Below the pieces are notes generated by a model. That model made no database searches and was not told where the DNA came from. It saw nothing but the letters and a program-made list of their open reading frames with translations. The position numbers and the translations under genes are program-made. Shown here in pieces: positions 1 to 40,819 of a stretch of 40,819 nucleotides of DNA (positions are counted from its first letter, which is position 1; each line of letters starts with the position of its first letter). The stretch is from assembly GCA_016285055.1 (NCBI GenBank), contig JAEEPZ010000025.1, positions 1 to 40,819 on the forward strand, in the 5' to 3' direction. The stretch is from Prevotella sp. Lineage in GTDB: Bacteria; Bacteroidota; Bacteroidia; Bacteroidales; Bacteroidaceae.

Positions 1-505
1 TGAGTTTGGCCTCCGTGCCCCCCAGGATGTGAGCATCGACTGGATGTCTGAGACCGAAGTCATCAGGGAGACCAACAGCCAGGCCAAGCGGCTGCCGCGC
101 CTTCTCAAGTGCTATCCCGAAGAGCTGAAACAGCTGCGGCAGTCTGAGGACGACCTGCTGAACCCCAGCGAAGTCCCCACCATCCGTCAGATGTACAGTC
201 TTTTCCTCCAGGGCCGGTTGAACATGCGCGCCGTGCTGGACTACTACTATGTGCTGTGCCAGACAAAGGGTAAGTACGAGACCAGCAAGGGTGGCGACTG
301 GACAGACCATGTCCTCGGCGCCTTTGGTCTGCGCCGCTTTGCCAGGGGCCTCATGTGGCTTATGCACGAGTCCCTGGGTCTCGAGCGCCAGCGCATGCCG
401 TGGTCGCCCAACGGGCACGAGGGCCACTTCCTGCAGGGCGAGCTGTTCGGCACGAACACCCGCAAGCAACGTTTCCTCCACATGCTGCGTTATTTCAAGC
501 TATGA
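1..505 (+). CDS. Nucleotidyltransferase-family protein, 5' truncated (C-terminal part)
   Basis: The reading frame is open from base 2, so the real start lies left of the window; a GTG at 29 is only an internal codon. About 167 residues remain. The tail, with a GLRRFARGLMWLMHE helix followed by a G-H-F-L-x-G-E-L segment and an R-F-L-H-M-L-R-Y-F end, resembles the C-terminus of the uncharacterised nucleotidyltransferase family PF14907 of Bacteroidales, often found near capsule or surface-polysaccharide genes. The catalytic N-terminal part is outside the window, so the activity cannot be checked here. Its stop overlaps the next start in ATGA, pointing to translational coupling with the metalloprotease gene. 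The family assignment is from memory of the family's C-terminal pattern and is moderately sure. Confidence 0.6.
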   Translation, partial: EFGLRAPQDVSIDWMSETEVIRETNSQAKRLPRLLKCYPEELKQLRQSEDDLLNPSEVPTIRQMYSLFLQGRLNMRAVLDYYYVLCQTKGKYETSKGGDWTDHVLGAFGLRRFARGLMWLMHESLGLERQRMPWSPNGHEGHFLQGELFGTNTRKQRFLHMLRYFKL

Positions 506-1314
506 AAACAGTAAGATACACCTTGTTAGCCCTTGCTGCTGCCCTGATGGTGGGCTGCGGCACGACGAAGACAGTGCCCATTACGGGCCGTCAGCAGAAT
601 CTGCTGGTGAGCGACGGCGAGATGCTGAGCCTCTCCACGCAGCAGTACAGTGAATACATGAAGACGGCGAAGCCCTCCACCAATTCCGCCAATACCGCCA
701 TGGTCAAGCGGGTAGGGCAGCGACTGGCCACAGCCGTCGAGAACTACCTGCGCAACAACGGCATGGCCGAAGACGTCAAGAACTACCAGTGGCAGTTCAA
801 CCTCGTCCAGGACCAGAACGTCAATGCCTGGTGCATGCCCGGCGGCCTTATCTGCGTCTACGAGGGCCTGCTGCCCGTCACGCAGGACGAGGCATCGCTG
901 GCCATCGTCCTTGGCCATGAGATTGCTCACGCTGTGGCCAAGCACTCAGCTGAGCAGCTCAGCACGCAAATCAAGCAGCAGTATGGCCTGCAGATCGGTA
1001 CGGCCGTGGCCGGTGCCTTAGGCATGGGCCAGAACACGCAGAGCATCGTTCAGGCTATTGCCGCCCAGGGCTTCAACTTCAAGAACCTCAGCTACTCACG
1101 CGGTCACGAGAATGAGGCCGACCACATGGGTCTCATCTTCGCGGCTATGGCTGGCTACAACCCGCAGGTAGCCCTGACCTTCTGGCAGCGCATGGCTTCC
1201 ATGTCGAACAACCAGACAGCCGAGTTCCTCAGCGACCACCCCAGCGATGCTACTCGCATCAAGAACATCCAGGGCTGGATGCCTGAGGCCATGCAGTATT
1301 ATAAGAAAAAATAA
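502..1314 (+). CDS. M48-family zinc metalloprotease, lipoprotein
   Basis: A 270-residue periplasmic peptidase of the M48 family (related to Ste24/HtpX and the BepA/LoiP type), expected to degrade or quality-control envelope proteins. Residues 1-19 form a lipoprotein signal ending in LMVGC, so the mature protein should be lipid-anchored at Cys19. The zinc site is H139-E-I-A-H143, with the third ligand E205 in the N-E-A-D motif. A second glycine-rich helical stretch follows the HEIAH helix, as usual for the family. The start at 502 (MKTVRY) is preferred over an upstream in-frame ATG at 355, because it begins exactly with the lipobox signal and overlaps the previous stop by four bases. It is cotranscribed with the gene before it and with galE, 15 bases downstream. 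Confidence 0.92.
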   Translation: MKTVRYTLLALAAALMVGCGTTKTVPITGRQQNLLVSDGEMLSLSTQQYSEYMKTAKPSTNSANTAMVKRVGQRLATAVENYLRNNGMAEDVKNYQWQFNLVQDQNVNAWCMPGGLICVYEGLLPVTQDEASLAIVLGHEIAHAVAKHSAEQLSTQIKQQYGLQIGTAVAGALGMGQNTQSIVQAIAAQGFNFKNLSYSRGHENEADHMGLIFAAMAGYNPQVALTFWQRMASMSNNQTAEFLSDHPSDATRIKNIQGWMPEAMQYYKKK

Positions 1315-1329
1315 AGCAAAAGAGATAGC

Positions 1330-2370
1330 ATGAAACAAACAATCCTCGTTACGGGTGGCACCGGATTCATTGGTAGCCACACCACCGTAGAGCTGCAAGA
1401 GGCAGGCTATGAGGTGGTTATCATCGACAATCTGTCCAATTCCAATGCAAATGTCGTTGACGGCATTGAGAAAATCACAGGCATCCGTCCTGCTTTCGAG
1501 AAGGTAGACTGCTGCGACATGGAGGCTTTGGAGGGCGTGTTCAAGAAGTATCCGAAGATAGAGGGCATCATCCACTTCGCCGCATCAAAGGCTGTGGGTG
1601 AGAGCGTGGAGAAGCCGCTGCTCTACTATCGCAACAACCTCACCTCACTCATCAATCTGCTGGAGCTCATGCCGAAGTACGATGTGAAGGGCATCATCTT
1701 CTCGTCCAGCTGCACGGTCTATGGTCAGCCTACGAAAGAGAACCTCCCTGTCACTGAGAATGCTCCCATCCAGAAGGCTTTGTCGCCCTACGGCAACACG
1801 AAGCAGATCAACGAGGAAATCATTCAGGACTACATCCACAGCGGCGCTCCCATCAAGAGCATCATCCTGCGCTACTTCAATCCTATCGGCGCCCACCCAT
1901 CAGCACTCATCGGCGAGCTGCCCAACGGCGTGCCCATGAACCTCATCCCCTTTGTCACGCAGACTGCCATCGGCATCCGCAAGCAACTGAAGATTTTTGG
2001 CAACGACTACAACACTCCCGACCACACCTGCATCCGCGACTACATCTATGTCGTTGACCTGGCCAAGGCTCATGTGAAGGCTATGGAGCGTGTGCTCGAC
2101 CAGCCCGACACTGATGCTGTGGAGGTGTTCAACATCGGCACAGGCCGCGGTCTCTCCACCTTGGAGGTTGTTGAAGGCTTCGAGAAGGCCACTGGCGTGA
2201 AGGTGAACTGGGAGTATGCTCCGCGTCGTGAGGGCGACATCGAGCAGGTGTGGGGCAATGTGGACAAGGCCAACAAAGTGCTTGGCTGGAAGGCTGACAC
2301 ACCTACCGAAGAAGTGCTGAAGAGTGCCTGGCGTTGGCAGGAGAAGCTGCGTGCCGACGGTGTGCAATAA
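1330..2370 (+). CDS. galE: UDP-glucose 4-epimerase
   Basis: A 346-residue NAD-dependent short-chain dehydrogenase/reductase of the extended type that interconverts UDP-glucose and UDP-galactose (Leloir pathway and precursor supply for surface glycans). The N-terminal Rossmann motif is GGTGFIGSH (residues 9-17). The catalytic pair is Y154 and K158 in YGNTK, preceded by the SSSCTVYG strand. The length is normal for the family. It lies 15 bases after the metalloprotease gene in the same direction and is followed by a strong hairpin, so it is probably the last gene of this operon. A galactose link to the secreted beta-galactosidase at the other end of the window is possible, but nothing in the sequence shows co-regulation. 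Confidence 0.96.
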   Translation: MKQTILVTGGTGFIGSHTTVELQEAGYEVVIIDNLSNSNANVVDGIEKITGIRPAFEKVDCCDMEALEGVFKKYPKIEGIIHFAASKAVGESVEKPLLYYRNNLTSLINLLELMPKYDVKGIIFSSSCTVYGQPTKENLPVTENAPIQKALSPYGNTKQINEEIIQDYIHSGAPIKSIILRYFNPIGAHPSALIGELPNGVPMNLIPFVTQTAIGIRKQLKIFGNDYNTPDHTCIRDYIYVVDLAKAHVKAMERVLDQPDTDAVEVFNIGTGRGLSTLEVVEGFEKATGVKVNWEYAPRREGDIEQVWGNVDKANKVLGWKADTPTEEVLKSAWRWQEKLRADGVQ

Positions 2371-2440
2371 GTGGCTGACTCTTAGCAAACAGGAGAGAGC
2401 TGATTCCATCATCTCTGCAAGACTGGTAACTCATCAAGAC

Positions 2441-2476
2441 AAAGGCCGCCCATCCTGTCAAAGGAGGGCGGCCTTT
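2441..2476 (+). terminator. Hairpin terminator after galE
   Basis: Perfect 11-bp inverted repeat (AAAGGCCGCCC at 2441-2451 with its complement at 2466-2476) around a 14-base loop. The U-tract is poor, with TTT inside the 3' arm and a later TTTT near 2497, but the placement 70 bases past galE and before a new promoter fits a transcription stop. Confidence 0.65.
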
Positions 2477-2553
2477 GCTGTGCTCTGCATGACTCTTTTA
2501 CAGATAAACGACAAAAAAAAGGTGATTTATTCGTCTGTTCATATTTTTATTTG

Positions 2554-2561
2554 TAAATTTG
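2554..2561 (+). promoter_or_regulatory. Candidate -7 box for the glycosidase pair
   Basis: TAAATTTG matches the Bacteroidetes -7 consensus TAnnTTTG and sits 43 bases before the ATG at 2605. No clear TTTG -33 element is seen 19-21 bases upstream, so the promoter may be weak or activator-dependent. Confidence 0.45.
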
Positions 2562-2604
2562 CACGCAGTATGGACTAAAAACTAACATCTAAATAACCTT
2601 GGAA

Positions 2605-5600
2605 ATGAGAAATCTTTTGAAGACATGTCTGGCTTTGGCCGTTATTCTGAGCCTGACGCTGCAGCCATTGCGGGCTGCCAACACCAAAAAGACTGTAGAG
2701 CAAGTGACAACGTCGGTGGAAGTGGTGGATGATGTCGACTACATCGTCACCAGCGCTACACCCTTCGCCAGCGAAGGCATCGTCAACATCACTAACACTG
2801 ACCATGCCGTCGTGATCCTGCAGAACGTGAAGCCCTCGAAGGCCATCCATTTGCTGCCCAGCCATGTGCAGATCAACGGTGCGAAGGCAGTGAACAACAG
2901 CAACTGCCAGGTGAAAATCTATAACCGTGGCTGCATCATCTTGCCCTACGGCAACAGCTTCAAGCCCCTCACGGTCTATTCTGAGAAAAACTTTGAGGGC
3001 GAGTCATCCAATAACTTCGGACTGGGCAACGACGGCGGTTTCATGAACACACTGACTGATGCCCAGCTGAACAACCGCATCCGCTCGTTCAAGCTGAAGC
3101 GCGGCTATATGGTGACATTCTCCATCAAAGCGCGGGGCCGAGGCTACAGCCGCTGCTTCATCGCTGCTGACAAAGACATCGAGATGGCCTCTATGCCTAT
3201 CATCCTCGACCGCAGCATCTCCTCCTACCGCATCTTCAAGTGGTATGACACAGGGAAGCAGCAGTTGGCAGGTGCCGGAGGCGACTTTAATGCCTGCTCG
3301 GCACTGAATGTCACCAGCACCTACACTTGGGGTACAACCAGTGACATGTCGCCTGACGTGGAGAACGTGCCACACCACATCTACGAGAACTATCCTTCAC
3401 CCGCTGCCCTTGGTGGCTGCACCACGTCGCCCCACATGAAGACCAACAATGAGCCTATGAACACTGCCGACGACCCGAAGGGTAAGACAGAGGACATAGA
3501 CCTCATCCTCTCGAACTGGGAAGACCTGATGGCTACGGGTATGCGTCTCTGCTCACCATCCTCATGGGACGGCAGCGACTACACCAACGGTACAGGATTT
3601 CTGAAGAACTTCTGCGATGAGATAGACAGGCGCGGATGGCGCTGCGACATCATCGACCTGCATTGCTACTGGCCTGAGGGAAACTTCGGCACCATCTCGA
3701 ACTGGACCAACAGCACTGGCCGACCTGTCTGGATTTCAGAGTGGGTGTGGGGCGCATCGTGGAACAGCAACGGTGCCTTTGCCAGCGGCGTCACTGAGGC
3801 ACAGAATGCTGAGGTGCTGAAACGCATCTGCAACGTGCTGAACAACAATTCAAACGTCGAAAGATATTATTATTGGAACAGCGAGCGTGACCCCTCAAGG
3901 CTCTACAAGAACGGCTCACTCACCCCTGCCGGTCAGTATTATGCCACCATCAACAGCGGACTGGGATTCAAGGGCAAGGAATATGTGCCCAAGACTCCGC
4001 CACAGGTGCCACCTACCGACCTGAGCATCGACTATGACGCAGCAAGCGGCAAGGCCACCCTGACTTGGACAGAGAGCAACGGAGAGATGAACGACTACAT
4101 CTATGTGCAGCGGCGTGAGAACAGCTATCAGGCATGGGTCACTGTGGTGGACGTGCCCCTGAAGGAAGAGACGGGCACCTACACTGTCAGTGACGTGGAT
4201 GCCAAGGACGGCTGGGAGTTCCGCATCACTGAGAAGATGGCCAACAACACCATCAAATCGTCGAACACCGTCATGGTGGTGAACAACAGCGTGAAGGCTG
4301 GCGATGCTGTCGATGTTGAAGGCAAGACGATGTATCTGGGCGGCAATGCCATCTTCAACGGTTCCTTCGACATGGGCCTCCGTGGATGGACCAACGGGCA
4401 GGGCACATCACTTGGCCAACCCTGGTTCCAGACTCCTGCCATTGGTGGTGCCGACGGCGGTGCCTATCTCCAGTGCTATGGCAACGGCGGCACCAATACG
4501 GTACAGGCCGTGAAGACAGCTGTGAAAGTCGACCCAGAGGCCGTCTATTACTTCATGGTGGACGCATGCAACATGGGTGAGAAGACCATCGCCAGAGTGG
4601 GTCTCAGCAATAACGGCACCTCCCTCAACGGCGGAACGGTGGCCACGTTCAACAATACCTCGGCAGCATGGAACACCAACTTCTATACCTTCAGCAGCGG
4701 TGCCAACGAGTATGCCATCATTCTGCTGAACACGCTCAATGCTCAGGCTCGGTTCGACAACTTCAAGCTCTTCCGCCTCTTTGACACAAAGGAAGAGGCA
4801 CTGGCCGATGCTGCTGCGAAGGCAAGGCAGCGTGCGCAGGATTTCATGGCATATAATCCGCTGTTCAACGACATCCTCACCTCGCAGCTTGCCATTGTCA
4901 AGGAAGACCAGCAAGAAGACATCGCATACGTGGATGACCTGACCGACACCGCCATCAAGGCAGGCTCCCTCTTCCCCATCTTGCGTGACCGTGCCGCTGA
5001 GGTGAGCCACATCGTCAGCCAGTATCCCATCTTCGGCAGCGAGGAGCTGGCAGCCCTCACCAATGACATTCTGACCCAGAGCGTCATTACCCCACAGAGC
5101 ATCTTGGAACAATATGCCGCCCTGACCGATGCCATCGATGAGTACATGCCATTGGCAACAGCAGAAGGCAAGGTGCAGTCGCCCAACTTCGTCAGCTCAA
5201 GTGGGTGGACGGTGAAAGCCGGTACTTACACTGGAGGTGACCAGCGCTTGGCTACACAGGACGGTGTGACCTGCTGGAACGCATGGTGGTCGCTCAATCC
5301 CAGCAACGACAACGGCAGCACAATGGCCATCAAGCAGGACATAGCAGCCCTCGACCTTCCTGGTCTCTACTTCCTGCAGTGTCGTGCTTCCACCCAGCAC
5401 TACTGTCTGAGCGACCAGCACGCTTTCCTGAAGAAAGGCAATGAGACCCTCACCAGCCCCGTGCTGAGAAAGGACTACCTGGACCTGAGCAACATCAGCG
5501 TGGACGACCGCTGGGAGACACTCACCACGCCGCCCTTCTATGTGGACAATGGTGAGAGCTTGACCATCGGCTTTGAAAGTTCAAAAGCAGGCAGCACAGA

Positions 5601-6315
5601 CATGGCCTATCGCAAGGTGGGTGACACTAATGGCAGCGGCGACCATCGCGAGGGATGGTGGTGTGCCACCGATTTTGCCCTGCGGTTCCTGCCTTACTAT
5701 CAGACCAGCGTCACCGCCGCACAGTGGCAGACAGCCTGCCTGCCCTACAGCGTGGCCGCTTCGCCTAAGATGAAGTTCTACCAGATAGCAGGCATCCTCA
5801 GCGATTTCTCCGCTTTGTGCTTGGAGGAAATAGAAGAAGTGGCCGCAGGAGAGCCCTTCCTCTATATGCCTGAGGAGAACATGGCTTGCTTCCGTGAATA
5901 CGGCGAGGTGAAAGAGAAAGCCAATGGCCGAGGCACGGGCAACCTGCGTGGCTTCTATGCTACCACAGGCACCGTTCCCTCCAAGCACTATGCCCTCGTC
6001 GATGGTGTCTGGTGCAAGCCTGAAGGCCGTTTGCCCATAGGCAACTATCATGCCGTGCTGCGACCCTTCGATGACAAGAACAGCAATCCTTACACCCTCT
6101 TCGCCTCTTGGGATGGCCCCACCGTTCCCATCACAGGCATCACAGACAGCGAGCTGGAAGTGCTCACCTCAGACATCAACCAGCCCTCCATCCTCCGCTC
6201 TCAACCTTCCACCCTCTACACCACCAGCGGATTGCCTGTCAAGCAGCAGTCTGCCACTCCTGGCATCTACATCAAGGTTGAGAATGGCAAAGCCACCAAA
6301 ATCATTATCAGATGA
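2605..6315 (+). CDS. Secreted modular glycoside hydrolase, GH128-like
   Basis: A 1236-residue secreted protein. The signal peptide is residues 1-25 (ending PLRA). An N-terminal beta-rich region spans about 30-230. A catalytic region of about 235-455 carries the pattern of the Asl1/glycosyl-hydrolase catalytic core, GH128: E283 in NNEPMN as likely acid/base, the SPSSWDG strand, HCYWPEG, and E379 in WISEWVW as likely nucleophile. GH128 members cut beta-1,3-glucans. A fibronectin-III-like module (about 475-570), a carbohydrate-binding-like jelly roll (about 585-720), a helical linker and a second jelly-roll-like module (about 860-1040) follow. The last 40 residues end in a G-I-Y-I tail typical of Bacteroidales exported proteins. 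ATG 2605 is preferred to TTG 2599, because it starts the signal peptide directly. The stop overlaps the next start (ATGA). Substrate is inferred from family only. Confidence 0.8.
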   Translation: MRNLLKTCLALAVILSLTLQPLRAANTKKTVEQVTTSVEVVDDVDYIVTSATPFASEGIVNITNTDHAVVILQNVKPSKAIHLLPSHVQINGAKAVNNSNCQVKIYNRGCIILPYGNSFKPLTVYSEKNFEGESSNNFGLGNDGGFMNTLTDAQLNNRIRSFKLKRGYMVTFSIKARGRGYSRCFIAADKDIEMASMPIILDRSISSYRIFKWYDTGKQQLAGAGGDFNACSALNVTSTYTWGTTSDMSPDVENVPHHIYENYPSPAALGGCTTSPHMKTNNEPMNTADDPKGKTEDIDLILSNWEDLMATGMRLCSPSSWDGSDYTNGTGFLKNFCDEIDRRGWRCDIIDLHCYWPEGNFGTISNWTNSTGRPVWISEWVWGASWNSNGAFASGVTEAQNAEVLKRICNVLNNNSNVERYYYWNSERDPSRLYKNGSLTPAGQYYATINSGLGFKGKEYVPKTPPQVPPTDLSIDYDAASGKATLTWTESNGEMNDYIYVQRRENSYQAWVTVVDVPLKEETGTYTVSDVDAKDGWEFRITEKMANNTIKSSNTVMVVNNSVKAGDAVDVEGKTMYLGGNAIFNGSFDMGLRGWTNGQGTSLGQPWFQTPAIGGADGGAYLQCYGNGGTNTVQAVKTAVKVDPEAVYYFMVDACNMGEKTIARVGLSNNGTSLNGGTVATFNNTSAAWNTNFYTFSSGANEYAIILLNTLNAQARFDNFKLFRLFDTKEEALADAAAKARQRAQDFMAYNPLFNDILTSQLAIVKEDQQEDIAYVDDLTDTAIKAGSLFPILRDRAAEVSHIVSQYPIFGSEELAALTNDILTQSVITPQSILEQYAALTDAIDEYMPLATAEGKVQSPNFVSSSGWTVKAGTYTGGDQRLATQDGVTCWNAWWSLNPSNDNGSTMAIKQDIAALDLPGLYFLQCRASTQHYCLSDQHAFLKKGNETLTSPVLRKDYLDLSNISVDDRWETLTTPPFYVDNGESLTIGFESSKAGSTDMAYRKVGDTNGSGDHREGWWCATDFALRFLPYYQTSVTAAQWQTACLPYSVAASPKMKFYQIAGILSDFSALCLEEIEEVAAGEPFLYMPEENMACFREYGEVKEKANGRGTGNLRGFYATTGTVPSKHYALVDGVWCKPEGRLPIGNYHAVLRPFDDKNSNPYTLFASWDGPTVPITGITDSELEVLTSDINQPSILRSQPSTLYTTSGLPVKQQSATPGIYIKVENGKATKIIIR

Positions 6316-8960
6316 AACGCACCGTCATCCTCTTAGCCTGCTGCTGTCAGCTGGCTCTTTGTCCCGCCCAGGTGGTGACAAAGGCTGATGTAACTGTTTC
6401 CTTCGACCTCAGTCAGCAAGGCCACCGCTTCAGTCCTACGTGGGGCCTGGACCAGGCTTGGTACAACGAGCAGAACCTGCGCAAGGGACTGAACCACATG
6501 GGAAAGGAGAACGTCAAAGTGGGACGCACAGCCTATCGCTTCACCAAGCCACTGGTCAACGACTCAGCTCTGGCCAGCGACGTCATCAACATGATGAAGC
6601 GCCGTGCCTCTGTCTTCGACATTTTCGACAAGAAGCTTCCCCTCTTCTTCACAGCCGACCAGGATGCAGGCACCTGCGACTACTTCGTGGTGAACAAGAA
6701 CTGCAATGTGCAGCACTGGGCAGCCATGATCAACAGTCATGTGCACTGGATGCAGGCAAATACCGACCATCCCATCATGGGCGTCTCACCCTTCAATGAG
6801 CCCGACTACTGGACAACTGAAGAGGGCGCCACCGTGTCTAAACAGGTGCAGGTGGCAAAGCTGCTGCGCGAGAATTATCCTCGCATGGACAGCGTCAACC
6901 TGGTGGGCGGCAACACGCTGAACAATGACAAGGCGTTGACGTGGTACTCCAGTGGCAAGCAATACTACGACTGGGGCAACACACACCAGCTGGCCGGTTC
7001 TTTCGACAACTATGTCAAGTTCTACCAGCAATTGGTCAAGGACGGCAAGGTGGGCTACAACGACGAGATGCACAATGTGACTGAAGCCATGACAGGCCTG
7101 GAATACGGCATGACTGTCGGCATCTGGTGGGGCTTCGACAGCCGTGCCCGTGGTGAGTTCTGCGACATCAGCAGTCATGGCGAGCGCCTCAGCTATGGTG
7201 AGCACCGTGACAACTGGACCTCTGCCAGTGTCTATCGCCATGATGACGGACGCGTGAAGGCATTTGTGGGTTCCAGCGAGCGGCAGGCAGTGAGCACCAG
7301 CTATCAGTTTGTGTCAATAGACCGCGATGTCTACTTCGACGGCTATGGCCCTACACGGCAGTACCGCATGGTGATGCCTGGAGGTACGGGCTATCAGACT
7401 GGGCAGACCAATGCTGAGTGTGTCATCGACATCTCCTTCGGTGACGATGTGCCGCCAGTGGCCATTACAGACGGCATGTACAAACTGGTGAACAGGACAA
7501 CAGGCAACGCCATTGCCGTCAGTGGCAGCAGCATTGTGATGCAGAAGTACACAGGCAACGCAAGACAGCAATGGAACATCAGCCGTGTCAGTACGCGGAT
7601 TGGCGGAGACTTCAGCTTCTTCGACTTTACCTCAGCCAACAACTCGAAGACGAGAATCAACGTAAGGGACTTTTCCACAGCAAGTCCCGCTGAAATCATT
7701 GCCTATTCAGTCAACGAGACGCCCACCAGCAACGAGCAGTGGTATCTGCAGTATGCTGGCAATGGCTACTATTACATACGTAACCGTGAGAGCGCCTTCT
7801 ATCTGGCCGCTTCCTCCAGCAGCAAGGCCAATGACGTAAAGGTGGAGCAGCGCAGTCTTCCGATGAATGAGGCTGGCAAACGGCTGATGCAGTGGCGCCT
7901 GATGCCCGTTGACATGGCCTACGAGACAATGGCTCCTGCCACGCCGTCAGGCTTAGAGGCTCGGTCACAGTCGGCTTCTGTCCTTCTGACCTGGAGCATG
8001 GGCACTGAGAACGACCTCGACGGCTACATGATTCTGCGCTGTGAGGAAGGCACTGAGGAGTGGAACACCATAGCTCGCCGCGTAGCACAGCCGACGGAAG
8101 GGCTCAGCACAGCGGCCTATGTGGACAACACCGTACTGCCGGGACATGCCTATCAGTATAAGGTAAAGGCTATCGATACGGCGCAGAACCAAAGCACGCC
8201 TTCAGAAGTGGTCAGCGTCACTGTTCCCACCGACAGGGCACTGGTAGGCCACTGGCCCATGGATGGAAGCATCAACGATGTGACAGACAACAGCCGCCAT
8301 GCCGCCGTTGCCCTCAATGTTGCCTACGTTGAAGGACATGAGGAAGGTGCACAGGCGCTGCGCTTCACCAGTGGTCAATGGGCACAGCTGCCTGTCAATA
8401 CTGCCGCCAGCGAAGAGCTGACCGTGGCTGCGTGGGTCAGGGTGATGTCGGCGTCAGGATGGCAAAGGCTGTTTGACTTTGGCTACGATACCAATCATTA
8501 TCTTTTCCTCACCCCCAACAACGGCTCTGCCATGCGACTGGCCATCAAGAACGGCAGCAACGAAGAGCGCCTCGACGCTCCTGCATTGCCAACGGGAAAG
8601 TGGAAACATGTCACTGTGACGATGAGACCGGGGAAGACCTGCATCTATGTGGATGGCGAACTGAAGGCCAGCAGCTCTGCTATCACCATCAGCCCTGCCG
8701 ACGTGAAGCCCGTCATCTGTTACTTAGGGCGCAGTTTCTTCAACGGTGACCCTTACTTCTCAGGGATGATGCAGGATTTGCGCATCTACAACTACTCACT
8801 GAGCGAAGACGAGGTGCAAAGTGTGTTCAACGGCATCTCTGCCATCAGCGAACCTGAGGCAGAGCCCACACCCTCGGCCGTGTACAACATGGAAGGCATC
8901 CGCCTGCAACAGCCACGCCGTGGACTGAACATCATCGACGGCAAGGTCATCCTCAAGTAA
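6312..8960 (+). CDS. Secreted TIM-barrel glycosidase-like protein with ricin, FN3 and LamG modules
   Basis: An 882-residue exported protein, translationally coupled (ATGA overlap) to the GH128-like gene. The signal peptide is residues 1-20 (ALCPAQ). A probable clan-A (TIM-barrel) catalytic region covers about 25-390: SPFNEPDYW places E163 as acid/base, and E252 or E258 (in NDEMHNVTEAM) could be the nucleophile. I do not recognise the GH family with confidence. Then come a ricin-type beta-trefoil (about 395-535, with repeated Q-W motifs), a fibronectin-III module (about 545-640), a LamG/concanavalin-like module (about 645-835, starting GHWPMDG) and a short C-terminal tail (VYNMEGIRL ... GLNIIDGK). 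Coupling to a GH128-like partner suggests the two act on the same polysaccharide, possibly a beta-1,3-glucan. No SusC/SusD genes are nearby. Confidence 0.75.
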   Translation: MKRTVILLACCCQLALCPAQVVTKADVTVSFDLSQQGHRFSPTWGLDQAWYNEQNLRKGLNHMGKENVKVGRTAYRFTKPLVNDSALASDVINMMKRRASVFDIFDKKLPLFFTADQDAGTCDYFVVNKNCNVQHWAAMINSHVHWMQANTDHPIMGVSPFNEPDYWTTEEGATVSKQVQVAKLLRENYPRMDSVNLVGGNTLNNDKALTWYSSGKQYYDWGNTHQLAGSFDNYVKFYQQLVKDGKVGYNDEMHNVTEAMTGLEYGMTVGIWWGFDSRARGEFCDISSHGERLSYGEHRDNWTSASVYRHDDGRVKAFVGSSERQAVSTSYQFVSIDRDVYFDGYGPTRQYRMVMPGGTGYQTGQTNAECVIDISFGDDVPPVAITDGMYKLVNRTTGNAIAVSGSSIVMQKYTGNARQQWNISRVSTRIGGDFSFFDFTSANNSKTRINVRDFSTASPAEIIAYSVNETPTSNEQWYLQYAGNGYYYIRNRESAFYLAASSSSKANDVKVEQRSLPMNEAGKRLMQWRLMPVDMAYETMAPATPSGLEARSQSASVLLTWSMGTENDLDGYMILRCEEGTEEWNTIARRVAQPTEGLSTAAYVDNTVLPGHAYQYKVKAIDTAQNQSTPSEVVSVTVPTDRALVGHWPMDGSINDVTDNSRHAAVALNVAYVEGHEEGAQALRFTSGQWAQLPVNTAASEELTVAAWVRVMSASGWQRLFDFGYDTNHYLFLTPNNGSAMRLAIKNGSNEERLDAPALPTGKWKHVTVTMRPGKTCIYVDGELKASSSAITISPADVKPVICYLGRSFFNGDPYFSGMMQDLRIYNYSLSEDEVQSVFNGISAISEPEAEPTPSAVYNMEGIRLQQPRRGLNIIDGKVILK

Positions 8961-9060
8961 AGGTAGAGTCCTACGCCTTCTATCTTCTGCCACAATAAAA
9001 ACAGCAGATTTTCTGTTTCACGCCTGCTTGTTTCATCTTTTGTCGTGCATCCCCAAAAAA

Positions 9061-9121
9061 GTCCGAAGGCTTCGGACGCTTCGTCCGAAGGCTTCGGACA
9101 GAGTGTCCGAAGGCTTCGGAC
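9061..9121. repeat. Three 17-bp palindromes at a 22-bp period
   Basis: GTCCGAAGGCTTCGGAC occurs three times, identical, at 9061-9077, 9083-9099 and 9105-9121, with 5-bp spacers that differ. Each copy is an 8-bp inverted repeat around one base. The arms can also pair between neighbouring copies. It lies in the 363-bp gap between convergent genes (8961-9323), downstream of the glycosidase pair. It may act as a bidirectional transcription or RNA-decay barrier or as a protein-binding array. The rest of the gap holds a further hairpin at 9181-9204 and the minus-strand terminator listed separately. Confidence 0.9.
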
Positions 9122-9263
9122 AAAAATATGATGTCTCTTCCCGCTAAAAATATATCTCCTCAGCAGCGCGCATGGTCGGGTGGTGCACGTATTCGTGCAC
9201 ACCAGCCATCTGAAAAAGCGGAAGAACCTAAAATCCCCCGGAACGTTCTGCTTTCACAGGCAT

Positions 9264-9303
9264 AAAAAAAGTGCGGCTGAGTAGCTCGACTATTCAACCG
9301 CAC
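9264..9303 (-). terminator. Rho-independent terminator of the lipoprotein/beta-helix operon
   Basis: Read on the minus strand, the stem GTGCGGTTGAATA pairs with its near-complement ending CCGCAC and is followed by seven T. It starts 20 bases past the stop of the beta-helix gene. Confidence 0.88.
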
Positions 9304-9323
9304 AATTCTTGAAAAAAGCAGTA

Positions 9324-10313
9324 CTATCTGACAATGCGCTTGACGGCCTTTCCTCCACGGCGCTCAATATAGATGCCGCGGCGCTGGGGCTGGCTGATGC
9401 GCAGACCGTTCATGTCATAGAACGTAGCAGGAGCGGCGTCAGCCCATTGGTCGCTGATGCTGGAGTATGCCTCCATGTCATTCGCATTGTATTCGCGCTT
9501 GCCACCTGTCAGCTGGATGTCACCGTCGGCCTTCACGGCCTTGTCTCCATAGTTGGCAATGGTCAGTGTGCCGCCTGTCATGTAGAAATTGCCAGTGTTC
9601 TCGTCCTCATGCTCGACTGTGATGCCTGTCACGGGGTCGTTGGCCAGTTCCACCTGTATGCCATCTTCGCCAGCACTGCTGATGTTGACGGTGCCACTCT
9701 CCATGAGGAAATACTCCTTGCAGTGGATGGCATCCTTCACTGAGCCGGTGATGTTCAGCGTGGCATTCTTTATCTCTATGTACTCCTTGCTGTAGATGGC
9801 GTGCTTGGCATTGCCCTTGACGTTGAGCGTGCCCTTACCCTTGAACTTGGTATGGCCCTTACTGTGATAGCAGCCGTTGAACTCGTCATTGGCGCCGTCC
9901 TCCAAGGTGCTCGTGGTGCCTTTCTTGGCAGTCACCGAGCATCGCTTGCCATTCTGTATGTTGATGGCAGGGCCTGCAGGGTTGGTCAGGGTCAGGCCGT
10001 TCAGCTCTACGCTGCATTTAAAGGCTCCCTCGAGATAGAACTCGCCATCAGAGGAAGTGCCGGAGAGCACATAGATGATTTCACCGTCCTCGTTGTCTAC
10101 AGTAGGGTTGATGCCGGCAAAGCTCTCGGCCTGAACCAGCTTGACATGCGATGAGGTGCCGCTGCTTACTTTGACATAGGCACTGATGTTGGATGCCACA
10201 GTGACCGTAGCGGTGTTGCCGTTGAACTTCACTTCCACGGTGTTAGCGTCTATGGCACTGACGGTGCTGATGCCAAGGGCAAGGCCCAGCAAGGTGAGTA
10301 ATTTCCTCTTCAT
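9324..10313 (-). CDS. Secreted beta-helix carbohydrate-binding protein (Cthe_2159/DUF4353-like)
   Basis: A 329-residue exported protein with a signal peptide (residues 1-20, ending VSA). The body consists of repeated short strands: strings such as C-S-V-T-A-K-K-G, L-E-D-G, G-K-G-T-L-N-V-K-G, H-A-I-Y-S-K-E-Y-I-E-I, D-A-I-H-C-K-E-Y and E-D-G-I-Q. These are the repeat signature of the right-handed beta-helix family around Clostridium thermocellum Cthe_2159, which binds acidic polysaccharides. The C-terminal 35 residues (FYDMNGLRI ... GIYIERRGGK) match the tail shared by the other exported proteins in this window. It is the third gene of a minus-strand operon, two bases after the 145-aa lipoprotein gene, and ends at a strong terminator. 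Binding specificity is not visible from sequence. Confidence 0.78.
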   Translation of the reverse strand: MKRKLLTLLGLALGISTVSAIDANTVEVKFNGNTATVTVASNISAYVKVSSGTSSHVKLVQAESFAGINPTVDNEDGEIIYVLSGTSSDGEFYLEGAFKCSVELNGLTLTNPAGPAINIQNGKRCSVTAKKGTTSTLEDGANDEFNGCYHSKGHTKFKGKGTLNVKGNAKHAIYSKEYIEIKNATLNITGSVKDAIHCKEYFLMESGTVNISSAGEDGIQVELANDPVTGITVEHEDENTGNFYMTGGTLTIANYGDKAVKADGDIQLTGGKREYNANDMEAYSSISDQWADAAPATFYDMNGLRISQPQRRGIYIERRGGKAVKRIVR

Positions 10314-10315
10314 GG

Positions 10316-10753
10316 CTATTGGTTTTGGGTGACGTTGTTGTCTTGCAAGTCAAAGCCGTAGAATGTCTGCAGCTGGTTGATGTCGCTGAAAAAGCTCACC
10401 ATGTTGGGCAGTTCCTCCTTGGCTATGGGGTCGGTGGTGTTGCTGACGAGTGCAGCAATCTCTTCCTGATGAGTCGAAAGATATGTCTGCAGCTCGGTGA
10501 CATACTGACAGATCTTAGCAGTGTCGGTCTCCTCCATCATCTTTTCCGGCACATTGGCCAGGAGAGCATAGAACTGTGCGCCATCGCCTGCCTTGAGCAG
10601 GGAGTCAAGGGCGCTCACCATCGACTGGGTGCTTTCTGGGGCGTCACCCTGCGGTGCGGCCTCACCTGGTGTCGGTGTGTGTCCCAAGCATGAGGAACAT
10701 GCCGTGAGAAAGAGTGTGGAGGCGGCAACGAGTGCCAGGAATAGTTTCTTCAT
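10316..10753 (-). CDS. Small lipoprotein, helical, unknown function
   Basis: A 145-residue protein with lipoprotein signal MKKLFLALVAAS ... LTACSS (lipid attachment at the Cys of TAC). The start at 10753 is chosen because it begins the signal peptide; an in-frame ATG 36 bases upstream lies inside the neighbouring gene. After a Pro/Gly/Ala-rich linker, the body is helical. The segment LLKAGDGAQFYALLANVPEK resembles LKAGDGNKFVTMLGDVKTK in the gene just upstream, so the two look like diverged duplicates. One base separates it from that gene's stop and two bases from the next start, so all three are surely cotranscribed. I do not recognise a named family. Confidence 0.8.
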   Translation of the reverse strand: MKKLFLALVAASTLFLTACSSCLGHTPTPGEAAPQGDAPESTQSMVSALDSLLKAGDGAQFYALLANVPEKMMEETDTAKICQYVTELQTYLSTHQEEIAALVSNTTDPIAKEELPNMVSFFSDINQLQTFYGFDLQDNNVTQNQ

Positions 10754-10754
10754 A

Positions 10755-11132
10755 TCAGAGGCCTGGAATCTTTTCAAGCAGTTTGCCAATGTCCTGGGTG
10801 CTCAAATCGCTGACAAGGCTCTGAGCTTTCTTGGCGAGCTCGCTGTCGGAAATCTTGCCAATCACCTCGGCCACTTTGTCTTTGTTGTCCACCAAGAACT
10901 TCTGGGCGGCCTGCAGATACTCCTTGGCCTTGCCGGGGTTGTCTTTGAGGAAGCTGATGGCTTTTGTCTTCACGTCGCCCAGCATGGTTACAAACTTGTT
11001 GCCGTCGCCAGCCTTCAGGTTCTCACCCAGCTGACCTACCATTTCATTCGGGTCATCACTCAGATTAGAGTTGGTGCAGGACACCAACGTCATGGCAACG
11101 ATGGCCATCAGTGCAATCATTAACTTTTTCAT
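10755..11132 (-). CDS. Small lipoprotein, helical, unknown function
   Basis: A 125-residue lipoprotein: signal MKKLMIALMAIVAM ... LVSCTN, with a lipidated Cys at about position 19. The mature part is predicted all-helical, Lys-rich, with three roughly repeated helices (GENLKAGDGNKF, AKEYLQAAQKFLVDNKDKV, AKKAQSLVSDLS). It is the first gene of a three-gene minus-strand operon (this lipoprotein, a second related lipoprotein, and a beta-helix carbohydrate-binding protein), driven by the well-formed promoter at 11188-11219. Similar small helical lipoproteins are common in Bacteroidales and mostly unassigned. A role at the outer membrane is inferred only from the lipobox. Confidence 0.82.
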   Translation of the reverse strand: MKKLMIALMAIVAMTLVSCTNSNLSDDPNEMVGQLGENLKAGDGNKFVTMLGDVKTKAISFLKDNPGKAKEYLQAAQKFLVDNKDKVAEVIGKISDSELAKKAQSLVSDLSTQDIGKLLEKIPGL

Positions 11133-11187
11133 ACGCTTGTGTTTTGTTAATTTGTAAATGATTTTGATAAAAAAGCCTATTCGCTGG

Positions 11188-11219
11188 CAAAATTAATAAA
11201 TAAAGCAGACATCTGCAAA
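11188..11219 (-). promoter_or_regulatory. Promoter of the lipoprotein/beta-helix operon
   Basis: On the minus strand, TTTG (11219-11216), 20 bases, then TAATTTTG (11195-11188) fits the Bacteroidetes consensus exactly. The -7 box is 55 bases before the start at 11132. It is back to back with the ROK promoter. Confidence 0.75.
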
Positions 11220-11235
11220 AAAAAAGGAAAAATCT

Positions 11236-11267
11236 TTTGGCCATAATGAAAAAAATAGCTATTTTTG
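11236..11267 (+). promoter_or_regulatory. Promoter of the ROK gene pair
   Basis: TTTG (11236-11239), 20 bases, TATTTTTG (11260-11267), then 34 bases to the ATG at 11302. The two divergent promoters are only 16 bp apart, which would allow a shared regulator. Confidence 0.75.
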
Positions 11268-11301
11268 CCAACAATATAAAAAGAATCTATATTACAAAGC
11301 T

Positions 11302-12282
11302 ATGTTTCAATGTATATCCAAGAGACGTGTGGTAGGAGTTAACATCGGCTTGTACACCACCTCCTATGCTATCGTCGATGTGAGGGGCAATGTCATAGCG
11401 CAAGATGAGTTCCCCACTTTGGAGCATCCTAATATCAATGAATTTGTTGCCTTTCTCACCGAAAGGCTTGTCGAAATGATGGAAGCGAATGGCGGCTATG
11501 ACACCATCCGTTCTGTGGGCGTCGGCGTGTTGAGCGGCAACTTCGTGAAAGGCTGCATTGAGCATTCACCTTGCTTGCCTTGGAAAGGTGAAGTGCCGTT
11601 GGCATCCATGCTGTGCGACCAGCTGGGCATGGCTGTCGCCGTGGGCAACAATGCGCACGTCAGGGCATTGGGCGAGCAGGTCTTCGGCAAGGCGCATGGC
11701 ATGAGCGATTTTATCGTCATCACCTTAGGGCCGGGCATGGGCAGCTGCGTGTTCTCCAATGGGCGTCCACATCTGGGGAACGAAGGCTTTGCGGGCGAGA
11801 TAGGTCATGTGTGTGTCAACCATTATGGCAGAAAATGCAAATGTGGCGGTCATGGCTGTCTGGAGACCTATTGTTCTGAGGAAGGCATCCTCTGCTCTGC
11901 ACAGGAAATAATGGGCAAGAGCGACACGCCTTCACTGTTGCGCCTCCACAATGAGCTCACCTTGGATCATATCATAGAAGCCTGCGAGCAGGGCGATGAG
12001 CTGGCCCGTGAGGTGTTGCGCAACACTGGAGAAATCTTGGGAACAGGCATCTCCAACTACGCATCGGTGGTCAATCCTGAGGCCGTTATTTTCACAGGAA
12101 GAGTGACACGTGCAGGACAATGGCTTTTCGATGAAGTGGAACGGACATTCGAAGAAAATGTCTTCCACAATATGCGAGGCAAAGTGAAGTTCCTCACATC
12201 GACACTCACCGACATCGAGCAGAATGTGCTGGGGGCCAGTGTGCTGGCTTGGCAAGTGAAAGAATACTCATTATTTAAATAG
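11302..12282 (+). CDS. ROK-family protein with substituted catalytic Asp (probable pseudokinase or regulator)
   Basis: A 326-residue ROK (repressor, ORF, kinase) protein without an N-terminal helix-turn-helix, so of the sugar-kinase rather than NagC/XylR-repressor type. The zinc-binding segment is intact: GEIGHVC followed by C-K-C-G-G-H-G-C-L-E. Two acidic residues that define active ROK kinases are replaced. The phosphate-loop Asp of D-x-G-x-T is N14 (VNIGLYTTS), and the catalytic base Asp of the N-D-A motif is N117 (GNNAHVRALGE). The adjacent paralogue keeps both Asp residues at the same positions. The fold is probably preserved but phosphoryl transfer impaired; a sensing or partner-subunit role is an inference. 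It is the first gene from the divergent promoter, 12 bases before the second ROK gene. Confidence 0.88.
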   Translation: MFQCISKRRVVGVNIGLYTTSYAIVDVRGNVIAQDEFPTLEHPNINEFVAFLTERLVEMMEANGGYDTIRSVGVGVLSGNFVKGCIEHSPCLPWKGEVPLASMLCDQLGMAVAVGNNAHVRALGEQVFGKAHGMSDFIVITLGPGMGSCVFSNGRPHLGNEGFAGEIGHVCVNHYGRKCKCGGHGCLETYCSEEGILCSAQEIMGKSDTPSLLRLHNELTLDHIIEACEQGDELAREVLRNTGEILGTGISNYASVVNPEAVIFTGRVTRAGQWLFDEVERTFEENVFHNMRGKVKFLTSTLTDIEQNVLGASVLAWQVKEYSLFK

Positions 12283-12294
12283 AGCAGGCAGAAT

Positions 12295-13275
12295 ATGACT
12301 GAGAGTATTATCAAGAATCGCGTCATTGGCGTTGACATCAGTATCGACCGCACCAGCTATGCCATCGTTGATGTGCGGGGCAACATCATAGCCCGCGACG
12401 GCTTTAGCACACAGGACTATGCCACTGCGACCGAGTATGTAAGTGCCCTGAGCGAAAAAGTGGTGATGATGGCGGAGGAGAATGGTGGCTATGAGTATAT
12501 CCGCTCAATGGGCATCAGCTCGCCAAGTGCCAATTATCGCACCGGCTGTATTGAGAACGCACCCAACTTGCACTGGAAGGGCGTTGTGCCTCTGGCAGCT
12601 ATGTTGCGCGACCGTTTGGGCATAGCCGTAGCGCTGGGCAACGATGCACATGTCACGGCGCTGGGCGAACACACCTATGGTGCAGCACATGGCATGAACA
12701 ATTTTATTGTCATGGCAATGGGTCATGGCATTGGCAGCTGCATCTTCTCTAATGGCAAGGTACATTTAGGGGCTGAAGGCTATGCGGGCGAAATAGGCCA
12801 TGCCTGTGCCGTACCCCATGGCCGTGTCTGCGGATGTGGCAAGAAGGGTTGCCTGGAGGCCTATTGTGGGGCCAAGGGCATTGTCGCCACAGCAAGGGAG
12901 ATGATGGCTGAGAGCGATTCGCCCACTCTGATGCGCAATGCCCCGAAGCTGACACCGAAAATCATCTATGAGTTTTGTAGTCAAGGCGATGCGATGGCTA
13001 TAGAGGTATTCCGTCGTACTGGCAAGATGTTGGGTTTTGTCATGGCTGCCTATGCCAGCATACTCGACCCTGAGGCCATCATCTTCACAGGCGGCATTGC
13101 TCATGCCGGCAACTATCTGTTGATTCCAGCAAGTGAGGAATTTGAGAAATACGTGTTCCACAACACTCGCAATCATGTGAAGTTCCTTGTCTCCGCCCTT
13201 GAAGACCACGAGCGCGATGTCCTTGGCGCCAGTGCCCTCGCCTGGGGCATCAAGGAATACTCTCTCTTCAAATAA
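12295..13275 (+). CDS. ROK-family sugar kinase (glucokinase-like)
   Basis: A 326-residue ROK kinase of the same length as, and collinear with, the preceding gene; both end in K-E-Y-S-L-F-K. Active-site residues are present: D in GVDIS near the N-terminus, D117 in GNDAHVTALGE as catalytic base, GEIGHAC, and the zinc knuckle C-G-C-G-K-K-G-C-L-E. It should phosphorylate a hexose such as glucose, N-acetylglucosamine or N-acetylmannosamine with ATP in the cytoplasm; the exact sugar cannot be read from the sequence. The P-loop-like motif is D-I-S-I-D-R-T-S rather than the common D-I-G-G-T, so the ATP site is not textbook. It is cotranscribed with the Asn-substituted paralogue 12 bases upstream. Confidence 0.9.
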   Translation: MTESIIKNRVIGVDISIDRTSYAIVDVRGNIIARDGFSTQDYATATEYVSALSEKVVMMAEENGGYEYIRSMGISSPSANYRTGCIENAPNLHWKGVVPLAAMLRDRLGIAVALGNDAHVTALGEHTYGAAHGMNNFIVMAMGHGIGSCIFSNGKVHLGAEGYAGEIGHACAVPHGRVCGCGKKGCLEAYCGAKGIVATAREMMAESDSPTLMRNAPKLTPKIIYEFCSQGDAMAIEVFRRTGKMLGFVMAAYASILDPEAIIFTGGIAHAGNYLLIPASEEFEKYVFHNTRNHVKFLVSALEDHERDVLGASALAWGIKEYSLFK

Positions 13276-13280
13276 GCCCC

Positions 13281-13370
13281 TAAAATCCTCTAAAATCCTC
13301 TATAGTCCTCTAAAATCCTCTATAGTCCTCTAAAATCCTCTAAAATCCTCTCCAGTTCTCTCCAGTCCTC
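13281..13370 (+). repeat. Nine-unit 10-bp tandem repeat upstream of the men genes
   Basis: Nine consecutive 10-mers: TAAATCCTC-type units written TAAAATCCTC (five copies), TATAGTCCTC (two), then TCCAGTTCTC and TCCAGTCCTC. A run of nine A leads straight into the ATG at 13379. It fills the whole gap between the ROK pair and the menaquinone genes. The purine/pyrimidine bias and perfect phasing suggest replication slippage. Confidence 0.95.
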
Positions 13371-13378
13371 AAAAAAAA

Positions 13379-13789
13379 ATGAACGTCGACAGCATCAATC
13401 ACCTTATCACCGACCGGCCAAACCTCAGCACAGCTCTCGGCATGGAGTTTCTCTCCACCCCGGAGGATGACACCTGCATGGCCCGTATGAAGGTGGACGA
13501 GCGCAACCGCCAACCCTTTGGCTTTCTCAGCGGCGGTGCCTCATTAGCCTTGGCAGAGAACGTGGCGGGTGTTGGCTCTTCCGCCCTTTGTCCCGGCTGT
13601 GCCTGTGTCGGCATTGAGGTGAGCGGCAGCCATGTGAAAGCCGTCGTCGAGGGTGACACCGTCACGGCCTATGCACGTCTGCTCAGTCAGGGGTCAACGC
13701 TCCACGTATGGCAGGTAGACATCCGTAACTCAGCCGAAGAGCTGATCTCTTCCGTGCGTGTCACCAATTACATTGTCCGCCACAAATGA
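13379..13789 (+). CDS. menI: Hotdog-fold thioesterase, probable 1,4-dihydroxy-2-naphthoyl-CoA hydrolase
   Basis: A 136-residue PaaI/4HBT-type hotdog thioesterase. The segment QPFGFLSGGASLALAENVAG (about residues 41-60) carries the family's active-site helix with the Gly-Gly turn and catalytic Glu. Strand motifs such as C-V-G-I-E-V-S-G-S-H and G-D-T-V-T-A-Y-A-R-L follow the normal order, and the length is standard. It overlaps menF by four bases (ATGA) and lies two genes before menD. The menaquinone DHNA-CoA hydrolase role is therefore well supported by context; sequence alone says only acyl-CoA thioesterase. The start is the first ATG, directly after the A9 run that ends the 10-bp repeats. 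No TAnnTTTG box is visible upstream, so transcription may come from the ROK promoter or from the repeat tract. Confidence 0.82.
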   Translation: MNVDSINHLITDRPNLSTALGMEFLSTPEDDTCMARMKVDERNRQPFGFLSGGASLALAENVAGVGSSALCPGCACVGIEVSGSHVKAVVEGDTVTAYARLLSQGSTLHVWQVDIRNSAEELISSVRVTNYIVRHK

Positions 13790-14985
13790 ACAGCTTTGCC
13801 ATCTTCCGACTGCCTCATGCCGACAGCTGCCAGTTCATAGAAGGTGAGAGCGTGGTCATCCCATCGCTGGCTGAGATCGACCAGCAGCAGGGCTTTCTCC
13901 TTGCACCCTTCAAACCTTCCGACAAAGAACCCATTGTACTCATCAAAGGTGAGGCGAGAATGATTTCAACTCTCAACCCCCAACAAACGTCTCTCAACTC
14001 TCAACAAACGTCTCTCAACACTCAACTCTCAACTCTCAACTCCCACAAGTCCTACTCCGACACCTTCAGCATCTTTCATCAAGCTTTGCTCAACGGTCAG
14101 TTCCAAAAGATAGTGCTGGCCCGCTGCGCTACCGAAGCCCATGATGGCAGCATCACGCCGATAGCCTTATTCCACCAAGCCTGCCAGCTTTATCCCCGCA
14201 TGTTTGTGGCGCTGGTGAGCACCCCTCAGAGTGGCACCTGGCTCACCGCTTCTCCAGAGATTTTGTTAGAGCATCTTCCCGATGACCGATGGCGCACCAT
14301 TGCCTTGGCTGGTACCATGCGGTTGCGCTCTGATAAAGCCGACAATGAAGGGCAGCACCTGCGGTGGTCGGCGAAGAACATACAGGAGCAGCGCCATGTG
14401 TCTTCCTATATTGCCAATGTGCTCCGCCGCTTCTCCGACGATGTGCATGAAGAGGGTCCGCGCACCATTCGAGCCGCTCATCTGGTGCATCTGCGCAGCG
14501 ACTTCACCTTCACTATCAATAAAGAATGTACGCGCGTAGGAGAGCTCCTGCAAGCTCTCCATCCCACACCTGCCGTATGCGGTCTGCCCAAGGAGGAAGC
14601 ACAGCGCTTCATCATCGCAAACGAGCGCACTCCTCGTCACTACTACAGTGGCTTCATGGGACCCTTCAACCTGCCCCAAAAACCTCAACCCTCATCTCTT
14701 ACCCCCCAACAAACGTCTCTCAACTCTCAACCCTCAACTCTCAACTCTCACCAAACGTCTCTCAACTCTCAACCCTCAACTCTCAACCAAACAACTCTCA
14801 ACCAAACAACTCTCAACTCTCATCTCTACGTCTCGCTCCGCTGTATGAACATCACCGACAGCGCCTGTCACCTCTATGCCGGTGGCGGATTGCTGCGCGA
14901 GAGCGTAGAGCAACAGGAGTGGCTTGAAACAGAAGCGAAGATGGAAACCATGCGGCGTCTTTTGGAGATGCAAAGCAAGGAGTAA
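13786..14985 (+). CDS. menF: Isochorismate synthase with two repeat-derived insertions
   Basis: A 399-residue chorismate-binding enzyme that converts chorismate to isochorismate, the first step of menaquinone synthesis. Family landmarks in order: K108 in FQKIVLAR (general base), T-A-S-P-E, T-I-A-L-A-G-T-M-R, K-N-I-Q-E-Q-R-H, LHPTPAVCGLPKEEA, YYSGFMG, Y-A-G-G-G and the closing E-T-E-A-K-M-E-T helix. Two stretches do not belong to the fold. Residues about 61-86 and about 301-347 are low-complexity S-L-N-x-Q-x-T-S-L-N sequence encoded by heptamer-type tandem repeats. They fall in surface loops: one after the N-terminal strands, the other in the hairpin between the F-M-G and the L-Y-V-S-L-R strands. 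The core looks intact, so the enzyme is probably active. It is coupled to the thioesterase gene and lies 16 bases before menD. Confidence 0.9.
   Translation: MNSFAIFRLPHADSCQFIEGESVVIPSLAEIDQQQGFLLAPFKPSDKEPIVLIKGEARMISTLNPQQTSLNSQQTSLNTQLSTLNSHKSYSDTFSIFHQALLNGQFQKIVLARCATEAHDGSITPIALFHQACQLYPRMFVALVSTPQSGTWLTASPEILLEHLPDDRWRTIALAGTMRLRSDKADNEGQHLRWSAKNIQEQRHVSSYIANVLRRFSDDVHEEGPRTIRAAHLVHLRSDFTFTINKECTRVGELLQALHPTPAVCGLPKEEAQRFIIANERTPRHYYSGFMGPFNLPQKPQPSSLTPQQTSLNSQPSTLNSHQTSLNSQPSTLNQTTLNQTTLNSHLYVSLRCMNITDSACHLYAGGGLLRESVEQQEWLETEAKMETMRRLLEMQSKE
13966..14043 (+). repeat. Intragenic heptamer-based repeat, first menF insertion
   Basis: Tandem CTCAACT/CTCAACA-type heptamers and a 21-bp unit (containing CAACAAACGTCT) repeated about three times, in frame inside menF. 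Three heptamers make seven codons, so the total stays in frame; gain or loss of a single heptamer would not. Confidence 0.93.
14683..14826 (+). repeat. Intragenic heptamer-based repeat, second menF insertion
   Basis: About 140 bp of the same repeat family as at 13966-14043: CAAACGTCTCTCAACTCTCAA blocks, CTCAACC heptamers and two CAAACAACTCTCAAC units. The tract is free of stops in more than one forward frame. Confidence 0.93.
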
Positions 14986-15001
14986 GTATGATTTGGACCT
15001 C

Positions 15002-16690
15002 ATGTATAGCAACAAGCAAAGCGTCAATATCCTCACGAGTCTGTTGGTGGCCCATGGTGTGAAGCACGCCGTGGTCTGCCCGGGCAGCAGGAATGTTCCC
15101 ATCGTTCACAATCTCAACGAGTGTCCCCACATCACCTGTCACCCCGTCACCGACGAGCGCTCGGCTGGATTCTTTGCTCTCGGCATTGCTCAGGCCACCG
15201 ACGAACCTGTGGCCGTCTGTGTCACCAGCGGCACTGCCCTGCTCAACCTCGCGCCGGCAGTGGCTGAGGCGCACTATCAGCACCAGTCACTCATCGTCAT
15301 CTCAGCCGACCGTCCTGCACCGTGGATTGACCAGCTCGACGGACAGACGCTCCGCCAGCCAGGGGCCTTGGAGCCTTGGGTGAAGAAAACAGTCACATTG
15401 CCCGAGGTCGACCCGGCAGCTCCTCAACTCAGTGCGTGGCATTGCAACCGTCTGGTCAACGAAGCTCTGATAGAGGCTACCGACGACACACGACCCTGTG
15501 TCCACATCAACGTGCCGCTGAGCGAGCCGCTGTTCGACTTCACCACCCACCAACTGCCTGTTGAGCGTGTCATACGCCGATTCTATCCTGCCATAGACTA
15601 CAGCTGTCTGCCTCAGCAGCTCATCGACGACCTGACACAGGCTGAGCGACCGCTCATCGTCTTCGGACAGCTCAGTCCACGCCGTTTCCACTATGAGGAC
15701 GTCGACCATCTCTTCAGCCATGTCATCGTGCTTCACGAGGCACCGGCACCCTTCACCAGCGTCAGTCTGATTGATGATGCCCTGAGCGCTGCGGCAGCAC
15801 AGCTTCACGATCTGAGTCCCGACTTCATTCTACATGTCGGCGATGCCATTGTCAGCAAGCTTCTGAAGCGATTCCTCCGTCAGGCCACCGATGCACGCAC
15901 ATGGCGCATCAGTCTGACGGGCGACGTGGAAGACACTTTCCAAAACCTCTGCGGCATAGTCACCGGCGATGCCGAGGCCGTGCTGCAAGCACTGAACAGA
16001 AAGCTGTCTGCCTGCAGACTGGCACATATTGGCGAACAGAGAAGTTACCGCAGACAGTGGCTCAGCCTGCTGCGCAATGCCTGCCAACGCCTTGACAGCA
16101 CACCGCTCTTTTTCAGCGAGGAGGGAGCCGTCAGACTTCTCGAGCAGCACCTTGCCAATCGCTTCTCTCCTCTGACGTCTCAATTCCCCCATCCCGACGT
16201 ACACTACGCCAACAGCACTGCCATCCGCCTGGCCAACCGCTTTGCGCAGGGGCATCCTGTGTGGTGCAACCGTGGCACCAACGGCATCGAGGGCTCACTC
16301 AGCACAGCAGTGGGATTTGCTGCGGCAAAGCAGCACACACCACAGCCGCCCACCTTCTGCGTCATAGGCGACCTCAGCTTCTTCTACGACCAGAACGCTC
16401 TCTGGAACACCTGCCTGCCTCACCTCAACCTGCGCATCCTCTTGCTCAACAATGGCCACGGCGCCATCTTCTTCCACCTGCCGGGACTCAGCCAGAGTCC
16501 TGCCGCCGACACCCTCATCGCAGCGCGTCATCACACCACAGCCGAAGGCATCTGCCTCCAGAACGGAGTGGCACACCGCTCGGCATGCAACATCGAGCAG
16601 CTGCAACAAGGCATTGAGTGGCTGGCTGACGACGATGTGTCATCGTCAGTAAGGCTGTTGGAAGTGAGGCTGTCATCCTCTGACAGCTGA
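15002..16690 (+). CDS. menD: 2-succinyl-5-enolpyruvyl-6-hydroxy-3-cyclohexene-1-carboxylate synthase
   Basis: A 562-residue thiamine-diphosphate enzyme joining isochorismate and 2-oxoglutarate in menaquinone synthesis. It shows the MenD signature C-P-G-S-R-N (residues 26-31), E52 in VTDERSAGFFALG (activates the cofactor), the TSGTALLNLAPAV segment, and the ThDP/Mg motif G456-D-L-S ... N-N-G-H-G-A-I-F near 483-490. The length matches the family. ATG 15002, 16 bases after menF, is chosen. An open frame upstream starts inside menF and an ATG at 14988 is out of frame. It is the last gene of the menI-menF-menD group. menB, menC and menE, often next in Bacteroidales, are not present downstream, where repeat DNA begins. 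Confidence 0.96.
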   Translation: MYSNKQSVNILTSLLVAHGVKHAVVCPGSRNVPIVHNLNECPHITCHPVTDERSAGFFALGIAQATDEPVAVCVTSGTALLNLAPAVAEAHYQHQSLIVISADRPAPWIDQLDGQTLRQPGALEPWVKKTVTLPEVDPAAPQLSAWHCNRLVNEALIEATDDTRPCVHINVPLSEPLFDFTTHQLPVERVIRRFYPAIDYSCLPQQLIDDLTQAERPLIVFGQLSPRRFHYEDVDHLFSHVIVLHEAPAPFTSVSLIDDALSAAAAQLHDLSPDFILHVGDAIVSKLLKRFLRQATDARTWRISLTGDVEDTFQNLCGIVTGDAEAVLQALNRKLSACRLAHIGEQRSYRRQWLSLLRNACQRLDSTPLFFSEEGAVRLLEQHLANRFSPLTSQFPHPDVHYANSTAIRLANRFAQGHPVWCNRGTNGIEGSLSTAVGFAAAKQHTPQPPTFCVIGDLSFFYDQNALWNTCLPHLNLRILLLNNGHGAIFFHLPGLSQSPAADTLIAARHHTTAEGICLQNGVAHRSACNIEQLQQGIEWLADDDVSSSVRLLEVRLSSSDS

Positions 16691-16710
16691 GCGGCAGGAC
16701 GTAGGCAGGT

Positions 16711-16850
16711 ACATCGCCCTTGGGGACGGCAGATTACAGGCAGGAACATCGCCCTAAGGGACGGCAGATTACAGGCAGGGACATCGCCCTAAGGGACGGC
16801 AGATTACAGACAGGGACATCGCCCTTGGGGACTCCGTAAGGCACTCCCCT
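16711..16850 (+). repeat. Four-unit 35-bp tandem repeat after menD
   Basis: Units starting ACATCGCCCT occur at 16711, 16746, 16781 and 16816, an exact 35-bp period. Each contains a small CCCT-A-AGGG or CCCTTGGGG palindrome and the string GGCAGATTACAG. The units abut without spacers, so this is not a CRISPR array. Similar text (ACAGGCAGGG followed by GCCC) recurs at 29220-29260. Confidence 0.9.
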
Positions 16851-17040
16851 CCCTTCAAGGGGAGGGGTTAGGGGTGGGGTCTGTAATGTCAGTAATGCTC
16901 TATCAGCGAAGAAGTTTCAGCGAAGAGGGGGCTGCGAAGGTGTTGGGGGCGAAGGAGTTGAGGGCGAAGAGGAGGCGGCATAGGAAATTACTGACATTAC
17001 AGACCCCACCCCTAACCCCTCCCCTTGAAGGGAGGGGATG
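16848..17040. repeat. Fold-back repeat element, copy A
   Basis: Arms of about 50 bp in inverted orientation: the left arm 16850-16900 has CCCCTCCCTTCAAGGGGAGG, then GGGGTGGGGTCTGTAATGTC; the complement lies at about 16988-17038. The roughly 85-bp centre consists of degenerate 14-16-bp purine-rich units containing GCGAAG. The same arms and an inverted version of the centre occur at 40560-40819. Short reading frames across it are spurious. Confidence 0.92.
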
Positions 17041-17061
17041 GCTGCGCATTAAACTACGCGG

Positions 17062-17269
17062 CGGCCAACCTCCCCTTACAGGGGGCGCTTTTCCTGCGTT
17101 TCCATTGCTGAGATGTGTATAAAGAGTAGTTGAAGGGAGGGGATGGCTGCGCATTGAACTACGCGGCGGCAATGAGCCTGCCACCTTCCAGGCCAATCAG
17201 GTCATACGGCCAACCTCCCCTTACAGGGGGCGCTTTTCCTGCGTTTCCATTGCTGAGATGTGTATAAAG
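17062..17269 (+). repeat. 63-bp direct repeat flanking a duplicated segment
   Basis: Identical 63-bp copies at 17062-17124 and 17207-17269, from CGGCCAACCTCCCC to GATGTGTATAAAG. Just before each copy lies the sequence GAAGGGAGGGGATGGCTGCG followed by CATT(A/G)AACTACGCGGCGGC (about 17027-17065 and 17132-17170). The second copy has 36-38 extra bases between these two parts. The rest of the 16691-17417 gap holds only the repeats listed and the promoter of the next gene. Confidence 0.92.
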
Positions 17270-17359
17270 TAAAGATTTCCCCATGCTGACGAGTGTCAAG
17301 AAATGAACGGAAATCGCAAAATCATGCACTTATTATTCGCCAATGAGGCATCTTTTCCT

Positions 17360-17367
17360 TAATTTTG
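17360..17367 (+). promoter_or_regulatory. Candidate -7 box of the Ig-like repeat protein gene
   Basis: TAATTTTG fits TAnnTTTG and is followed by an approximately 45-base AT-rich leader to the ATG at 17418. No exact TTTG -33 element is visible. Confidence 0.5.
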
Positions 17368-17417
17368 CGCGGTTGTAGAAAATCATTACTTTTATTTATT
17401 TTATCAAACTTAAAAAC

Positions 17418-20285
17418 ATGATCAAATCTTTACGCTATTTGCTGCTGACAGCGCTCACGCTGGTCTGTGGCAGCATGTTCGCTCAAGATGGTACCGCCAC
17501 ATGGAATGGTGCTGAGAGCAGCGCCCTTCCTACGGAAATGGGCGACGACATCACACTCGCTTGGCTCGAGGCCAGTGGCGACCAGGCTCCTTCGTTCAAC
17601 AGCACCAAGAAGGCTGCTTCCATGAAGAAGGGCAACAAGCTGACCATCGCAGGCGCTGACGCCAATGTCACCATCAGCGAAATCGTCTTCACCTTCGACA
17701 ATTCAAGCGATCCGGGCCTCTCAGCCAACGAGGGTTCCACAACGAGCAACTATGCTGACAACACCACAACGTGGACAGGTGAGGCCAACAGCATCACCTT
17801 CACCGCTGGTAGCAGCCGTCTCATCAAGGCTATCAAGGTCACCTACACTGGCAAGGCTGCCGTAGGAGAAAAGGTGCCCGTGCTGGCCATCGCCAAGGTG
17901 GACAACTTCAACACCACCTACGACATGGACGCTACCGACAACAAGACGCTCGTGGTTTACTATGAGAACACGGGTAAGGCTGCTGCCGAGAATGCCGAGC
18001 TGACGCTCTACGTCGATGGGAATGAGAACAAGGTGGTGGAGATTGGCACTATCGCTGCCGGAGCTACCGACGGATGGAAGAACATCAGCTACGACCTCAC
18101 TAAGATAGAGGCTGGCGAGCATGTTGTCTTTGTGGCACTCACGGCCGACGGCGTAGAGGCTGTGAAGTCTGAGCAGAAGATTGTCACCTTCACAAAGAAG
18201 GCCCCCGAGGCTACCTTCGTCGTGACGGCTGTCTCACCTGTCAATGTGGCCTATGGTGCTACAAGTTTCAACATCACTGCCACCGTCAAGAACACCAGCG
18301 AGACCGTCGATGCTACCGACGTTGTCCTGACCCTTTGGCAGAACGGCACCGTTGGCACGCAGACTGTCAGTGCCCTGGCTCATGGCGCAGAGGCTGAGGT
18401 GGTGTTCACCGTCAACGCTCCCGAGACTGGCTTCCCCGTTGACAGGACCGTGACTTACTATGTACAGGCTCCGAAGAACCAGTCGCAGGCTGAGGTGGAG
18501 GTTATCTTCGCAGAGCAGCCCGTCGAGGAGGTCAAGGACCTCGCTGTCATCGGCATCGATGGCACCATCGACCTGGGTGCTGTCAGCAGCGCTGTGCGCA
18601 TCAGCGTTGAGAACAAGGGCAATGTAGACATCGAATCAGCTACTGTCACCCTGAAAGCTGGCGACAAGACACTGGGCGAGTCGAATGTTACCAATGTGGC
18701 TGCCGGCAAGACTGGATTCTGCAATGTGACGGTTCCTTCCGAGGGCCTTACCCCCGGGGAGCTGACTGTCACCGCTACTGTTGCTCTGGATGGCGATGCC
18801 ACTCCCGCAGACAACACCATGGAGGCTACACTCACAGTCAAAGAGGCTGAAGTGCCCGAGCCGGTATTCGCCATCGCTACCGAGAAGAGCTATGAGTTCA
18901 CCCTGGGCGAGCCCATGAGCATCACAGTCACCGTCATCAACACCAGCGAGGTGGAGGCAAAGGACGTCGATGTGAAGCTGTTCTATTCCACCATGGAGGT
19001 CACCAAGCAGACTGTCGCAGAGCTGCCTCCTTACGAGCCGGTCGACGTGGTCTTCACGCTGCCGCAGGCTTACACCGCTCTCTTGGAGACCTACATGGGC
19101 GATGCTGACACGAAGAGCTTCGACATGCAGGCTGTGGTAGGAAATACCAGCTGCTTCTTCACCGTCACACTCAAGAAGGCTGTCACGCCTGTCTACGACC
19201 TGGCTGTCACAAGCATTCAGGGTGAGCTGAGCGTTGATAACGAGACCAACTTCATCACGGTCTTCGTTGAGAACAAGGGCAATGTCGACATCGACGACGC
19301 TGTCCTCTCCATCGCTTACGCCTCAGGTGAGGACATCACAGGCTATGCAGAGACAGTGGCTGTGAAGGCTGGCAGTACGGCATTCAAGAGCTTCGAGATT
19401 CCTGCTGAGGACCTGAAGACTGGCGAGTTCACCGTCTTTGCCACCGTTGGAGTATATGACGAGGAGGGTGAGTCTATCGACGCCGACGAGTCCAACAACA
19501 CCCTCGAGCATACATTCATCGTCACCGGCACACCAGTGGCTCAGCCCACCTTCGCTGTCACGGCTGAGAATGTCTCTGTAGAGTATGGAGCAAAGAGCTT
19601 CAACATCGTGGCTGTTGTCAAGAACACCAGCGAGGTGGACGGCGACGTGGAGGTGAAGCTGCTGCAGGGCACTGAGGTCGTCGATGCTACCACAGTCACC
19701 GTCGCTGCCGGTGAGGAGGCTACCATCACCTTCACGCTCGACGAGATGCTCGAGGCTGGCAAGACCGCTACCTACTACGTACAGGCTGGCAATGCACAGG
19801 CTGAGGTGACGGTCACCTTCGAGCAGGAGCCGGTCATTCCCGTCGTCGACCTGGCTGTCACAGCCATCACGGGCTCGCTCGACCTCACACTCGAGAGCAA
19901 CAACCTCACCGTCTTTGTTGACAACCTGGGTACGGTCGATGTCAACGACGCCATCGTCACACTCACAGCTGGTGAGAAGGTGCTCGGCACTGCCACACTG
20001 TCGGCAAAGGCTGGTACAGAGAACAACCACTGCACCATCGCCATCAACACAGCCGACCTGCAGGAGGGCAACATGGACATCACTGCCACCGTGGAGGCTG
20101 AAGGCGATGCCGACCTCACCAACAACACGCTGACACACTCCTTCAACATCACCACTGCCATCTCTGCCATCAAGGCACAGTTCGGCGACAACGTGCAGAT
20201 TTTCAACCTCAGCGGAAAGAAGGTTACCACGCTCCGCCCAGGACACATCTACATCATCAACGGAAAGAAGATGATGGTGAAGTAA
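17418..20285 (+). CDS. Secreted surface protein of alternating Ig-like (CARDB-type) modules
   Basis: A 955-residue exported protein with signal peptide 1-22 (GSMFAQ). An N-terminal beta domain (about 25-150) is followed by about seven roughly 100-residue beta-sandwich modules of two alternating kinds. Kind one starts F-x-V-T-A-x-x-x-V-x-V-x-Y-G-A-x-S-F-N-I with K-N-T-S-E (near 270, 485 and 720). Kind two starts D-L-A-V with V-E-N-K-G-N-V-D-I or V-D-N-L-G-T-V-D-V (near 155, 375, 600 and 815). These resemble CARDB/adhesion modules. The C-terminal 35 residues (IFNLSGKKV ... IYIINGKK) form the exported-protein tail. The neighbouring modules are close in DNA sequence, suggesting recent duplication or conversion. 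An adhesive or scaffolding role at the cell surface is inferred. The gene stands alone, with its own promoter and terminator. Confidence 0.85.
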   Translation: MIKSLRYLLLTALTLVCGSMFAQDGTATWNGAESSALPTEMGDDITLAWLEASGDQAPSFNSTKKAASMKKGNKLTIAGADANVTISEIVFTFDNSSDPGLSANEGSTTSNYADNTTTWTGEANSITFTAGSSRLIKAIKVTYTGKAAVGEKVPVLAIAKVDNFNTTYDMDATDNKTLVVYYENTGKAAAENAELTLYVDGNENKVVEIGTIAAGATDGWKNISYDLTKIEAGEHVVFVALTADGVEAVKSEQKIVTFTKKAPEATFVVTAVSPVNVAYGATSFNITATVKNTSETVDATDVVLTLWQNGTVGTQTVSALAHGAEAEVVFTVNAPETGFPVDRTVTYYVQAPKNQSQAEVEVIFAEQPVEEVKDLAVIGIDGTIDLGAVSSAVRISVENKGNVDIESATVTLKAGDKTLGESNVTNVAAGKTGFCNVTVPSEGLTPGELTVTATVALDGDATPADNTMEATLTVKEAEVPEPVFAIATEKSYEFTLGEPMSITVTVINTSEVEAKDVDVKLFYSTMEVTKQTVAELPPYEPVDVVFTLPQAYTALLETYMGDADTKSFDMQAVVGNTSCFFTVTLKKAVTPVYDLAVTSIQGELSVDNETNFITVFVENKGNVDIDDAVLSIAYASGEDITGYAETVAVKAGSTAFKSFEIPAEDLKTGEFTVFATVGVYDEEGESIDADESNNTLEHTFIVTGTPVAQPTFAVTAENVSVEYGAKSFNIVAVVKNTSEVDGDVEVKLLQGTEVVDATTVTVAAGEEATITFTLDEMLEAGKTATYYVQAGNAQAEVTVTFEQEPVIPVVDLAVTAITGSLDLTLESNNLTVFVDNLGTVDVNDAIVTLTAGEKVLGTATLSAKAGTENNHCTIAINTADLQEGNMDITATVEAEGDADLTNNTLTHSFNITTAISAIKAQFGDNVQIFNLSGKKVTTLRPGHIYIINGKKMMVK

Positions 20286-20332
20286 GAATGTTAGAATAGA
20301 GTTCGAGGCCCCGTTGTGGGCTTCATAAAAAG

Positions 20333-20368
20333 CTAACGTTGGGTTTTCATCCAACGTTAGTTTTTTTT
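20333..20368 (+). terminator. Rho-independent terminator
   Basis: A 10-bp perfect stem (CTAACGTTGG with its complement), 8-base loop and eight T, 48 bases after the stop of the Ig-like repeat gene. This is the clearest terminator in the window. Confidence 0.95.
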
Positions 20369-20457
20369 ATGATTATCCGCATGTAGCCAATGGATGCCCT
20401 TGCCATCATGTTCTGTCTCAATCATTACCTGACAACACGTGCTGCCGCAAAAGTATC

Positions 20458-20735
20458 TTATTCCCCCCCCTTGCAAAGGGGGGGGCAGGGGGGGGATAAA
20501 ACTCTGCGCAGATGGATCCCCCTCTAACTCCCCCTTTGCAAGGGGGAGAATTGAGTTACTGCAAGCCGTCCAAACGATACCGTTTGCAACGCAAAACGAG
20601 CCATTCACGCTGATGAATGGCTCGTTTCTCTGTCTAAACAACACGTTTGCAAGACCAACTGGCACAATGTCCCTGTGTTCAAGTGGCCGCCGCTCCCCCT
20701 CCCCTCGGGGAGGGTTGGGGTGGGGGCTTGGCCGC
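20458..20735. repeat. Cluster of GC-rich inverted repeats between convergent genes
   Basis: Between the terminator at 20368 and the HU gene at 20739 there is no supportable gene; a 260-codon plus-strand open frame is a shadow of the HU gene joined to repeats. The segment holds C/G-run palindromes: CCCCTTGCAAAGGGG at about 20467 and an inverted partner with CCCCCTTTGCAAGGGGG near 20531-20547, and at 20692-20733 CCCCTCCCCTCGGGGAGGG followed by a G-rich arm. They resemble the dispersed palindromes at 16848 and 40560 in style but not in exact sequence. Confidence 0.8.
20594..20627. terminator. Hairpin with 14-bp perfect stem, probable bidirectional terminator
   Basis: AAACGAGCCATTCA and its exact complement are separated by CGCTGA. 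Each side ends in TTT on its own strand. It lies 110 bases past the stop of the minus-strand HU gene and could stop transcription from both sides. Confidence 0.65.
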
Positions 20736-20738
20736 TTT

Positions 20739-21197
20739 TTACTCCGTTGCCACGTACTCTCCCTTCCTGCTGGAAAGTATAATCTCGCCAGACTTCACGC
20801 GCATGGCCAGCGAGGTGTAGCCCAGGGTGGAAGCGTTGGTCAGCTCTTTGCGCACCAGCTTGCCCACGGCGCGGCACTGCAGGCGCACGTTAGCGATGTT
20901 CGAGTCCAGGTCGAAGGACTCCACGTCGTTGGCGGGCTTGCTGGTGACAGCGGCCTTGAAGATGGCCAGACCGTCAATCTTCACCGGCTGACCCAGCAGC
21001 ACCATCTCCTTGATGCAACTCACCATGTCGGTGAGGATGCCCTTGATGACACCAGGCGAGAACGGGGTGTTGTGTTCGCACATGTGCTCAGCCAGCTGCT
21101 CCAGGTTGATGGGCTCGGCATTCTTGACGCGGCCATAGATCTTACCATAGTTCTGGTCGCCCTGCCGCTTGTTCTTGTAAAAATCCAATTTCAGCAT
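20739..21197 (-). CDS. HU-family DNA-binding protein (Bacteroidetes long type)
   Basis: A 152-residue protein with the shape of the Bacteroidetes HU-like family: the N-terminal helical dimerisation part contains L-E-Q-L-A-E-H-M and F-S-P-G-V-I-K-G-I-L-T-D-M. A strand V-K-I-D-G-L-A-I-F-K-A-A and the arm region F-D-L-D-S-N-I-A-N-V-R-L-Q-C-R-A-V-G follow. Such proteins are longer than E. coli HU (90 aa) and carry a C-terminal extension, here ending S-S-R-K-G-E-Y-V-A-T-E. They are common beside VirE/DUF3987 gene pairs in this order. It has its own consensus promoter at 21246-21277 and faces the repeat cluster downstream. A nucleoid or element-specific architectural role is inferred. Confidence 0.85.
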   Translation of the reverse strand: MLKLDFYKNKRQGDQNYGKIYGRVKNAEPINLEQLAEHMCEHNTPFSPGVIKGILTDMVSCIKEMVLLGQPVKIDGLAIFKAAVTSKPANDVESFDLDSNIANVRLQCRAVGKLVRKELTNASTLGYTSLAMRVKSGEIILSSRKGEYVATE

Positions 21198-21245
21198 AAC
21201 TTTACATTGTTTAAAAGGTGAATAATAGAGTGAACTTTAACGATA

Positions 21246-21277
21246 CAAAGATACGAATTTTTTCTTTAACTACCAAA
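21246..21277 (-). promoter_or_regulatory. Promoter of the HU-like gene
   Basis: On the minus strand, TTTG (21277-21274), 20 bases, TATCTTTG (21253-21246), then a leader of about 45 bases to the ATG at 21197. Full consensus. Confidence 0.78.
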
Positions 21278-21322
21278 TAATAAAGCATTTATTTTCAATA
21301 AAATAACGATAAAATACAATCA

Positions 21323-21360
21323 AATTAAAGTCCTAACGCTCGAATGTCAGGACTTTAATT
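21323..21360 (-). terminator. Terminator of the primase/helicase-like pair
   Basis: A 12-bp perfect stem (AATTAAAGTCCT with its complement) around a 14-base loop, followed on the minus strand by TTTGATTG. It lies 15 bases after the stop of the DUF3987 gene. Confidence 0.72.
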
Positions 21361-21374
21361 CGCAAGAATAATTG

Positions 21375-23387
21375 TCAACGTTTTTGATAATGACCAGTGC
21401 TAACCCGCACAACCACGTTGTAATTGATGATGAATGATCCCACATAGCGCTCTGCTGTACGCTCAGATATATGCAGTTGACGAGCTATCTGTAGGAATTC
21501 CTTTCTTGTAAACTCCTTTGGCAAGGCATTGAAGAAGGCAAGTTCCTGGGCAGACATCGGTTTTCCTGAAGTGCTGAATGGTATCTCACTGTGAGGCAAA
21601 AGTCGCTTGTAGACATAGACTGTATGGTTGATGAGACACGATGCGATGGTGATGGCTGTCTGGAAGTCGATGTCCGTGCATACCAGTGGCTCACCCTTTT
21701 CTCCAAACCTTGGCTGCCTCTTCTCATGACGCAGTACGGTGAGCACCATGGCTATGCGATAGGTGGTGAGGGCCAGACGGAAGACAAAGGCATCGAGGTC
21801 ATCGCCATAGAGGCCTACTTGCTCGTTATAGAGTGGCTCGAAGAACTGGTTGAAGCGCTTCTTCTGCTCCTCGTTGAGCGTGAACTTCAACGGCTCTTTA
21901 CTATAGGCTTTGAGGTCGTCATAGATGGCCTTGAAGCGCAGACCGAGCGGAGCCAACTGCTCGTAGAGGGTTTCTTCGCAGTCTTCAAACACGTTGCGCC
22001 ATCCACGACTCTTGCGTAGCAAGTAGAACACGAAACGGTTTGCCAGGCCGTTCTCCGTATTCTGGGGTGAGAGCAACAGGGGCACCTGACCGGGTGTACA
22101 GGTCAGCAAGATGGACAGTCGGGGCTTTGCCACATAGACGTGCTCATTGTCCTTGCGGCGACTGTAGTCGATGGTCTCGTGGTGGAAAGCCTTGCGTAGT
22201 CCTGACGAGTAGTCGCCATAGTCCTGCTTGATGGCCTGTGTCAGCGTGTCTGCCTCGGTGTCAAAAAGAGCTCCCCAGCCCTCATTGGCCGCCAGGTCCT
22301 GATAAAAGGCAGTGGCCGAGGCATTGACCGAGATGAGAGGCGAGCGGTAGAGCGGTTCTTCGGGTTCAGTGGCGTTCACCTTCTCTTTTTTGTTCAGCGC
22401 GTCGTAGGCAGCCTTCTGTTTCAGGTACTCGCGGTACTCGCGCTCATAGTTGCTGCGAATCTCGCGTACAATAGGATCTACGAGAGCGAGACAAGCTGGC
22501 AGGACACCCTTGTCGGCAGCCGACGGAGCCACCATGAAGGTATAGAATGGTGGGAAGACTTGTCGGCGGTCGTAAATGCCGCTGACGTTGTCGATGAACC
22601 CAGAAGTCAGGTTGAGTACACCAAGTATAAGCTTGTCTCTCCCTTCTGGCGAGTCCTGTTTTTGGACACCATCGCAAATAATGGGTGGCAGGTCGTTGAT
22701 GTCCAGTTTGTCAGAGAAAGTGGGATTGACAATCGCCGATGCGTCAAGCATCTGCTCGTCTTCCAAAGAGGCAAAGTCCGCCATTTCCGCCATTCCGCCA
22801 CCGCTTTGTGTGGCTGTTACGGATGGTTGGCATTCAAGAGTCCCAGTAGCACTAATATGATTATTATCAACAATATACGCACTGCCGCATGCACTTTCTT
22901 GATTCATCGCGCTCTTCTCTACAGAGCCGTGGCGGAGTGGCGGAACTGGCGGAATTGAGGGGTAACGGCGCCCAATGGCCGAGAGGTCGACTCCGGCATC
23001 CTGTGCCATCTTGTAAAAAGTCTTGATGGTCACGCGACCGTCGCTCTTGGAGAGACACTCCTGCCACTTCTTTTCGCAGTCAGCTTCACGGTACTTCGGA
23101 CTCTGGCTGCACAGAAGATGGAAGAGGTCGCAACCATCCGGGCCAAGCCCATCAGCCAGGGCAAACCCCAGATGTAGATAGTCATCATACGACTCAGCGA
23201 TGTTGGCACCCCTTCGCAACAGCTCGTCAGTAACGGCACGAGCCTTGGCCAACTCATCGTCAGTGGTGGGGTGAGCTACTATCCTCCCTGTCGTCTTGGG
23301 AGCATCTTCTTTCTTGGCGGCATGGTCTGAGTTCATGTTACCAGCGTTGGCCCATGCCAGAGGATCAAAATTAACTAAATTATCCAT
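21375..23387 (-). CDS. PriCT-2/DUF3987 primase-helicase-like protein
   Basis: A 670-residue cytoplasmic protein. Residues about 42-134 form a PriCT-2 (primase C-terminal 2) helical domain with landmarks L-G-F-A-L-A-D-G and W-Q-E-C-L-S and the closing F-Y-K-M-A-Q-D-A-G. A disordered linker (about 140-230) precedes a DUF3987 ATPase-like region (about 235-590). Its loop M-V-A-P-S-A-A-D-K-G sits where Walker A is expected, but lacks the usual glycines and Ser/Thr after Lys; G-A-L-F-D-T-E-A-D is the Walker-B-like strand. The C-terminal 60 residues look like a winged helix (R-K-E-F-L-Q-I-A-R ... S-E-R-T-A-E-R-Y-V). It follows the BT4734/VirE-N gene by 19 bases in the same operon, so the two probably act together as a split primase-helicase. 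Whether it serves a mobile element or the host is unknown. Confidence 0.85.
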   Translation of the reverse strand: MDNLVNFDPLAWANAGNMNSDHAAKKEDAPKTTGRIVAHPTTDDELAKARAVTDELLRRGANIAESYDDYLHLGFALADGLGPDGCDLFHLLCSQSPKYREADCEKKWQECLSKSDGRVTIKTFYKMAQDAGVDLSAIGRRYPSIPPVPPLRHGSVEKSAMNQESACGSAYIVDNNHISATGTLECQPSVTATQSGGGMAEMADFASLEDEQMLDASAIVNPTFSDKLDINDLPPIICDGVQKQDSPEGRDKLILGVLNLTSGFIDNVSGIYDRRQVFPPFYTFMVAPSAADKGVLPACLALVDPIVREIRSNYEREYREYLKQKAAYDALNKKEKVNATEPEEPLYRSPLISVNASATAFYQDLAANEGWGALFDTEADTLTQAIKQDYGDYSSGLRKAFHHETIDYSRRKDNEHVYVAKPRLSILLTCTPGQVPLLLSPQNTENGLANRFVFYLLRKSRGWRNVFEDCEETLYEQLAPLGLRFKAIYDDLKAYSKEPLKFTLNEEQKKRFNQFFEPLYNEQVGLYGDDLDAFVFRLALTTYRIAMVLTVLRHEKRQPRFGEKGEPLVCTDIDFQTAITIASCLINHTVYVYKRLLPHSEIPFSTSGKPMSAQELAFFNALPKEFTRKEFLQIARQLHISERTAERYVGSFIINYNVVVRVSTGHYQKR

Positions 23388-23406
23388 AGTCTTAATACAT
23401 TTTTAC

Positions 23407-24024
23407 TTAGAAATACTCAATCAGTTCGGTTTTCAAATAGGCGTTCTCATCGTGACAGAGAAAGCAGGCGCGCGAAACGTTGACACATTGTGCGTCTACC
23501 TGTTTCTCAGTCAGTTGGTAGGTTGCCATGAGATAGTTCCTGACTGCCGTAAACCACGTGCGGTGGTCGCAGCGACTGAGGTCGATGTGGATGAACCACT
23601 TCAGGCCATTGCCGCGAGGCGACCGGAACAGCAGTAGCGTGTCGAACGCTGGGTCGGCTATCAGCTTATCAAACATCTCTTCCGTGCGCTCATTCAGCTC
23701 GTCGAGGTCGATGGTCAAAACCTCAGAGTGCTTCACAAGGCACTGGTCGGAGCAATAGCTGAACACTCCCGACGGCGTGACGTAGTCGAAGTTGCTGCCC
23801 TTAAAGTGCCGCGCCTCGTCCTTGTCGGTGATGCTGCGTAGCTGCTCGGTCTCAGGCATCGCCCAACGCCCTCGTACATATTCATATACCCAGAACAGTG
23901 TCACGGGCACTGCCTCCGGTCGTTTGTTGGTGATGGGCTTACGGAAGAAGCTCATCTTCACCTCCGCGGGATTCCAATCCCCAGTGGTGTTGTTTTTCGT
24001 AATACCTTCCATACAATACTTCAA
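23407..24024 (-). CDS. BT4734/VirE-N domain protein, primase-polymerase-like
   Basis: A 205-residue protein of the BT4734-like, VirE N-terminal family (PF08800), which I place near the archaeo-eukaryotic primase fold. Putative catalytic elements are all present: D106 and D108 in V-L-T-I-D-L-D-E-L-N, the S-P-R-G-N-G-L-K-W-F-I-H-I-D strand (135-148), and D177 with R185 in the D-A-Q-C-V-N-V-S-R-A-C-F segment, followed by H-D-E-N-A-Y. In many Bacteroidales homologues this domain is fused to PriCT-2 and DUF3987; here it is a separate upstream gene, 19 bases before its partner. A start at the second Met (24012) is possible. A candidate -7 box lies 127 bases upstream. Nucleotidyl-transfer activity is inferred from motifs only. 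Confidence 0.82.
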   Translation of the reverse strand: MKYCMEGITKNNTTGDWNPAEVKMSFFRKPITNKRPEAVPVTLFWVYEYVRGRWAMPETEQLRSITDKDEARHFKGSNFDYVTPSGVFSYCSDQCLVKHSEVLTIDLDELNERTEEMFDKLIADPAFDTLLLFRSPRGNGLKWFIHIDLSRCDHRTWFTAVRNYLMATYQLTEKQVDAQCVNVSRACFLCHDENAYLKTELIEYF

Positions 24025-24150
24025 TATTTGTATTTGAGGTTTACTCTCATCGCACCAACGGGCTTCGACATAGAGAAAAATTCATCTTACCCGCCGTTCC
24101 CCCGTGGCCCGTGCTCAGGTTTGAATGCCGTGGGGTACTGAATTCTGATG

Positions 24151-24158
24151 CAAAAATA
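24151..24158 (-). promoter_or_regulatory. Candidate -7 box for the primase/helicase-like pair
   Basis: TATTTTTG on the minus strand, with no matching TTTG at the -33 spacing (TTTAG is there instead). It would give a leader of about 120 bases. The rest of 24025-24360 is AT-rich and shows no gene. Confidence 0.35.
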
Positions 24159-24360
24159 CTGCTTTTTCTTGGCACAACCTAAAGTTCTGTTGCTTTTATA
24201 ACTACTTGACAATTAGCAATTTGACAATCTGTTTTGACGTATTTGAATGGCGTGTTAGATACTTTTTGCCAGTAAGTTTTTGAATGAGTCAAATAATGGT
24301 CAAAATGATAGATGATGAAGTCAATATGATATCTATCGGCAAATATGACTGTCAAAAAGC

Positions 24361-24397
24361 AAAAAAAAACGACTGACCTTTGCTTGAAAGGTCAGTC
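24361..24397 (-). terminator. Rho-independent terminator of the 377-aa gene
   Basis: On the minus strand, GACTGACCTT, six bases and its complement, followed by GTTTTTTTTT. It sits 35 bases after the stop at 24432. Confidence 0.92.
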
Positions 24398-24431
24398 ATC
24401 ACATATACTATTTGCTATTCCTTAAAAAAAT

Positions 24432-25565
24432 CTAACTCACTTTTTGCATGTCACTTTGTCTTAACTTTTTTAGCAAGGCATCACATTCTTCATTGAATTT
24501 CTTCTGCTCTGCCATTATATCAAGTCCCTTCTTGTTATTACTCGTAGTAATGGCGTGCCGTTCGGGGAAACACTCATGTTTTCCTTTATAAAGATTGAGC
24601 AATAATTGATAATAGATCTGTTTGGGATTATCTACCTTACCGCCATCACAGTAGTTACAGAATAGGCGTATTTTCAAGGCATCCATTTTCTTGCGATTGC
24701 TTGGACGAATATCATCAAAATGGGTAATAAGCAGTATCACATCGTCTGCTCTTCCATTCTGAAGGAGTTTGGACGGCATGATGGAGCCATTTGTCTGTTG
24801 TTGCTGCCTGAGACGGCCTATGTTGGCAGCATATATTTTCATTTCCCTTACAGATGGCTTATGGAAATTGCTTTGGGCGTATTTCTCTTTCCCCATCACT
24901 TCAATCTTCTTTAGAATCTCTGATTCAGGAATGTTGTTCATGAAGTCCAGCCTATCCTCCATTTCTTCCAACAACCGCTCACATTGCTCGTCAAGACGCT
25001 GTACGCACAGGGCAGGGTCTGCAATAGTATCCTTCTCTTCTTTTATGACTGAATAGCAAATTGAAAGTGAAGCAATGACACATGCAAAGAGAGCCTGCTG
25101 TTCATAGTAAAGAGCTTGAACGTTGTCATCGAATGAGGTAATATCGTAAAGGTCGCGGGCACAACAGCCTTTGGTAAGTACCGAACGTTCAAAGACAGAC
25201 GGTTTGAAATTGGGATTAGGGGGTAGTTTGCGAATGATGGGGCACCCTTGTCTGAGACGTTTCCTAATACAAGCCATCGAACTACGCAGGCGGTTAAACA
25301 GCATCTCGGCAGTAGTAAAACGCTGATTATCGTCTACGGCAAAATCAAGGTTGAAGGACATCCTAAACTTTGACAAGCGTAACATTTCGCCATAAACTGT
25401 ATCAAGGCAGCGACGCACTTCTGCTAGACGAATGTCAATATCGACAGGGGTGCAATTACGTACATAGAGGCTTGCTATAAAGCGATCTTTCGTCAAATCC
25501 TGGACAGTTTCGATCACTTCAAGCATTCGAGCCTCTGTTTTCTGGTATTTGTCATCGTATGTCAT
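24432..25565 (-). CDS. Hypothetical helical protein, 377 aa
   Basis: I do not recognise this protein. It has no signal peptide or membrane span and is strongly helical and charged. Visible features: an N-terminal coiled-coil-like region (residues 1-60), F-N-L-D-F-A-V-D-D-N-Q-R-F-T-T-A-E, a Cys pair in T-K-G-C-C-A-R-D-L-Y-D, an acidic coiled coil near 185-210 (L-D-E-Q-C-E-R-L-L-E-E-M-E-D-R), R-P-S-N-R-K-K-M-D-A, and a Lys-rich C-terminus. Codon use is more AT-rich than in the flanking core genes, consistent with acquisition. It stands as a single-gene unit with its own full promoter and terminator, between the primase-like pair and the small 150-aa gene. A role connected to these accessory genes is a guess from location. 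Confidence 0.75.
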   Translation of the reverse strand: MTYDDKYQKTEARMLEVIETVQDLTKDRFIASLYVRNCTPVDIDIRLAEVRRCLDTVYGEMLRLSKFRMSFNLDFAVDDNQRFTTAEMLFNRLRSSMACIRKRLRQGCPIIRKLPPNPNFKPSVFERSVLTKGCCARDLYDITSFDDNVQALYYEQQALFACVIASLSICYSVIKEEKDTIADPALCVQRLDEQCERLLEEMEDRLDFMNNIPESEILKKIEVMGKEKYAQSNFHKPSVREMKIYAANIGRLRQQQQTNGSIMPSKLLQNGRADDVILLITHFDDIRPSNRKKMDALKIRLFCNYCDGGKVDNPKQIYYQLLLNLYKGKHECFPERHAITTSNNKKGLDIMAEQKKFNEECDALLKKLRQSDMQKVS

Positions 25566-25588
25566 AACATGTTTTCAATTTTAGATTG

Positions 25589-25619
25589 CAAAGATACTTA
25601 TTTTCAGCAATATAACAAA
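25589..25619 (-). promoter_or_regulatory. Promoter of the 377-aa gene
   Basis: On the minus strand, TTTG (25619-25616), 19 bases, TATCTTTG (25596-25589), 23 bases before the ATG at 25565. Confidence 0.75.
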
Positions 25620-25746
25620 ATAAAAAGATGAAAAAGTTGTCCAAAACGGAAAACTTTCACCGTTTTACTACTAAACATGTTTGCACATCATCCCCTGTGC
25701 CACAAAAAAAATCCATCATTCAGTTCTTTCTTTCATGTATTCTTCG

Positions 25747-25754
25747 TATCTTTG
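25747..25754 (+). promoter_or_regulatory. -7 box immediately before the 150-aa gene
   Basis: TATCTTTG ends only 10 bases before the ATG at 25765, so the transcript should have a leader of fewer than ten bases. The -33 region reads TTTC rather than TTTG. This position rules against the upstream in-frame ATG at 25681. Confidence 0.6.
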
Positions 25755-25764
25755 CATCTTGATT

Positions 25765-26217
25765 ATGGAAACGTCAGAAAAGACGATAGAGTCACAGATT
25801 GCAGCTGTTCTGTCCGACATCCGGCAGAAGGGATATTCGCCCATCCAACCTTTCGCCATCGGTAAGGTCGAGGAGCGAATGATGCTGTTTGCCCAAACTA
25901 ACACCATCACCCTTGCCAGCGACGAACTCTACATGAGTGCCAAGCAATTACAACATTGCATGAGAGCATCAAAAGCCACGAAAGGCTTGGTGGTTAGCGA
26001 TGCCGAACTGATAGGCTTCCCCCAGAATCGTTTCCAGATGGATCTCTACTACGATGGTGAGTGCTTCATCTACACTGACGGACAGTCGAAGTTTATCATC
26101 CATCCGAACTATCAGATGAAGGTGAGCCGTGAGGTAGTGAAGCTGGTCAACTTCATCACTGCCACAAGGCGTATTGATAAGAAGGAGTTCAACGGAAAGC
26201 GCTATATCAAGATATAA
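25765..26217 (+). CDS. Small orphan protein, 150 aa, possible BECR-type RNase fold
   Basis: A 150-residue soluble protein with no close family that I can name. The first 50 residues are helical. The second half is a run of strands around H64: M-S-A-K-Q-L-Q-H, E-L-I-G-F-P-Q, M-D-L-Y-Y-D-G-E-C-F-I-Y, K-F-I-I-H-P-N-Y-Q-M-K, and a closing V-N-F-I-T-A-T-R-R. This helix-then-sheet order, with a conserved-looking His early and a basic strand at the end, is reminiscent of phage barnase/EndoU/colicin/RelE-like (PBECR) nucleases, but that is a loose resemblance. The start is fixed by the promoter, whose -7 box is 10 bases upstream, giving an almost leaderless mRNA. A candidate small RNA is transcribed toward it and ends at its stop codon. 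Confidence 0.75.
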   Translation: METSEKTIESQIAAVLSDIRQKGYSPIQPFAIGKVEERMMLFAQTNTITLASDELYMSAKQLQHCMRASKATKGLVVSDAELIGFPQNRFQMDLYYDGECFIYTDGQSKFIIHPNYQMKVSREVVKLVNFITATRRIDKKEFNGKRYIKI

Positions 26218-26414
26218 GTAAAGCTGGCCAACACGTGACCAGCTGTATGAGAGTGAAAGAAACCAAGCGGCAAGGTCGAATTGCTCATCATCACGCAGAT
26301 GCCACCGTTCCGCACATCGTGGCTCTACTTGGCTTCGCCTTCCTCCTTCGCACCTCGGCAATTCAAGCAAGCTTGATTGCTCTCGGTTTGTCGTCGGTTG
26401 GCTTCTCCTTTCAC
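26213..26414 (-). ncRNA. Candidate small RNA convergent with the 150-aa gene
   Basis: A minus-strand transcript of about 200 bases predicted from a full promoter at 26419-26449 and a terminal hairpin. The 8-bp stem 26222-26229/26237-26244 is followed on the minus strand by TTTACTTATAT. No convincing reading frame starts within it; the long minus-strand open frame has its ATG inside the -7 box. It contains a near-palindrome around AAGCTT (26362-26381). Its 3' end overlaps the stop of the 150-aa gene, giving a short antisense overlap. Confidence 0.45.
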
Positions 26415-26418
26415 GCTG

Positions 26419-26449
26419 CAAAGATAGGCACTTTTTCTGAATCTTCCAA
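26419..26449 (-). promoter_or_regulatory. Orphan minus-strand promoter (candidate sRNA)
   Basis: On the minus strand, TTG (26449-26447), 20 bases, TATCTTTG (26426-26419). There is no minus-strand gene downstream that it could serve. Confidence 0.6.
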
Positions 26450-26479
26450 CTTTTTCCGCAACTTTTTTCATTGAAACCG

Positions 26480-26509
26480 TTGTGGATTTGAAAAATCTTC
26501 GTACCTTTG
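26480..26509 (+). promoter_or_regulatory. Promoter of the methylase/nuclease operon
   Basis: TTG (26480-26482), 19 bases, TACCTTTG (26502-26509). The next start codon is 307 bases away, so the mRNA would carry a leader of about 300 bases. Confidence 0.65.
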
Positions 26510-26513
26510 CCGA

Positions 26514-26816
26514 CGGTTCGGGGAGAAATCCGGACTAACAGAAAGCATTCGCTATTATTTCGCGTTCAGCCAAGAAAGCCTCGCAAACTATCTAAGGTAT
26601 AACAACACGAATAATATGTGACCAGCGACTCGTATAGAGACGCTCTATCCTCCATTTATAGCAATGCATCCGCTAAAGCGTGGTGCAAACTGTTGGAGGA
26701 TAAGAGGTACCTATTGCGAGGCTTCGCCTCTTGCTGAACGCAATAAGCGCATCACGCCCTTTTTGCGTCTTGGCGTGATTGATAGTCGATGCTATGACTA
26801 AAAACTATCAATCGTT
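26514..26816 (+). promoter_or_regulatory. Long structured leader RNA of the methylase operon
   Basis: About 300 bases without a supportable gene but rich in complementary segments. A long-range helix joins 26562-26570 with 26733-26741 (9 bp), 26572-26575 with 26729-26732 (4 bp) and 26576-26586 with 26714-26724 (11 bp), closing a domain of about 180 bases. Inside it, TATCCTCCA (26646-26654) pairs with its complement at 26694-26702. The 3' strand can instead form the local hairpin GAGGC-TTC-GCCTC (26718-26730). Two more hairpins follow: 26751-26758/26772-26779, and 26778-26786/26804-26812, the latter ending four bases before the ATG. Mutually exclusive folds next to the start suggest a regulatory leader; a free RNA is also possible. 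Confidence 0.6.
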
Positions 26817-27929
26817 ATGGCCAAAAACACGAACCTTGGTGCGGCGAAGGCGGCGAAGAACGATGAGTTCTATACGCAGTATGCCGATATTCAGAAGGAG
26901 ATAAACGCCTACTTGGAGTATAACCCTGACACGTTTCGTGACAAGACGGTGCTGCTGCCGTGCGACGACCCTGAGTGGAGCAACTTCACCCGGTTCTTCG
27001 CACAGAACTTTGAGCGGCTTGGACTGAAGCGGCTCATCTCTACCAGCTATGCCGTTGAGAGCAAGAGGTACAAGTATTATGAGCCTACACTCTTCGAGAC
27101 AGAGAGCCCCTTGTTTGATATTGACAAGACGCGCATCAAGGGCAAGATATTCGAGCTGACACATGACACGAACCAAAACGGCGTCATTGACATCGACGAC
27201 TTGGAATGGCATTACCTCGAGGGCGATGGCGATTTCCGCAGCAAAGAGGTGCGCAAACTGCGTGATGAAGCGGATATCATTGTAACCAATCCGCCCTTCT
27301 CGCTGTTTAGGGAGTTCTTAGCGTGGATTATTAGCGCAGGCAAGCAGTTCTTGATTATTGGTAATAAGAATGCAATGACCTATAAAGAGGTATTCCCCCT
27401 GATTAAAGAAAACAAACTTTGGATAGGTCCTTCTATTTTAAGTGGAGATAGAGAGTTTATGGTACCAAAGGATTACGAAACTCATTCACCGTCTCTACGT
27501 ATTGACGAAAAGGGGTACAAATATATACGTGTGCCTGGTGTTCATTGGTTCACGAATTTGGAGCACGGACTTCGTCATGAGCCATTGAAGTTGATGTCGA
27601 TGAAGGATAATATACGGTATAGCAAGCATAATGATTTACGTGAAAATGGCTATCTTCATTATAAAAATTATGATGGCATTGATGTTCCATATTCTGATGC
27701 GATACCGGATGATTATAATGGAACAATGGGCGTACCTCTTACTTTTCTCGATAAGTATTGTCCAGAGCAATTTGAAATCATCGGGCTTGGAATAGGTGAT
27801 TTAGCTAAGGAATTAGGAATAAAGAAAAACCACAGAGGACGGACTGATTTGGAATTTGTAGACCCTAAATCAGAAAAAGCAAAGGTCCCTTATTCAAGAA
27901 TACTAATCCGCAAAAAGCCAACAGAATAA
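26817..27929 (+). CDS. EcoRI-type adenine-specific DNA methyltransferase
   Basis: A 370-residue DNA N6-adenine methyltransferase of the EcoRI-methylase family. The N-terminal part has N-D-E-F-Y-T-Q-Y. The central segment covers a glycine-poor SAM region ([13 protein letters not shown]). The catalytic motif is N158-P-P-F161, followed by F-L-I-I-G-N-K-N-A. The order and length fit the family. The first half uses the GC-rich codons of the neighbours, whereas from about base 27340 to the end the gene is AT-rich, with many AAT, GAT and TAT codons, suggesting a mosaic. One base separates its stop from the DUF262-HNH gene start, so the two are one operon; the leader upstream is unusually long. Recognition sequence cannot be deduced. 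Confidence 0.88.
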
Positions 27930-27930
27930 T

Positions 27931-29118
27931 ATGACCCCCACTCTGATAACTGACTGGACCATCGGCGACATCTGCAAGGGTTTCCAGTATAACGAATACG
28001 AAGGCAAGGGCTTGTATGGCCTTTCAGGTCGGCTGACCATCCAGCCGGAGTTTCAGCGTCATTACCTGTATGCTGAACAAGGCGGCAAGAAAGAGGTGGA
28101 CGTGATTCGGTCGGTGCTCAACGGCTACCCCTTGGGATTGATTTACTTCTCGAAGACTGGCGAAGACAAATACGAGGTGCTCGACGGTCAGCAGCGCATC
28201 ACGTCGCTGGGGCGCTTCATCACCGAGAAGTTTGCATGGATAGACGCTGACGGCAGGCCTTGGTACTTCACCGCCCTGAACAAGGACGAGCAGGAGCGGT
28301 TTCTGAACACACGACTGCTCATCTACATCTGCGAGGGCACGGAGAAGGAAATCAAGGACTGGTTCCGAACCATCAACATCGTGGGCATCCCGCTCAACAC
28401 GCAGGAGACGCTCAACGCTGTCTATTCAGGCCCATTCGTTACCAAGGCCAAGGCGGAGTTCTCTAACTCCACCAACACCCTCGTGAAAAAGTGGAGCTGC
28501 TTTATACGCGGCACCGCCAAGCGTCAGGACTTCCTGCACACCGCCCTTGCATGGATTTCGAAGGACTCGGGCGACGACAAACGCATTGAGGACTATATGG
28601 CCGCCCATCGCTATGAGGACAACATTCAGGAGATGAAGGCCTACTTTACGTCTGTCATCGACTGGATTACGTCGGTCTTCGACTTTGTTCCTGAGAAGGA
28701 GATGTGCGGACTGAAGTGGGGTGAGCTTTACGAGAAATACCACAGCAATGCCTATAACCCTGCCGAGGTAGCGGCCAAGGTGCGCGAGCTATACGAGAGC
28801 TACTATGTGAAGGAGAAGAAGGGCATCTATGAGTATGTGCTTGGCGGCTGTCAGGAGCCTCGCCTGCTGAATGTGCGCGTGTTCGACGCCCCCGTCAAGA
28901 AGGCTGTCTATGCCCAGCAGACTGAGGCTGCCCTGGCTGAGGGCGTGAGCAACTGCCCCTACTGCGCCATCGGTCACGACGCCAACAGGCAGCGCATCTG
29001 GAAGCTCGAAGAGATGGATGCCGACCACGTCACGGCTTGGAGCCGTGGCGGCGAGACCTCAATAGAGAATTGCCAAATGCTGTGCAAGACGCATAACCGG
29101 GCGAAAGGAAACAGATGA
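27931..29118 (+). CDS. DUF262-HNH endonuclease, probable restriction partner
   Basis: A 395-residue protein. Residues about 10-250 are a DUF262 (GmrS-like, ParB/Srx-type nucleotidase) domain with I-Q-P-E-F-Q-R, L-N-G-Y-P-L-G and the hallmark D85-G-Q-Q-R89. The C-terminal 55 residues are an HNH nuclease: C342-P-Y-C345 zinc pair, D365-H366 in [21 protein letters not shown], and a final H-N-R-A-K-G-N-R. In GmrSD-type enzymes DUF262 powers cleavage of modified DNA. Beside a dedicated methylase, it more likely cuts unmodified DNA or is gated by modification state; this is inference. It starts one base after the methylase stop. All catalytic residues visible to me are intact. Confidence 0.88.
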
Positions 29119-29184
29119 TACTCTGCGCTGATGAATCCCACTCTTACTCCCCAGACGCAGGGAAGCTTTAAAAAACGCCATGGA

Positions 29185-29320
29185 TAGCGCAGCGCAACAA
29201 CAAGCCCCGAAGGGGCGGCGGAATACAGGCAGGGGCAACGCCCCTGTATAGCACAGCACACCCCCACAAGCCCCGAAGGGGCGGCAGAATATTCCATCGC
29301 CCCTTTGGGGCTTCATTTGT
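29185..29320. repeat. GC-rich palindrome cluster after the HNH gene
   Basis: AAGCCCCGAAGGGGCGGC occurs twice (about 29201-29218 and 29269-29286). Between and after them lie GGGGCAACGCCCC (29233-29245) and GCCCCTTTGGGGC (29300-29312). The text ACAGGCAGGG is shared with the 35-bp repeats at 16711. No gene is supportable here. Confidence 0.85.
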
Positions 29321-29473
29321 TGGTGGTATGGTACATTCTCAGGTGGAGTCGGCTTGCTCCAATATGGACGGGCACACTATCGGGTGATTGCGGATAATCA
29401 TATAAATGATATGGCACAAGGAAGACGTGTCATTAAGAAAGAAATATTACGAATCAAAATAGGAGAGAATTAG
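29321..29473 (+). other. Possible coding remnant in the gap before the 209-aa gene
   Basis: A stop-free frame without a start reads W-W-Y-G-T-F-S-G-G-V-G-L-L-Q-Y-G-R-A-H-Y, continues through V-I-K-K-E-I-L-R-I-K, and ends at TAG 29471. It looks more protein-like than the repeats before it and may be the tail of a lost gene; I recognise no family. A 28-codon frame at 29478-29564 follows. It contains small hairpins (GCGTCC-CAA-GGACGC at 29520 and the palindrome CGCAAGCTTGCG at 29538). Nothing else is seen up to the terminator at 29603. Confidence 0.2.
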
Positions 29474-29602
29474 GCAATGAAACTGACTTCTTTAGACGAA
29501 CTGAAAGACAGTTCAAGATGCGTCCCAAGGACGCTTCCGCAAGCTTGCGAACACAATAAATAGAGGCGAAAATATAGTTTGATATTTAAAAGAATAGCAG
29601 TG

Positions 29603-29639
29603 AGAATGGCAGTTCCGTTTCTCGCTGCCATTCTTTTTT
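29603..29639 (+). terminator. Rho-independent terminator before the 209-aa gene
   Basis: AGAATGGCAG pairs with its exact complement at 29625-29634, followed by TTTTT. It is 485 bases past the HNH gene stop. Confidence 0.85.
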
Positions 29640-29693
29640 ACCTGTTATTACAAGTTTTTCGGTCAAATATGTTACCATTCTCCATACTTTTTG

Positions 29694-29701
29694 TACCTTT
29701 G
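29694..29701 (+). promoter_or_regulatory. -7 box immediately before the 209-aa gene
   Basis: TACCTTTG ends 8 bases before the ATG at 29710, so the mRNA should be nearly leaderless, as for the 150-aa gene at 25765. Confidence 0.65.
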
Positions 29702-29709
29702 CACATAAT

Positions 29710-30339
29710 ATGAAACCGACTATCATTGAAGATACAATATTTGAATTTGAAACGATTGAAGAAGAAGGCTCTGTGCTGATGGCAGCTGAGGCCTCATGGA
29801 GAGGTATGGCTGACGAGCTGCAGGAACTACACTACTTGAAAGGTGCCCAGTTTATTAACCAACTGAAACAAATTATCTACTATGGTGAGTTCCATCCTGT
29901 AGAAGGTGACACCCATATTTACAGCGCCATTAGTGAAACGAGTGACGATTTCGACAATCTTATCAATGCTGCGCGCAAGGCTGTAGAACATGGCTATCGT
30001 GTCTTTATACTGCCTAATCCGAGGAATTGTCGAACAGCCGATTTCATATTTGAAAAGAAAGGTATCCTCGGACTCTATGATTTGAAAACTGTCTATGGAA
30101 AAGGTTCTGTAGGAACACAATTGCTTGATTCCATTGGACAGACGAATCGTGTATTACTGAATATGCTGACAGACTATAATGCGCGTTTGTTAGCTTCTGA
30201 CATCAAAAGCTATTTTGAGTCAAACCGTGATGCTATTGAGGTGCTGATATTCAAGGGTAACAAAATCATCACCGTCAAGCGTGGGTTGGCTTGCAATCCC
30301 AGTTTCAACCGAATATTCAGAAAACTATATGAAAAATAA
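29710..30339 (+). CDS. Orphan PD-(D/E)XK nuclease-like protein, 209 aa
   Basis: A 209-residue soluble protein. The N-terminal 80 residues are acidic. From about 80 it reads like the restriction-endonuclease fold of CdiA-type tRNase toxins: N-A-A-R-K-A-V-E-H-G-Y-R-V-F-I-L-P (helix then strand), D111 in T-A-D-F-I-F, D124-L-K126 in L-Y-D-L-K-T, then G-S-V-G-T-Q-L-L-D-S-I-G-Q-T-N-R-V-L (Ser/Gln helix). A helical tract and a strand E-V-L-I-F-K-G-N-K-I-I-T-V follow. D111 and D124-x-K126 are the candidate metal ligands. The protein lacks a signal peptide and any delivery domain, so it acts in the cell. No immunity or antitoxin gene is adjacent, but a convergent candidate small RNA ends over its stop codon. 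Nuclease function is inferred. Confidence 0.72.
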   Translation: MKPTIIEDTIFEFETIEEEGSVLMAAEASWRGMADELQELHYLKGAQFINQLKQIIYYGEFHPVEGDTHIYSAISETSDDFDNLINAARKAVEHGYRVFILPNPRNCRTADFIFEKKGILGLYDLKTVYGKGSVGTQLLDSIGQTNRVLLNMLTDYNARLLASDIKSYFESNRDAIEVLIFKGNKIITVKRGLACNPSFNRIFRKLYEK

Positions 30340-30431
30340 AAACCACCATTGGAGGTGGCTTTTAAGTGGAGCAGGGGCGATAAGGTCTTACTCCCCGCAC
30401 TCAGCGGCGTAGTCAAATCTAATGTTCTGAC
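30332..30431 (-). ncRNA. Candidate small RNA convergent with the 209-aa gene
   Basis: A minus-strand transcript of about 100 bases between the consensus promoter at 30436-30467 and a strong terminator: stem CCACC/GGTGG at 30343-30358, then TTTTTATTTTT on the minus strand. No ATG-started frame lies within it. An internal GGGG/CCCC hairpin is visible. Its 3' end overlaps the last eight bases of the 209-aa gene. The arrangement matches that at 26213-26414. Confidence 0.55.
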
Positions 30432-30435
30432 GCTG

Positions 30436-30467
30436 CAAAGATACGAATTAGTAAGCAAACTACCAAA
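30436..30467 (-). promoter_or_regulatory. Orphan minus-strand promoter (candidate sRNA)
   Basis: On the minus strand, TTTG (30467-30464), 20 bases, TATCTTTG (30443-30436): full consensus, with no protein gene downstream on that strand. Confidence 0.68.
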
Positions 30468-30553
30468 TAAATCCCATTCTTTTTTTCACTTTTTCGGCCA
30501 CAAGAGAGTTACTTTCCAACTTTTTTGTAATTTAGCCGACGGTTCGGGCTCCC

Positions 30554-31336
30554 TCACTTTTTCATGACGATTTTTTTGCCTCCGCTGATGTAGATGCCGC
30601 GAGCTCCAGGATGGGCATGCAAGAGACGGCCCTGAAGGTCATAGAGACGACCGTCAACGCTGCTGCTCATGGGGACGTCGGCAATGCCGACAGTCTTGCC
30701 GCTGTCGTCACCCTGCTGCACCTGCGTAATCTCAATGTTGTCGACAACCATGATATACTGGTCGACACAGTTGAAGTGACGGATGGCTACGTAAATCTTC
30801 TGACCGGCATAACCGCTCAGGTCCACCGTGTACTTGTGCCAGGAACCAACGCGACGGGGTGCCAGCTGACGACCGCCGGTGAAGTTGCGGGAGGACGTCA
30901 TGTTCCATTCACGAAGAATGGAGAAAGCGTCGGGAGTGGCGGTAGTACGGCTGACGGCAACACCGAAATGGTCGGCAGCATAGGTGGCATCCGTAGCAGC
31001 AGCCCAGAAGCTGATGGTGCTGCCGGCAACAGGAGTGAACTGGGGAGAAACAAGATACTCGTCGGGAATCAATGCACCGACTCCGTTGATGTAAGAACCG
31101 CTGCAGATAGCGTCCTTGCCAGTGTGATACCAGTCAAGGGACAGGCCAGAATAAGAAGGCCAAGTGGTGGGAACGGCGCTCGTCAAAGTCCAGGTGTAGC
31201 CGTCGTGGTTGGCGTCAATGACTGTCCAACCTTCCATGCCGTTTTCAAAGTCCCAGTAAAAGTCCTCGGCAAAGGAAGGGGACGTAGCTAACATGCAAAG
31301 GGTGCATATCATCATTCTGCGAACACTCTTCATCAT
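30554..31336 (-). CDS. Secreted cleaved-adhesin/choice-of-anchor-like protein
   Basis: A 260-residue exported protein: signal peptide 1-23 (ending S-F-A), then a single jelly-roll module. It opens with F-Y-W-D-F-E-N-G-M-E-G-W-T-V-I-D, has S-P-Q-F-T-P-V-A-G-S-T-I-S-F-W-A and W-H-K-Y-T-V-D-L-S-G-Y-A-G-Q-K-I-Y-V, and closes with M-V-V-D-N-I-E-I. This is the pattern of the cleaved adhesin domain family (PF07675), known from Porphyromonas gingipains and many surface proteins. The C-terminal tail (LYDLQGRLL ... GIYISGGKK) is the exported-protein tail of this window. A start three bases later (second Met) is equally possible. The promoter is divergent from glnS. Ligand unknown. Confidence 0.82.
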   Translation of the reverse strand: MMKSVRRMMICTLCMLATSPSFAEDFYWDFENGMEGWTVIDANHDGYTWTLTSAVPTTWPSYSGLSLDWYHTGKDAICSGSYINGVGALIPDEYLVSPQFTPVAGSTISFWAAATDATYAADHFGVAVSRTTATPDAFSILREWNMTSSRNFTGGRQLAPRRVGSWHKYTVDLSGYAGQKIYVAIRHFNCVDQYIMVVDNIEITQVQQGDDSGKTVGIADVPMSSSVDGRLYDLQGRLLHAHPGARGIYISGGKKIVMKK

Positions 31337-31381
31337 ACTTCACATAATTATGTTGTTGTCGTTTCAGGCGGATATTTGGGG

Positions 31382-31412
31382 CAAAGGTACGAATATCTTC
31401 TTAAATGAGCAA
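31382..31412 (-). promoter_or_regulatory. Promoter of the cleaved-adhesin-like gene
   Basis: On the minus strand, TTG (31412-31410), 20 bases, TACCTTTG (31389-31382), with a leader of about 40 bases. Confidence 0.65.
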
Positions 31413-31450
31413 GCAAAAAAGGGAAAACCTAAAGAAAAAATCATTTTTCT

Positions 31451-31481
31451 TTTGGTTTTCGCTCGCTTATTCGTACCTTTG
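31451..31481 (+). promoter_or_regulatory. Promoter of glnS
   Basis: TTTG (31451-31454), 19 bases, TACCTTTG (31474-31481), 29 bases before the ATG at 31511. Confidence 0.75.
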
Positions 31482-31510
31482 CAACCAAAATTCATTATAA
31501 GTACATCAAT

Positions 31511-33328
31511 ATGGCAGAGAATAATATGAATGAGAGCGAAGTGAAGAAAAACATCAGTACCGAGGGTACGGCTTCTCAGAGTGTGAGTTTCGTGGAACAG
31601 AAAGTGATTGACGACCTGGCCGCAGGCAAGAACGGAGGACGACTGCAGACGCGATTCCCACCAGAGCCAAACGGATACCTGCACATAGGGCACGCAAAAG
31701 CCATCGCTATCGACTTCGGACTGGCAAAGAAATACGGTGGAGAGTGCAACCTGCGATTCGACGACACCAACCCGCAGAAAGAGGACACAGAATACATCGA
31801 GAGCATAGAGCACGACATCAAGTGGCTCGGCTTCGAATGGGCACACGTCTATTATGCCAGCGACTATTTCCAGCAGCTGTGGGACTTTGCAGTATGGCTC
31901 ATCAAACAGGGACGGGCATACGTGGACGAGCAGAGCGCAGAGGTGATAGCACAGCAGAAGGGCACCACCACCAGCCCAGGCACCAACTCACCCTTCCGCG
32001 ACCGCCCCGTGGAGGAGAGCCTGCGGTTGTTCGATTATATGAACAGCGGACAGTGCCAGCCGGGAACGCTGACACTGCGCGCCAAGATTGACATGGCACA
32101 CCCGAACATGCTGTTCCGTGACCCGCTCATCTATCGTGTGCTGAACATGCCTCACGTGAAGACGGGGTCGAAGTGGAACGCTTACCCGATGTATGACTTT
32201 GCACACGGACAGAGCGACTACCTCGAGGGGGTCACACACTCGTGGTGCACCCTGGAGTTTGTGGAGCACCGACCTCTCTACGACCTCTTCGTGCAGTGGA
32301 TGCGTGAATGGGTTGCCGATTGCGGGGCGAATGCAGAGAGCGGTAGCAAGCTGGCCAACCTGTACGATTCGCTATCCACGTATCAGGGACCGCGACAGAC
32401 AGAGTTCAACAAGCTGAATCTGAACTATATCCTCCTCTCGAAGCGCAACCTCCGCACGCTGGTCAGCGAAGGCGTTGTCAGCGGATGGGACGACCCACGT
32501 ATGCCCACCATCTGCGGATTCCGTCGGAGAGGATACTCGCCAGAAGGCATCAGGAAGTTCATGGAGAAGATAGGCTACACCAAGATAGACGCGCTGAATG
32601 ACATGGCCCTCTTTGAGAGTGCCCTGCGCGACGACCTGAACACACGTGCCCTGCGCGTGTCGGCGGTGCTTGACCCCGTGAAGGTGGTCATCACCAATTA
32701 CCCGGAAGGACAGACGGAGATGCTCACAGCCGTGAACAATCCTGAGAACGAGGCCGACGGCACGCACGAGGTGGAGTTCAGCCGTGAGCTGTGGATAGAG
32801 CGCGACGACTTCATGGAGGTGGCAGAAAAAAAATTCATGCGTCTGGCACCCGGCAAGGAGGTGAGACTGAAGAACGCCTATATCATCAAGTGCGACGAGG
32901 AGCATCCCTGCGACAAGGATGCCGAGGGCCGCGTCACGACCATCTATTGCACCTACGACGCTGAGACACGCAGTGGGCTGCCCGGTGCCAACCGTAAAAT
33001 CAAGGGCAAGACGCTACACTGGGTCAGCTGTCACAATGCAGTAAAGGCAGAGGTGCGCCTCTACGACAGGCTGTGGAAAGCGGAGAATCCGCGCGACGAG
33101 CTGAAACGCATCGAGGAAGAAGAAGGACTGAAGGGAATCGACGCCATGAAAGTGATGATGAACCCCGACAACCTCCGCATCAACACCAACTGCTACATAG
33201 AGCCCTTCGCAGTAGGACTGCCGGCACTCACCTATCTGCAGTTCCAGCGCATCGGCTACTTCAACGTTGACCCCGACAGCACGCCTGACCATCCCGTCTT
33301 CAACCGTACCGTAGGGCTGAAGAGCTAA
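31511..33328 (+). CDS. glnS: Glutamine--tRNA ligase
   Basis: A 605-residue class I aminoacyl-tRNA synthetase charging tRNA-Gln. Landmarks: P-P-E-P-N-G-Y-L-H-I-G-H (HIGH at residues 58-61), R-F-D-D-T-N-P, W-C-T-L-E-F, and the KMSKS-type loop L-L-S-K-R (308-312), followed by the anticodon-binding beta-barrels with E-F-S-R-E-L-W-I-E-R-D-D-F and Y-L-Q-F-Q-R-I-G-Y-F. A 30-residue N-terminal extension precedes the core, which makes it longer than the E. coli enzyme (554 aa). The presence of GlnS means Gln-tRNA need not be made by transamidation. It has a consensus promoter divergent from the adhesin-like gene; the TPR gene follows 73 bases later. Confidence 0.97.
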   Translation: MAENNMNESEVKKNISTEGTASQSVSFVEQKVIDDLAAGKNGGRLQTRFPPEPNGYLHIGHAKAIAIDFGLAKKYGGECNLRFDDTNPQKEDTEYIESIEHDIKWLGFEWAHVYYASDYFQQLWDFAVWLIKQGRAYVDEQSAEVIAQQKGTTTSPGTNSPFRDRPVEESLRLFDYMNSGQCQPGTLTLRAKIDMAHPNMLFRDPLIYRVLNMPHVKTGSKWNAYPMYDFAHGQSDYLEGVTHSWCTLEFVEHRPLYDLFVQWMREWVADCGANAESGSKLANLYDSLSTYQGPRQTEFNKLNLNYILLSKRNLRTLVSEGVVSGWDDPRMPTICGFRRRGYSPEGIRKFMEKIGYTKIDALNDMALFESALRDDLNTRALRVSAVLDPVKVVITNYPEGQTEMLTAVNNPENEADGTHEVEFSRELWIERDDFMEVAEKKFMRLAPGKEVRLKNAYIIKCDEEHPCDKDAEGRVTTIYCTYDAETRSGLPGANRKIKGKTLHWVSCHNAVKAEVRLYDRLWKAENPRDELKRIEEEEGLKGIDAMKVMMNPDNLRINTNCYIEPFAVGLPALTYLQFQRIGYFNVDPDSTPDHPVFNRTVGLKS

Positions 33329-33401
33329 CCAGTTATAATCTATGCTAACCTGTTGACGGCTTGGCGCATGGCTGGAGGAATAGAAGCAAAAGACTAATGG
33401 A

Positions 33402-34817
33402 ATGAAGGAAACGGGCGACGAATACTTTGACAGCGAGGAGTTCCGCGAACTGTTGGCGGAATACGAGGACGCCGTGAACATGGGGATGCCTGTGTTCATG
33501 GATGCTGATGAGTTGTCGGATATTGCTGACTACTATCAGATGACGGAGCGCTTCGACGAGGCCGACGAGGCCATCAACCTGGCACTCAGTCTCTCGCCAG
33601 GAGCCATCGCACCGCTGACCTACAAGATTCACGAAGCCCTCTGGAACGGCAACACCGAACAGGCAAAGGAGTATCTGGCACAGATCACAGAGACCGACGA
33701 GCCTGACTATGTCTACGACAAGGCGGAGATCATGCTGGCAGAGGAACGTGTGGAGGAAGCCGACCGCTATCTGCGGGAGGAGTTCAAGAAAGTGCCGCCA
33801 GAGGAGTATCAGGACTATGTCATAGACGTGGCCAACATCTATGCCGACTACAACTATCCGGAGAAAGCCATGCAGTGGATGACGCGAGCCAAGCAGGAGG
33901 ACTCACCAGAGTTCAAGGAACTGCTGGCACGCACACTCTTCGGCCTGGGAAAGTACAAGGACAGCGAGAAGCTGTGGGGCGAGCTCATTGACACTGACCC
34001 CTACTCGAAGCACTACTGGAATGCGCTGGCCAGCACCCAGCTCATGAATGAGGACTACAGCGGGTCGGTGGAAAGCAGCGAGTATGCCATTGCCATCGAC
34101 CCTAACGACGCAGAAAGCCTCCTGTCGAAAGCCAATGGTCTCTATCGATTGGGCAACTACGAGGAGGCACTCGACTATTTCCAGCGCTACTCTGAGCACG
34201 TGCCTGACGACGAGTATGGATGGTTGTACCAGGGAACATGCCTCATCAACCTGGAGCGAATAGACGAGGCCCTCGTTATCCTGCACAAGGCGGCAGACAT
34301 GGCACCACACGACTCAGAATGTCTCAGCGACATCTTCCAGGAACTGGCTTTTGCCTACAGCGAGAAAAGCGATGAGAAGAAAGCGTTGGAAATGCTTGAC
34401 TTGGCCGACATTTACGACAGCGACAAGGTGCAGACACTCGTGGTGAGAGGACATATCCTGCTCTCGGCAGGCGATGTGAAGGAAGCACAGCACTATTTCC
34501 GACAGGCTGTGGTGATGAGCGACAATCCTCACCAGACGTTGCTGCGCATCATCGTCTCTGTCTACGACAACCACTATCTCGATGCCGCATACCATCTCTT
34601 CAAGAAGTATTTCCGCGTGGTGGACAGCGAGTGTGCCAATGGCTATGCCTACATGGCCCTGTGCTGCTACGACTTGAAACGCTACGACGAGTTTCTCAGC
34701 TATCTGAAGGAGGCCTGTCGGCGCAATCCCAACGAGTGCAAGACGGCTCTGAGTCATCTCTTCCCTGAAGGGGTGGAGCCAGATGAATACTATCAATACA
34801 TCAAAAACCGTATGTGA
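33402..34817 (+). CDS. Tetratricopeptide-repeat protein
   Basis: A 471-residue acidic cytoplasmic protein built of helix pairs of about 34 residues from residue 30 to near the end. Typical TPR units are visible: Y-Q-M-T-E-R-F-D-E-A-D-E-A-I-N-L-A-L, L-F-G-L-G-K-Y-K-D-S-E-K-L-W, A-N-G-L-Y-R-L-G-N-Y-E-E-A-L-D-Y-F, Q-E-L-A-F-A-Y-S-E-K and L-S-A-G-D-V-K-E-A-Q-H-Y-F. No signal peptide, membrane span or enzymatic domain is seen, so it is presumably a protein-interaction scaffold. It follows glnS in the same direction with a 73-base gap and no terminator in between, so partial cotranscription is likely. The DedA gene follows 45 bases after it. Confidence 0.88.
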   Translation: MKETGDEYFDSEEFRELLAEYEDAVNMGMPVFMDADELSDIADYYQMTERFDEADEAINLALSLSPGAIAPLTYKIHEALWNGNTEQAKEYLAQITETDEPDYVYDKAEIMLAEERVEEADRYLREEFKKVPPEEYQDYVIDVANIYADYNYPEKAMQWMTRAKQEDSPEFKELLARTLFGLGKYKDSEKLWGELIDTDPYSKHYWNALASTQLMNEDYSGSVESSEYAIAIDPNDAESLLSKANGLYRLGNYEEALDYFQRYSEHVPDDEYGWLYQGTCLINLERIDEALVILHKAADMAPHDSECLSDIFQELAFAYSEKSDEKKALEMLDLADIYDSDKVQTLVVRGHILLSAGDVKEAQHYFRQAVVMSDNPHQTLLRIIVSVYDNHYLDAAYHLFKKYFRVVDSECANGYAYMALCCYDLKRYDEFLSYLKEACRRNPNECKTALSHLFPEGVEPDEYYQYIKNRM

Positions 34818-34862
34818 TAGCCAGAACGGTTTTTCCTTGTGTTTACTTTGTAATAACGAATC

Positions 34863-35516
34863 ATGAATTTTATTGACACACTGTTAGGACAGCTCAATTA
34901 CGGCACCATCCTGTTACTGATGCTGCTGGAGAGCACCGTCATACCCGTTCCCTCCGAGCTGGTCGTCGCCCCTGCTGCCTATCAAGCTGCATCCGGCGAT
35001 TTGAATGTATTTCTTGTGGTGCTCTTCGCCACCATCGGCGCTGCCATCGGTGCCACCATCAACTATGTCGTGGCACTCTATGTGGGTCGCCCCGTCATCT
35101 ATAAGTTTGCCAACAGCAAGTGGGGCAAGATGTGCCTGCTGAACCAGGAGAAGGTGGAGAAGAGTGAGAAGTATTTCGACGAGCACGGCGTGGCCGCCAC
35201 CCTCACCGGGCGTCTCATTCCCGGCATCCGCCATCTCATCAGCATTCCCGCAGGACTGGCACGCATGCACTACGGCAAGTTCCTGCTCTACACCACGCTG
35301 GGCGCCGGCGTATGGCACAGCATCCTCGCCGCCTTAGGCTGGTATCTGGCTTCAGTCGTGCCCAAGGACCAACTCAACGACACCATCGAGAAGTACAACA
35401 CCTACATCGTCGTCGGCATCGTAGCCATCGTCGTCCTGGTCATCGCCTTCTTTGTGGTGAAACACTATTGGAGGAAGCCAAGGAAGATGAAGGATCAACT
35501 GGAGGATGCGAGTTAG
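34863..35516 (+). CDS. DedA-family membrane protein
   Basis: A 217-residue inner-membrane protein of the DedA/VTT (SNARE-associated) family, whose members act in lipid carrier (undecaprenyl-phosphate or phospholipid) translocation. Family marks: E-S-T-V-I-P-V-P-S-E in the first re-entrant region, the G-R-L-I-P-G-I-R-H-L-I-S-I-P-A-G signature in the second, several hydrophobic spans (about 15-35, 48-72, 138-160 and 175-197), and a basic C-terminal tail facing the cytoplasm. The length is normal. It begins 45 bases after the TPR gene in the same orientation. The specific lipid transported cannot be told from sequence. Confidence 0.9.
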   Translation: MNFIDTLLGQLNYGTILLLMLLESTVIPVPSELVVAPAAYQAASGDLNVFLVVLFATIGAAIGATINYVVALYVGRPVIYKFANSKWGKMCLLNQEKVEKSEKYFDEHGVAATLTGRLIPGIRHLISIPAGLARMHYGKFLLYTTLGAGVWHSILAALGWYLASVVPKDQLNDTIEKYNTYIVVGIVAIVVLVIAFFVVKHYWRKPRKMKDQLEDAS

Positions 35517-35568
35517 GTCTGGCAATAAATACTAACTATGCAGTCACATAATAATAGGAGATAGGATT

Positions 35569-35820
35569 ATGGCGACAATAGTATTACAAGTTCCAGACGA
35601 GAACCTCGTTTCGAAAGTGAAGCAGGCTTGCAAAATGATAGTGGGTGTTACATCTGTGAAGTTGCAGAAAAATGCAAAGCCCCGTCTCTATGACCCTGAG
35701 ACTGGCGAGTTTCTGAACGACAAGACGATGAAGGCCATCGAGAAAGTTCGCAGCGGCAAGGATAAAGGAACGACATACAGTTCGTTCGAGGAGTTTGAGA
35801 AAGCCATGCGAGCCCTATGA
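35569..35820 (+). CDS. Antitoxin of a RelB/DinJ-like or related type II TA pair (orphan)
   Basis: An 83-residue small protein. The first 25 residues form a strand-helix, A-T-I-V-L-Q-V-P-D-E-N-L-V-S-K-V-K-Q-A, as in short Bacteroidales antitoxins. The middle part is D-P-E-T-G-E-F-L-N-D-K-T-M-K-A-I-E-K-V, and the C-terminal toxin-wrapping segment is Y-S-S-F-E-E-F-E-K-A-M-R-A-L. The stop overlaps the ATG of a toxin reading frame (ATGA), the classic arrangement of RelBE/YafQ-type operons, but that frame ends after 20 codons. The antitoxin therefore appears to be orphaned. It may still repress its own promoter or counter a related toxin elsewhere. Confidence 0.78.
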   Translation: MATIVLQVPDENLVSKVKQACKMIVGVTSVKLQKNAKPRLYDPETGEFLNDKTMKAIEKVRSGKDKGTTYSSFEEFEKAMRAL

Positions 35821-35879
35821 AGCAACTCTACGAAATCAAGACCTACAAGCAGTATGACCGTGACGTGAAGCTGGTCTAA
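35817..35879 (+). pseudogene. Truncated YafQ/RelE-type toxin remnant
   Basis: The frame begins at the ATGA overlap and reads M-K-Q-L-Y-E-I-K-T-Y-K-Q-Y-D-R-D-V-K-L-V before a TAA. A start of this kind (strand, then K-x-Y-x-R-D-V-K-L) is typical of YafQ-family mRNA-interferase toxins of about 90 residues. The remaining 70 codons are absent; the next gene on the opposite strand ends 12 bases later. A deletion or rearrangement removed the toxin body. Confidence 0.7.
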
Positions 35880-35891
35880 CTACAGGGAGAA

Positions 35892-36848
35892 CTATAAATG
35901 GAGTAGTAGGAACCAGTCGCGTAACACACCCTTGTACTGATTCTGCGAGTCGGCCACGAGAAGCAATGTGTGGGGGCCGATGGCGCACATTCCCTCATAA
36001 TTGGCAAACTTTCGGCTGAGAACCGACAGCCGTGTCTGAAACTTGCTGATGAGCTTTTTCGTCAGCAAGTTTTCGTTTGGCGTGAGTTGTACCTCGTAAA
36101 TGCTGATAATGGTATTCGCCTCGACTTTCAGCCGCGGCACATGCACCTGGCGCTCCAAGACGATGAGCCGTCCATCGCCCATGGCGCAAAGGGCTGACAC
36201 TCCTTGCGAATACTTGGGGCTGACGGGTTTGTCGGGCTTGTAAAGATACTGCTGCGTGGGCTGCAGGTCGTCGCCGAACGCCTGTATGCGCAGCACCGTG
36301 TCGCCAGGCAGGGGACGCTCGGTGGTGAGGAAAAACTGGTGAGAAAGCGTGTCGTAGGTCAGCGCCTCAATGCCCTGATTGCTGCGTGCACGCTTGAAAT
36401 GGGCGGGCATGTTCAGTTTCTTCCCTGTGCGCTGACCGTCGAGGGTGTATTCAAAGACCTCGTTGTCCTTCTCACCACTAATAAATAATGTACGCGTGAA
36501 GGGACGGTAACAGATGCCCTCCATGTCACGGTTGGCATGTCCGCTGCTGCGGTAACCTTCGTTGCTGGCCGCAGTGATGCGGTTGCTTTGCGTGTTGATG
36601 TCGAAGCGGAACAGATAAAAGCCGTCCTCGCGATGCTTGTCGTCAACCACAGCAAAAAGGCCTTCGTCAATCTTGCAGATGCCGCTGTAGTTGCCTGCTG
36701 GTATCTGCTTGGGGAAATGAAACGGTCCATACAGACCCAATCCCTCCCTGTAAGGAGGGGAGGCGACACCAAGTGTGCAGATATAGCACAACAGTAAGGT
36801 GATGACTTTCCTTCCTGCAGGGAGGGATTGAGCGAGGGATGGTTTCAC
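35892..36848 (-). CDS. Phytase-esterase-like beta-propeller, exported
   Basis: A 318-residue protein of the esterase-like activity of phytase family (PF13449), a probable secreted beta-propeller: D-E-G-L-F-A-V-V-D-D, R-D-M-E-G-I-C-Y, S-N-Q-G-I-E-A-L-T-Y-D, L-I-V-L-E-R-Q, and the closing N-Y-E-G-M-C-A-I-G-P-H-T-L-L-L-V-A-D-S. The only start giving a full N-terminus is GTG at 36848, immediately after the beta-galactosidase stop. The hydrophobic stretch V-I-T-L-L-L-C-Y-I-C-T-L-G-V-A serves as signal peptide. Unusually, the DNA for residues about 1-37 consists largely of CCCTCCCTGCAGGAAGG and CCTCCTTACAGGGAGGG palindromes, so the leader seems to be built from repeat sequence. It is cotranscribed with lacZ. 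The substrate is unknown. Confidence 0.78.
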   Translation of the reverse strand: MKPSLAQSLPAGRKVITLLLCYICTLGVASPPYREGLGLYGPFHFPKQIPAGNYSGICKIDEGLFAVVDDKHREDGFYLFRFDINTQSNRITAASNEGYRSSGHANRDMEGICYRPFTRTLFISGEKDNEVFEYTLDGQRTGKKLNMPAHFKRARSNQGIEALTYDTLSHQFFLTTERPLPGDTVLRIQAFGDDLQPTQQYLYKPDKPVSPKYSQGVSALCAMGDGRLIVLERQVHVPRLKVEANTIISIYEVQLTPNENLLTKKLISKFQTRLSVLSRKFANYEGMCAIGPHTLLLVADSQNQYKGVLRDWFLLLHL

Positions 36849-40046
<3,198 letters not shown>

Positions 40047-40102
40047 CAATAATTGTAAGAGAAAAAGAAAGAAATAATGTGTTTTCTTTCAGATTTTTTT
40101 CG

Positions 40103-40110
40103 TATTTTTG
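40103..40110 (+). promoter_or_regulatory. Candidate -7 box of the 128-aa lipoprotein gene
   Basis: TATTTTTG, 49 bases before the ATG at 40160, with a T-rich but imperfect -33 region. Confidence 0.5.
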
Positions 40111-40129
40111 CGCCATCACTCTGTAACAA

Positions 40130-40157
40130 GCACTCAACACCCAACAATCAACACTGA
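40130..40157 (+). repeat. Short heptamer repeat in the leader of the lipoprotein gene
   Basis: CTCAACA, CCCAACA, ATCAACA and CTGAATA run head to tail just before the ATG, of the same style as the heptamers inside menF. Confidence 0.6.
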
Positions 40158-40159
40158 AT

Positions 40160-40546
40160 ATGAAGCATTTTTTACTCTTATTGACAGCGCTGCTGACACT
40201 TAGCGCCTGTCAGGAATCGATGGAAGAGCGTGCTGCGCGCGATGCAGCCGATGTGACAGCCAAGCGTTGCCCCATGAAGCTGAACGACGAGGGAACGCTC
40301 ATCCTGGAGCGCATCACCTTTGACAAAGCCACCCGCACGTGGAAGCAGGACTTCCTGCTCGACGCCGCACCTGAGGCACTGGAGCGGCTCGACATGCGCG
40401 ACGTTCTGTTGCAGGAACTGAATAACATGCCCAGCTACAAGCCTTACATGGAGAGCCAGTTCATCTTCCAGTATGTCTATTGCGACATGAAGAATCCCAA
40501 GGACACACTGATGAACATCAGGCTGACGCCGAAGGACTACGAATAA
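40160..40546 (+). CDS. Small lipoprotein, unknown function
   Basis: A 128-residue protein with a lipoprotein signal M-K-H-F-L-L-L-L-T-A-L-L-T-L-S-A-C (lipid at Cys17). The mature part has a charged helix (E-S-M-E-E-R-A-A-R-D-A-A-D-V-T-A-K), then C-P-M-K-L-N-D-E-G-T-L-I-L-E-R-I-T-F-D-K, W-K-Q-D-F-L-L-D and a C-terminal strand region with F-I-F-Q-Y-V-Y-C-D-M-K. I know similar short Bacteroidales lipoproteins but no named function. It stands alone, divergent from lacZ, and is followed 14 bases later by the fold-back repeat element. Confidence 0.78.
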   Translation: MKHFLLLLTALLTLSACQESMEERAARDAADVTAKRCPMKLNDEGTLILERITFDKATRTWKQDFLLDAAPEALERLDMRDVLLQELNNMPSYKPYMESQFIFQYVYCDMKNPKDTLMNIRLTPKDYE

Positions 40547-40559
40547 TTATGGCAATGAT

Positions 40560-40819
40560 ATAGCAGTTGACCCTTTGCAGAAAGGATTTATGCGCAGCCA
40601 TCCCCTCCCTTCAAGGGGAGGGGCAGGGGTGGGGTCTGTAATGTCAGTAATGCTCTTTGCTGCCACTCCTTCGCTGCCACTTCTTTGCAGCCCACTCTTC
40701 GCTGAAACTTCTTCGCCCACACTCTTCGCTGACAGGATATTACTGATATTACAGACCCCACCCCTAACCCCTCCCCTTGAAGGGAGGGGATGGCTGCGCA
40801 TGAATAGGTCAACTGCTAT
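40560..40819. repeat. Fold-back repeat element, copy B, with complete ends
   Basis: A 260-bp inverted repeat. The ends are ATAGCAGTTGACC (40560-40572) and its exact complement at 40807-40819. Inner arms carry ATGCGCAGCCATCCCCTCCC and then the GGGGTGGGGTCTGTAATGTC block with its complement near 40745-40800. The left arm has about 12 extra bases. The centre is made of degenerate CTTCGCTG-type units. It shares arms and centre with 16848-17040. The window ends exactly at the outer end, so it may continue. Confidence 0.92.

Follow-up and report, generated by a model that had tools for sequence, protein, structure and literature searches.

The locus and its operon

The window analysed here is a 40,819-nucleotide stretch of a Prevotella sp. 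contig (JAEEPZ010000025.1). The genes and features that frame the leader under study are the following.

21375-23387 (-): DUF3987 and PriCT_2 (primase-type) gene, upstream of the restriction-modification operon
26502-26509 (+): promoter -7-like element TACCTTTG, motif TAnnTTTG
26510-26816 (approximate): leader, ~300 nt in front of the operon
26515-26536 (+): P0, 5' hairpin with loop motif GGAGAAAT
26817-27929 (+): EcoRI-family adenine methylase gene (PF13651, 439.3 bits)
27931-29118 (+): GmrSD_N and HNH nuclease gene (PF03235 and PF01844), product matching PADLOC REase_II PDLC03418 (272.3 bits)

Judged from its sequence, the operon is a type II restriction-modification system whose methylase and nuclease genes adjoin, with a spacing of 1 nt. 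Flanking ORFs at 25681-26217, 24432-25565 and 29710-30339 gave no Pfam match in a scan for a controller gene that covered the larger ORFs. The primase-type gene on the opposite strand suggests that a mobile element sits upstream of the operon.

The + strand of the leader folds with a predicted energy of -109.3 kcal/mol (z -6.29), a value reached by none of 100 dinucleotide shuffles; the - strand has z -4.90. Together with the presence of the P1 and P2 pairings described below, this bears out the first-pass annotation, which had proposed a structured leader with a long-range helix before the operon. Its observation that no gene lies between promoter and ATG also holds, as the ORF list of the window contains no ORF of 60 aa or more that begins and ends within the leader. 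Identity with a known RNA was considered and rejected: Rfam 15 yielded no match at the gathering threshold in the window, none up to E 10 for 26480-26830 and none at gathering for 12 related loci. The window contains neither tRNA nor tmRNA, and these identities were likewise rejected.

A conserved core with a predicted knotted fold

The core is described by a covariance model, R1, which comprises 205 positions and rests on 20 sequences; since 18 of these are methylase leaders found by protein similarity, its hits lean to methylases. Removal of duplicates reduced 202 R1 hits to 198 copies, which together with their loci (numbered with the prefix L) form the basis of the comparisons below. The elements of the core in the window are listed here in order.

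26545-26741 (+): core (P1-P4, PK1, PK2), R1 match of 118.8 bits, E 7.5e-30
26553-26561 (+): PK2 5' strand TATTATTTC, partner at ~26608-26616
26562-26570 (+): P1 5' strand GCGTTCAGC, partner GCTGAACGC at 26733-26741
26578-26586 (+): P2 5' strand GCCTCGCAA, partner TTGCGAGGC at 26714-26722
26608-26616 (+): PK2 3' strand CGAATAATA, partner at 26553-26561
26646-26702 (+): P4, long hairpin, with 81.8% of cells paired in the outer and 92.7% in the inner/apical helix
26646-26654 with 26694-26702 (+): outer part of P4, TATCCTCCA with TGGAGGATA, a 9-bp stem
26703-26708 (+): PK1 5' strand AGAGGT, partner at 26726-26731
26714-26722 (+): P2 3' strand TTGCGAGGC, partner GCCTCGCAA at 26578-26586
26726-26731 (+): PK1 3' strand GCCTCT, partner at 26703-26708
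26733-26741 (+): P1 3' strand GCTGAACGC, partner GCGTTCAGC at 26562-26570

In an alignment of 49 sequences that had been fitted to the tested structure, 91.7% of cells in the 41 pairs of P1-P4 hold standard pairs, and 37 of the 41 pairs have changed on both sides, with 365 two-sided cells; controls in which the partner was slid by 1-3 columns have 34-45% of cells paired and 44-84 two-sided cells. Compensatory changes in homologues, by which the first-pass annotation had proposed to judge its long helix, are present in both of the helices that compose it: P1 is paired in 98.8% of cells with 9/9 pairs changed on both sides, and P2 in 96.4% with 7/9. The inner 9-bp stem that it reported is the outer part of P4, where 17/19 pairs of the whole hairpin have changed on both sides; one P4 pair is A-U in 25 and G-U in 18 of the 49 sequences. 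The 4-bp middle block assigned to the long helix did not hold up, as it uses a strand of PK1.

The pseudoknots were evaluated by a test in which one strand of each leader is set against its own partner or against that of another leader. Swap and shuffle controls retain the kinship among leaders, and so do three negative controls, all of which were flat (own/swapped 12.66/12.49, 6.96/7.00 and 14.23/14.22). PK1 scored 14.13 with its own partner versus 12.20 with swapped ones (sd 0.16, n=196), and in a MAFFT alignment of 50 sequences it is paired in 92.4% of cells with 3/6 pairs changed on both sides. PK2 scored 17.41 versus 16.71 (sd 0.11, 198 leaders) and has a compensatory TATCGTTTC/GAAACGAT combination in L064 and L067; it is the weakest of the helices, and covariation backs it weakly. 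On these grounds the leader RNA is predicted to fold into a knotted structure. The core of L260 carries a ~40-nt tandem duplication of the P2'/P1' region relative to L238. Alignments A4-A7 were fitted to the structure of R1.

Upstream of the core, TAnnTTTG, which we take to be the Bacteroidetes -7 promoter consensus, occurs at 25-110 nt in 167/196 copies (median 44 nt), compared with 13/193, 7/192 and 8/189 in the next three windows further upstream, which served as controls. In the window the promoter-like TACCTTTG stands far upstream of the methylase gene, as the first-pass annotation had it, and not just before 26817. The P0 loop motif GGAGAAAT is found up to 75 nt upstream of the core in 106/197 relatives; other 5' segments stand in the place of P0 in some relatives, and P0 is therefore probably dispensable. 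In L071, L026, L058 and L238 it is replaced by a 5' segment with a GGAGG.GCC-like sequence and the core is unchanged, which indicates that the 5' domain of the leader is itself exchanged.

Two alternative partners for strand b

Strand b, which forms the 3' side of the P4 tip, has a second possible partner beyond the core.

26664-26673 (+): strand a, 5' arm of the P4 tip, pairs with b
26678-26686 (+): strand b GCGTGGTGC, 3' arm of the P4 tip, alternative partners a or a'
26737-26768 (+): P6 hairpin (A-rich arm, loop with a', U-rich arm), with covariation
26749-26757 (+): strand a' GCATCACGC, pairs with b
26758-26764 (+): U-rich tract CCTTTTT after a', also 3' arm of P6

Strand b can pair with a in the P4 tip or with a' in the P6 loop, never with both, and covariation backs both of these mutually exclusive helices. 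Across 194 leaders a:b scored 14.78 with own versus 13.21 with swapped partners (sd 0.16), and b:a' scored 20.59 versus 16.92 (sd 0.22). In the MAFFT alignment b:a' is paired in 99.0% of cells, with 5/6 pairs changed on both sides; b:a' and PK1 jointly are paired in 95.8% of cells with 63 two-sided cells, versus 35-62% and 1-10 in slid controls. This alignment holds 50 of 173 candidate sequences, the structure counted was written after the sequences had been inspected, and on one measure, further pair types, 100/500 shuffles reached the observed value. One b:a' pair is G-C in 19, G-U in 18 and A-U in 12 sequences. Such G-U intermediates, in b:a' as in P4, fit the + strand as the pairing RNA. 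P6 itself scored 17.16 versus 14.10 (sd 0.24, 187 leaders).

An a' able to pair with b and followed by a T-rich tract is present in 187/194 leaders (median 9 bp; a' is 68% G+C). In these 187 the 8 nt after a' contain on average 5.40 T, versus 1.13 before a' and 2.32 in the background, and 164 have at least five. The arms of the b:a' stem lie ~60 nt apart. When b:a' was forced in a nested energy model, it was disfavoured in all 80 leaders computed (the first 80 of the 187 to pass the filter), at a mean cost of 17.4 kcal/mol (5.8 to 29.7) relative to unpaired a'. The cost arises because b:a' crosses P1 and P2, so that it must form either as a third pseudoknot or before P1 and P2. A simple scan for intrinsic terminators on the + strand of 26200-27000 found none. 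Pairing of a' with the downstream GGCGTGAT (P7), which is present in the minimum-energy fold of the window's leader, was rejected (own 13.44 versus swapped 13.68, n=130).

Competition between helices had been suggested by the first-pass annotation, and at the sequence level covariation favours mutually exclusive helices, although the nested energies oppose b:a'. These helices are other ones than the hairpin it named: GAGGC-TTC-GCCTC can form at least 5 Watson-Crick pairs in only 7/198 relatives and is not conserved, and its arms belong to P2 and PK1.

The hairpin at the start codon and classes of leaders

26777-26786 with 26804-26813 (+): hairpin c:c', GATTGATAGT...ACTATCAATC, before the ATG in class A leaders

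As had been noted earlier, a last hairpin precedes the start; 3 nt separate it from the ATG at 26817. Its arms are nearly invariant (own 21.38 versus swapped 20.43, sd 0.13, n=130) and its spacer differs in length between relatives. TGATAG, an element of this hairpin, stands before the start in 100/105 leaders of EcoRI-type methylases and in 20/22 leaders of other restriction-modification or defence genes, as against 7/49 of the leaders of 'other' genes (all 198 copies). This split between gene groups defines class A and class B leaders.

A further group, type C, comprises leaders of more distant methylases from the same family (19 aligned), which were picked by eye; a profile that linked several of these leaders was seeded with, among others, L009 and L041. 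The order P1-P2-hairpin-P2'-P1' looks, by eye, unchanged. At the position of P6 these leaders have a local hairpin and a T-run overlapping P1', as in L009, the T-run being interrupted in L027 and L028; to the eye this arrangement looks nearer to a textbook terminator. A possible hairpin, ATACGC/GCGTATG, takes in the start codon. In L009, L041, L007, L027, L072, L076 and L016 a 5' strand GCGTTTGCT...TATTCGG has, by eye, two possible partners, one internal and one adjoining the start-codon hairpin.

Distribution of the leader

The tallies of genomes with R1 matches are lower bounds, because searches that covered over 40 genomes were filtered more strictly and scored few candidates per genome, and the genus, family, order and phylum samples overlap. 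Matches were found in at least 158/398 genomes of the genus (at least 62/175 of those of good quality), in at least 91/399 genomes and 16/30 genera of the family sample, and in at least 21/393 genomes and 12/206 genera of the order sample. In the phylum sample of 345 only the window's own genome matched, and none of the other 344. The loci examined consist of the best matches and 100 regions hand-picked from listed places, a selected rather than random sample. A second, distant copy exists in the window's genome at C210:48231-48426 (-) (L083 2732-2927, L130; blastn); it precedes an exported-protein gene, and no methylase gene was found nearby.

R1 matches 15/60 relatives. Among 80 loci of methylase relatives, ~40 have a leader profile match with E < 1e-3 directly upstream of the methylase gene (24 of these in the seed). 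Of the 80, 75 were folded, four being without upstream DNA and L056 being left out, and in 61/75 the 260-nt upstream stretch has z <= -2.8 (30 shuffles each), so structured leaders may be common before this family. Among the R1-unmatched structured stretches are L082 (Verrucomicrobia, -8.7), L065 (Clostridia, -6.7), L039 (Kiritimatiellae, -6.2) and L047 (Fibrobacter, -5.1). These and L050, all labelled outside Bacteroidales, with z of -5 to -8.7 and without useful R1 scores, are possibly separate leader families.

A phage-borne RNA was considered and rejected. The exact pattern occurred on viral contigs in one stretch, L288, where the R1 match covers only 25 nt (E 0.0086); a looser pattern gave 119 stretches, and none of the 80 examined was convincing (best E 0.44). 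A blastn search with 26470-27000 matched plasmids (15 records) and phages (1 record) in the methylase part only.

Several loci contain more than the usual single copy or an unusual neighbour. L025 has a second copy at 7386-7591 (+) behind its restriction-modification operon, facing a gene on the opposite strand (by eye), and the cassette is bounded by two leader copies in direct orientation. L123 has copies at 2681-2879 (+) and 6305-6507 (-), in opposite orientation within 4 kb, one per class. In L113 a divergent ORF with a start that looks like Cas9 to the eye lies ~570 nt from the copy at 3837-4036 (+), and 291 nt of contig remain beyond the core.

Genes behind the leader

An ORF of at least 100 aa starts 20-250 nt after the core in 178/198 copies, and at 60-95 nt in 137/198; on the upstream side, the start of a divergent ORF falls in the 20-250 nt range in 36/180. 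The leader is thus on the same strand as the following gene and at a set distance from it, as expected of a riboswitch. The remaining 20/198 copies lack an ORF of 100 aa in that range: 12, including two at contig ends, are without an ORF of 50 aa, and the other 8 have one of 50-99 aa only.

Among the 169 copies at loci that came from model searches only, 77 precede EcoRI-type methylases and 22 precede gene clusters that match restriction-modification or defence families in Pfam or PADLOC, the families having been assigned by scanning cluster representatives. These 22 comprise HsdM (3), N6_N4 methylase (3), DUF4268/PDC-S11 (3), HSDR_N (2), C5 methylase (2), type III methylase (2) and one each of RNase_T/DEDDh, type IIG N6 methylase, putAbiC, MmeI, PLD-SNF2, ResIII-HNH and Tsp45I. 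Nine copies precede two clusters, the L143/L146 type (six members) and the L219 type (three), that have no family in Pfam, PADLOC or NCBIfam; one precedes a UDG-like protein below the cut-off, and 12 are without an ORF. The 48 'other' genes encode acyltransferases, a glycosyltransferase, a sulfatase, LRR and BACON proteins, CsgG, a C10 peptidase and unknowns, one of them (L208) with a weak PADLOC match. A leader special to the window's methylase was rejected in view of these many unrelated genes.

The proposal that the leader serves to express methylase before nuclease is not supported, because both genes follow the same leader, 1 nt apart. In addition, relatives stand before genes for a Tsp45I-type nuclease (L126) and for one-protein type IIG enzymes (L246 and L228), and before genes outside restriction-modification.

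Closely similar leaders frequently head different genes: 372/939 leader pairs that are at least 80% identical over at least 200 nt precede non-homologous genes (protein clusters, BLAST 1e-10). The leaders of L204 (EcoRI-type) and L205 (C5 methylase) are 95.4% identical, and those of L238 (EcoRI-type) and L260 (DUF4268) 96.5%. In four aligned pairs homology starts near the promoter, P0 or the start of the core and is gradually lost near the start codon or shortly past P6.

Discussion

The ability of b to pair either in P4 or with a' suggests to us a cis-acting switch of the attenuator type. That the conserved leader family, with its covarying helices and pseudoknots, would act in this way on the following gene or operon is a proposal to which we give an even chance. 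Transcription would start near 26515, and P0-P4 would fold first. If b were kept with a, RNA polymerase would presumably read on into the methylase-nuclease operon. Pairing of b with a' would instead place a GC-rich stem, immediately followed by a U-rich tract, ~55 nt ahead of the ATG, and transcription is predicted to stop there. The choice between a:b and b:a' would be made by the P1/P2/PK1/PK2 core, through sensing of a molecule or protein, and in restriction-modification leaders the nearly invariant c:c' at the ATG may add a second control, at translation.

The features expected of an attenuator, a GC-rich stem strand and a U-rich tract, occur together in the 187/194 leaders described above, but the loop is ~60 nt long, P6 is an alternative and the scan of the + strand gave no hit. 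A stem with such a loop is an unusual terminator, and the U-rich tract is also explained as the 3' arm of P6. The main rival is a translational switch with a kissing-type platform, in which the P6 loop (a') docks on b and sets the start region with c:c' open or closed, without any stop of transcription. We regard this as a realistic if somewhat unlikely possibility: P6 and b:a' both covary and are compatible as a hairpin with a loop pairing, c:c' ends close to the ATG and the possible type C hairpin includes the start codon (by eye), but TGATAG is missing in 57/187 leaders, so that c:c' cannot serve as the output shared by all. It is the terminator-like hairpin of type C that leads us to lean towards attenuation.

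An independent structured RNA from the same promoter had been offered as an equal alternative. As a trans-acting small RNA that just happens to be located before these genes and has its end at P6, it would account for the element's own promoter-like motif, the copies without a following ORF (12/198 at the 50-aa limit, 20/198 at 100 aa) and the L025 copy facing an opposite-strand gene (by eye); the same-strand ORF at a set distance from its start codon and the conserved hairpin at the ATG of class A leaders make it improbable. The element could also matter mainly as DNA, a recombination module where the leader stays constant and the genes behind it are exchanged. The frequent occurrence of closely similar leaders before non-homologous genes and the limits of homology in the four aligned pairs are what such a module would leave, but compensatory changes and G-U intermediates on one strand need RNA pairing and the c:c' spacer varies in length, and we consider this reading very improbable.

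The leader may represent a new riboswitch-like class that senses phage attack or a linked cell state, switches a regulon of restriction-modification, other defence and cell-surface modification genes across Bacteroidales, and spreads as a regulatory cassette capturing new defence genes. This broader proposal is speculative and, in our estimate, unlikely. A large knotted leader common to unrelated defence genes would place RNA sensing at the top of bacterial immune control, and the long-open question of what raises or lowers restriction systems would become testable via the binding partner of the core. Leader swapping between unrelated genes also offers a route to new defence genes by what precedes them.

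Control of restriction-modification and phage-defence gene levels is known mostly from protein regulators and antisense RNAs. C proteins are among the known controllers of restriction-modification genes. WYL regulators are reported among the known controls of restriction-modification genes or defence islands (PMC9122601), and antisense RNAs and reverse promoters are reported to control restriction-modification genes (PMC3874152). The RptR repressor, as described in PMC12255303, sets restriction-modification and defence-island expression and sits upstream of varied modules, as the leader does. Unlike in protein or antisense control, the shared element here is a structured leader, and no such protein or antisense gene was identified among the larger ORFs. 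Our literature search found no leader RNA of restriction-modification genes in Bacteroidales; the motif described here may be among the thousands of candidate RNAs in the supplements of PMC8040213. A term search of PMC10043782 found no mention of restriction, methylase, phage, Bacteroidetes or defense.

Terminator/antiterminator attenuators resemble the leader in that one strand has two possible partners and a GC-rich candidate stem strand precedes a U-rich tract; they differ in that the stem arms of the leader are ~60 nt apart and no ORF of 60 aa lies within it. Riboswitches likewise have a conserved knotted core before genes with a promoter-like motif just upstream, and the helices near a U-rich tract, mutually exclusive in riboswitches, are predicted to be so in the leader. 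In contrast to riboswitches, the leader heads genes of restriction-modification, other defence functions and the cell surface instead of those of a single pathway, and Rfam gives no match. The cobalamin riboswitch makes a loop-loop (kissing) contact: one of its hairpins, close to the expression site, uses its loop to pair with the core. The leader is predicted to make a comparable contact; it differs in lacking an Rfam match and in that the partner strand, b, is itself paired in P4.
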